Shown here: piece after piece, positions 1-40,411 of the stretch
How positions within the stretch are numbered: position 1 is the stretch's first letter
Layout: each line of letters opens with the position of its first letter
NCBI GenBank assembly: GCA_013154295.1
Contig: JAADCS010000149.1
Location: forward strand, 1-40,411
Direction: 5' to 3'
DNA from: Thermotogae bacterium
GTDB taxonomy: Bacteria > Hydrothermota > Hydrothermia > LBFQ01
Length of the DNA: 40,411 nucleotides
The notes under the pieces: model-generated
The model's input: the letters and a program-made list of their open reading frames with translations, nothing else
Database searches by the model: none
What the model was told of the DNA's origin: nothing
Program-made: the position numbers and the translations under genes

Positions 1-30
1 TCTCACCCTGAAATATGGGTGGGGTAGGGG

Positions 31-62
31 CTTTTTGTGATCCCTGTTTTATCCTTGTTCAA
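31..62. repeat. Degenerate direct repeat, copy 1
   Basis: Copy 1 of a 32-base imperfect direct repeat. It matches 147-178 at 26 of 32 positions, and the closest agreement is in the second half (GTTTTATC-TTGTTCAA). The copies are 116 bases apart. No function is apparent. Confidence 0.5.
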
Positions 63-146
63 TATTAAATTACTCAATTACTAAACTTGCGACACGAAAG
101 TGCGCAACTACTGTTCAAAATGGTTGAAATTTAGGCGGAACAGAGA

Positions 147-178
147 CCTTTTGTTATTTCCGTTTTATCTTTGTTCAA
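147..178. repeat. Degenerate direct repeat, copy 2
   Basis: Copy 2 of the imperfect direct repeat at 31-62. The six differences are mostly C/T transitions, which is compatible with an old duplication. Confidence 0.5.
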
Positions 179-336
179 CCTATGTGCCCTTTTGTTTGAA
201 CTTAGGCGAAATTGTAATTAAAAAGGTATAAGCTATAAAATTGCCTTTCTTTCATAAAATTTCCTAGCGAAAACGTATTGGTGGAGGCGAAATTGTGAAA
301 AGGCCGCACTTCCAACCACCGGACCATTAAAGTCAC

Positions 337-3054
337 TCATATTTCTTGGAAATGAGCTATACCTGCCAAGGAGTTTTTGGCCTCATCGTCGTGAGTGACG
401 ACGATGATCTGCAAGCCACTTTCCTCGTAAAGTTGCCTTATAAGGTTCCACATCTCCCGTCTCCTTTTTCCATCCAGGTGAACCGTAGGCTCATCCAAGA
501 TGAGAACAGGAGCTACCTTCTGTTTCCTCTTAGCTAAGATTTCCCTTAGAGCCATTATAAAGGATAGATAGTAGGCTGTTTTTTCACCCCCGCTGGGAAG
601 AAGATCCTCCGTCCTACTACCGCTTCCATAGGACCATTTCCTGTTCCCTACCTTCGGTAGGTAGTCATCGTCCAGAGAGAAATCATCCTGATAGTTCTCC
701 CTGTAGTTGAAAACATCTAAAAAGTACCTTTTCACCAATTCCTCCAAACTTTTCCTCATTCTTTCTCTTATATTTGGCAGTTTTTCATCTAAATAGTCCA
801 GAAAGTTCAAAAGCTTGTTGATCTTGCCGACAAGATCCTTCCAATCCTCATACTTTCCCCGTAGATATTCTATATCCTTTTCCAATCCATCCACGATCTT
901 CCGGATCTCTCTCATCTTTTCCTCGTATAGTCTCACCAACTCCTCAAGGCACTCCCTCCTGTTCTCCAATCTCCTCTTTTCCAGGTCAAGGATTTTCCTA
1001 TCACCCAACCTTTTGATCTCTTCCTCAATCTTCCATATCTTTCCCTTAAGATCTTCCAATTCCCTCTCTTTTCTGTCGAGCTCGTTTTTGATTTTGAGGT
1101 ATTCTTTCTCCTTCTCCAGGATGTTTATCCGATCCTCCAGCTCTACGATGAGTTTTGTAAGTTCATCCAGTGTTTTGGGAATTGAAGTTGAAGGATATCG
1201 TTTTTGAACGGTTCGAATCTCGTTATCACGAATCTCTTTGAGCCTTTTAATCTCATTTTCAGTTTTAAGAAGTTTTAAATAATTTTCAAATACTTCGTTC
1301 GGTATATCTTTGGAGGTCCTCACTTCCTCACGGATACCTTCGGGTATCCTATCCAACACGTTTTTTGCACGTGTATATTCCGCCCAAACTTTTTTCAGGT
1401 TTTCGTACTTGGATTCGCGGTCATCGTACCTATGCTTTAGATCTTCGCCCAGCTCTTTGACTTTTTCCTTTATCTTTACCAGGACCGAAGATCTCGGCAC
1501 GTCCTCCTTGATGTAGTCTTCAAGTTCGTTAAACTCCTTCACTCTTTTGCCTATCTCCTCCCATTTTTCCTTGATCCTGCTCAGTAGAGTCATCAAATCT
1601 TTCCATCCACTAAGTTCCCTCTCCTTTTGCCGTAGTTCCTCAATTTCCTTTCGGGTTGCCTCTATTAATTCCTTTATAGGTCTCTCGAAAGGACGACGAC
1701 AGATTGGACACTCGGCGTGCCCTTTCTCCAGACTTTTCAATCTCTCCCTGGCATGTTCAAGTTCAGCTCGTATATAGCTTAACTCCTGCCGTTTTTCTTC
1801 TACCTCTTCAACCGTGGGTATATATCCAACTTTTTCTTCAATTTTTTGTACGATTTTTTCGAGATCGCCAATTTTTTGCCAAATATATCTAAGCTCCCTC
1901 AATTTACCATCTATCTCTTTCAGTTCTCTTTCTACTTCCTCATATTCTTTCGCATCCTTCTCAAGTCTTTCAACTACGCGAAGAGCCTCTACCGAATCCT
2001 TCAGTTTTTCTATAAACGTTTCATCCTTGTAATTCTTAAGCTTGTGTATATGGTCACCCATCCTTTGCTTAATTTCGTTTCTTTCTTTTTCCTTAGTGGT
2101 AATCTGCTTTTCATAGGCTTCAATTTTCCCCTTCAGGTTTTCAAAATCCCTACGGAGTTTATTCAAATTATCAAATTTCTTTTGAACATCCTCGAATTTT
2201 AGACCTTCACTTACATTTATCTCGTAAGTCTTCAGTTTCTCATGGAGAGATTGAAGGGTATTCTTTAGGTGTTTCACTTGACCCTCCAACGATGCTTTAC
2301 CTTTTTCAAGATTATTCATCCGTTTAAGTTTGAATTCAACGTCCTCTATTTTCTTTTCATGGTGTTCTTTTTCTTCTTTAGTCTTCCTCTTTAAACCTTT
2401 CAGTTTGCTCCACTCTTTCTCTCTTTTCCTCATTTCATTTTCAAGACGTTTTATATGATATTTCAAGTCACCCAGTTCTTTAAAATCCTCCTGGGTTCGG
2501 CCTTTTAACTCGGTCCGAAGGTTCTCTATCCTTCCTTCACGCCGTTTCACCTCCTCCTTCACTATATTCTTCAAAGTTTCAAGATCTTTTATGCCAAGGA
2601 CATCTTCAGCTACATCGGCCATGTGTTTTGGATTTTCACCGAAGACACCTTGATGTAGGTAGTATAGGGCATCGAAATGTTCTCTTATAGTTGGAAAACC
2701 CATCTCTTTTAGGGCTTCGGAGTTTTTCATCTCTTTGAATTTTTCGCCTTGACGCCGTATTACCTTGTGCTCTGTACTTTTTTTCTCTCCAAACTCAAGG
2801 AAAAACTCGTACTCCGTATCTCCATCCTTCAAGGTAAGATCAACGCGGCTTCTTCCCGCTTTTCGTCGTAGGTTAAACTTGATCCTATCACCCTTGCTGT
2901 AGTAGAGGGATAGTTCTATGGCATCCAAAATGCTACTCTTTCCGGCACCGTTCGGGCCCACGATGACGTTTATACCATCCTTGAATTCCAGAGTCCTTTT
3001 ACGATGTTTACGAAAGTTTTCAAGTTTTACCTCCTTTATTTTAAACCCCATCAT
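337..3054 (-). CDS. rad50: Rad50/SbcC-type SMC-like ATPase
   Basis: ATPase subunit of the Mre11-Rad50 (SbcDC) complex, which tethers and processes DNA double-strand ends. The ATPase head is split between the two ends. The Walker A motif GPNGAGKS is at residues 33-40. Near the C-terminus come the ABC signature LPSGGEKTAY (about 819), the Walker B motif VLILDEPTVHLD (about 851) and the H-loop VVTHDD (about 884). A long KE-rich coiled coil lies between, broken near residue 448 by the zinc hook CPICRRPF. At 905 residues it is nearer to archaeal Rad50 than to the longer E. coli SbcC. The start is ATGATG, with GGGAGGAA just upstream, and it overlaps the end of mre11 by 14 bases. It is the last gene of the operon. 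The start could be either Met (3054 or 3051). Confidence 0.96.
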   Translation of the reverse strand: MMGFKIKEVKLENFRKHRKRTLEFKDGINVIVGPNGAGKSSILDAIELSLYYSKGDRIKFNLRRKAGRSRVDLTLKDGDTEYEFFLEFGEKKSTEHKVIRRQGEKFKEMKNSEALKEMGFPTIREHFDALYYLHQGVFGENPKHMADVAEDVLGIKDLETLKNIVKEEVKRREGRIENLRTELKGRTQEDFKELGDLKYHIKRLENEMRKREKEWSKLKGLKRKTKEEKEHHEKKIEDVEFKLKRMNNLEKGKASLEGQVKHLKNTLQSLHEKLKTYEINVSEGLKFEDVQKKFDNLNKLRRDFENLKGKIEAYEKQITTKEKERNEIKQRMGDHIHKLKNYKDETFIEKLKDSVEALRVVERLEKDAKEYEEVERELKEIDGKLRELRYIWQKIGDLEKIVQKIEEKVGYIPTVEEVEEKRQELSYIRAELEHARERLKSLEKGHAECPICRRPFERPIKELIEATRKEIEELRQKERELSGWKDLMTLLSRIKEKWEEIGKRVKEFNELEDYIKEDVPRSSVLVKIKEKVKELGEDLKHRYDDRESKYENLKKVWAEYTRAKNVLDRIPEGIREEVRTSKDIPNEVFENYLKLLKTENEIKRLKEIRDNEIRTVQKRYPSTSIPKTLDELTKLIVELEDRINILEKEKEYLKIKNELDRKERELEDLKGKIWKIEEEIKRLGDRKILDLEKRRLENRRECLEELVRLYEEKMREIRKIVDGLEKDIEYLRGKYEDWKDLVGKINKLLNFLDYLDEKLPNIRERMRKSLEELVKRYFLDVFNYRENYQDDFSLDDDYLPKVGNRKWSYGSGSRTEDLLPSGGEKTAYYLSFIMALREILAKRKQKVAPVLILDEPTVHLDGKRRREMWNLIRQLYEESGLQIIVVTHDDEAKNSLAGIAHFQEI

Positions 3055-4462
3055 TTCCTCCCTGTTGCCATTCCTTCAGTATCCAGTCTATCACTTTCCC
3101 TTTTAAATCTTCTATGTTTTTACGCATATGTTCCCTTTCAGCTCTCTTAAGATTCCTTCCCTGTTCGTCTAATTTTCTCTCTATCGCAACTATTTCTCTG
3201 ACATCGTTTAGAACTCTTTGAGGTACTATATGCTCAAAATGGTGTGTCATTCCATGCGTGTTCGTAAGCTGTAAGGGTGGAACGTTTCTTCTGTTGGTAG
3301 CCTCCAAAACACCTTCCTCTTCCAGCGCCTTCAGTTTTGAAACCAGATCGTTCCAGTCACCTTCTTCTATTTCCCCTTCTATCCAGAGAAGCGGTTTTTT
3401 GGGGCAAATTCCTTTGATCTTTTCTAAAACATAGCGTAATTTCACGTAAAAAGTTTTACTATCCTTAACCTTAGCTTTCAGAAAAGGACGAGTCGATCTT
3501 AAGGGATGGTAGAAGCTATCGGCCCAGAACTCCGGTGGTATTTCTCCTTCATTCACATTCCTTCTGAGTCTCTCGGGAGCTTCACTATCGTACCTAAGTT
3601 TTTCGTACTTTCCCCTCTCATAGATGTGGTTGAGTTTAACTTCGGATGTACTGAAGAGAACTACACCTTTGCATATCATTCTTTTTAACATCCGCAAGGT
3701 GTCCTTTTCCCCAAAGATCCGTTCATACAACTTCAGATGTTTCCAAAGTTCATCCACGTCCCAGGCCTCACCTCTATCCTGGTACTCCAAGGAACCTATG
3801 TTGGCAAACATACGTCCCTCCTCCATCCAGAGCTTGCGTTTGTGAATGTGCCCGTTGAACATAAAGACGAAGTCCTTAGGGATTTCGGAGATTGGCATGT
3901 GGTTGGGTATTCCCCACCGGTCTCCTATAGTTTGGTGGGTAAAAAGAAAAGATCTTCGGCCGTTTAGGGTACTCTGGGCGTTCTGTAAGGTGCTAAGGAA
4001 CCTTGAAAATCCGTTTTTCTCATCGTGATAACCTACAAACACAGCTGGATGGCCCAAGTTATCCACGGTATAGGTATCCTTTCTTACCATTTTGAAGTTT
4101 GAATATCCGGCCAAAATCATATCCAGCAGGGCAAAGGGTTGGTTGTTGGTATCCCTAACGTAGGAGCGGAAATCGTGGTTTCCCTCCATAAGTATCACCC
4201 TTATACCCGCGTCCAACAGTTGCTTTAAACCCTCGGCCGCCACGCGAATGATTCTGAATATATCGGCCGATGCCCTCCCTTCAAGGAGATCTCCCATATG
4301 AACCACTACGTTAGGTTTTTCCTCTTGAAATAGGTGTATCGCCTCCTTAAAACTATCCTCCACATCCTTCTGGCGAACATCCGATATGTCCTTGCTCCAG
4401 TTTATAACACCCCTATAGAGGATTGAACCCAAGTGGGTGTCCGTGAATACGCCCACCTTCAT
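3041..4462 (-). CDS. mre11: Mre11/SbcD-type DNA repair nuclease
   Basis: Metal-dependent nuclease subunit paired with Rad50. All phosphoesterase motifs are visible: D8-x-H10 (FTDTHLG), GD58LLEG, GN95H96D97, FTH176Q and GH205-x-H207. About 260 residues follow the nuclease core. They include a winged-helix-like segment around 370-390 and a charged C-terminal helix that would be expected to dock on the Rad50 coiled coil. At 473 residues it fits the Mre11 family. Its ATG overlaps the ccmF stop by four bases (ATGA), and its end overlaps rad50. A TATAAT box 11 bases before the ATG suggests an extra internal promoter, so the pair may also be transcribed apart from the envelope genes upstream. Confidence 0.95.
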   Translation of the reverse strand: MKVGVFTDTHLGSILYRGVINWSKDISDVRQKDVEDSFKEAIHLFQEEKPNVVVHMGDLLEGRASADIFRIIRVAAEGLKQLLDAGIRVILMEGNHDFRSYVRDTNNQPFALLDMILAGYSNFKMVRKDTYTVDNLGHPAVFVGYHDEKNGFSRFLSTLQNAQSTLNGRRSFLFTHQTIGDRWGIPNHMPISEIPKDFVFMFNGHIHKRKLWMEEGRMFANIGSLEYQDRGEAWDVDELWKHLKLYERIFGEKDTLRMLKRMICKGVVLFSTSEVKLNHIYERGKYEKLRYDSEAPERLRRNVNEGEIPPEFWADSFYHPLRSTRPFLKAKVKDSKTFYVKLRYVLEKIKGICPKKPLLWIEGEIEEGDWNDLVSKLKALEEEGVLEATNRRNVPPLQLTNTHGMTHHFEHIVPQRVLNDVREIVAIERKLDEQGRNLKRAEREHMRKNIEDLKGKVIDWILKEWQQGGNDGV

Positions 4463-6342
4463 AATTGGCCCTTATTATAACGCCGCCTTCTTCCTGCCAG
4501 GGAAAGAACCACCAGGATGGTTACCAAAAACACCAGCGTTGGTCCTATCCATACCAACTGGATTCCGGGGACGAATCGCACGTCATAGTAGAAGGTACCA
4601 TCATCCTCGGCACCCTGCATGACCACATAAAGATCTCCAACGGGAAAGATGGGTAGAATGCCTGGTTCGGTAGTTATCTCACCACTTGCTCTGTATTTTC
4701 TTCTCTCTGTGCGCACCTCCCCCAAATTCCAGTTCCACAGTCTAACACCCATGAGAGAGAAAACGGCGTCGTAGTTGGGGCCGTCGTACTCTTGCCAACC
4801 CAGATGTTGGAGACGAAATGCGTAGAAATTTCTGATCTCCTTAGGTTTGAAGGCCATCTCATGGGAGCGACCATAGTTCCAAGAGAGGGCAACCCCTACA
4901 GCCCCAAGGAGTAGGCCCAAATGGGCTAGAAGTGGATAATCCTTAAGGGATCTCCTCCCCAAAGACCAAGCCCTACCGGCGAGGAGGAACAGAGGATACG
5001 AGGTTATAAGGATCGCCAGAGCTGCCCACCAGTTACGTCCAAAGAGCGCGGCTACTCCTCCGACAACCAAAGCCAACACTAAGGAGGGCACATGTAGGAG
5101 CTTACCCGGCCTATCCCAAGGTGCCAGAAGGGAGAGAGCAACTGCCAAAACGATTAAAGACCAGAAGGGGGCCGTGGCAAAGGTGAAGAATGAAGGTTGA
5201 GTGGTTATCTGAACGCCCGTGAAGATCTCCGTTATTAAGGGGGAGAAGGTGCCGCCCAAGACTATAACCGTGAGGATCACCCACAGGTAGTTGGCCAGAT
5301 CCAAATACCAACCGCGACTAAAGATGGGGTAATTTGGAGAAGCTTTGGGCTGCTCGTTTAGTATATGAACGATATAAGCAAATGAGAGTAACCAGAACGC
5401 ACCCAAAACGGCCATGAATACCAGAAAATAGTTGCCTATATTGGAGAAGGCGAAGGCATGCACTGACTCTATCAAGCCACTGCGGGTCAAGAAAGTGCCC
5501 AGGATTGAAAGTAAAAAGGAGGCGAAGACCAGGTTAAAAGCCCAAAGCCGGTAGCCTTTCCTTTCAACCAGAACGAAGGTATGGATGGCTGCTGTGGATG
5601 TTAGCCAAGGTATAAGGGAGGCATTCTCCACCGGATCCCACGCCCAGTACCCGCCCCATCCCAACTCCAGATAGGCCCAACGTCCTCCCAGAAGTATTCC
5701 CATACCCAAGAAAGCCCAGGCCAGAAGTAACCACATCCTCGTTTTGAGAACCTCCCCCTTCTGGAAACCGGTAAAGGCCATTAGAAGGGAATAAGCGAAG
5801 GGTACGGTCATCCCTACGTATCCCAAGTAGAGCAAGGGGGGATGTACGGCCATCCAGACGTTTTGAAGGAGGGGATTCAAACCCCGTCCATCGGGAGCGG
5901 GATCCAACGTCCGCTCAAAGGGGTTGGCAGCGTAGGTGGTGGTAATGAGAAAAAAGAACATGGTAGCCGCGAAGGTTCCCACTAAGATGGGGTGGTCGTC
6001 TTTGCGGAGGGCCAGAAGCGCATATACCCCCAGAGTGAAGGCCCAGAAGAGGAGGGAGCCGGCCTGTCCGCCCCACCACGCCGTAAATTTGTAGAAGAGA
6101 GGTAGGGCCTTGGAGGTATAGCTTTGCACGTATACTAAACGCATGTCGGAGGTTAGGAGAGCATACAGGAGAATACCGGAGGCTACGAAGACGCTTACGA
6201 CGGAAACGTCCAAAAGGTTTCTGGCCAGTTTTCCCCTTCTAAGGAGAGAGAAAAGAACAGCTAAAGCGGAGGACAGGATCCCCACCCTCAAGGTTATCTC
6301 TGCAAACTCGTAAAGCCCCACTTTCAATCCAAAGAATCCCAT
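4459..6342 (-). CDS. ccmF: CcmF-type cytochrome c haem lyase
   Basis: Polytopic inner-membrane protein of system I cytochrome c maturation, which attaches haem to apocytochrome c. The tryptophan-rich WWD haem-handling motif (WGGYWAWDPVENASLIPWL) is at about residues 229-247. It is preceded by WWGGQAGSLLFWA (89-101) and the conserved VHPPLLYLGYVG (167-178). About 14 hydrophobic segments are visible, with a soluble loop near residues 480-600 before the last helix. At 627 residues it has normal CcmF length. No other ccm gene is in the window. The start overlaps the preceding DUF2723 stop by one base. Confident as CcmF/NrfE/CcsA family; the exact substrate is unknown. Confidence 0.94.
   Translation of the reverse strand: MGFFGLKVGLYEFAEITLRVGILSSALAVLFSLLRRGKLARNLLDVSVVSVFVASGILLYALLTSDMRLVYVQSYTSKALPLFYKFTAWWGGQAGSLLFWAFTLGVYALLALRKDDHPILVGTFAATMFFFLITTTYAANPFERTLDPAPDGRGLNPLLQNVWMAVHPPLLYLGYVGMTVPFAYSLLMAFTGFQKGEVLKTRMWLLLAWAFLGMGILLGGRWAYLELGWGGYWAWDPVENASLIPWLTSTAAIHTFVLVERKGYRLWAFNLVFASFLLSILGTFLTRSGLIESVHAFAFSNIGNYFLVFMAVLGAFWLLSFAYIVHILNEQPKASPNYPIFSRGWYLDLANYLWVILTVIVLGGTFSPLITEIFTGVQITTQPSFFTFATAPFWSLIVLAVALSLLAPWDRPGKLLHVPSLVLALVVGGVAALFGRNWWAALAILITSYPLFLLAGRAWSLGRRSLKDYPLLAHLGLLLGAVGVALSWNYGRSHEMAFKPKEIRNFYAFRLQHLGWQEYDGPNYDAVFSLMGVRLWNWNLGEVRTERRKYRASGEITTEPGILPIFPVGDLYVVMQGAEDDGTFYYDVRFVPGIQLVWIGPTLVFLVTILVVLSLAGRRRRYNKGQL
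4474..4479 (-). promoter_or_regulatory. TATAAT -10 box before mre11
   Basis: On the minus strand TATAAT lies 11 bases upstream of the mre11 ATG. The intervening bases include AAGGG, a weak ribosome-binding site. It sits inside the end of ccmF, so it would be an internal promoter for mre11-rad50. No -35 element is evident. Confidence 0.45.
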
Positions 6343-9300
6343 TATCTGATAGGCGGCAATGATATTTTCGCCTCCGACGGTTGCGAAGGCGAAAACTCTT
6401 CCTTTAGCTTACGCATACGTTCAGCGTTGATAGTATCACCCTTTTGGAGGTAGATCCGCTCCAGTTCACCGTAGAGTTTTTCCAGTTCCATTTTCCACTC
6501 TCCTGCTCCGGTCGTATCGAAAGGCGCCTCCTCACCCAAGAGAGCAAAAGCATCCGGATCTTGGAGTTGAACGGCTCTCATAAGCTGCCCAACCCAAACT
6601 TTTACCTTATCTGGCATAGCGGTACGATCAAGTAGCTTTAGAGCCAGATCTATCCTACGATTGATAAACAGTAGATGAGTCACATCTGTTAGATCCTCCG
6701 GGGACAACAAGGCATAAACGTCCTCAAGATCCTGGCCCCAAATAGGATCCGGTTGGGGTATCTCGTTCAAGAGGGATAGCGCTTTCTCCCGGGCCTTGAG
6801 GGTGTCGCCCATGTGCAGATACACGACGGCTTCCCTCCATTCCCCCTCATGGGTAGGCAGGAAGGTCTTGTAGGTGTTGAGGACCTTGAGGGCCTTATCG
6901 TAATCGCCCTTGAGAACGAAGACGTAAGCCCGCGACAGCTCCAGAGCGAACAGCTGGGGATCCGTCTTAGGGTCCTTGCCCTGAAGCCGGAGGAACTCCT
7001 CTATGAAGAGCTTAGCGAGGTCGTAGAACTTTACGGCCCTGTCGTGATTCCCTTGGGCCGTGTAGGTAGCGGCCACGGTCAAGGCGACGGTGGCATAGTT
7101 CCTGTAGGGGCTAAGATGATCATGGTTTTTGTACTGGCGATCATCAAACAAAGCCCTGTAGGACCAGAACCTATCGCTGGGTTCTCTATCATAGGCTAAT
7201 GACTGTTCCTTCACATATCTGACTGGATCCTCCGCCCCGCCGGTCAGGAGACTATCGGTCCAAGCCACATCAACCACACCCAAGATGTTGGGCCCCTCCT
7301 GAATCTCACCTGTAAGGCGCATGAGCATCCCCTCAAGTACCATATAGGATTCCCAACCACGATAGACATCGGGGTCGTCGGTGATGGAGAAGTATATGGG
7401 AACCTTGAACTCCCTACCCTCAAAGACCTCCTTGGCAAAGAGGGATTTGGGGGCTAAGTATATCCTAGGAAGCTTCACCATCCCCTTCAAGCCGGGGATT
7501 TCAACGTAATCCTCAGGGGCCGGCTTGTAACCCACGGACGTGGCTATCATGTCCCGTATCACTACATCCCGCCGAAACATCAGTCCCCTATCTCCGGCAC
7601 CGTGAATGACCTCTGGAAGGTTGTATATCACACTATCGGGGAAGCTTATGGGGGCCCCCCAATACTTCAATTCCCTTACGTACCAGTTGGTGTTCAAAAG
7701 TGAAAGGTTGGCGTTTATGAGTGGCCACTTAATGCCCAGGACTTCCTGGACGAACCAGACAGGAAAAGTGTCGTTGTCTCCGTTAGTCATGAACACCCCT
7801 TTCTCCGCTTTGGCGGATGTGAGGATGTTGCGAGCGAAGTCTTCAGGAATGTAGTTACGGGAGCGGTCGTTCCAGAACCAGTGTTGCTTTATCTGGAAAG
7901 CCACCATCATAGCTCCGAGGATGGCAAACAGGCCCGCCAATATTCGTCCGTCCTTTATGTAGTCCTTAAGTCGCCTGGCTATGAAAAACAGGCCCAAGGC
8001 GATATACACTCCCCAGAGCTGATAGAACGGATGGTAGAAGTAGTCACGGTTACGCACCTCAACGTTACCTAACTGCAAGTTTATGGGGTTGACCGGGTGG
8101 GTGGGAGAGTCCTTGAAGTTGAAAGCTAGGAAGAAACCTATACCAGCCAAGAGAGTGGCTCCTCCCACGAGCCAGAATAGAGGCCTGCGCTTATGATCAT
8201 CCCACTGCTCCCATAGGCCCAAAAGACCCAAAACCGCTACCGCTAAACCCAAGGGGCCAAGGTGGTCTATCAAACTGAACTGGGCGACTTTCTGGAGGTC
8301 AGTTACAGCGTAGGTGGCGGCGTTCCACTGCCACCCGAACCACATCAGGAAAACCTGTATCTGCTCGCTCAGGGGTATGCGGCGGGGGAACATGTGGGCA
8401 GGCTCGTACTGCTTACGCAACAGTACGTCCATGAAGGCCTGCCACGTGTAGGGGTCCCCTTCGTTTATGCGTGCATCCAGAGGATGCATGTGGAGGTAGT
8501 TCGCTCTCACGAAGATCCAAAACTCAACCGTAAAGCCGAATAGAATGATGAGAAAAACCCAACCCTTCCAGTCGTTCCACATGCGGCCGGCTATGAACAT
8601 GGCTACGACCGACAAAAAGGCACCGACGGTCACGAGTTGCTTACCGGAGAAACCGGCCACCTCTCCCTTGGCGTTAAAGCTCCCTAAGAGAGCCAAAGCT
8701 AAGCCCACCAAAAAGGTTAAACTAAGCGGTTGATTCCAGCTTTTAAGATGGCCATCCTTTAGCATGTAGACCAGCATCAAAAAGAGACCCAGGATAAAGA
8801 TCAGTTTACCACTTCCATCGTAAGTGACCAGAAGTAGAGCAAAGAGGGCAAACAGGGCGCCGAAGAGTCCCAAAGCATATCTATCCCAAAGGTCTTTAGG
8901 TTTGGCTGTCCAAACCAGAAGCATGAGAGCAGGTAGGGCGAAAAGTACTGTAAGATGCACACCTGTACCCAGCATTATGGAGAGGACGGCCAAGTATATC
9001 CAACGGTAAGCCTCAACCTTATCCCTGTTTTTATACCACAGCATGCCGAAATAAAGAGCTAATATACCGAAGAAAGCTCCGGGGGTATAAGTCTCCACCT
9101 CTATGGAGTTGAACCAGATTCTCATGGCAAAAGCCGGGAGTAAAGCCCCCGTGAGAGCCACCACGTGCAAAAGTAAGGAGTGTAGCTTCCGTTGATTCTG
9201 TTGATCATGTTGATCCTTACGATCTTCCGATTTACGTTTATCCCGTTGCCCCTCTTTCCCCTGCTCACTGTTGAGGTATTCCATCAGATCGTGAGCTATC

Positions 9301-9620
9301 AGGTAGACGAGCGCGGCGTTGGCTCCACCCATCAGTATAGGAATGAGAGTCATCCTAAGAACGTTCGGATTGGCCAAAACTCCATCGTTTATCAGGGAGT
9401 ATAGTTTGTCCACGGGTATAGGTAAGAGCTCAAAGAACTTAGCCAAGAGTACGTAAAATGGTGTTCCTGGTGGATGGGGAACACCTAAGATGTGGGCGGC
9501 CGCCAAAAACTCACCCACATCCCAAAAGGCGGTGGTTGGAGCGGTAGTCTTAAAGTAGATAAAAGAGACGAACAGGAATACCGCCAGAGCCAAGTACCAC
9601 TTTAACCTTCCGTTAATCAT
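6342..9620 (-). CDS. DUF2723 GT-C type membrane glycosyltransferase with C-terminal TPRs
   Basis: Large (1092-residue) membrane protein of the DUF2723 family, now linked to protein O-mannosyltransferase-like GT-C enzymes (TMEM260-related). After the first helix comes the characteristic block TAFWDVGEFLAAAHILGVPH, with Asp34 and Glu37 as candidate catalytic acids, followed by HPPGTPFYVLL. Many membrane helices follow up to about residue 560. Then come a soluble region and, from about 830, helical TPR-like repeats. Longer GTG starts exist in the frame (9668). However, the ATG at 9620 has TAGAAT eight bases upstream and directly precedes the first membrane helix, so I prefer it. A Lys/Arg/Asp/Gln-rich insert near residues 120-155 is unusual. 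The likely role is sugar transfer from a polyprenyl carrier to exported proteins or glycans, which fits the uppS neighbour; the substrate is unknown. Confidence 0.9.
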   Translation of the reverse strand: MINGRLKWYLALAVFLFVSFIYFKTTAPTTAFWDVGEFLAAAHILGVPHPPGTPFYVLLAKFFELLPIPVDKLYSLINDGVLANPNVLRMTLIPILMGGANAALVYLIAHDLMEYLNSEQGKEGQRDKRKSEDRKDQHDQQNQRKLHSLLLHVVALTGALLPAFAMRIWFNSIEVETYTPGAFFGILALYFGMLWYKNRDKVEAYRWIYLAVLSIMLGTGVHLTVLFALPALMLLVWTAKPKDLWDRYALGLFGALFALFALLLVTYDGSGKLIFILGLFLMLVYMLKDGHLKSWNQPLSLTFLVGLALALLGSFNAKGEVAGFSGKQLVTVGAFLSVVAMFIAGRMWNDWKGWVFLIILFGFTVEFWIFVRANYLHMHPLDARINEGDPYTWQAFMDVLLRKQYEPAHMFPRRIPLSEQIQVFLMWFGWQWNAATYAVTDLQKVAQFSLIDHLGPLGLAVAVLGLLGLWEQWDDHKRRPLFWLVGGATLLAGIGFFLAFNFKDSPTHPVNPINLQLGNVEVRNRDYFYHPFYQLWGVYIALGLFFIARRLKDYIKDGRILAGLFAILGAMMVAFQIKQHWFWNDRSRNYIPEDFARNILTSAKAEKGVFMTNGDNDTFPVWFVQEVLGIKWPLINANLSLLNTNWYVRELKYWGAPISFPDSVIYNLPEVIHGAGDRGLMFRRDVVIRDMIATSVGYKPAPEDYVEIPGLKGMVKLPRIYLAPKSLFAKEVFEGREFKVPIYFSITDDPDVYRGWESYMVLEGMLMRLTGEIQEGPNILGVVDVAWTDSLLTGGAEDPVRYVKEQSLAYDREPSDRFWSYRALFDDRQYKNHDHLSPYRNYATVALTVAATYTAQGNHDRAVKFYDLAKLFIEEFLRLQGKDPKTDPQLFALELSRAYVFVLKGDYDKALKVLNTYKTFLPTHEGEWREAVVYLHMGDTLKAREKALSLLNEIPQPDPIWGQDLEDVYALLSPEDLTDVTHLLFINRRIDLALKLLDRTAMPDKVKVWVGQLMRAVQLQDPDAFALLGEEAPFDTTGAGEWKMELEKLYGELERIYLQKGDTINAERMRKLKEEFSPSQPSEAKISLPPIR

Positions 9621-9628
9621 AAGTTGTG

Positions 9629-9634
9629 ATTCTA
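9629..9634 (-). promoter_or_regulatory. TAGAAT -10 box before DUF2723 gene
   Basis: TAGAAT on the minus strand ends eight bases before the ATG at 9620. No Shine-Dalgarno sequence is suitably placed for that ATG. The spacing matches the leaderless pattern seen across the window and decides the start. Confidence 0.5.
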
Positions 9635-9660
9635 CTCCCGAACTTGACCTCTTGCCAGAA

Positions 9661-10428
9661 CTATCCACCCATCAGATCCTTCACGACCCAAAAGGCGGGA
9701 AGCGAGAGAAGGATACTATCAACGCGATCCAACATCCCACCGTGGCCGGGGAGCAGTTTCCCAGAATCTTTAACACCCTTCTCCCGTTTCAGGGCCGATT
9801 CCACTAGATCACCCACCTGGGCAAAGAAACCGATATATCCTCCTACCGCTGCCGCTACCAAGGGGTTATACCCTCCATAGTAACCCAGAACTCCTCCCAC
9901 GACAGCGCTACCCAATATGGCTCCTATGTATCCTTCCAAAGTCTTACCCTTACTGACTTTGGTGAAGATACGATGCCGTCCAAAGAGTTTTCCAAAAAAG
10001 TAAGCGAAGGTATCGGCTGACCAGTTGCATACCATCACGTAAATCAAAAGAAACAGGGACTCCTCGCGCAGCTTTATGGTTATGTAGGCAGGAAACATTA
10101 CAAAAACCACCACCGATATGAGAACGAAGGCCTCTTTAACCGAAAACCCCATCATATAGTTGGCCAGTCCGAAGATGGCTAGAAGTAGAACCGTTAGAGA
10201 TACGCTCCTCGTCCAAAAGGCTACCGACAGGGCCACGAGGCCAGCAAAAAAGCTAACTATGCTGAACTTAAAAGCGACCAAACGGTACAGCTCGTAATAC
10301 ACCAGAACCGCCGCCAGATATACCACCACACTGAAGATCCATCCACCCAAATACAGAGCCACGCCAAGAAGCGCAGCCAAAACGGCTGCCACTATCACCC
10401 TGGGCAAAAGATCAGAGAACCTTCCCAA
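9661..10428 (-). CDS. cdsA: Phosphatidate cytidylyltransferase
   Basis: Makes CDP-diacylglycerol from phosphatidate and CTP for phospholipid synthesis. It is a 255-residue protein with about seven membrane helices. The C-terminal third carries the CDP-diacylglycerol synthase signature: [19 protein letters not shown], then [15 protein letters not shown], and [19 protein letters not shown] with the conserved catalytic Asp residues. The start is TTG, overlapping the end of uppS by 17 bases, so translation is probably coupled. The order frr-uppS-cdsA is the classic bacterial one, but dxr and rseP, which often follow, are replaced here by the DUF2723 gene. Confidence 0.95.
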
Positions 10429-11101
10429 ACTTTCTGACCCTCTTGGAGTAATCCTCTATCGCCTTGAAGAAGTCCTCCTCCCGAAAGTCAGGCCAGAGGG
10501 TATCGGTGAAGTACAGTTCGGCATAGGCAGCCTGCCATAGCATGAAGTTGGATAGTCTATATTCACCGGCCGTCCTTATTACCAAATCCAGATCCGGGAG
10601 GTCGGGGTCATAGAGAAACCGGCGAAAATTCTCTTCATCAACTCCCCTCACACCCTCGGATATGGCACGATTTACAGCGCGCACGATCTCCTTCCTACCG
10701 CCGTAAGAAAGTGCTAAGGTCAGAACCATCTCCTCGTTCTTGGAGGTTTCCTTTATCGTGCTATCCAAAACCTGTTGAACGTCCTTGGGGAGAAGTCGGA
10801 GTTCACCTATAGCCTTAACGCGCACTCCCAAATGGTTCAGATTTCTTATCTCCTTTCTAAGGAGGAGTTTCAGCATGTACATCAATGCACCAACTTCCTC
10901 CGCCGGTCTCTGCCAGTTTTCGGAAGAGAAAGTATAGAGGGTAAGATACTTGACCCCGATCTTACGGGCGGCCTTTATAACAGAACGTACCGACTCCACA
11001 CCGACCTTATGGCCTAGGATACGTGGCAAACCCCTCCTCTGTGCCCACCGCCCGTTGCCATCCATTATTATACCCACGTGGGTGGGAACCCTAAGTTTCA
11101 A
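10412..11101 (-). CDS. uppS: Isoprenyl transferase (undecaprenyl diphosphate synthase)
   Basis: cis-Prenyltransferase that builds the polyprenyl diphosphate carrier for cell-wall and surface glycan synthesis. The N-terminal signature [17 protein letters not shown] contains the catalytic Asp14. Further family blocks are [13 protein letters not shown] and, near the C-terminus, [15 protein letters not shown] followed by the [14 protein letters not shown] block. At 229 residues it has normal length. The second half of the usual RTSGE block reads RTAGE. The start is TTG inside the end of frr (11-base overlap), implying translational coupling. The product would supply the carrier for the DUF2723 enzyme downstream. 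Confidence 0.96.
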
Positions 11102-11648
11102 GAATCTCTTTTTCCTTCTTGGCCAGGATCTCGTTTATCCTCTCTATGTAGCGGTCAGTGATCTTCTGAATCTCCTTCTCGGCTCTGAAGCGGTCATCCT
11201 TGGAGATCTCCTTGGCCTTTTCCATCTGGCGAACCTTTTCTATAGTATCGCGGCGGGCATTTCGTACATGCACACGGGTCTCCTCGGCTAACTGGCGAGC
11301 CAATTTCAAAAGTTCCCTGCGTCTTTCTTCCGAAGGTTTGGGTATGGGAATACGGAGTACCTTACCTTCGCGAACAGGATTGAGGCCTAAATTAGCAGCC
11401 TTTATGGCTCTCTCAACTTCGCCTATTATCTTCGGCTCCCAAGGTTTAACCAGAAGAGCTCCTCCCTCCGGATGCACATTTATACTTGCTATCTCTCGCA
11501 GAGGTATCTTGCGACCGTAGTATTCAACCTTGACCACATCCAAAATGGCTGGGTTGGGCCTACCAACCTGGATACGTGAAAGCTCCTTTTGAAAGTACTC
11601 TACCGCCTTTTTCATGGCGACTTCCATTTCCCTATAAATCTCGTTCAT
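11091..11648 (-). CDS. frr: Ribosome recycling factor
   Basis: Splits post-termination ribosomes together with EF-G. The 185-residue product matches the family from end to end, including the helical N-terminus MNEIYREMEVAMKKAVEYF, RVGRPNPAILDVVKVEYYG, the PKPSEERRRELLKLA block, and the C-terminal three-helix bundle with DTIEKVRQMEK. The reading frame extends 35 codons upstream, but that part has no family similarity. The ATG at 11648 gives the canonical length and has TAGAAT seven bases upstream, so it is taken as the start. It is the first gene of the seven-gene minus-strand operon. Confidence 0.96.
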   Translation of the reverse strand: MNEIYREMEVAMKKAVEYFQKELSRIQVGRPNPAILDVVKVEYYGRKIPLREIASINVHPEGGALLVKPWEPKIIGEVERAIKAANLGLNPVREGKVLRIPIPKPSEERRRELLKLARQLAEETRVHVRNARRDTIEKVRQMEKAKEISKDDRFRAEKEIQKITDRYIERINEILAKKEKEILET

Positions 11649-11655
11649 AGCGTAT

Positions 11656-11661
11656 ATTCTA
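11656..11661 (-). promoter_or_regulatory. TAGAAT -10 box, main promoter of the frr operon
   Basis: TAGAAT on the minus strand, separated by seven bases from the frr ATG. There is no Shine-Dalgarno sequence. Transcription would start at or within a base or two of the start codon, giving a leaderless frr mRNA. Confidence 0.6.
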
Positions 11662-11749
11662 TATCCGACAGGCACATCGTAACAAGGCAACTGGTAGTAC
11701 CTTTTTATTACGTTAGAAATTCCTATTCTACGGCATTTGCATATTGGGT

Positions 11750-11801
11750 GCAAAACAATAAAACCCTTTTGCTACATAAACGTCCTTTTGGGCACGCATC
11801 C
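11750..11801 (+). repeat. Repeat family copy A, 5' block
   Basis: The 35-base core (11767-11801) matches 19159-19193 with the identical centre CATAAACGTCCT. Just before that centre a short hairpin can form (GCAAAA 11750-11755 with TTTTGC 11767-11772). Copy B has a hairpin at the same place but of different sequence. The differences from copy B are mostly silent in one reading frame, so coding and structural explanations compete (see findings). Confidence 0.55.
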
Positions 11802-11895
11802 GAAATTCCCTGAAAGATAGAAGACGATTTTTTCGTCCCCTACGGTTCTAAAAATTTACAAACGGTTTGAACTTTCATAGGCAACAGATCATGGA

Positions 11896-11913
11896 GGTAG
11901 TTTCACTTGGAGG
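11896..11913 (+). repeat. Repeat family copy A, 3' block (left hairpin arm only)
   Basis: The 18-base word GGTAGTTTCACTTGGAGG differs at one position from copies at 19243-19260 and 37435-37452. The right hairpin arm found in the other two copies is missing here, so this copy looks truncated or diverged. Confidence 0.6.
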
Positions 11914-12017
11914 AGATACTTTCCTATCTTCTTCTTCTACCCTTCGTCTTTACTTTAGGAGTTGTTTGGACAACATCCACATTTACAAACACTCCCAAAA
12001 TGCACATCCTTCCTCTA

Positions 12018-12039
12018 TATAATCCCATCAAGGAGGTGG
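12018..12039 (+). promoter_or_regulatory. TATAAT box and strong Shine-Dalgarno before the secreted-protein gene
   Basis: TATAAT at 12018-12023 is followed by AAGGAGGTGG at 12030-12039, three bases before the ATG at 12043. Transcription starting about seven bases after the box would give a very short leader that is almost only the ribosome-binding site. This sets the start codon at 12043 rather than the upstream TTG at 11962. Confidence 0.6.
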
Positions 12040-12042
12040 AGT

Positions 12043-13671
12043 ATGTTATGGTTGATAGCACTAACTGATAAGGTTTTTGTGAGCGAGCAGACGGTATCTC
12101 GTCAAAACGAGATAACCGAGGTAGACCGTCAAGCTGAAGCTTTGAAGCAAGAAGGTCGTTCTGCCGCTGCAGCAGAGCTTCTACGTGCCTTTTACGGGGG
12201 AAAGGTTATAGATAACGTACACGTAGCCCCCATGGTAGCTCTCAAGGACGAAGTCTATAGAAACCGCGCTAAACCCTTTAAGGCATCCTCTTTTGAAAAA
12301 CCCCTATGGCGCAGCCTGGACGGTTCCCTTGCCCTTGGCGGTTACGATGAGAAGTATTTTGACGTGGTAAAGGATCCCAGAAGTGATACCCTCTTCGCAG
12401 CCGTGGTTATAACCGACAGCGTCGTCCTTTATAAAGGCATAGTGAACTTTGGTAGCAGCAGCATATCCTGGAGTCGTTGGGTATCTTACTACTACTACGG
12501 CACGCTTCACAACCCCAGCATAGCTTTGGATTCCACCCATGTCTGGGTGGCCTTCTCCAAGATATACTCTTCAAGTGATCACGATGTACGTATTCTTCGG
12601 GTTAACAGATCGGATGGTAGCACCTACCTGTACGGTGTATCCTACGCTATAGATTATGAAGACTACCCCACCATCACCACGGACTACGAATACTATTCAT
12701 CCAGCTGGATATACATGGCTTACTGGAACGCTGACAAAGACTCGGTGATGTTCGTTCGTATAGAATATCCGGATAGCACCGTCGTATCCTCTTACGGTGG
12801 AATAGCGTATGCCGTTGGTGGTGATACCACCGTAAATCGTCTCAGCATAGATTACTTCAATTCCGGCGGATCCAAACTGCTGCTCGCCTATATGACCAAC
12901 GGTGACACGGTTCTACTGGCCGATGGTTCTCCCTTTGGATCCAGCTGGACCGAACGCAGTGCCACTTTTGGTAAAGGCTATTTCCCCTACGTGCGCGGTT
13001 ATAGAGGTGGTCCCTATTTCGCCGTGGTATACACCTATCCTTTCTCCTCCAGTGACTATGACTGTCGGCTCCAATATAGTACAGATGCCGGTGCTTCCTT
13101 CACGTCTTACAGCTGTAGTGCCTCCTTGGACGATGAAATTTGGCCCACGGTGGCTTTTGCGGCCGATACCGTATGGGTGACCATGCTTCGCGGTGATAAG
13201 GAAACCCCCGTCGATAGTGTAACCGATACGATGTATGTGATGGTAGCCGCACATTCCATAAGTGGTGGCTCCTGGATCTATCGCGATAGCATAAACGATC
13301 CTAGTTTCAAATACGGTGTACTTACCACATGGCATCCGGTTATAACAGGTCCGGAGGACACAACCACAGGACGTCAATTCCTACATGTGGCCTGGTCCCG
13401 TCGCTTTGCAAATACGGGCGACTTTGATGTGCGTACCGACTATCACTTCTTTGGCTCTTCTACCGGCGTAGTGGAACTACCTCAACCCGTCAATGGTAAA
13501 CTAGAGGTCTCCAACGGATCCCTCTACGTAAAGGGTAACTATAAGGTGTATAACACCGCCGGTCGCCTCGTGGCTAAGGGTAGCTCATCCACCTTGACCC
13601 GTGTAGACTTGAAACCTGGCACCTACTTTGTAAAGACCTCTTCCGGTATGAGAACAATCGTAGTACGCTGA
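12043..13671 (+). CDS. Secreted beta-rich protein with type IX-like C-terminal sorting domain
   Basis: A 542-residue protein of unknown function. Residues 15-70 are charged and helical. The middle is rich in Ser, Tyr, Thr and Asp, with recurring strand patterns (VWVAFSK, WIYMAYWN, VWVTMLRGD) that suggest a beta-propeller or sialidase-like fold. The last 40 residues (YKVYNTAGRLVAKG, VDLKPGTYFVKTSSG, then a basic VVR end) resemble the type A sorting domain that directs proteins through the type IX system. The N-terminus MLWLIALTDKVFVSEQ is not a normal signal peptide: it has no basic n-region and only about seven hydrophobic residues. The start is fixed by a strong ribosome-binding site. A terminator follows 28 bases after the stop. 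Function assigned only as surface or secreted. Confidence 0.75.
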   Translation: MLWLIALTDKVFVSEQTVSRQNEITEVDRQAEALKQEGRSAAAAELLRAFYGGKVIDNVHVAPMVALKDEVYRNRAKPFKASSFEKPLWRSLDGSLALGGYDEKYFDVVKDPRSDTLFAAVVITDSVVLYKGIVNFGSSSISWSRWVSYYYYGTLHNPSIALDSTHVWVAFSKIYSSSDHDVRILRVNRSDGSTYLYGVSYAIDYEDYPTITTDYEYYSSSWIYMAYWNADKDSVMFVRIEYPDSTVVSSYGGIAYAVGGDTTVNRLSIDYFNSGGSKLLLAYMTNGDTVLLADGSPFGSSWTERSATFGKGYFPYVRGYRGGPYFAVVYTYPFSSSDYDCRLQYSTDAGASFTSYSCSASLDDEIWPTVAFAADTVWVTMLRGDKETPVDSVTDTMYVMVAAHSISGGSWIYRDSINDPSFKYGVLTTWHPVITGPEDTTTGRQFLHVAWSRRFANTGDFDVRTDYHFFGSSTGVVELPQPVNGKLEVSNGSLYVKGNYKVYNTAGRLVAKGSSSTLTRVDLKPGTYFVKTSSGMRTIVVR

Positions 13672-13698
13672 ACCCTAAAAAATCTTGAAAATAAAACG

Positions 13699-13720
13699 AG
13701 GGGGCCTTTGGCCCCCTTTT
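13699..13720. terminator. Rho-independent terminator, probably bidirectional
   Basis: A perfect seven-base stem (GGGGGCC at 13700-13706, GGCCCCC at 13710-13716) with a TTT loop, followed by TTTT, and with an A-run on the left side. It lies between the converging secreted-protein gene and the XapX gene. Its T-tail touches the XapX stop codon. Confidence 0.88.
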
Positions 13721-13880
13721 ATTTGGAAGTTAGATGTTTTACTAGGAGGTAACCAGCAAAGATACCTATTATTCCCATTATACCCGCCAAGGTAGGGGGA
13801 GCAGGAATAGGCAGACGGGCTAAAGAGAATACCACCCCTGTCAAAAAACCCGTGAGGAATGCCAGAACTATTTCTCTCAA
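13719..13880 (-). CDS. XapX domain small membrane protein
   Basis: A 53-residue membrane protein whose sequence fits the XapX domain (DUF1427). The N-terminal helix (LREIVLAFLTGFLTGVVFSL) is followed by the family hallmark ARLPIPAPPTLAGIMGIIGI and then FAGYLLV. Two membrane helices are evident. It begins with TTG, whose last two bases are shared with the TGA stop of the PurM-like gene (TTGA overlap), so translation is almost certainly coupled. The biochemical role of XapX proteins is unknown. The family match rests on the RLPxPAPP...LAGxxGIxGIxxGY pattern, which I recognise with good confidence. Confidence 0.85.
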   Translation of the reverse strand: MREIVLAFLTGFLTGVVFSLARLPIPAPPTLAGIMGIIGIFAGYLLVKHLTSK

Positions 13881-14947
13881 CTTAGTCCCTCTTTTATAGC
13901 CCTATCTATAGCAGCCCAGAAGGGATCAACACGTGGATGTTCCAAGGGCCTCTTGATGCCGTTTTCAACGATCCACATGCCCTTATCGGGTGGCAGAAAT
14001 TCACCGACTATAGCCGCATCTATACCCTTAGTTTTAAGACGTCTAACCGTTTCATCGGCTTTATCCGGTACCACAGCTATCACCAGCGTTCCTTCACTTA
14101 TGGACGAGAAGGGTTCCATGCCGAATAAAGAGGTTATCTCCAGAACCCCTGGTTGGATCGGAGTTCTATCCTTGTAGAAAATTACGCCCACATTAGAAGC
14201 TTCGGCCATCTCATACACTCCTCCTAAGATGCCACATTCGGTAGCGTCGTGCATGGCCCTAATTCCCTCGTTCCTGTAGCCTACAGACACAGCCGTTAAA
14301 GCGTCATCTACCGTACTCATCTTATAGAAGAGTTTCTGTCCAGCCTCAACCACCTCACTTCCCAGTCTTTCGGCTATGTAGTTGGGGAACAAACTGGCGA
14401 AGATACCCGTGGCTTCAACGGCGGGTCCTTTGGTGATTATCAAAGCATCTCCGGGTTTTGCCATCTTGGGAGTTAGAAACCTATCTTCGTCGGCCAGTGC
14501 CACGAAAGTAGCTCCCCCAACCATCGGATAGGTAGTTCCAGGATAACGGGCTGTATGGCCTGTAACTACCGTAGCTCCGTACTTTTTACTCTCACGATCC
14601 CATACCTTCCAAACGGTAGCGAACTCCTCCTCGGTTATATCCATAGGTAGGTTGAAGTCAACGGTTATGTAGGTAGGGGGAAATCCTGAAGTCGTCACAT
14701 CTGAAGCCAGAATATGCCAGGCAAACCAAGCGGCGTTTTCCCATCCGTAGGCCGGCAGGATGTATATGGGGTCGGTGGTAAAAACCAGCACCTTACCGGA
14801 GCCTATACTTACAACTCCGGTATCCACACCATGTTGGGGAGGCACGATCACCTCCTTCCGTTCGGCTCCAAGGTGGGGGAAGATGTACTCATCGAAGAAC
14901 TCTGGAGAAATCTTCCCCACAACGGGAAACTGAACTTTCCTATCCAT
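13877..14947 (-). CDS. AIR synthase (PurM/HypE-like) family ATP-binding protein
   Basis: A 356-residue member of the PurM/HypE/SelD/ThiL superfamily, which phosphorylates or activates acyl-type substrates with ATP. Family features are the N-terminal strand region with FTTDPIYILPAYGWENAAW (dimer and ATP-binding segment) and the glycine-rich central strand GDALIITKGPAVEATGI. Later come MHDATECGILGGVYEMAEAS (the HypE/PurM equivalent has DATEGG) and an SISEGTLVIAV strand. The Cys residue in DATECG replaces the usual Gly. It lacks the HypE C-terminal Cys tail and the SelD N-terminal Cys/Sec, so neither name is justified. The frame extends to 14998, but the ATG at 14947 has TAGAAT ten bases upstream and starts at the homologous region. 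It is coupled to the XapX gene. Confidence 0.8.
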   Translation of the reverse strand: MDRKVQFPVVGKISPEFFDEYIFPHLGAERKEVIVPPQHGVDTGVVSIGSGKVLVFTTDPIYILPAYGWENAAWFAWHILASDVTTSGFPPTYITVDFNLPMDITEEEFATVWKVWDRESKKYGATVVTGHTARYPGTTYPMVGGATFVALADEDRFLTPKMAKPGDALIITKGPAVEATGIFASLFPNYIAERLGSEVVEAGQKLFYKMSTVDDALTAVSVGYRNEGIRAMHDATECGILGGVYEMAEASNVGVIFYKDRTPIQPGVLEITSLFGMEPFSSISEGTLVIAVVPDKADETVRRLKTKGIDAAIVGEFLPPDKGMWIVENGIKRPLEHPRVDPFWAAIDRAIKEGLS

Positions 14948-14957
14948 AGCGGCCGCT

Positions 14958-14963
14958 ATTCTA
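14958..14963 (-). promoter_or_regulatory. TAGAAT -10 box before the PurM-like gene
   Basis: TAGAAT on the minus strand, ten bases before the ATG at 14947, without a ribosome-binding site. It supports the shorter start and a leader of only a few bases. Confidence 0.5.
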
Positions 14964-15001
14964 TGGTTGCAAAGATGTTGGTTTTGAGACCGCTTCATCC
15001 T

Positions 15002-15007
15002 TATAAT
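15002..15007 (+). promoter_or_regulatory. TATAAT -10 box before second secreted-protein gene
   Basis: Perfect TATAAT, eight bases before the ATG at 15016. A weak TTGGTT lies 18 bases further upstream as a possible -35. No Shine-Dalgarno sequence fits, so the mRNA would be leaderless or nearly so. Confidence 0.6.
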
Positions 15008-15015
15008 GAAGAGTT

Positions 15016-16011
15016 ATGATGTGGTTGATCGCAAATTTCTGGGTAGATCCTTCCTTTCATCTTAAGGTGAAGGAGGCCCTGACAAAAAGGATAGCCGTTA
15101 AGATGCTTAAGGATGAGTTTAAACCGTTCTCCCTATCTTGGGTAGGGTTTACGAGCGGTGCAGCTTGGAGCTATAACATCTCCGGTGAGTTGTATGGCAG
15201 TGGTACCACTCGCGACAGCGTCTTGGCCACAGGCACCATAGACACGCTAGGGTCCTGCTACAAACCGAGCACCGAACTTGCCCTATACGTGAGTATAGGT
15301 TCCACCGATTCCCTCTCCACAATAAACGATACCCTCTTTCTGTATTTTGACGGTACACTCTACGGGGAGGGCGGTTACATGACGGGCAAGTATAACCCCA
15401 GCGTTGGGGATAGTTGGGAGGCCTGGGATACGTGCCTCATCGGACCTCTGAACACCCGTTTTCCCATAGGTGATATAGACGGAGATTCCATAGTAGATAC
15501 GGCGTGGGTCTTACATTCAACTGCCCAGGTCACAAACGCTACATCTTCAGAGTTCGAGGTGGCCTTTAGACCGCTACGGATAAAGGTATGGGGCTCCTAT
15601 CTTTCCTCCGCTTATAACGTAGACTCCGTGGACATATATGAATACGACCGCCACATCTTCTACATAGGGACCGGTAAGTACGCTACCCATATTGATTCGG
15701 CCACCTACATATATTACATAGCTGGTACCCCCTTGCCACAGTCTTATAGCGATCTATACCATAAGGTGATGGTTTTGGACATCAGTGAGAGACCCCGTCT
15801 AAGTGGAGATGCCATGATCATGGAGAATAACACCATAAAGGTGACTTACAGTGGTAACTACGTTTTGCGTGTATATTCAGCGAGCGGAAGACTCCTCAAG
15901 GCTCATAGAAACAACAAACCTGCTACCTACGATCTTCCCTACAGGAAGGGTGTGTACTTCGTTGTTCTTCGCACCGACAAGGGCGTTTTGATCAAACCTC
16001 TTGTGAGATAA
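15016..16011 (+). CDS. Secreted beta-rich protein with type IX-like C-terminal sorting domain
   Basis: A 331-residue protein of unknown function, rich in Gly, Ser, Thr, Tyr and Asp with short strand patterns throughout. Asp-rich loops around residues 140-165 (GDIDGDSIVDTAW) resemble dockerin or thrombospondin-type calcium loops. The last 60 residues (NYVLRVYSASGRLLKAHRNN, YDLPYRKGVYFVVLR, ending in KPLVR) match the same type A sorting-domain pattern as the protein at 12043-13671. The N-terminus MMWLIANFWVDPSF again lacks a basic region and a long hydrophobic core, yet it shares MxWLIA with that protein. Start is ATG 15016 or 15019, eight to eleven bases after TATAAT. Cell-surface or secreted location is inferred. 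Confidence 0.72.
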   Translation: MMWLIANFWVDPSFHLKVKEALTKRIAVKMLKDEFKPFSLSWVGFTSGAAWSYNISGELYGSGTTRDSVLATGTIDTLGSCYKPSTELALYVSIGSTDSLSTINDTLFLYFDGTLYGEGGYMTGKYNPSVGDSWEAWDTCLIGPLNTRFPIGDIDGDSIVDTAWVLHSTAQVTNATSSEFEVAFRPLRIKVWGSYLSSAYNVDSVDIYEYDRHIFYIGTGKYATHIDSATYIYYIAGTPLPQSYSDLYHKVMVLDISERPRLSGDAMIMENNTIKVTYSGNYVLRVYSASGRLLKAHRNNKPATYDLPYRKGVYFVVLRTDKGVLIKPLVR

Positions 16012-16017
16012 GCAGAA

Positions 16018-16054
16018 TGGGAGGGGGTGCCCCTCTATATCCCCTCCCACTTTC
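16018..16054 (+). terminator. Rho-independent-like terminator
   Basis: A nine-base stem (TGGGAGGGG at 16018-16026, CCCCTCCCA at 16041-16049) with a 14-base loop, followed by CTTTCT. It lies seven bases after the stop codon of the secreted-protein gene. The T-run is weak. Confidence 0.65.
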
Positions 16055-16094
16055 TATCTGCCTAAAGATGTTGAGGAAACAAAGATAACCGCTG

Positions 16095-16100
16095 TAAAAT
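16095..16100 (+). promoter_or_regulatory. TAAAAT -10 box before RND gene
   Basis: TAAAAT ends eight bases before the TTG start at 16109. This matches the window-wide spacing and supports TTG as a genuine leaderless start. Confidence 0.5.
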
Positions 16101-16108
16101 AGGATCCC

Positions 16109-19033
16109 TTGAAAGGGATAGTGCGTTGGAGTGTTGAGCATCCGATAGGGGTGAGCGTTCTCCTTACAGCTCTTTTGATAACGGGTCTCTATTCTCTTCT
16201 CAAACTCAAAATAGATCTCCTACCGGATGTCTCAACGCCCACGGTTACTGTCATAACCCCTTACCCTGGCGCCAGTCCCTCAACCGTAGCTGAAGATATA
16301 ACGGAACCCTTAGAAAACGCACTCAGGGGAATATCGGGTGTAGTCAAAATCAAATCCAAAAGTACCCAGGGCTATTCGCAAATTGAGGTTTCGTTCTCCT
16401 ACGATAAAAATCTAGATGCTGGGGTTATGGAGGTCAGCGAGCGAATAAGGGGTGTGGAACTACCAGAGGGAGCCGGCAAACCTACGGTGATTCCCTTTGA
16501 TCCGTCAGTTTTCCCCATTATAACTGTCACTTTCCCCAAAGAAGATCGCCATGTTATTGAAAGAATCTGGAAAGATAGAGTATCTTCCATAAGTGAAGTG
16601 GCATTAGCCCCTCTCCTTTTTACCGAGGAAAGCTATACAAAGGTAGCCCTGAAGCCGGATCGTTTGGCCTACTACAGGATAAAACCGACACAGGTGGTAG
16701 CAGCTGTAGAGGATAGGGGTAAGGATCTTCCAGCCGATGAGAGGTTGTTGACAGGGGGCTTACCCGATTCTTTGGGATGGAGATCGCTGGTTGTAGGGTT
16801 CAAAAGCAGGCCCATATTCCTCCACGAAGTGGCCGATATAAAGGATTTCACGGAAAAGTATAAAGTCCTGCAACTGAACAACGATACTCCTGCGATCATA
16901 AGTCCTGTCTTTAAGGTCGCTGGTGCCAACACCTATGAGGTAGGCCGTAAAGTCAAAGCCATCCTCAGAGAAATAAGCCGCAGCGGAAATCTCAAGTTCT
17001 GGATAGCCATGGATCAGAGTTTCCTAATAGAGAAAGTTGTGAGAGAGGTGGCTAACTCCGCCGCTATAGGAGCCCTTTTGGCTGTTTTCTTCGTCGTTTT
17101 CTTTACAAGGAGTATAAGATTAGCCTTAGCAATAAGCATGAGTATTCCGCCAGCGATAGTTATTACTCTTATGGCTATGCACTTTTTAGGATATACACTG
17201 AACTCTATGACCCTAGTAGGAATGGCTTTAGCAATAGGAATGATCATTGATAACTCCGTAGTGGTAAGCGAGAACATTTATCGTTTAAGGGGCTTAAGAT
17301 TAGGTCCTAAAAGAGCTTCCCTGGAGGGAGCATTTCAAGTTATAGGTCCCATAACCGCTTCCACTCTGACAACTATAATAGTATTTTTTCCGGTGGTTTA
17401 TCTTAGTGGACCGATAGGTCAGATCGCTAAAAATGTAGCTGTGGCGGTCGTTTTCTCCCTCATCTCCACCTTACTTCTGGCTGTGGTTATAACGCCTACC
17501 TATGTACAGTTTCTTCTGGGGAGAGTCAAAGGGGGTATGCCGATTTTGGCCCAATTTTACAGGAGAATTTTGAGTGGTTATCTGAGAAGTTGGAGATTAC
17601 CAGTCTTGGTATCATTACTTTTATTGCTACCGTTGGGTCTATCCCCTTTCATAGGCAGTGAATTTCTTCCGGTTTTGGATTCGGACTTTATTTACATGGA
17701 GGTAGAACTTCCTCCAAACACTCCTTACGAAAAAACGGCAACCTATATGAAAAGTGTATCTCGCATAGTGGGTCGGTTCCCGGAGGTTGAGAATTATGCG
17801 GTTTTCGTAAGCGCTCCCAAAAATGTCCCGAAGGGCATACTGGCCTATGGCGGTGGTGCCACCGAAACTTATAAGGGCCAAGTTTTCGTACGTCTTAAGG
17901 AGAGAACCAAGAGGAAGAGAACTCAACAGGAGATAGAGAAGAAGATAGAAGAGATTTTGCCCCCGTTTCCAGGAAAAAAGGTTAAGTTTATACCTGTGGA
18001 AAAGATAACTATGTTCGGTGCGGGAGGGAGATCGGTGGTGGTCGGTTTTGTGGGGAAGGATCCAAAACTACTCTCGGATATGGCAAGAAGCTTCGCCAAG
18101 GAGTTGGGCAGCCTGCCGGGCATAAGGAACACAAGCGTAGATCTCAAACCTCCCAAACCTATGGAACGTATAGAACTTCACGAGAAGGTGAAAGCTTTAG
18201 GAACATCTATCTTTAACGCCCAGGCTGACCTCTACATTTTAGCTCATGGTCATAGGGTCGGTGGTATTGTGGTAGGGGCAGATACCTCCTATCCTTTGGT
18301 CACCTATCCCATAGTGGGAGATTCGGCCGTAGGTTATCTGGTGGATTTTGCCTCTATAGATACCATAGAGGCTCCATCGGTCATAGAGAGAGAGAACGGT
18401 TCGAACGTGGTCTATGTTCGAGCCGATAGGAGCACGCCGAATCTCTTTTCACTCTACCTGAGGACGAAAGATCTGCTCTCCCGTTTTAAGCTCCCACCGG
18501 GCTACAGTTACGTTTTAGGGGGAGAGATGGTTGATCTTTTGGATATGATACGACAGCTAGCTCTCGCGGGCTTTCTATCTGTGGTTCTGGTCTATGCCAT
18601 CTTGGTGGCTCAGTTTGAAAGTTTGAAGAAACCATTTTTGATAGCCACAAGTGTGCTCTACGGTTTTGCCGGTGCTTTGCTCTTTATGTGGCTTTTTAAA
18701 GTTAGCTTCTCACTGGTTTCAGCCCTTGGGATACTGGTATCGTCCGGTGTCGTTGTGAATAACGGTATAGTGATGCTCTCGATGGCGGATAGCTTACAGG
18801 ACAAGCGGAGTAAGGATAGGATAGTGGAGGCAGCTTTCGTACGTCTTAGACCTATCCTCATAACTACCATAACGACCCTTATGGGGCTTCTGCCAATGAT
18901 ATTCATGGTCAGCGAGGGATATGAATATCGTAAACCCATAGCTGTGGCTCTTTTTGGAGGACTTCTTTGGGGTACTCTTTTCTCTCTCTTTGTACTCCCA
19001 GCCCTCTATATACTGACGGAAAGGAATAGGTGA
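16109..19033 (+). CDS. RND family efflux permease (HAE1 type)
   Basis: Proton-driven inner-membrane efflux permease of the AcrB/HAE1 superfamily, 974 residues. The N-terminus IVRWSVEHPIGVSVLLTALL is the first helix. Two periplasmic pore domains and two sets of helices follow. Helix 4 carries the proton-relay region IGMIIDNSVVVSENIYR near residue 380 (Asp-Asn, common in HAE1 members), and the mirrored helix in the second half has LVSSGVVVNNGIVML near residue 880. At 974 residues it is slightly shorter than AcrB. No membrane-fusion protein or TolC-like gene is adjacent, so partners must be elsewhere, or it acts alone as in the HpnN/MmpL-like branches. Start is TTG, fixed by the TAAAAT box. Confidence 0.93.
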   Translation: MKGIVRWSVEHPIGVSVLLTALLITGLYSLLKLKIDLLPDVSTPTVTVITPYPGASPSTVAEDITEPLENALRGISGVVKIKSKSTQGYSQIEVSFSYDKNLDAGVMEVSERIRGVELPEGAGKPTVIPFDPSVFPIITVTFPKEDRHVIERIWKDRVSSISEVALAPLLFTEESYTKVALKPDRLAYYRIKPTQVVAAVEDRGKDLPADERLLTGGLPDSLGWRSLVVGFKSRPIFLHEVADIKDFTEKYKVLQLNNDTPAIISPVFKVAGANTYEVGRKVKAILREISRSGNLKFWIAMDQSFLIEKVVREVANSAAIGALLAVFFVVFFTRSIRLALAISMSIPPAIVITLMAMHFLGYTLNSMTLVGMALAIGMIIDNSVVVSENIYRLRGLRLGPKRASLEGAFQVIGPITASTLTTIIVFFPVVYLSGPIGQIAKNVAVAVVFSLISTLLLAVVITPTYVQFLLGRVKGGMPILAQFYRRILSGYLRSWRLPVLVSLLLLLPLGLSPFIGSEFLPVLDSDFIYMEVELPPNTPYEKTATYMKSVSRIVGRFPEVENYAVFVSAPKNVPKGILAYGGGATETYKGQVFVRLKERTKRKRTQQEIEKKIEEILPPFPGKKVKFIPVEKITMFGAGGRSVVVGFVGKDPKLLSDMARSFAKELGSLPGIRNTSVDLKPPKPMERIELHEKVKALGTSIFNAQADLYILAHGHRVGGIVVGADTSYPLVTYPIVGDSAVGYLVDFASIDTIEAPSVIERENGSNVVYVRADRSTPNLFSLYLRTKDLLSRFKLPPGYSYVLGGEMVDLLDMIRQLALAGFLSVVLVYAILVAQFESLKKPFLIATSVLYGFAGALLFMWLFKVSFSLVSALGILVSSGVVVNNGIVMLSMADSLQDKRSKDRIVEAAFVRLRPILITTITTLMGLLPMIFMVSEGYEYRKPIAVALFGGLLWGTLFSLFVLPALYILTERNR

Positions 19034-19146
19034 CCGCCTTGCGATATGTGAAGGAGTTGGACTTGTCCGGTTTTAGCTGTTGCACGGTGCGATTATTCTC
19101 AACGCTACATCGTAATGCTTCATAGGGTGAGCACATAGGAGGATGG

Positions 19147-19193
19147 GAAGTAATACTATTTTACTTCATAAACGTCCTCTTGAACATGCTACC
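19147..19193 (+). repeat. Repeat family copy B, 5' block
   Basis: A perfect seven-base hairpin (GAAGTAA 19147-19153, TTACTTC 19161-19167) runs into CATAAACGTCCT, which is identical in copy A. The 35-base core continues to 19193. The hairpin in copy A has different bases at the same place. Confidence 0.6.
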
Positions 19194-19242
19194 ACCTTTC
19201 AAAGGTTCGACCTTGGGAAATTTGCTGCGAGCATACACAAAA

Positions 19243-19283
19243 GGTGGTTTCACTTGGAGGCTAAACACCCTCACAGTGAAACC
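19243..19283 (+). repeat. Repeat family copy B, 38-nt palindromic hairpin block
   Basis: GGTTTCACTTGGAGG (19246-19260), eight variable bases, then CCTCACAGTGAAACC (19269-19283). The arms pair over nine bases, a 2x2 mismatch, then four bases. The three bases before it (GGT) are also conserved in copies A and C. Arms and total length are identical in copy C at 37438-37475; only the eight central bases differ. Confidence 0.75.
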
Positions 19284-19375
19284 GGTTTGAGTATTGCCGA
19301 CCTTTCTATGATTGGGATAGGCGGAAAGGTATTACTCCTGGATCTCAAATACCCTCACACTTAAGTGGCATCATA

Positions 19376-20455
19376 TTACTGAAGCTCCACCGAACCCCGG
19401 ATGCCTACATACCTGCGCCCTGTAACGAAAAATTTGAAGCTTCTACCGAAGGTAGCATAAAGACCGTAAGCCCAGAGAGGGTGATTTTCCCTTTCAAGGA
19501 GCAAATCCACGAAGGGACCAGAACGGAAGGTGGCTGTTCTCAAAAGTGGAAACTCCATCCTGAGAACCGCAAAGTTATCTGAAAAGTGAAAGGATCCTCC
19601 CAGTTCTCTGAACCTTCCTTCACCCCCTACCCTTTCCTTCCAATCACCTATACCTCTAAAGGTGAAAAGAGATAGAAAGCCCCAACTCATCTTCAACCTG
19701 TAACCAAACGTTCCATACCACATAAAGAACTCACTTCTTAACTTTAGAGTCGTGAAACTTTCAATAGCTATGACCGAGAAGGGAAGTTGTGAGTACCCCC
19801 AACCCACTCCGAACCTTAGCGGGTACTTCCACATCCAACCCAAGGTCAAGAGGTGATAATACGACCCGTATGAGGACCTTCCATATCCTCCTGCCAACTC
19901 CAGAGCTGGCCCCATTATCGGAGGAACCTCAAGGGATAGCTCGGTGATCATGTCCTCTTCATCGTAAGCCGCAGAGAAGTCCATCCTCAAGCCTAAACCT
20001 AAAAGGTTCCCACCCCCTGTAAAGAATTCTCCCTTGAGCCCCTTTTGTCCACCGTACAGACTCCCTCCCAAAGATCCGCGAGCCTTCCCAAAGTCAAATA
20101 CGACGTCTCCCTGGCGTTTAAATACTCCAACCTTTACCCCATAATGCGAAAGAAGAGCTGCCTTTCTTTCTATGTAATTTAACCTGAAAGCTTTGCCGTA
20201 AAGGTCACCGAAGAACCAATTCCTTAAAGGTGATGAAATCGTTCCCCTAAGTTTTGGTCTTTCCAGGACGTAGAACTTACCCCTATCTATCAAAGCGATA
20301 TATTCGCCCTCGTAGACCCAAACCATGGCTCTGGCAAAGGGGTATCCATGGTCAGCCAAATGCCTCAAAGAGGCGCGGGTCAGACTGTCGGCTTCAGTGA
20401 TAGAGAGCGTACGGCATAGAAACGAATGACCGAGAACCAAACAAGCTTCTACCAA
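19376..20455 (-). CDS. Outer-membrane beta-barrel protein, possible single POTRA-like domain
   Basis: A 359-residue predicted outer-membrane protein. Residues 20-110 look like one alpha/beta POTRA-like module (SLTRASLRHLADHGYPFARA, then short strands). The rest alternates aromatic and polar residues in strand-length blocks (LLTLGWMWKYPLRFGVGWGY, FFMWYGTFGYRLKMSWGFL) and ends in short barrel-type strands. This arrangement is reminiscent of a small Omp85/surface-antigen protein, but I cannot confirm that family. The start is TTG, overlapping the uvrC end by seven bases. The N-terminus VEACLVLGHSFLCRTLSITEA is not a convincing signal peptide. Probably co-transcribed with uvrC. Confidence 0.6.
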   Translation of the reverse strand: MVEACLVLGHSFLCRTLSITEADSLTRASLRHLADHGYPFARAMVWVYEGEYIALIDRGKFYVLERPKLRGTISSPLRNWFFGDLYGKAFRLNYIERKAALLSHYGVKVGVFKRQGDVVFDFGKARGSLGGSLYGGQKGLKGEFFTGGGNLLGLGLRMDFSAAYDEEDMITELSLEVPPIMGPALELAGGYGRSSYGSYYHLLTLGWMWKYPLRFGVGWGYSQLPFSVIAIESFTTLKLRSEFFMWYGTFGYRLKMSWGFLSLFTFRGIGDWKERVGGEGRFRELGGSFHFSDNFAVLRMEFPLLRTATFRSGPFVDLLLERENHPLWAYGLYATFGRSFKFFVTGRRYVGIRGSVELQ

Positions 20456-22179
20456 CGTTCCCCCGTCAAATAGGTTTTTATCCGTTTGGCAAGCTCCGGG
20501 CCAAAACCTGGCAAGGAGGTGATCTCGTTCAAGGAAGCTTCCTTTATCCTTTCCACGGAGCCGAAGTGGGACAGAAGCAACATTTTCCTTCTCTTTCCGA
20601 TACCGGGTATGAAATCCAGAATGCTCTCGCGCAGTTTCTTTCTACGAAGGGTTCTATGATATTTTAGTGCGAAACGGTGAGCCTCATCCCTGATCCGCAT
20701 CAAAATCTTGAGGGCCGGATCCGTAACTTTCAGCTGGATCACTCCACCATTTGGCAGATGTATTCTCTCAAATCTTTTGGCCAAAGCGATGGTGGGCACT
20801 GAAACGCCGACCTCTTCCATAGCCTTTAGGGCGTGGAAAAGCTGCCCCGGTCCTCCGTCTATCAGAACCAGATCGGGTAGGGTTTCGTTCTCCTCCTTCA
20901 AACGTGTAAATCTCCTCTTGACCACCTCGTACATAGCCGCATAATCATCGGCCCACCTTTCATTCTTTATCTTGTAACGCCTATAAAGAGATTTTGCCGG
21001 TTTCCCATCAACGAAAACCACCGCCGAGGCGACCCTGTATTCACCGAAGATATGAGAGATGTCGTAACCTTCTATCCGCCTGGGTAACTGGAGTAGGTGG
21101 AGTTTCTCCTTCAGCGAGAGCAAGGCCGGGTCCATCCGTTCCCTGCTTTTAAGATGGGATATGAGTTTATCATGGGCATACTCTAAGGCCAGACGTACCG
21201 TGGGGTCGTCGGAGGGGATCACCTTAACCTTGGCAGAACGTACGCTCCCGACGTTTAAAGAAACGTGAGTTACGATCTCATCTGGAATCTCCACGTTGTT
21301 GGCGTAAAAGAGAGTGAGCATCTCACGCAGTGTAGCGGCTTCGCCTCCGGCTGACAGTTTCACTAAGAAAGATACTACATCCAACGGATTATCGCCGCGC
21401 ATAGAGTAGAGAACCACAACGGCCAGCTCGCCATGGATGGCCATGGCCCAAACGTCTCTGCGCCCTTCCCTCTTACGACCCAACACCTTTTGCACCACCT
21501 TCAGTCTATCTCTCCACATGGCCGCAGCCTCATAGTTGTACTTATTCGCCTCCTCCATCATGTTTCTGTACAAAAGATCTCTAACCCACGGTAGGTCCCC
21601 TTCAAGCAATCTCTCGAAACCTTCAACCATCTGGGAATACTCCTTGGAAACCTCGTAGGCACAAGGGGCTAGGCATCGACCTATGTGATACTCCACGCAT
21701 GGTGATATTTTCCGTTGGGCAGACAGGCGCAAAGAACAGTTCCTTATAGGAAAAACTTTGCGGGCCACCTTTAAAAACTCCCTCAGCCCTTTGCGGCTCA
21801 AGAAGGGGCCGTAGGTCTTCCCTTTCGGTTCTGGATTTCGCACTATGGAAACTTTAGGAAAAGGATCCTCACTTAGGTGCAGATACAGAAAAGGATGATG
21901 ATTCTTAAGACGCACGTTAAAGGGTGGTTTGAACTTTCTTATAAGCTGTGCCTCTAAGATCAATGCCGACTCTTCATCGGCGGTGGGTATGATCTCCAAC
22001 ACGTTCGCTTCGTTCAGCATCCTGTTCAGCCTACCTTCGTCAACGTGTAGGTAAGAACGCAACCTACGATTAAGCGATTTTGCCTTACCAACATATAAAA
22101 CTCGTTTATTCTTTTTAAAAACATAAACCCCCGGTGAGTCTGGAGCGGATAGTATCCGCTCCCGCACCCTACCATCCAT
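20449..22179 (-). CDS. uvrC: Excinuclease ABC subunit C
   Basis: Nucleotide-excision repair nuclease that makes both incisions around a lesion bound by UvrB. Visible domains in order are: the N-terminal GIY-YIG nuclease (GVYVFKKNKRVLYVGKAKSL), a conserved Cys cluster region (CSLRLSAQRKISPCVEYHIG, then RCLAPC), and a UVR region around 200-235. They are followed by the RNase H-like second nuclease (EGYDISHIFGEYRVAS, LVLIDGGPGQL) and two helix-hairpin-helix motifs at the end (IPGIGKRRKMLLLSHFGS, LPGFGPELAKRI). At 576 residues it is near the usual 600. A TTG 12 bases further upstream could also start it. It is embedded among barrel-protein genes, overlapping both neighbours. Confidence 0.96.
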   Translation of the reverse strand: MDGRVRERILSAPDSPGVYVFKKNKRVLYVGKAKSLNRRLRSYLHVDEGRLNRMLNEANVLEIIPTADEESALILEAQLIRKFKPPFNVRLKNHHPFLYLHLSEDPFPKVSIVRNPEPKGKTYGPFLSRKGLREFLKVARKVFPIRNCSLRLSAQRKISPCVEYHIGRCLAPCAYEVSKEYSQMVEGFERLLEGDLPWVRDLLYRNMMEEANKYNYEAAAMWRDRLKVVQKVLGRKREGRRDVWAMAIHGELAVVVLYSMRGDNPLDVVSFLVKLSAGGEAATLREMLTLFYANNVEIPDEIVTHVSLNVGSVRSAKVKVIPSDDPTVRLALEYAHDKLISHLKSRERMDPALLSLKEKLHLLQLPRRIEGYDISHIFGEYRVASAVVFVDGKPAKSLYRRYKIKNERWADDYAAMYEVVKRRFTRLKEENETLPDLVLIDGGPGQLFHALKAMEEVGVSVPTIALAKRFERIHLPNGGVIQLKVTDPALKILMRIRDEAHRFALKYHRTLRRKKLRESILDFIPGIGKRRKMLLLSHFGSVERIKEASLNEITSLPGFGPELAKRIKTYLTGERW

Positions 22180-22618
22180 AGGCGACGTCAAAGTACAGGA
22201 AAGGTACTGGTAGGATGGATGCCTTTCCCGAAACGACCATGGGATAGACAGCTACCATTCCTCCGGAGGAGACGGAGACGCGTCCGAAGCGCTTCATATA
22301 GCCCCCTCTGATCAGCAATCCCATATATCCCTGATCCTCTATAGCCAGCCCCTTTATGCCTGCTCCCATAACCGAGTACCCCAAAGCCACATCCCAGCTG
22401 TTCAAATACGTTCCTATGTAAAAGCTGGAAGTTACAAGGGACAGCGAGTACTTCCCTGACCTTAAATTCAAAGCACCAACCTCCAAGGAGGCGTAGGATG
22501 AACCGCCCATGCTAATGGTTAAACCGGCAGTGGGATAGGCCACCACCAGGGGTAGTACGTTCGTGACTACACCCGGAAACGTGGTCTTTAGACCTAAACT
22601 AAAGAGCAAAAACTCCAT
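22169..22618 (-). CDS. Small predicted beta-barrel protein of unknown function
   Basis: A 149-residue protein with alternating hydrophobic and Gly/Ser-rich strands (YASLEVGALNLRSGKYSLSL, WDVALGYSVMGAGIKGL) and a C-terminal aromatic end (FLYFDVAYGW), typical of a small outer-membrane barrel with about eight strands. The N-terminus MEFLLFSLGLKTTFPG is hydrophobic but very short and without basic residues ahead of it. Its ATG lies inside the end of the preceding barrel-protein gene, and its end overlaps uvrC, so the three are translationally linked. No named family is recognised. Confidence 0.6.
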   Translation of the reverse strand: MEFLLFSLGLKTTFPGVVTNVLPLVVAYPTAGLTISMGGSSYASLEVGALNLRSGKYSLSLVTSSFYIGTYLNSWDVALGYSVMGAGIKGLAIEDQGYMGLLIRGGYMKRFGRVSVSSGGMVAVYPMVVSGKASILPVPFLYFDVAYGW

Positions 22619-23696
22619 GGGACAACCTCACTCCTAAGTAAAGCGACCTATGCGCGTGATAGTAGCCCAGCTTCAGGCTTCCGATCCCCCTCTTAAGTTC
22701 AAACCCCACATAGGGTCCCCTTTCGGGACCCGCATATATGAATCCCAAGAGGAAGGCGGGACGTAGAGGTTTAGCGAGACGGTAGGAGATGGAGACCTCT
22801 CCCCCGAGCTCGCGACCGTTGTTTTCGGTCATATATCCACGGGCAAGAAGTGTCATCTCACCCGAAGGACCGAACCGCATATATCTGGCTCTCAAATCTA
22901 ATATTGGAGACCTTTGCAATGAGAACACATCACTGGGACGAGCGAAGAAACCGGCGTTAGCCCTCAATAGGAGGCTGCTCCTTCCCATTACCAGTTCCCT
23001 ATCTACAGTTACACTTACTTTTGGAGGAAGTAGGGTACTTCCCCAAAAGGCTGCTTGTCTAAAAGTTATAGAGGTACCTCCCAACAGCTTCTTGAACTCC
23101 AAGAAAAGAGGGACCAACCTATCAGCTGAAGCATATACGAAACCACTTGTGAGATTATAATCCTCGCCATAATGGGTAAAGCGTGCCCCAAGACCATCCC
23201 GGTATATCCACTCCTCATAGAAGTCCACCACTACACTTCCTCCTCCCGTATCAATCGGATAGGAACCTATGTAAGCACTCCTTTGAAAGTGGGCGTAAAA
23301 GACTTCGAAACCGACTTCACCAAAAGGAGTGTTGGGCAAAACGCCAGATAAAGATACCAAGTCGCTCTGATAGTCACCCACCTGATCTCTGTAACTCCCC
23401 CAAAACTCCCCCTTGATCTGAAGGAAAACAGATTCGAACTTCCTCCCGAAGGCGAAGAAGGAGGGCGTTGCGAAACTGGGAGAACGGAGACGCATTAACT
23501 CCGATGAGTATTCGTTACTGTTACTCTCAACCGAATAGTAGTAGTGATAGAAAACGTCGTTACGTTGCATAAACGAAGGTTCCCCTATCCATGTGGCTCT
23601 ATTGAACAGTTCCTCCACACTCCCTGTTCTTTCCAAACTAACATATCCCCCAAAACTTATCGTGTAAAAGTACAGCGGTAACGTCTGAAAATACAC
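22599..23696 (-). CDS. Predicted outer-membrane beta-barrel protein
   Basis: A 365-residue protein of barrel character. Strand-length blocks with alternating aromatic and polar residues continue through most of the chain (SVFLQIKGEFWGSYRDQ, EVGFEVFYAHFQRSAYIG, GLGARFTHYGEDYNLTSGF) and run to the end (SIGSLKLGYYHAHRSLYLGV-like repeats). No family is recognised. The frame opens with GTG only four bases after the 3' end of tRNA-Met, so the tRNA and this mRNA probably share a transcript, and tRNA 3' processing would leave an almost leaderless mRNA. The N-terminus has no classical signal peptide. The start is less certain because no other initiation signal can be seen. Confidence 0.6.
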   Translation of the reverse strand: MYFQTLPLYFYTISFGGYVSLERTGSVEELFNRATWIGEPSFMQRNDVFYHYYYSVESNSNEYSSELMRLRSPSFATPSFFAFGRKFESVFLQIKGEFWGSYRDQVGDYQSDLVSLSGVLPNTPFGEVGFEVFYAHFQRSAYIGSYPIDTGGGSVVVDFYEEWIYRDGLGARFTHYGEDYNLTSGFVYASADRLVPLFLEFKKLLGGTSITFRQAAFWGSTLLPPKVSVTVDRELVMGRSSLLLRANAGFFARPSDVFSLQRSPILDLRARYMRFGPSGEMTLLARGYMTENNGRELGGEVSISYRLAKPLRPAFLLGFIYAGPERGPYVGFELKRGIGSLKLGYYHAHRSLYLGVRLSHGVFAL

Positions 23697-23700
23697 GTAA

Positions 23701-23774
23701 TGGCGGCGCGGGGACTTGAACCCCGGACCTAGGGTTTATGAAACCCTCGCTCTAACCGGCTGAGCTACGCCGCC
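23701..23774 (-). tRNA. tRNA-Met (anticodon CAU)
   Basis: A complete 74-nt cloverleaf on the minus strand: acceptor stem GGCGGCG/CGCCGCC, D-arm GCTC...GAGC, anticodon stem AGGGT/ACCCT with loop TTCATAA, and T-arm CGGGG-TTCAAGT-CCCCG, with discriminator A. CCA is not encoded. The G1-C72 pair and the lack of three G-C pairs at the base of the anticodon stem argue against the initiator tRNA. It is an elongator tRNA-Met, or a tRNA-Ile whose C34 is modified to lysidine. Confidence 0.96.
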
Positions 23775-23787
23775 TCGCGAGGTTGAT

Positions 23788-23793
23788 ATTATA
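23788..23793 (-). promoter_or_regulatory. TATAAT -10 box of tRNA-Met
   Basis: TATAAT on the minus strand, 13 bases upstream of the mature tRNA 5' end, in the short gap after the clpC stop codon. It would drive the tRNA and probably the barrel-protein genes behind it. Confidence 0.55.
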
Positions 23794-23807
23794 AAGGTGA
23801 AACCTAC

Positions 23808-26333
23808 CTAAAGGGTGGCAAGGGGGCGTTTAGGCTTGAAAATCGGTTCCTCGTCTTGAACGTTCGCTACCACGGTATCACCCTCTCTGATGTCCCCCGC
23901 TATTAGCAGCTCAGATAGGGGTTCCTCTATGTATTTGCGAATTACCCTCCGTAAGGGACGGGCTCCGTATTCAGGATCGTAACCTTTGTCTACCAAAAAT
24001 TCCTTGAAGTGAGGTGTAAGTTCCAGCTCTATGCGTTTCTCCGCCAACCTTCTCCGCAGATCTCTAAGCATTATATCCACTATTCGCAGCAGATCCATTC
24101 TCTCAAGGGGTCTAAAGATGATTATCTCGTCCAGACGGTTTATAAACTCCGGAGGCAACGTACGTTTTATCTCGTTCATCAAAAGAGCCTTGATGGAGGA
24201 AAAACTGTATTCGGAACCGCCGCTATCCACTCCAAAGCCCATCCTTCTGGCCTCTTTTATGCGTTTTACCCCTATATTGCTGGTCATGATTATTATGGTG
24301 TTTCGGAAAGAGACTCTTCTACCCAAACCATCGGTCAGTATACCGTCCTCCAAGACCTGGAGCAGAACGTTGAGCACTTCTGGATGGGCCTTTTCAATCT
24401 CGTCAAGCAGAACTACGGAGTACGGACGGCGCTTTACCGCCTCAGTTAACTGGCCTCCTTCCTCATAGCCCACGTATCCTGGAGGGGCACCTATAAGGCG
24501 GGATACGCTGTGCCTTTCCATATACTCGGACATATCAACCCTTATCAGGGCCTTCTCACTTCCGAACATAAACTCCGCCAAAGCTTTGGCAAGTTCCGTC
24601 TTACCCACACCCGTTGGCCCCAAGAATAGAAAGGAGCCTATGGGTCTTCTCGTATCCTTTATACCCGATCTGGCTCTTCTTATAGCTTTAGCCAAAGCCT
24701 CTATAGCTTCGTCTTGCCCCACCACCCTTTTACGGAGTTCCTCCTCCAAATGTAAGAGTTTTTTTGACTCATCGTAGGTTATCTGTGAAACTGGAATGCC
24801 TGTCCAACGGGCTACCACCTTGGCCACATCCTCCTCCGTAACCGTTGGGCGGTTGGCCTCTTCAAGCTGCTCTATCTTCTCAAGGAGCTCCCTCTCTTTT
24901 CTCTCAAACTGTTCACGGGCGGCTATACTCCTTCGGATGGAGAACTCTTTCAGGCGACGGACCTTTTCCAACTCCTCTTTGAGCAGTTCTATCTCATCCC
25001 TGGCATCGTTTCTCTCTTCCTGGAGTTTTACAGCGGCACCCGCTTCATCCATCAAATCTATTGCCTTGTCAGGTAGATTTCTATCGGTTATATACCTATC
25101 CGAGAGCTTAACTGCAGCCTCTATGGCCTCGTCGGTGTATCTCACTTTGTGAAACTCCTCATAGCGAGGTTTGAGATGGCGAAGGATTTCTATGGCTTCA
25201 TCCACGGTAGGCGGCTCTACGTATATCGGTTGGAACCTCCTTTCAAGGGCACCGTCGTGCTCTATGTGCTTTTTATACTCGTCTACCGTGGTGGCTCCTA
25301 TTATCTGGATCTGCCCCCTGGCTAACGCCGGTTTGAGGATGTTGGCCGCATCCAGCGCTCCTTCAGCCGCTCCTGCCCCCACCAAGGTGTGAAGCTCGTC
25401 TATGAAAAGAATAACATCAGGTGCGTTGGTGACCTCATTTATTATAGCCTTTATTCTCTCTTCAAACTGCCCTCTATATTTGGTGCCGGCTACTATGCCG
25501 GCTAGATCCAAGGCCACTATACGCCTGTTTTTGAGGACATCCGGTACGTCACCTTTAACTATCCTCTGGGCCAAACCTTCCACTATGGCGGTCTTACCAA
25601 CACCCGGTTCCCCAAGTAAAACCGGGTTATTTTTCTTCCTTCGCGAGAGTATATGAATAACCCTCTCTATTTCCCGCTCCCTTCCCACTACCGGATCCAA
25701 CTTACCTTCTCTGGCTAACTTTGTCAGGTCTACAGAAAACTGATCCAGGGTTCGAGTGTTGCTCTTTTTAGGAGGTGTTTTTATAGGGCGGCGACGAGGT
25801 CCTCCTACCCTACTACCTAGGGAAAACGGATTCGTAAAGTCGTAACCTCCGTAGGGGGAAATGTTGTCGTCGTGTTTTCCCATGTCCCTAAGGCGGATGA
25901 TCTCTTGTCTCACCCATTCGGGCGATATTCCGTATTTGTTACGGAGTAATTGGGATGGGAAGGAGTTCTTCTCCTCCACCAACCCAAGGAGTATGTGTTC
26001 CGTACCTATCTGATGGCTACCCAACTTTCTCGCTTCATCTACCGCTATGTTCAGAACCCGTTTTGCAGTAGCCGAAAGGGGAATCTCCTGATGGAAGGTT
26101 TTCCTTCTTGGGCCGCGGGTTAGCCCTCTCTCCAGCTCCTCACGGAGCTCATCCAGATCCACACCGAAGTTCGTAAGGATCACGTAGGCCATACTTTCTT
26201 TAAGACGGGTCGTAGCCAGGAGCATATGCTCAGCACTCATATAATCGTGGTTGAAGTTCATGGCCTCCTGGCGGGCTACCATTAGCAATCGCCGGGCCTT
26301 GTCGGTGAAGTTGGGAGTACCCATGAACATCAT
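23808..26333 (-). CDS. clpC: ATP-dependent Clp protease ATPase subunit ClpC
   Basis: Hsp100 unfoldase that feeds substrates to ClpP. Order of domains: a double Clp-N repeat (residues 8-145), a linker with a Gly/Arg-rich segment, AAA domain 1 with Walker [10 protein letters not shown] and Walker [12 protein letters not shown], and a short middle coiled coil. AAA domain 2 follows, with the Walker A motif GPTGVGKTE and Walker [13 protein letters not shown], and the C-terminal D2-small domain. The middle segment is far shorter than in ClpB, and the sequence [20 protein letters not shown] is ClpC-like. Length 841 is usual. The first ATG overlaps the TPR gene stop (ATGA). A later ATG at 26324 has TAGAAT seven bases upstream and starts [12 protein letters not shown], closer to family N-termini, so either may be used. 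Confidence 0.95.
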
Positions 26334-26950
26334 TCTACCCCTTTTAGGAGCTCAACTTTCCTTAGGAGCGCCTGAGCATCCTCCCTGTAAGCGGAGTCGT
26401 AATCATCAGTCAAACTCCGAAGAAGTTCTTCAGCATTCTTTAACCTTCCCTCGTTGAAAAGTACTTCGGCCCTACGGTAGAGGAAATAATCCTTTAAGCT
26501 TCGGTAGGCAGACCCTCTCTCACCCTCTCTAAGGAGATCCAGGGCCTCTTGCGGATTATCGGCATTCAACTTGAAGGAGGAAGCGTGAGAATAGTAAGCA
26601 CTCTTAAGGAGGCGATTTTTGGCCTTTTCGAGGAACCTTATGTAACCGGCAGCCGACTTCTCCTTCCCTTGGAAAAGATTGTAGAACATCAGATCCAGAG
26701 CGGCCATCTTTCCCCAAAAGGTGTTTGGATTGGAGGCAACCAAATCCTTTAAACGGTTTAGAGCGTATGGATCTCCTATCATAGCTCTGATGTAGAGGAT
26801 CTGAACCTCCTCCTCCTTACTCCGGCTATCCTGGATCACGCTGTAAAAATGGTACAGGATCCCGCTAATAATGATAGCCAGAACCGCGCCTCCAAAAACA
26901 ACGTTGCTCCTGTTTTTCTCTATCCATGCCCAAACCCGTTGCACATCCAT
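26330..26950 (-). CDS. Membrane-anchored TPR-like protein
   Basis: A 206-residue protein with a short cytoplasmic N-terminus ([16 protein letters not shown]), one membrane helix ([20 protein letters not shown]) and a periplasmic helical TPR-like domain up to the C-terminus. The layout matches the YfgM/TPR_21 type (single anchor plus tetratricopeptide repeats), a family that works with SecYEG and BamB-like factors in E. coli; that role is only an analogy here. The frame extends to 26983, but the ATG at 26950 has TATAAT nine bases upstream and directly precedes the anchor. It overlaps clpC by four bases, so the two are probably produced together. Confidence 0.75.
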
Positions 26951-26959
26951 AGGGTCACT

Positions 26960-26965
26960 ATTATA
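26960..26965 (-). promoter_or_regulatory. TATAAT -10 box of the TPR-clpC operon
   Basis: TATAAT on the minus strand, nine bases before the ATG at 26950, and no ribosome-binding site. It predicts a leader of about two or three bases and sets the start. Confidence 0.55.
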
Positions 26966-26994
26966 CGGTAGGCTAACGTCCAAGAACCACCAAT

Positions 26995-27966
26995 CTACTG
27001 TTCAAATACCTTGGCCAAAACCTCGTCCAAAGGTGGGTCCGTGACGGTCAGATCGTCTATTTCATACCTGTCCATTATGTATCGCACACTGTCGAACACC
27101 TTTTCTTTCCTAACGATAAGTTTTACCTCTTTACCTTCTACTTCACTTATTTCTCCCAACTTTTGTAGATCCTCAAAGGGTATTTCGCCTTTAAACTCTA
27201 CATACAGGGCCTTGAACGGCATAACTCTCTCGGCCAGCTCGTACAGTTCACCGTCAAATATCAGGCGACCCCTATGTATCACCATGGCCCTATCGCATAG
27301 AGCCTCAATATCACCCATATAGTGGCTGGTTAGGATTATGGTGGCGCCGAACCGTTCGTTATACTCCCGTAGAAAGTTCCTTATGGAGATCTGAGCGCTG
27401 ACATCTAAACCCAACGTAGGCTCGTCCAAAAAGAGGACCTCCGGGTTGTGTATGAGAGCCGCTAAAAGCTCCGCCTTCATTCTCTCACCCAAGGAGAGCT
27501 TCCTAACAGGCTGGTAGAGGCGTCGTTCCACATCCAACATTTCGGCTAAAAGTTTAAGACGTTCTTTGAAAACATCTTCAGGTATCTCATATACGGCAGC
27601 GTTTATACGTAAGGAATCTATGGGAGGAAGATCCCATATGAGCTGCTGTTTTTGGCCCATAACCAGGGTTATCCTCCGGAGGAAGTCTCTGTGGCGGGTG
27701 AAGGGATCATATCCTAAAACCCTCACCTTGCCGGATGTGGGTTTTATGAGGCCTACCAACATCTTCATAGTGGTGGTTTTACCAGCACCGTTGGGACCTA
27801 AAAAACCAACTACCTCCCCTTTATTTATGCGAAAACTTATACCCTTGACCGCTTCCACGTCCTTATATCGTCTGCTAAAAACATACCTTATACTCTCCCA
27901 AAAGCCCTCCCCTCGTATGGGTACCCTATAAACTTTCCTGAGATTGGAAACTTCGATTACTACCAA
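26995..27966 (-). CDS. ABC transporter ATP-binding protein (ABC-2 / COG4586 type)
   Basis: A 323-residue ABC ATPase. Walker A GPNGAGKTTTMKM, the Q-loop region LVMGQKQQLIW, signature LSLGERMKAELLAAL, Walker B VLFLDEPTLGLD and the switch histidine LTSHYMGD are all present, with a C-terminal domain of about 90 residues. The N-terminal insert (GEGFWESIRYVFSRRYKDVEA) and the GQKQQLIWDLPP block are typical of the YbhF/COG4586 viologen-exporter-like branch, which pairs with ABC-2 membrane proteins. No permease gene is adjacent, so the substrate cannot be guessed. Start TTG at 27966 is tentative; no clear ribosome-binding site or -10 box fits. Confidence 0.9.
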   Translation of the reverse strand: MVVIEVSNLRKVYRVPIRGEGFWESIRYVFSRRYKDVEAVKGISFRINKGEVVGFLGPNGAGKTTTMKMLVGLIKPTSGKVRVLGYDPFTRHRDFLRRITLVMGQKQQLIWDLPPIDSLRINAAVYEIPEDVFKERLKLLAEMLDVERRLYQPVRKLSLGERMKAELLAALIHNPEVLFLDEPTLGLDVSAQISIRNFLREYNERFGATIILTSHYMGDIEALCDRAMVIHRGRLIFDGELYELAERVMPFKALYVEFKGEIPFEDLQKLGEISEVEGKEVKLIVRKEKVFDSVRYIMDRYEIDDLTVTDPPLDEVLAKVFEQ

Positions 27967-28023
27967 AACTTCTAACGTCCTTTTAAGTTGATTGATAGGT
28001 TATCGGGTTTGAGGGGTGGGTGC

Positions 28024-28233
28024 TTACTCCTCCTCCATCATCTTCATCAACTTCCTGCGGATCTTCCGCAGCTTCATAGCCTCCTTTTTCTTTCTTATCT
28101 CGGAGGGTTTTTCATATACGAGGTGCCTACGATAATCATTAAGTATCCCCTCACGACCTATCAGCTTTTTAAAGCGCCTCAACATGGACTCAAAGGTTTC
28201 ACCTTCCTGTTTCCTTACTCCAACCTTAGGCAT
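28024..28233 (-). CDS. rpsU: Small ribosomal subunit protein bS21
   Basis: A 69-residue, very basic protein matching bS21: MPKVGVRKQEGETFESMLRR at the N-terminus, RFKKLIGREGILNDYRRHLVY in the middle, then a Lys/Arg/Glu-rich helical tail. bS21 sits near the anti-Shine-Dalgarno region of 16S rRNA and promotes initiation. That is notable here because many genes in the window appear leaderless. ATG start with TATAAT nine bases upstream. Confidence 0.95.
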   Translation of the reverse strand: MPKVGVRKQEGETFESMLRRFKKLIGREGILNDYRRHLVYEKPSEIRKKKEAMKLRKIRRKLMKMMEEE

Positions 28234-28242
28234 AAGGCGGCG

Positions 28243-28248
28243 ATTATA
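28243..28248 (-). promoter_or_regulatory. TATAAT -10 box before rpsU
   Basis: Perfect TATAAT on the minus strand, nine bases before the rpsU ATG. It sits in the 27-base gap after the TetR-family gene. Confidence 0.6.
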
Positions 28249-28260
28249 CGGCCGACCAAA

Positions 28261-28854
28261 CTAACGGAGGAGCCCTTCAGTTAGCATACGAACCACCGCC
28301 TCCTCTACAGCTTCCACTTTACTCTTGAAGTCGGTTGGGTTATCAAAGAGATAGCGCATTGAACCGTATATGGCTCCGCGAATGGCGTGAGATATGGCAT
28401 CAACATCCCCACCAATGAAGACGCCATCTTCTTGACCCTGGACGATTATGGAGTTTAAGAGGGAAAAGTATCTATCTTTCCTCTTGAGGTATTCCACTAC
28501 GTTCATTCGCTTAGCCATGGATGAGAAAACAAAACTATAGACGAACCTTAAAAAATCCGGATTTTCCTTCACTTGGCGAAAATGCTCCCTTATCCAAATT
28601 TCCAGTCTCTCCTTGGGAGATTCTACACCTTCAAGTCTATCTTCAAGCTGTCTTAGAGCTTCCTCCTTTAGATATTGGAAGATGTTTATTATCAGATCCT
28701 CCTTGGATCTAAAGTAGAAGTAGAAGTAGCTCTTCGTCTTACCTATCGCCTTGGCCAAATCCTCCATACTCGTGTTATCTATACCTTTTTCTATGAAGAC
28801 ACGCATGGCCTTTAAAATTATCTCACGTCGCCTCTTCTCCCGCTGGCTCCCCAT
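28261..28854 (-). CDS. TetR/AcrR family transcriptional regulator
   Basis: A 197-residue repressor-type protein. The N-terminal helix-turn-helix is clear (IILKAMRVFIEKGIDNTSME, then DLAKAIGKTKSYFYFYFRSK), followed by an all-helical ligand-binding and dimer domain. Typical TetR length. It lies between a barrel-protein gene and rpsU. Its natural targets could be its own promoter, the neighbouring ABC ATPase or the RND permease elsewhere in the window, but no operator palindrome was identified, so this is only a guess. Start ATG has TAAAAT six bases upstream. Confidence 0.92.
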   Translation of the reverse strand: MGSQREKRRREIILKAMRVFIEKGIDNTSMEDLAKAIGKTKSYFYFYFRSKEDLIINIFQYLKEEALRQLEDRLEGVESPKERLEIWIREHFRQVKENPDFLRFVYSFVFSSMAKRMNVVEYLKRKDRYFSLLNSIIVQGQEDGVFIGGDVDAISHAIRGAIYGSMRYLFDNPTDFKSKVEAVEEAVVRMLTEGLLR

Positions 28855-28860
28855 GTAGTT

Positions 28861-28866
28861 ATTTTA
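28861..28866 (-). promoter_or_regulatory. TAAAAT -10 box before the TetR-family gene
   Basis: TAAAAT on the minus strand, six bases before the ATG. Transcription starting seven bases after the box would begin exactly at the A of ATG. Confidence 0.55.
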
Positions 28867-28872
28867 CGGGGG

Positions 28873-30195
28873 CTAAGGTAACATCCTCCATGCAAAACCA
28901 ACACCGAATGAGTAAGCATAAATCCGATGGGATATGGGAGGGATCTCGAAGGATACGTAACCATAGTTCAAATGCCCAAAGGCCCTTGAGAGCCTAAAAG
29001 AAAAGACGAAGCTTTCCGAGGCGTAGAACACACCCGCCTCCCATCGGGAAAATCTCTGGGCATGAAATCTCAGATCCAGGTTGAAGAATCCGCCGTACTG
29101 TCCTCCACCTCTAAGAGAGGCAAACACTCCTTCACCGGAGATCTTGGAGTTCAAGAACAGCCCTTCACGGGAATATCTGAACGTTAGAAAAGGGAACGCA
29201 CCTCCTCCTACCGAATAGCTGTGTATTGAGGTGGAATTTAGAGTATCGCGCACCGCGCCGGACGTTCTAAAACCCACCACGGCGCTTCCCTTAAGGATGA
29301 CGGTGTCGGAATCAGCGGAATATTCGGCGCTGAGGTCGTTGTTGAACAGATCACTTCGGATCCACTCATCCGTTAGAGAAATTATAACATCGTAGTAGGT
29401 GGAATCCCAAAAGGAAAGCGTAACCGAACGGTAAAACTCTCCTCCCAAACCAAAAAAAGCATTACCCACGCTTTTGCCTATTTGAAACCCCGCGTTATAT
29501 AGTAGGGTCGGTTCCATCTTGAAGGAGTATTCGTAGATACCCACATTCTCCTCGGCGAACTGGAAGGATAGATAGGCATCGTTCCTCACTCCCTCCAGAG
29601 AAAAGCTATCCTCGTAAATCCTATCACCAACGTATCTAACACTCCAGTTCCCCTCACCGGAAAAGCGACTTAGGTTCCCTTCTAAGGAAACGGTATAGTC
29701 TCCTAAACTACGGGATAGACCTAAGGTTATAGGCAGGTATGAAAAATCCGACTTCGATGACACTATGGGAAGTACACTGATCTTTCCCTTTACCCGCCAG
29801 GTTACAGGTATTTTTCCAGCTAAACCGTCCACCTCAACCGGCAGAAGCGTATCCGGAATCGTAGCATCTATATCTCCCCAGAGCAGCGTTGGGGGGGTTC
29901 CCTGGAGAGCGCTGGTTCCCAAGGGCGGAGTAGAGGTATGGGTACTGGGTAAGGCCAAATAGAGTCCCCATTCGGACGAGAGCATAACGGCCGTGTAAAA
30001 GCGCATCCCGTTAGAGACTTTAAAGGCGACCGGTAGGGTGTAGTTCTTCGGGAGGTCACGCAACAGAATCGGGGTTTGAAAGTTATCAATCTGGGCAAAG
30101 TAGAACCCAACACTGATGTAAGAAGTCTCCGGTGGAAACTCGTAGGTAAAAAGGGGAGGTGGGGGCGTAAAATAGAAGAGCGAAAATTCTACCAC
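28873..30195 (-). CDS. Predicted outer-membrane beta-barrel protein
   Basis: A 440-residue protein of barrel character with no recognised family. After the N-terminus, strand patterns start almost at once (TSYISVGFYFAQ). The chain continues with regular strands separated by short Gly/Asn/Ser turns (YSVGGGAFPFLTFRYSREGL, FFNLDLRFHAQRFSRWEAGV) and ends in short amphipathic strands before a basic-aromatic C-terminus. The N-terminus MVEFSLFYFTPPPPLFTYEF has no basic n-region and no long hydrophobic core. GTG start with TAAAAT six bases upstream, so the N-terminus is probably correct and the lack of a standard signal peptide is real. Confidence 0.62.
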   Translation of the reverse strand: MVEFSLFYFTPPPPLFTYEFPPETSYISVGFYFAQIDNFQTPILLRDLPKNYTLPVAFKVSNGMRFYTAVMLSSEWGLYLALPSTHTSTPPLGTSALQGTPPTLLWGDIDATIPDTLLPVEVDGLAGKIPVTWRVKGKISVLPIVSSKSDFSYLPITLGLSRSLGDYTVSLEGNLSRFSGEGNWSVRYVGDRIYEDSFSLEGVRNDAYLSFQFAEENVGIYEYSFKMEPTLLYNAGFQIGKSVGNAFFGLGGEFYRSVTLSFWDSTYYDVIISLTDEWIRSDLFNNDLSAEYSADSDTVILKGSAVVGFRTSGAVRDTLNSTSIHSYSVGGGAFPFLTFRYSREGLFLNSKISGEGVFASLRGGGQYGGFFNLDLRFHAQRFSRWEAGVFYASESFVFSFRLSRAFGHLNYGYVSFEIPPISHRIYAYSFGVGFAWRMLP

Positions 30196-30201
30196 GCGGG
30201 G

Positions 30202-30207
30202 ATTTTA
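30202..30207 (-). promoter_or_regulatory. TAAAAT -10 box before the 440-residue barrel gene
   Basis: TAAAAT on the minus strand, six bases before the GTG at 30195, between it and the smpB stop codon. It predicts a leaderless mRNA starting at the G of GTG. Confidence 0.55.
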
Positions 30208-30213
30208 AGGGCG

Positions 30214-30660
30214 TTAGTATTCACCTCGACGCATGGCCTTTTCCATATCGCGCCTCTTTATCTCTTCGCGCTTCTCGTACTTCTTCTTACCCTTGGCCAG
30301 ACCTACGATTACCTTTATCCATCCCCGTTTGTTTATAACCTTAAGGGGTACGGCGGTATAACCTCTCATCGTTATCCGTCCGATTATCCTATCTATCTCT
30401 CGCCGGTGCAATAGAAGCTTGCGCGGCCGTTTAGGATCGGGCTTAAAAACAGCGGTTTTATCGTAAGGGGCTATATGCATGTTGTAGATGTAAAGCTCGC
30501 CATCTTTGGGTCGTATGAAGGCCTCGGCTATACTCACTCTCCCCAACTTTACAGACTTCACCTCGCTCCCGAGCAGAACTATACCAGCCTCGTACGTTTC
30601 CTCTATGTGGTAATTGTGACGGGCCTTACGGTTCTCGGCTATCACCCTTTCGTAAGCCAT
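30214..30660 (-). CDS. smpB: SsrA-binding protein SmpB
   Basis: Delivers tmRNA to stalled ribosomes for trans-translation. The 148-residue product matches the family throughout: AENRKARHNYHIEETYEAGI, VLLGSEVKSVKLGRVSI, AEAFIRPKDGELYIYNMHIA, PYDKTAVFKPDPKRPRKLLL, then the GLAKGKKKYEKREEIKRRD tail. A TTG four codons upstream (30672) is an alternative start. The gene overlaps the end of the DUF2905 gene, so translation is probably coupled. No complete tmRNA gene is in the window, but a tRNA-like minihelix lies just upstream of the two genes. Confidence 0.96.
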   Translation of the reverse strand: MAYERVIAENRKARHNYHIEETYEAGIVLLGSEVKSVKLGRVSIAEAFIRPKDGELYIYNMHIAPYDKTAVFKPDPKRPRKLLLHRREIDRIIGRITMRGYTAVPLKVINKRGWIKVIVGLAKGKKKYEKREEIKRRDMEKAMRRGEY

Positions 30661-30878
30661 AGTGCAAGCCAAAGAATGATGTTCAAAAGGAGCGTAAGGA
30701 GAATGGATAGCAGCAGAGAGGTGCCCAAAGGTAAATAGACCTCAACGTTTCCAAATCGCAAGTGAAAATCAAGGGGTAGACTGGGAAACCTTAATCTGGA
30801 TAGAAACACAAAGATAAAACCTATCAAGATCAGAAACGCCCCTATCCATATGAAAAACTTTCCTAAGATTTCACCCAT
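30642..30878 (-). CDS. DUF2905 family small membrane protein
   Basis: A 78-residue membrane protein with two helices: IWIGAFLILIGFIFVFLS, and LGTSLLLSILLTLLLNIILW. Between them lies a short hydrophilic loop with LPLDFHLRFGNVEVYLP. The pattern (helix, LPxDxxxxxGNxxxYxPLxTS, helix) fits DUF2905. Function unknown. ATG start with AGGAGAG five bases upstream. The gene overlaps smpB, and the tRNA-like minihelix ends 13 bases before its start codon. Confidence 0.85.
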   Translation of the reverse strand: MGEILGKFFIWIGAFLILIGFIFVFLSRLRFPSLPLDFHLRFGNVEVYLPLGTSLLLSILLTLLLNIILWLALWLTKG

Positions 30879-30891
30879 AACTCTCCTAAAA

Positions 30892-30941
30892 TGAGCGGTA
30901 GAGGATTCGAACCTCCACTTTCATCCCCACATAACCGCCCA
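30892..30941 (-). ncRNA. tRNA-like minihelix (acceptor stem plus T-arm only)
   Basis: On the minus strand TGGGCGGT (30941-30934) pairs over eight bases with ACCGCTCA (30899-30892; one G-T pair). Inside it lies a canonical T-arm, GGAGG-TTCGAAT-CCTCT, directly stacked on the 3' strand as in a tRNA. The acceptor 5' strand and T-arm are joined by only about 17 bases, so there is no D-arm or anticodon arm. It could be a tRNA relic, the processed end of an unusual RNA, or a regulatory tRNA mimic in the leader of DUF2905-smpB. Confidence 0.55.
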
Positions 30942-30986
30942 CTAAAGTAATAATTCTAAAGCTGTAACGCTTCACTATAAAATCCT

Positions 30987-31658
30987 CTAGCTAGGGGCTT
31001 CCACAAGGAGAGGAGTATCATCCTGCGAGGAAGATAGTAGCTTTCCAGATCGGTCAAAGATCCATGCACCTCCCGGCGGAAAGGCATTGGTTACGAGCAT
31101 CGTGCTCTTAAACGTGCGCGCTTTCTGCGACATAGCTTCTATATCTTTCTCGTTCAACGGACCGTAGGGTGGGGAATACTCCATGGGTACCAGAAGATAG
31201 TCGGGCCTAACCCTCTTTATCTCCTCAGCTATCCTGTCGTTGTATAAGTCTCCGCAGATGATCATAGCTACCTTACCCCATGGGGTCTCTGCACCCTCGA
31301 GTTTTTCTCCACGGCAGAATCGCATGGGTTCCTGGAACTTCCTATGTTTGAGTATCACCCGCCCGTTAGGAGATACGAGCACTGCCGAGTTATAAACGCA
31401 ATCATCCGAGACCTCCAAGACGCCTGCAGCTATATAGACGTTAAATGAAGTGGCCGCCTCCTTAAGAAGATCCAAAATCGTTCTGTAGAGTCGAGCGGAA
31501 GAAAAGTCCCACATTTTAAAACCGGTAAGGAAGTACTCTGGAAAGACTACCAGTTCGGGAGCGTAATCCATTACCTCCCTCAAGAATCTTTCAAATTCCC
31601 TCCTGTTGTAATCGAACTTTCCCACTCTTACTTCCATAGGGATCAGCGCTACTTTCAT
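30987..31658 (-). CDS. Carbon-nitrogen hydrolase (nitrilase superfamily)
   Basis: A 223-residue amidase or omega-amidase-like enzyme. The Glu-Lys-Cys catalytic triad is visible as E41 (PEYFLTG), K107 (HRKFQEP) and C135 (IICGDLYND). The frame extends 21 codons upstream, but the extra part is low in similarity, and the family normally starts with a strand like MKVALIPMEVRVG, so 31658 is chosen. At 223 residues it is shorter than typical members (about 260-280). Substrate unknown. It is divergent from the thiolase gene and is followed by the tRNA-like minihelix. Confidence 0.9.
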   Translation of the reverse strand: MKVALIPMEVRVGKFDYNRREFERFLREVMDYAPELVVFPEYFLTGFKMWDFSSARLYRTILDLLKEAATSFNVYIAAGVLEVSDDCVYNSAVLVSPNGRVILKHRKFQEPMRFCRGEKLEGAETPWGKVAMIICGDLYNDRIAEEIKRVRPDYLLVPMEYSPPYGPLNEKDIEAMSQKARTFKSTMLVTNAFPPGGAWIFDRSGKLLSSSQDDTPLLVEAPS

Positions 31659-31724
31659 ACTAACTTTTAAGTTTAAGCCGGTTTTGTTTGTACGGTTTCC
31701 CCAACGTGGAAAGCATGCCACCTT

Positions 31725-31730
31725 TAGAAT
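31725..31730 (+). promoter_or_regulatory. TAGAAT -10 box before the thiolase gene
   Basis: TAGAAT, eleven bases before the thiolase ATG, without a Shine-Dalgarno sequence. It predicts a leader of four or five bases. Confidence 0.45.
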
Positions 31731-31741
31731 GAACGTAAGTT

Positions 31742-32926
31742 ATGAGAAAGGTGGTAGTAGCATACCCCGTAAGAACACCGGTGGGTAAGGCTCCACGGGG
31801 TAGCCTGAAGGATACACGCCCAGACGATTTGGCTGCTCTGGTGATAAAGGAAGTGATAGAAAGATCTGGAGTGGATCCGAAGGAGATAAACGACGTCATA
31901 ATGGGATGCGCTTTTCCGGAAGCCGAACAGGGTATGAACGTGGCGCGGATCGCTGCCCTTAGGGCGGGCCTACCGGTGGATGTACCCGGAATGACCATAA
32001 ACAGGTTCTGTTCATCCGGCCTTCAGTCTATAGCCATCGCTGCTCAATGGATAATGGCCGGATGGGCCGACCTCATAATCGCCGGGGGTGTTGAGTCGAT
32101 GAGTAAGGTGCCGATGGGTGGTATAAAGACCTCACCCAACCCTTCCCTGATGAACAACTTACCGGAAACTTACATGTCTATGGGTCTCACAGCTGAAAGG
32201 GTGGCGGAGATGTATAAGATAAGCCGTGAGGATCAGGATAAGTTCGGTTACGAGAGTCACATGAAGGCAGCCCGGGCCATCAAGGAAGGACGTTTCAAAG
32301 AACAAATCGTCCCGGTCAGGACCAGGGTGGTACGGAAAGATGTTGATGGTAATCCTTACATAGAGGAAATAACCTTTGAGGTAGATGAGGGGGTGCGTTA
32401 CGACACTTCCCTGGAAAAGATGGCAAAGCTTAAACCCGTGTTTAAACAGAACGGTACCGTTACGGCTGGTAACTCTTCCCAAACCAGCGATGGTGCTTCG
32501 GCAGTTCTGGTCATGTCTGAAGAAAAGGCTAAAGCCTTGGGAGTAAAGGGACCGGCAGCTTACATGCGCAGCTATGCTGTGGCAGGTGTTCCCCCGGAGA
32601 TAATGGGTATAGGCCCGGTAAAGGCCATACCCAAGGCGTTGAAGTTGGCCAACCTGAACGTTGAGGATTTAGATGTTATAGAGCTGAACGAGGCCTTCGC
32701 TGCCCAATCCTTGGCTGTGATCCGGGAACTTAACCTGCCCTACGAGAGGGTGAATCCCAACGGTGGTGCCATAGCTTTAGGACATCCTTTGGGAGCTACG
32801 GGTGCCATCCTAACGACCAAACTCCTGTATGAACTCCAACGTATAGGAGGCCAGCTCGGTATGGTAACGATGTGTATAGGTGGCGGTATGGGAGCGGCTG
32901 GAATATTTGAGATGGTTGAGCTTTAA
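31742..32926 (+). CDS. Acetyl-CoA C-acyltransferase (thiolase)
   Basis: A 394-residue thiolase that cleaves 3-ketoacyl-CoA or condenses two acyl-CoAs. The nucleophilic Cys is near residue 89 ([12 protein letters not shown]), the catalytic His near 345 ([15 protein letters not shown]), and the second Cys near 378 ([11 protein letters not shown]). NEAFAAQSL is also present. The C-terminal ending [16 protein letters not shown] is closer to FadA/FadI-like degradative enzymes than to PhaA, but substrate range cannot be read from the sequence. No other beta-oxidation gene is adjacent. Its end overlaps the converging glycosyltransferase gene by four bases. Confidence 0.95.
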
Positions 32927-33972
32927 TGCGATAGGTGGTTTAGGAGCGATTTGAACTTAGCGTAGATACGCTCGCTTGAAAAAGGGAGGATCAATCGCCG
33001 GAGGTCGGGATTTTTGCCACGGTGTAAAGCTTTTTTTATGGCGCTGGGAAAATCGGTGACAGAACGGTAGAACACGACCTGCGGGAAGTTCTTAGCGAAA
33101 GAAGGCCAAAATACCGAAACCGTAGGCAAACCGAGGGCGAAGTATTCCAAAACCTTGTTGGGAAAATCCATGCTCTCTATCAGTGGGGATAACTTAAAGG
33201 GCACCAAGGCTACGTCACTGTGGCGAAGGTATAGGTGAACCTCCCTGTGGGGTTTAGGACCTAAAATATAAACGTTTTCAGGCAGTTGAAAGGGAGGAGG
33301 AACTCTAACAGGTCCCACGATCACGAAGGAAATATCTTTTAGGTTGTGGGCGGCGAAGAGCAGGCTCCTCCAATCAAACCAGTCGGCGACGGCCCCTACG
33401 TACACAGCACGGGGTTTGGGTATAGGAGTGAGGTCTTCAGGTTGGGGAAAATCCCCTTCCAAGGGGAAAAGGTCCAACTCTATGGGATTGGGAAGGTACA
33501 CCGACTTCCCCTCTGGCACCTTCCCCATGAGGTTCTTGTGAGCCACCAGGATGAGGTCGCTCCTTTCGATAAATTCCCTCTCCTCCTGGAGTATAACTTT
33601 CGGCACCTTAAAACCCAAAAGTAGATCGTTAAGACGATAAACCTTCAAAGAGGCCTTAATCCTGTTGGCGAAGTAGAGCAAGGGGCTGGCATCTACCATG
33701 AGTAGATCCCAACGTCTTCTCAAACCGGCATAGGGTTGCAGGCGAAACGTGATTTCCCAAAGCCATCTCCAGTGCATCCATCGGTTGGGCAGGGGTCTTA
33801 TCATCCTGTGGGTTATGCCCCCCTTACCTCGTAGGAAGGTTATGGGATTTTCAAGGTTTGCGTGCTCTACGTTGAAACCCATTCTCTTTAGAAAGTGGGC
33901 CAGCTTAAACACCCCTACGTCCAACACACCATCCCAACGGTTTGAAGACAGCAACAGTGCATCCCTACGCAT
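32923..33972 (-). CDS. GT-B fold glycosyltransferase (family 1-like)
   Basis: A 349-residue predicted glycosyltransferase. The C-terminal Rossmann half holds [20 protein letters not shown], the strand [31 protein letters not shown] and the donor-binding block [20 protein letters not shown] with the conserved Glu residues, as in TuaH-like GT1/GT4 proteins. No signal peptide. Nucleotide-sugar donor and acceptor are unknown. It is the last gene of the APC-GlmU-ureohydrolase-GT series and overlaps the ureohydrolase gene by eight bases. Confidence 0.85.
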
Positions 33973-34741
33973 GGGAATTTGCCAAAACTATCATGATCTC
34001 TCGGAGGAGAACAGCAGCCACACTTCCGCATCTGCGGGAGTGATCCAGTGTGGGCAAATACTCTACCATCTCGGCACCCACCAATTTCCCCTTTAGGCTT
34101 ATTAGGAGTTTCAAAAGAGCCTTGAAGGACACCCCCATGGGCTCCGGATTACTCACGCAGGGAAACTCCGAAGGGTCCAAAACGTCGAGGTCCAACGAAA
34201 CGAATACCTTCCTTTGGAAGCTCACGAATTCAAGGGCAGCATCTATGGAAAACCTTTCGCCATGGTCGGGCTCGTACTCTTGAACTCCTACCGTCCTGTA
34301 GCCGAATGTTCCCACCTTGAAACCCTCCTCTTCTAACCGACGTATCACCGTAGCATGGGAGAATTTACCTCCGTAATCGTTCCAACGGTCAAGATGGGCG
34401 TCGAGATGTAGTATCGTGAACTCACCCGATACTTCCCTAAGGGCTTTGGCCGTAGCGTAGGTTATGGTATGATCACCACCCAAGAACAGCGTTGGCACAT
34501 GGGAGGATCTCCTCAACAGTGCAACGAGTTTTTCCTTGAGGTTTTCTAAACGGGTCTTCGATGGAAGATCGAAGTTCTCCCAGAGATCACCAAGATCCTC
34601 GCAGGGAGGGCGGTGAGCGTTTTGAAGAGGGCTATAATCATCTACCCCCCAGGTATGCCAACGGATGTGGGCGGGCGCCAGCGATGATCCCCGTAGGAAG
34701 TTTGCTTCGGTTTCAAAAGGTATGCCTATAAGTCTTATCAT
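33965..34741 (-). CDS. Ureohydrolase (agmatinase/arginase family)
   Basis: A 258-residue manganese enzyme of the arginase/agmatinase family, hydrolysing a guanidino group to urea. All metal ligands are present: GGD90H91, then D114-A-H116-L-D118 (LHLDAHLD), and D184-L-D186 (SLDLDVLDP). SHATVIRRLEE contributes the substrate-binding His and Arg. The residues after the last motif (SEFPCVSNPEPMG) suit agmatinase (SpeB-like) better than arginase, but substrate preference is not certain. The adjacent amino-acid permease makes polyamine or arginine metabolism plausible. It overlaps both neighbours by a few bases. Confidence 0.92.
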   Translation of the reverse strand: MIRLIGIPFETEANFLRGSSLAPAHIRWHTWGVDDYSPLQNAHRPPCEDLGDLWENFDLPSKTRLENLKEKLVALLRRSSHVPTLFLGGDHTITYATAKALREVSGEFTILHLDAHLDRWNDYGGKFSHATVIRRLEEEGFKVGTFGYRTVGVQEYEPDHGERFSIDAALEFVSFQRKVFVSLDLDVLDPSEFPCVSNPEPMGVSFKALLKLLISLKGKLVGAEMVEYLPTLDHSRRCGSVAAVLLREIMIVLANSHA

Positions 34742-35661
34742 AGGAGAATGCTCCCATCGGGTACATTTTCGTCCCTAAGTACGCGACCAGGCCCTATCAC
34801 GCAGTTCTCACCTATACGTGTTTTCCCTAAGAGGGCAACGTTGGGATATATAACGCTGTCGGCCCCGATGGACACCGAGCTTTCCACGTATATGGTCTCT
34901 GGTAGTATGAAGGTTATGCCCTCATCCATCCATCTCTCCTTTATACGCCTTTGCATTATCCGTTCCACTTCCGCCAGCTGACGCCGGGTATTTACACCCA
35001 AGATTTCCTCATAGTCTTCGGTCGTAAAGACCACAACCTTCCTAAGGAGAAGAAAAACATCGGTCAAATAGTACTCCCCTTGGGCGTTGTTGGGTGAAAT
35101 TCTTTCAAGGGCTTGAAAGAGGGGGGATGCTCTAAACATATAGAAACCCGCATTTACCTCATTGATCTCCAGTTCCTCGGGCGAAGCATCCCTGTGTTCT
35201 ACTATCTTCACGAATCTATTTCCTTCGCGTATTACCCGGCCGTAACCGGTGGGATCCGGCACTTTAGCGGTGAGTATGACCGCATCGGCCCCGCTCTCCA
35301 CCAACAACTTCCTCATCCTAAGTAGGGTGGTGGATCTTATGAGAGGAGCATCACCGCTACCGACGTAGAGTGTGGCGTCTCCAGGTACATGACCACGGGC
35401 ATACCGAACCGCATCTCCTGTCCCCCTTGGTACCTCTTGAACTATCACCTTGGTATTGGGATAACGTGAGGCCACCTTCTTTAGGAGGATGTGATTGGAT
35501 GAATTACCTACGATGAGAATGCTTTTAGGTTTTAAAGGTAAGGTGCTCTCTATGACCCATTCTATCATCATTTTACCCGACACTCTGTGGAAAACTTTGG
35601 GTAGCTTGGACTTTATGCGTCGGGATTGACCGCCTGCCAGTATCACGGCGTACGTTTCCAT
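34738..35661 (-). CDS. GlmU-type N-acetylglucosamine-1-phosphate uridylyltransferase with truncated beta-helix
   Basis: A 307-residue nucleotidyltransferase forming UDP-GlcNAc. The N-terminal signature is AVILAGGQSRRIKSKLPKVF, followed by EVPRGTGDAVRYA, VGSGDAPLI, GYGRVIREGNRFVKIVEH and EINEVNAGFYMF. Only about 50 residues of left-handed beta-helix follow (SVSIGADSVIYPNVALLGKT, RIGENCVIGPGRV). Full GlmU is about 450 residues, so the acetyltransferase part with its catalytic His is missing. This gene probably performs only the uridylyl step, leaving acetylation to another enzyme. The frame extends to 35697, but the ATG at 35661 matches the family N-terminus and has TAAAAT ten bases upstream. 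Confidence 0.88.
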   Translation of the reverse strand: METYAVILAGGQSRRIKSKLPKVFHRVSGKMMIEWVIESTLPLKPKSILIVGNSSNHILLKKVASRYPNTKVIVQEVPRGTGDAVRYARGHVPGDATLYVGSGDAPLIRSTTLLRMRKLLVESGADAVILTAKVPDPTGYGRVIREGNRFVKIVEHRDASPEELEINEVNAGFYMFRASPLFQALERISPNNAQGEYYLTDVFLLLRKVVVFTTEDYEEILGVNTRRQLAEVERIMQRRIKERWMDEGITFILPETIYVESSVSIGADSVIYPNVALLGKTRIGENCVIGPGRVLRDENVPDGSILL

Positions 35662-35671
35662 AGAGGAGGAT

Positions 35672-35677
35672 ATTTTA
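35672..35677 (-). promoter_or_regulatory. TAAAAT -10 box before the GlmU-like gene
   Basis: TAAAAT on the minus strand, ten bases before the ATG at 35661, overlapping the stop codon of the permease gene. It suggests an internal promoter and decides the start. Confidence 0.5.
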
Positions 35678-37228
35678 TCGTAGTGTGTTTGTACCATGTC
35701 GCTTTCTAAACTTCAGGTGAAAGGTATGGTGTTTTTCCAAACCTGCTTCCTCTTTCAATTTGCTCTCCAACTTTTTCTCATCCTTCCAATCACGGGAAGT
35801 TGTAACGTTGATGCGCACATGGGGTGGGAGCTCCTCAACCTCCACTTGGGCATCGGGAAAGGCCCGTTTTATAGCCTCTTGCAACTTTTTTAGATGTTCC
35901 TCTCTCCTTTTAAAGTTCTCCTCTATGTCTTTCAACCTCCAGTCAACATACCTCCTTAGGTTTACACCCCTGAGGATCCTGTATGATCCCTCAAAGAGTA
36001 AGGTGCCAAAAAGTACTACTGCCGTCCCTCTTAAAACGTTGGGAGAGGCTTTTAGGTTATAGGTAACCAGTATAACGCTTGCCGCTACAGTCGAAACGAT
36101 AGCCAATAGGATCAATAAAACGTTACTTTTGGTTTCCTTTCTTAAGATGAAGTGCGCCACATTGACGGATGTGAAGATGAGTAGGAAACCTACACTTCCA
36201 GCCATAGAGATGTTTTCCAGGTCAGTGAAAAGGGCAAATAGCGCCGAAAGTACAACTATGAGCAGAAGGCCCTCCGTAGCGTTTTTCCACACTTTCTTTT
36301 CTAACGTTCTGGGAAGTTCTCCGAATTTCGCTATTAGGTAGCTGATACGACTACTTCCGTATAGAGTAGCATTTATTGCTGATGCGGTGGAGAGAAGAGC
36401 CGCTATCCCTATAAGCACGAAACCGAAATGCCCCAATGCGGGTTTGGCAGCTACTGCTAAAGCATAGTCTTTATATCTCTCTACTTCTTCAGGTGTTAGG
36501 TTGGCTGCTGCCACCGCAGAGACCATCACATACAGAACTATCACCAACGACACAGCGGTATAGTAAGCTCTTGGTAGGACCCTTTGGGGATCGTGTACGT
36601 CATGCGAAGCGTTGGCTATCAGCTCAAAACCCTCGTATGCCAGAAATATTACGAAACCTCCGGTAAGTATATCTACAAGCTTGGACCAGTTTTCAGGAGA
36701 TAGGCGGCTAAGATCTCCGGTAGTAAAACCTATCACCACGAACAGAAGTAGGATACCTACCTTCAGAGCCACCATGATGTCCTCACTTTTACCGCTTATG
36801 TACGATCCCAGGGCGTTTATGATGCCAAAGAAAAAGAGAACACCCACAATAAAGATCTTTACCGCTACACCTATCTCACTCCCTGTAAATAGAGCGGAAG
36901 CGTATGACCCAAAGGCGTACGAATAAAGAGCCAACATGATGATGTAGGAAGCTAAGAGTAGTGTATTTAGATACGAGGTAAATAGATTGTTACCGAAGGC
37001 CCTTATAAGAAACTCTACCGTTCCTCCCTCGCTGGGATAGCGCAGGGAAAGCTTAGCGTAGGAATAGGAAGTAAGCAAAGCGACCAAACCGGCTAGCAAA
37101 AAAGATATAGGCGCTCCACCCTTGGCCAGGGAGAGCGTAAGACCTAACACCGCAAATATTCCCCCACCTACCATACCACCGACACCTATAGCTACAACAT
37201 CCCAGAAGTTCAGTTTCCGCTCATTCAA
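35675..37228 (-). CDS. APC family amino-acid permease with C-terminal cytoplasmic domain
   Basis: A 517-residue amino-acid/polyamine/organocation transporter. The first helix carries the substrate-binding GVGGMVGGGIFAVLG motif, and about 12 helices run to residue 425. A charged cytoplasmic tail of about 100 residues follows, with a coiled-coil-like segment (RLKDIEENFKRREEHLKKLQ) and a small alpha/beta region. The frame opens with GTG at 37243. However, AGGAGG at 37235-37240 sits correctly for the TTG at 37228 and would be inside the coding region if GTG were used, so TTG is preferred. Substrate unknown; the neighbouring ureohydrolase hints at arginine or polyamines. Confidence 0.92.
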   Translation of the reverse strand: MNERKLNFWDVVAIGVGGMVGGGIFAVLGLTLSLAKGGAPISFLLAGLVALLTSYSYAKLSLRYPSEGGTVEFLIRAFGNNLFTSYLNTLLLASYIIMLALYSYAFGSYASALFTGSEIGVAVKIFIVGVLFFFGIINALGSYISGKSEDIMVALKVGILLLFVVIGFTTGDLSRLSPENWSKLVDILTGGFVIFLAYEGFELIANASHDVHDPQRVLPRAYYTAVSLVIVLYVMVSAVAAANLTPEEVERYKDYALAVAAKPALGHFGFVLIGIAALLSTASAINATLYGSSRISYLIAKFGELPRTLEKKVWKNATEGLLLIVVLSALFALFTDLENISMAGSVGFLLIFTSVNVAHFILRKETKSNVLLILLAIVSTVAASVILVTYNLKASPNVLRGTAVVLFGTLLFEGSYRILRGVNLRRYVDWRLKDIEENFKRREEHLKKLQEAIKRAFPDAQVEVEELPPHVRINVTTSRDWKDEKKLESKLKEEAGLEKHHTFHLKFRKRHGTNTLR

Positions 37229-37234
37229 AGTTCG

Positions 37235-37240
37235 CCTCCT
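37235..37240 (-). promoter_or_regulatory. Shine-Dalgarno AGGAGG that decides the permease start
   Basis: AGGAGG on the minus strand lies six bases before TTG at 37228 and overlaps the alternative GTG frame start, so initiation at TTG is more likely. Confidence 0.65.
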
Positions 37241-37437
37241 CACTTATCCAGAGATCCACCTGATGCGATCTTACGGTATAAAACGGGGGAGAATGGTAAA
37301 GCATATCCGTTATTATAGCCTGGATAGTTAGAGTGACCAAACCCTCAAAGAGCGATCTTCCGAGGATGCGTGGAGTTGGATTTTTTAATTCGGTCCTCAT
37401 CTCATCATATACTCCGTGGTTCAAAACTCTATTCGGT

Positions 37438-37475
37438 GGTTTCACTTGGAGGCCGATTAGCCTCACAGTGAAACC
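37438..37475 (+). repeat. Repeat family copy C, 38-nt palindromic hairpin block
   Basis: GGTTTCACTTGGAGG (37438-37452), CCGATTAG, then CCTCACAGTGAAACC (37461-37475). Both arms are identical to copy B, with the same 38-base length, and the variable centre extends the inner stem by one C-G pair. GGT just before it (37435-37437) is also conserved. The 5' block of copies A and B is absent. It lies about 210 bases upstream of the permease gene and 28 bases from the SDR stop codon. Confidence 0.75.
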
Positions 37476-37502
37476 AAAGAAACAGCGATCGGTGAAGTAG
37501 TG

Positions 37503-38240
37503 CTACTCCCCTATTATACGTGTTGTCAAAGGGGAAAATATTATACCTAATGTAGCTAAAAACCTATCCCACGGTGAGACGAACACCTCTTCCTTGCCTC
37601 GCTTTAAAGCTTTGACTATCACGCGAGCCACCCGATCGGGCGATACGGATCCTATCCCCTTTATCCCATGACTCCCTGCCGTTTTGAAGAAATCGGTGCG
37701 GGTCACAGGAGGATACACGTTTATGACCTTTATCCCCTCTGTACGAAGCTCTTCTCGTAAAGCTAAAAAAAGGGAACGGAGAGCAGCCTTGCTGGCCGAA
37801 TACATAGCCCATTTTCGAAGCGGCACGAAGGCGATCATGCTGATCACGTTTAAGATAACACCCTCGTTCCTCAAAAAGGGAACCGAAGCACGTGTAAGAT
37901 GAAGAGGCGCCCAAAAGTTAACTTCACACAGCTGCCTTAATCTCTCATCATCGGTTTCAAGGAGGGGGGCGTTTATTCCGAAACCTGCGTTGTTTATAAG
38001 AATATCTAAGCCTCCCAACGTTTCAGCCGCTATTCCCACGACGTTAGCTCTCTGACCTGGATCCGAAAGATCCGCTTGGAGGGGTATAACGTTCTTAATT
38101 CTCTTTAGCTCCCTCAAACGATCCTCATCCCTGCCTACGGCTACCACCTTACTACCCTCCGCTACCAAAAGCTTTAAAGTTTCTCTCCCTATACCCCGTG
38201 TAGCTCCTGTTAATAAAACCCCCTTACCTTCCAAGTTCAT
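37503..38240 (-). CDS. Short-chain dehydrogenase/reductase
   Basis: A 245-residue SDR oxidoreductase. Cofactor motif TGATRGIGRETLKL is at about residues 11-24, Arg38 after the second strand suggests NADP(H), and NNAG and the catalytic YSASKAAL are present with the upstream Ser in VISMIAF. The C-terminus is short, typical of DltE/YbbO-like classical SDRs. Substrate unknown. ATG start with TAAGAT six bases upstream; divergent from osmC. Confidence 0.93.
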   Translation of the reverse strand: MNLEGKGVLLTGATRGIGRETLKLLVAEGSKVVAVGRDEDRLRELKRIKNVIPLQADLSDPGQRANVVGIAAETLGGLDILINNAGFGINAPLLETDDERLRQLCEVNFWAPLHLTRASVPFLRNEGVILNVISMIAFVPLRKWAMYSASKAALRSLFLALREELRTEGIKVINVYPPVTRTDFFKTAGSHGIKGIGSVSPDRVARVIVKALKRGKEEVFVSPWDRFLATLGIIFSPLTTRIIGE

Positions 38241-38246
38241 GCCTCT

Positions 38247-38252
38247 ATCTTA
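38247..38252 (-). promoter_or_regulatory. TAAGAT -10 box before the SDR gene
   Basis: TAAGAT on the minus strand, six bases before the ATG; a weaker match than most boxes in the window but at the same spacing. Confidence 0.4.
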
Positions 38253-38269
38253 AGGTTGAAGGATTCCTG

Positions 38270-38275
38270 TAGAAT
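38270..38275 (+). promoter_or_regulatory. TAGAAT -10 box before osmC-like gene
   Basis: TAGAAT six bases before the ATG at 38282. Transcription would start at the A of ATG. The opposing SDR box is only 17 bases away, so the two promoters are nearly back to back. Confidence 0.55.
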
Positions 38276-38281
38276 ACCCGC

Positions 38282-38710
38282 ATGGCAAACGTTAAAAGGG
38301 CCAACTTTCGGCAGAGAGATGATGGTTTTGAAGTCTCGGTGCCATCGGGAACTCTCAACGTGGGAGGTGGATCCTTGGCCCCCATGGATCTTATGTTGGT
38401 GGCGGTCGGAGGTTGTACCGCTTTAGATGTGCTTTCTATCTTGAAGAAGATGAGATACGACTTCCACATGGAAGTATCGGTAGAGGGGAAACGCCGCGAT
38501 GAACATCCTAAAATCTACACCGACATCACTATAATCTACGAGATTAAAGGAAAAGTGCCCGAAAAGGCCCTCTTGAGAGCTGTAAGTCTCTCCTTGAACA
38601 AGTACTGTTCGGCTACAGCTATGGTGATCGGAAAGACTCGGATACATTACGTGGTCAAACTCAATGGGAAGGAGGTGAAGCGCGGTGAGAAGAAACATCT
38701 GGAAAGTTAG
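38282..38710 (+). CDS. OsmC family protein
   Basis: A 142-residue OsmC/Ohr-type protein, a family of thiol-dependent hydroperoxide-reducing or redox-stress proteins. The first conserved Cys is in VAVGGCTALDVLSIL (helix start) and the second in LNKYCSATAMV; the strand DFHMEVSVEGKR and the PKIYTDITIIYEIKG block are also typical. The length suits the YhfA/OsmC subgroup. ATG with TAGAAT six bases upstream, leaderless. The end overlaps folP by 26 bases. Confidence 0.92.
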   Translation: MANVKRANFRQRDDGFEVSVPSGTLNVGGGSLAPMDLMLVAVGGCTALDVLSILKKMRYDFHMEVSVEGKRRDEHPKIYTDITIIYEIKGKVPEKALLRAVSLSLNKYCSATAMVIGKTRIHYVVKLNGKEVKRGEKKHLES

Positions 38711-39530
38711 AGAAAGGACTTTAGACGTATCTGACACCCTCATCATGGGTATCCTCAACGTTACACCTGACAGCTTCTTCGCCGGTAGTCGCGTTTTAGA
38801 TGTAGAAGAGGCCTTGGAAAAAGCCAGACGGATGCTGAAAGGAGGAGCCACTATATTGGATATAGGAGGTGAGAGTACCCGTCCGGGTTCGGATCCGGTT
38901 TCATTTGAGGAGGAGATAAGGAGAGTTCTACCGGTGGTGGAGGCGATAATATCGGAGCTTCCAGAGGCTATAGTGTCGGTGGATACTTACAAAGCTCAGG
39001 TAGCAAGAGAATCCTTACGCCTCGGTGCTCACATAATAAACGACATAAGTGGAGGTAGTTTCGATCCTGGTATATTGCACGTAGCTGCCGATTATGGAGC
39101 CGGTGTAGTTTTAAACCACATACGCGGTAACCCTAAAGATATGCAGAAAAATCCTCACTATGAGGATACGGTTGAAGAGGTGTTTAGAGAACTGATGGAT
39201 AGAGTTAAAAAGGCCAAAGACTTCGGCATTCCGGAGGAGAGTATATGTATAGATCCGGGTATAGGTTTTGGTAAGCGTCTTGAAGATAATCTAATCTTGA
39301 TCAAGGAGGCGCGTCTGTTCGTTGAAAGCGGCTTTGTGACGCTTTACGGCGTATCGAGGAAGAGTTTCTTAGGTGCCATATTGGGTTACGATGATCCTAA
39401 AGATAGATTGTACGGCACGTTGGCTACCCATTCCTATCTCTATCTACAGGGAGTCCATATCCTTAGAGTGCATGATGTCAAAGCTACGTGGGAGACCTTG
39501 AATGTCCTACGTGCCATAAAGGGCCTTTAG
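38685..39530 (+). CDS. folP: Dihydropteroate synthase
   Basis: Joins p-aminobenzoate to 7,8-dihydropterin diphosphate in folate synthesis. The 281-residue product has all signatures: IMGILNVTPDSFF at residues 21-33, ATILDIGGESTRPGSDPVS, INDISGGSFDP, VLNHIRGNPKDMQKNPHY and CIDPGIGFGKRLEDNL, then GVSRKSFLG. The KSF block carries the sulfonamide-site Ser/Arg region. GTG start preceded by AAGGAGGTGA, so this gene is translated by the usual ribosome-binding-site route, unlike its upstream partner. Confidence 0.97.
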   Translation: MRRNIWKVRERTLDVSDTLIMGILNVTPDSFFAGSRVLDVEEALEKARRMLKGGATILDIGGESTRPGSDPVSFEEEIRRVLPVVEAIISELPEAIVSVDTYKAQVARESLRLGAHIINDISGGSFDPGILHVAADYGAGVVLNHIRGNPKDMQKNPHYEDTVEEVFRELMDRVKKAKDFGIPEESICIDPGIGFGKRLEDNLILIKEARLFVESGFVTLYGVSRKSFLGAILGYDDPKDRLYGTLATHSYLYLQGVHILRVHDVKATWETLNVLRAIKGL

Positions 39531-39538
39531 ACCTGCCT

Positions 39539-39544
39539 TAGAAT
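39539..39544 (+). promoter_or_regulatory. TAGAAT -10 box before the LpxH-like gene
   Basis: TAGAAT, eight bases before the GTG at 39553, in the 22-base gap after folP. No ribosome-binding site is apparent, so the transcript is probably leaderless. Confidence 0.55.
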
Positions 39545-39552
39545 AAACTTTC

Positions 39553-40263
39553 GTGCGATTTTTGGTAGTTTCCGACTCCCATTTCTTCTTCGGTAGTGAA
39601 AGGCGGGAAGAGATGTTGAGTGACCTTCTCCGCCGCGAAAAGTACGACGTTCTCGTTCTCCTGGGAGATATGTATGACTTTTGGTACGAATACAGAACTG
39701 TAATACCCAAGTACGCCTTTCTATTCACCGCTACGGTGATCATGCTTGCCAGGGATAAGGAAGTACACTACGTTTCGGGTAACCACGACGCTTGGATAGG
39801 GACCTTTTGGAGAAAGGCAGGTGTGTATGTGCATAGATACGGTTTCCAGCGAAACCTGGGGGGACGAAAGATCCTTTTCACGCATGGAGATTACATCTTC
39901 GGTAGCCGTAGACCAGGTCTGATAAGAGCACTATTTCACAGTGGGTGGGCCAACTTCCTATTCTCACTTCTCCATCCGGATCTGGGGATAAAGCTGGCTC
40001 GCTCTTTCTCTAAGGAAAGTAGAAGACGGGAAGAGGAGTTTGATTTTTCAAACATAGATAGAATAGTTTCTCAAAAAGCCGTGGATGTGGTGATATCCGG
40101 CCATCTTCATCTACCGATCATAAGGGAGGTAGGGAAAAAACTCTTCGTGTGTCCAGGAGATTGGTTAGATAATTTGAGTTACGCTCTCATAAGCGACAAC
40201 GCCGTTGAAATCAAACGTCTAAAAGATGGTATAATAATGAGGAAAATCCTAAAAGTTCCATAA
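39553..40263 (+). CDS. LpxH-like UDP-2,3-diacylglucosamine hydrolase (metallophosphoesterase)
   Basis: A 236-residue calcineurin-type phosphoesterase resembling LpxH, which cleaves UDP-2,3-diacylglucosamine to lipid X in lipid A synthesis. Metal motifs: D8-S-H10, GD39MYDFWYEY (a D-x-F-E/W-like stretch seen in LpxH-type proteins), GN77H78DAW, FTH111GDY and SGHLHLP. Length is right for LpxH. Alternatives are other small phosphoesterases. GTG start from the TAGAAT box. The stop codon TAA is followed in the same frame by 37 further sense codons that look like a sorting domain (see next feature). Confidence 0.85.
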   Translation: MRFLVVSDSHFFFGSERREEMLSDLLRREKYDVLVLLGDMYDFWYEYRTVIPKYAFLFTATVIMLARDKEVHYVSGNHDAWIGTFWRKAGVYVHRYGFQRNLGGRKILFTHGDYIFGSRRPGLIRALFHSGWANFLFSLLHPDLGIKLARSFSKESRRREEEFDFSNIDRIVSQKAVDVVISGHLHLPIIREVGKKLFVCPGDWLDNLSYALISDNAVEIKRLKDGIIMRKILKVP

Positions 40264-40377
40264 ACTTGTATTTTGGCTGGACATCTAAAGCACGCTGGCA
40301 AGGGGAGGGTGAGTCTGCCGGCGGGGGTGTATCTTGTGAGGGTAGGGAGGAAGACTTTCAAGATGATAGTCAGGTAG
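40264..40377 (+). pseudogene. Orphan fragment of a type IX-like C-terminal sorting domain
   Basis: From the LpxH-like stop codon to TAG at 40375 the same frame stays open. It reads HLKHAGKGRVSLPAGVYLVR followed by VGRKTFKMIVR and stop. This has the hallmarks of the last part of the sorting domains at 13540-13671 and 15840-16011 (LP-x-GVYxV ending in a basic VR). The rest of a cargo protein is missing. It may be the broken end of a lost gene or, less likely, a readthrough extension of the LpxH-like protein. Confidence 0.6.
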
Positions 40378-40386
40378 TTTCCCCTT

Positions 40387-40411
40387 TAAAATACCGCCGG
40401 AGGAGAATATG
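40387..40411 (+). CDS. Start of a gene that leaves the window, with promoter and ribosome-binding site
   Basis: TAAAAT at 40387-40392, GGAGGAG at 40399-40405 and ATG at 40409-40411 have the same compact layout as the secreted-protein start at 12018-12045. Only the start codon is inside the window, so the product is unknown. Confidence 0.6.

Follow-up and report, generated by a model that had tools for sequence, protein, structure and literature searches.

A probable internally deleted tRNA-Val gene, most likely persisting as a fossil, upstream of DUF2905-smpB in one WOR-3 species

Results

A tRNA-like element of 49 nt, found just upstream of DUF2905 and the ribosome-rescue gene smpB in the window (the whole stretch of 40,411 nt analyzed here), is very probably an internally deleted copy of a tRNA-Val gene that is restricted to one species and most likely persists as a genomic fossil. 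The element descends from tRNA-Val, is confined to a single species, coexists with intact tRNA-Val and tmRNA genes elsewhere in the genome, and leaves the operon with a leader altered relative to those of the genus. Read on the minus strand from 30940 to 30892, its sequence is GGGCGGT TA TGTGGGGATGAAAGT GGAGG TTCGAAT CCTCT ACCGCTC A, i.e., an acceptor stem, U8 and A9, a 15-nt linker, a T-arm, and a discriminator A, with no CCA encoded at the 3′ end. The acceptor stem comprises 7 pairs, one of which is G•U, or 8 pairs when T-1 (30941):A73 is counted, and the T-arm comprises 5 pairs, also including one G•U, that enclose TTCGAAT. The initial annotation, which had reported an acceptor-like stem of eight pairs, about 17 bases replacing the D- and anticodon arms, and a position 13 bases ahead of DUF2905 with smpB following, proved accurate in sequence and coordinates: the eighth pair is T-1:A73, the spacing from acceptor stem to T-arm is 17 nt (TA plus the linker), 13 nt lie between the 3′ end of the relic and the ATG of DUF2905 (30878), and both genes are confirmed by Pfam matches. 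The elements are arranged on the minus strand in the order TTTATA-17-TAGAAT TATTACTTTAGT acceptor/linker/T-arm/acceptor A TTTTAGGAGAGTT ATG(DUF2905), and their coordinates are collected in Table 1.

Table 1. Features of the relic and of the DUF2905-smpB operon in the window.
Feature	Positions	Strand	Evidence or remark
Promoter-like TTTATA-17-TAGAAT	30953..30981	-	9/12 matches; 0.9 expected by chance
tRNA-Val(UAC)-derived relic	30892..30940	-	Rfam tRNA 27.4 bits; matches own tRNA-Val(tac) at 32/34 outer positions
5′ acceptor strand GGGCGGT (tRNA positions 1-7)	30934..30940	-	7/7 identical to own tRNA-Val(tac)
Linker, 15 nt	30917..30931	-	Replaces 39 nt of tRNA-Val(tac) (tRNA positions 10-48)
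T-arm GGAGG-TTCGAAT-CCTCT	30900..30916	-	Matches own tRNA-Val(tac) at 16/17 positions; C65 to T, paired as G-U
3′ acceptor strand ACCGCTC and discriminator A	30892..30899	-	Matches own tRNA-Val(tac) at 7/8 positions; C71 to T, paired as G-U
Shine-Dalgarno-like AGGAG before DUF2905	30883..30887	-	Sequence
DUF2905 gene (small membrane protein)	30642..30878	-	PF11146, 54.2 bits
smpB (overlaps the DUF2905 gene)	30214..30660	-	PF01668, 187.4 bits

Among the tRNA sequences compared, the closest match to the relic is the tRNA-Val(UAC) of its own genome (G000:C138:105-177, GGGCGGTTA ... GGAGGTTCGAATCCTCCACCGCCCA), which is the same at 32 of the 34 outer positions, including U8-A9 (9/9 at the 5′ end and 23/25 at the 3′ end), while the second-best tRNA of the genome reaches 29/34. 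Both differences from tRNA-Val are C-to-T changes that keep the pairing as G-U. The D-arm, anticodon arm, and variable region, which together span 39 nt, are exchanged for the 15-nt linker, and the linker showed no significant similarity to the missing 39-nt part, with 4223 of 5000 shuffles scoring as well. By eye, the linker could have arisen from the D-arm via transitions, an idea that was rejected because shuffled linkers align equally well. The close match of the outer parts and the absence of tRNA likeness in the middle therefore identify the element as a probable internally deleted tRNA-Val copy, and a deleted tRNA gene, mentioned in the initial annotation as an alternative, fits the sequence well. 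Comparison with the genome's own tmRNA, which agrees at 19/34 outer positions (5/9 at the 5′ end and 14/25 at the 3′ end), supports the deleted tRNA gene and speaks against the mimicry of tmRNA that had been the annotation's first proposal.

The structure is unlikely to have arisen by accident and is that of a tRNA that no longer works. A perfect minihelix of 7+5 pairs with the T-loop consensus was matched 0 times in 1.2 Mb of first-order Markov sequence, and chance can therefore be set aside. The relic scored 27.4 bits against the Rfam tRNA model (E = 0.0018 in a 701-base search), below the gathering cut-off of 29, has no anticodon arm, was not called as a tRNA by ARAGORN, and is unable to decode. 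Because the genome holds intact genes for Val(UAC) (on contig C138) and Val(CAC) and two for Val(GAC), the relic is dispensable for decoding as well. It thus combines the traits of a tRNA relic: descent from a tRNA gene, inability to act as a tRNA, and redundancy with an intact copy. A weak match to "hya RNA" at 31035-31088 was also obtained, but its score of 14.7 bits against a cut-off of 56.8 marks it as a chance hit.

Folding with RNA energies predicted a minimum of −16.7 kcal/mol (z = −2.3 versus shuffles), in which the GGGGAU of the linker pairs with the 3′ strand of the T-arm. The fold resembling a tRNA falls short of this minimum by 1.1 kcal/mol, and the pair probability of the T-arm in the ensemble is 0.08 at 37 °C. 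The acceptor stem, by contrast, is predicted to be stable, six of its pairs having probabilities of 0.97 to 1.0 and the innermost one a probability of 0.75. The canonical T-arm, said at first to be stacked as in tRNA, is thus present in sequence and in pairing capacity, but it is not the favored fold. The fold of the whole leader is unremarkable (z = −1.4).

The distribution of the element was surveyed at several distances. Seven relatives (G001-G007) were compared: five members of the genus, with SmpB identities of 86-89%, and two genomes that share the family. All seven keep DUF2905 followed by smpB, and 0/7 carry the element before them, so conservation ahead of smpB, which the initial annotation had suggested looking for, is lacking at this range, and the relatives show the very arrangement that it had named as contradicting its reading. 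In the own genome, the relic is the only element of its kind among the candidates scored, a limited number per genome here as in all genome-wide statements; the genome has 50 tRNA matches above the cut-off and a complete tmRNA, and the other subthreshold matches were the tmRNA end and a contig-edge fragment. Of two minihelix covariance models, R1 included the relic, and R2 was built without it and therefore provides the fair test. With the latter, the relic ranked first over 40 genomes at 40.5 bits. Each of the other 12 matches belongs to an intact gene for a tRNA or tmRNA, or to the one tRNA that an assembly gap interrupts; nine were assigned from their own sequence and the remainder from where they lie relative to known genes of these two kinds. 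Over 100 smpB neighborhoods, the minihelix model found the relic as the sole real match, the other two hits falling within an intact tRNA-Leu, and a looser scan of 110 smpB neighborhoods gave only parts of tRNA or tmRNA and chance-like matches. The pattern GGGCGGTTA-N(5-30)-GGAGGTTCGAATCCTC had no match in a collection of 84,980 species, from which the own genome may be left out. A phylum-wide family of armless elements was accordingly discarded, as two models and the pattern search yielded no other real member. Among the relatives' sequences, a tRNA gene at G023:C12:60984-61038 (L205) is shortened by an NN assembly gap and mimics an armless tRNA, which is a caution for scans that look for such molecules.

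The relic lies directly downstream of a promoter-like box, and transcription would be expected to start about 6 nt upstream of its first base (about 30946), so that the DUF2905-smpB mRNA may begin with the minihelix. In 7/7 family relatives, a TAGAAT or TAAAAT box is situated 7-9 nt ahead of the DUF2905 ATG, whereas the closest box of this type in the window, TAGAAT, precedes that codon by 74 nt, with the relic and AGGAG in between. The −10 box could be DUF2905's own or could have been brought by the tRNA gene, because −10-like boxes also stand 10-16 nt ahead of the genome's real tRNA-Val genes. Relatives of the nitrilase gene, with 55-57% identity, occur in G001 and G003 on contigs other than that of smpB, and the sequence upstream of DUF2905 varies between most genus members; the junction is therefore lineage-specific. 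No tRNA-Val gene adjoining nitrilase or smpB was found in the relatives as a syntenic source for the relic, nor was a 5S-like or other RNA found upstream of DUF2905 in G006 and G001.

Several minor features of the gene starts were observed in the window. The smpB open reading frame opens at TTG 30672, and its real start is likely the internal ATG at 30660 (30660-30672, minus strand), which is the conserved start in relatives. For the nitrilase (31661-31721, minus strand), the real start is likely an internal ATG at about residue 21, where the relatives' matches begin. A putative open frame of 12 codons, MKVEVRILYRSF, runs across the T-arm at 30886-30924 on the minus strand and stops at AGGAG. 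TANAAT-like boxes are located 6-11 nt before the start codons of many window genes, e.g., at 15016, 38282, and 39553 on the plus strand and at 28854, 30195, and 38240 on the minus strand. Together with the boxes before DUF2905 in 7/7 relatives, this sequence pattern suggests frequent leaderless transcription in this WOR-3 group.

Discussion

The relic probably formed as follows, the order of events being inferred. In a lineage of candidate division WOR-3, now called Caldifarciminota in NCBI, a copy of the tRNA-Val(UAC) gene would have ended up downstream of the promoter and ahead of the first codon of DUF2905-smpB. This copy would then have been deprived of the D-arm, the anticodon arm, and the variable region, leaving 15 unrelated bases for 39, and would have acquired two C-to-T changes. 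The relic is probably copied into the DUF2905-smpB mRNA as a passive 5′ leader, in which the stable acceptor helix may happen to flag the 5′ terminus of the message or attract RNase P. Known from one sequence and absent from the relatives, it may lack a selected function. The outer parts are, however, well kept (94%), in contrast with a linker bare of any tRNA trace, while even drift would be expected of a copy that is simply decaying. This contrast could reflect a single event of deletion with filler, or it could reflect selection on the helix. If formed in this way, the relic shows that a tRNA gene copy can enter the gap between promoter and start codon, be stripped of its middle part, and make the leader of the adjacent operon longer, here at a gene junction specific to the lineage.

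tRNA relics are an already known kind of feature. Like the tRNA pseudogenes and gene fragments of bacterial genomes, the element descends from a specific tRNA of its own genome, has no usable anticodon, and is redundant, but it differs from them in that both ends survive and still pair, with filler between them. Armless mitochondrial tRNAs, which are about 45-50 nt long, have lost the D- and T-arms, retain the anticodon arm, and decode; the relic resembles them in its shortened length, but the arms it lacks are the D- and anticodon arms. The tRNA minihelix, or minimal RNase P substrate, is a laboratory construct of acceptor stem and T-arm. The relic shares these two parts but is genomic, contains a 15-nt linker, has no CCA, and is predicted to adopt a competing fold. 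The tRNA-like domain of tmRNA (SsrA) is likewise an upper tRNA half, consisting of acceptor stem and T-arm without an anticodon arm, from which the relic differs in its tRNA-Val-like sequence and in the absence of a D-like region, a tag-encoding region, and pseudoknots.

An unlikely alternative to the fossil, though the best of those considered, is that the relic now serves as the 5′-terminal structure of the DUF2905-smpB mRNA, where it would shield the message from 5′-end-dependent decay or serve as an RNase P cleavage site, and so shift operon expression in this species. The promoter-like box, which puts the start just ahead of the stem, the widened gap to the ATG with its AGGAG, the stability of the acceptor stem, and the low energy of the relic relative to shuffles are all in keeping with such a role, and bacterial RNase P acts on tRNA-like structures, riboswitches, and some mRNAs in addition to its usual substrates (PMC11143913). 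As a putative substrate for RNase P or the CCA enzyme, both raised in the initial annotation, the relic is structurally plausible, and it might affect mRNA processing. These points are opposed by the missing conservation, and hence the missing sign of selection, by the predicted mispairing of the T-arm, and by the unremarkable fold of the leader as a whole. That a natural minihelix from a tRNA-Val gene was actually recruited as the mRNA's 5′-terminal structure in one WOR-3 species appears quite doubtful. If true, the recruitment would have converted a promoter-near start into one preceded by a leader that carries a ribosome-binding site, and the DUF2905-smpB operon would have come under enzymes that process or bind tRNAs. 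The helix, if used, would represent an uncommon case of a natural minihelix within the leader of a bacterial mRNA.

It is very improbable that the element is an intact tRNA-Val gene mis-assembled in a fragmented metagenome bin. The genome is indeed a 1.97-Mb metagenome assembly of 169 contigs with 6% contamination, and a tRNA shortened by an N gap exists in the relative G023, but the relic contains no N, its linker is ordinary sequence, it bears two additional substitutions, and the 40-kb contig that surrounds it provides unique sequence to its left and right.

Least credible of all is the idea that SmpB, by binding the minihelix in the way it binds the tRNA-like domain of tmRNA, holds down expression of its own operon. 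The location upstream of smpB and the fact that the tmRNA domain is likewise an upper tRNA half completed by SmpB (PMC3985003) suggested such a feedback to the initial annotation, but the proposal found no support, since the element is not conserved in the genus, is nearer to tRNA-Val than to tmRNA, has no counterpart in its linker of the D-like region AAAAGGTCTCGACGG of the own tmRNA, does not favor the T-arm fold, and has no second example in the smpB neighborhoods scanned with either search. Mimicry of tmRNA was rejected on the identity of 19/34 and the missing D-like segment. A two-piece or broken tmRNA was likewise dismissed, as the tmRNA gene at C143:13045-13417 is complete and scores 151.6 bits. 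A tRNA-Arg(CCT) gene (G000:C143:13423-13496) follows this tmRNA gene after 5 nt, and the same pair is present in several relatives of the genus.
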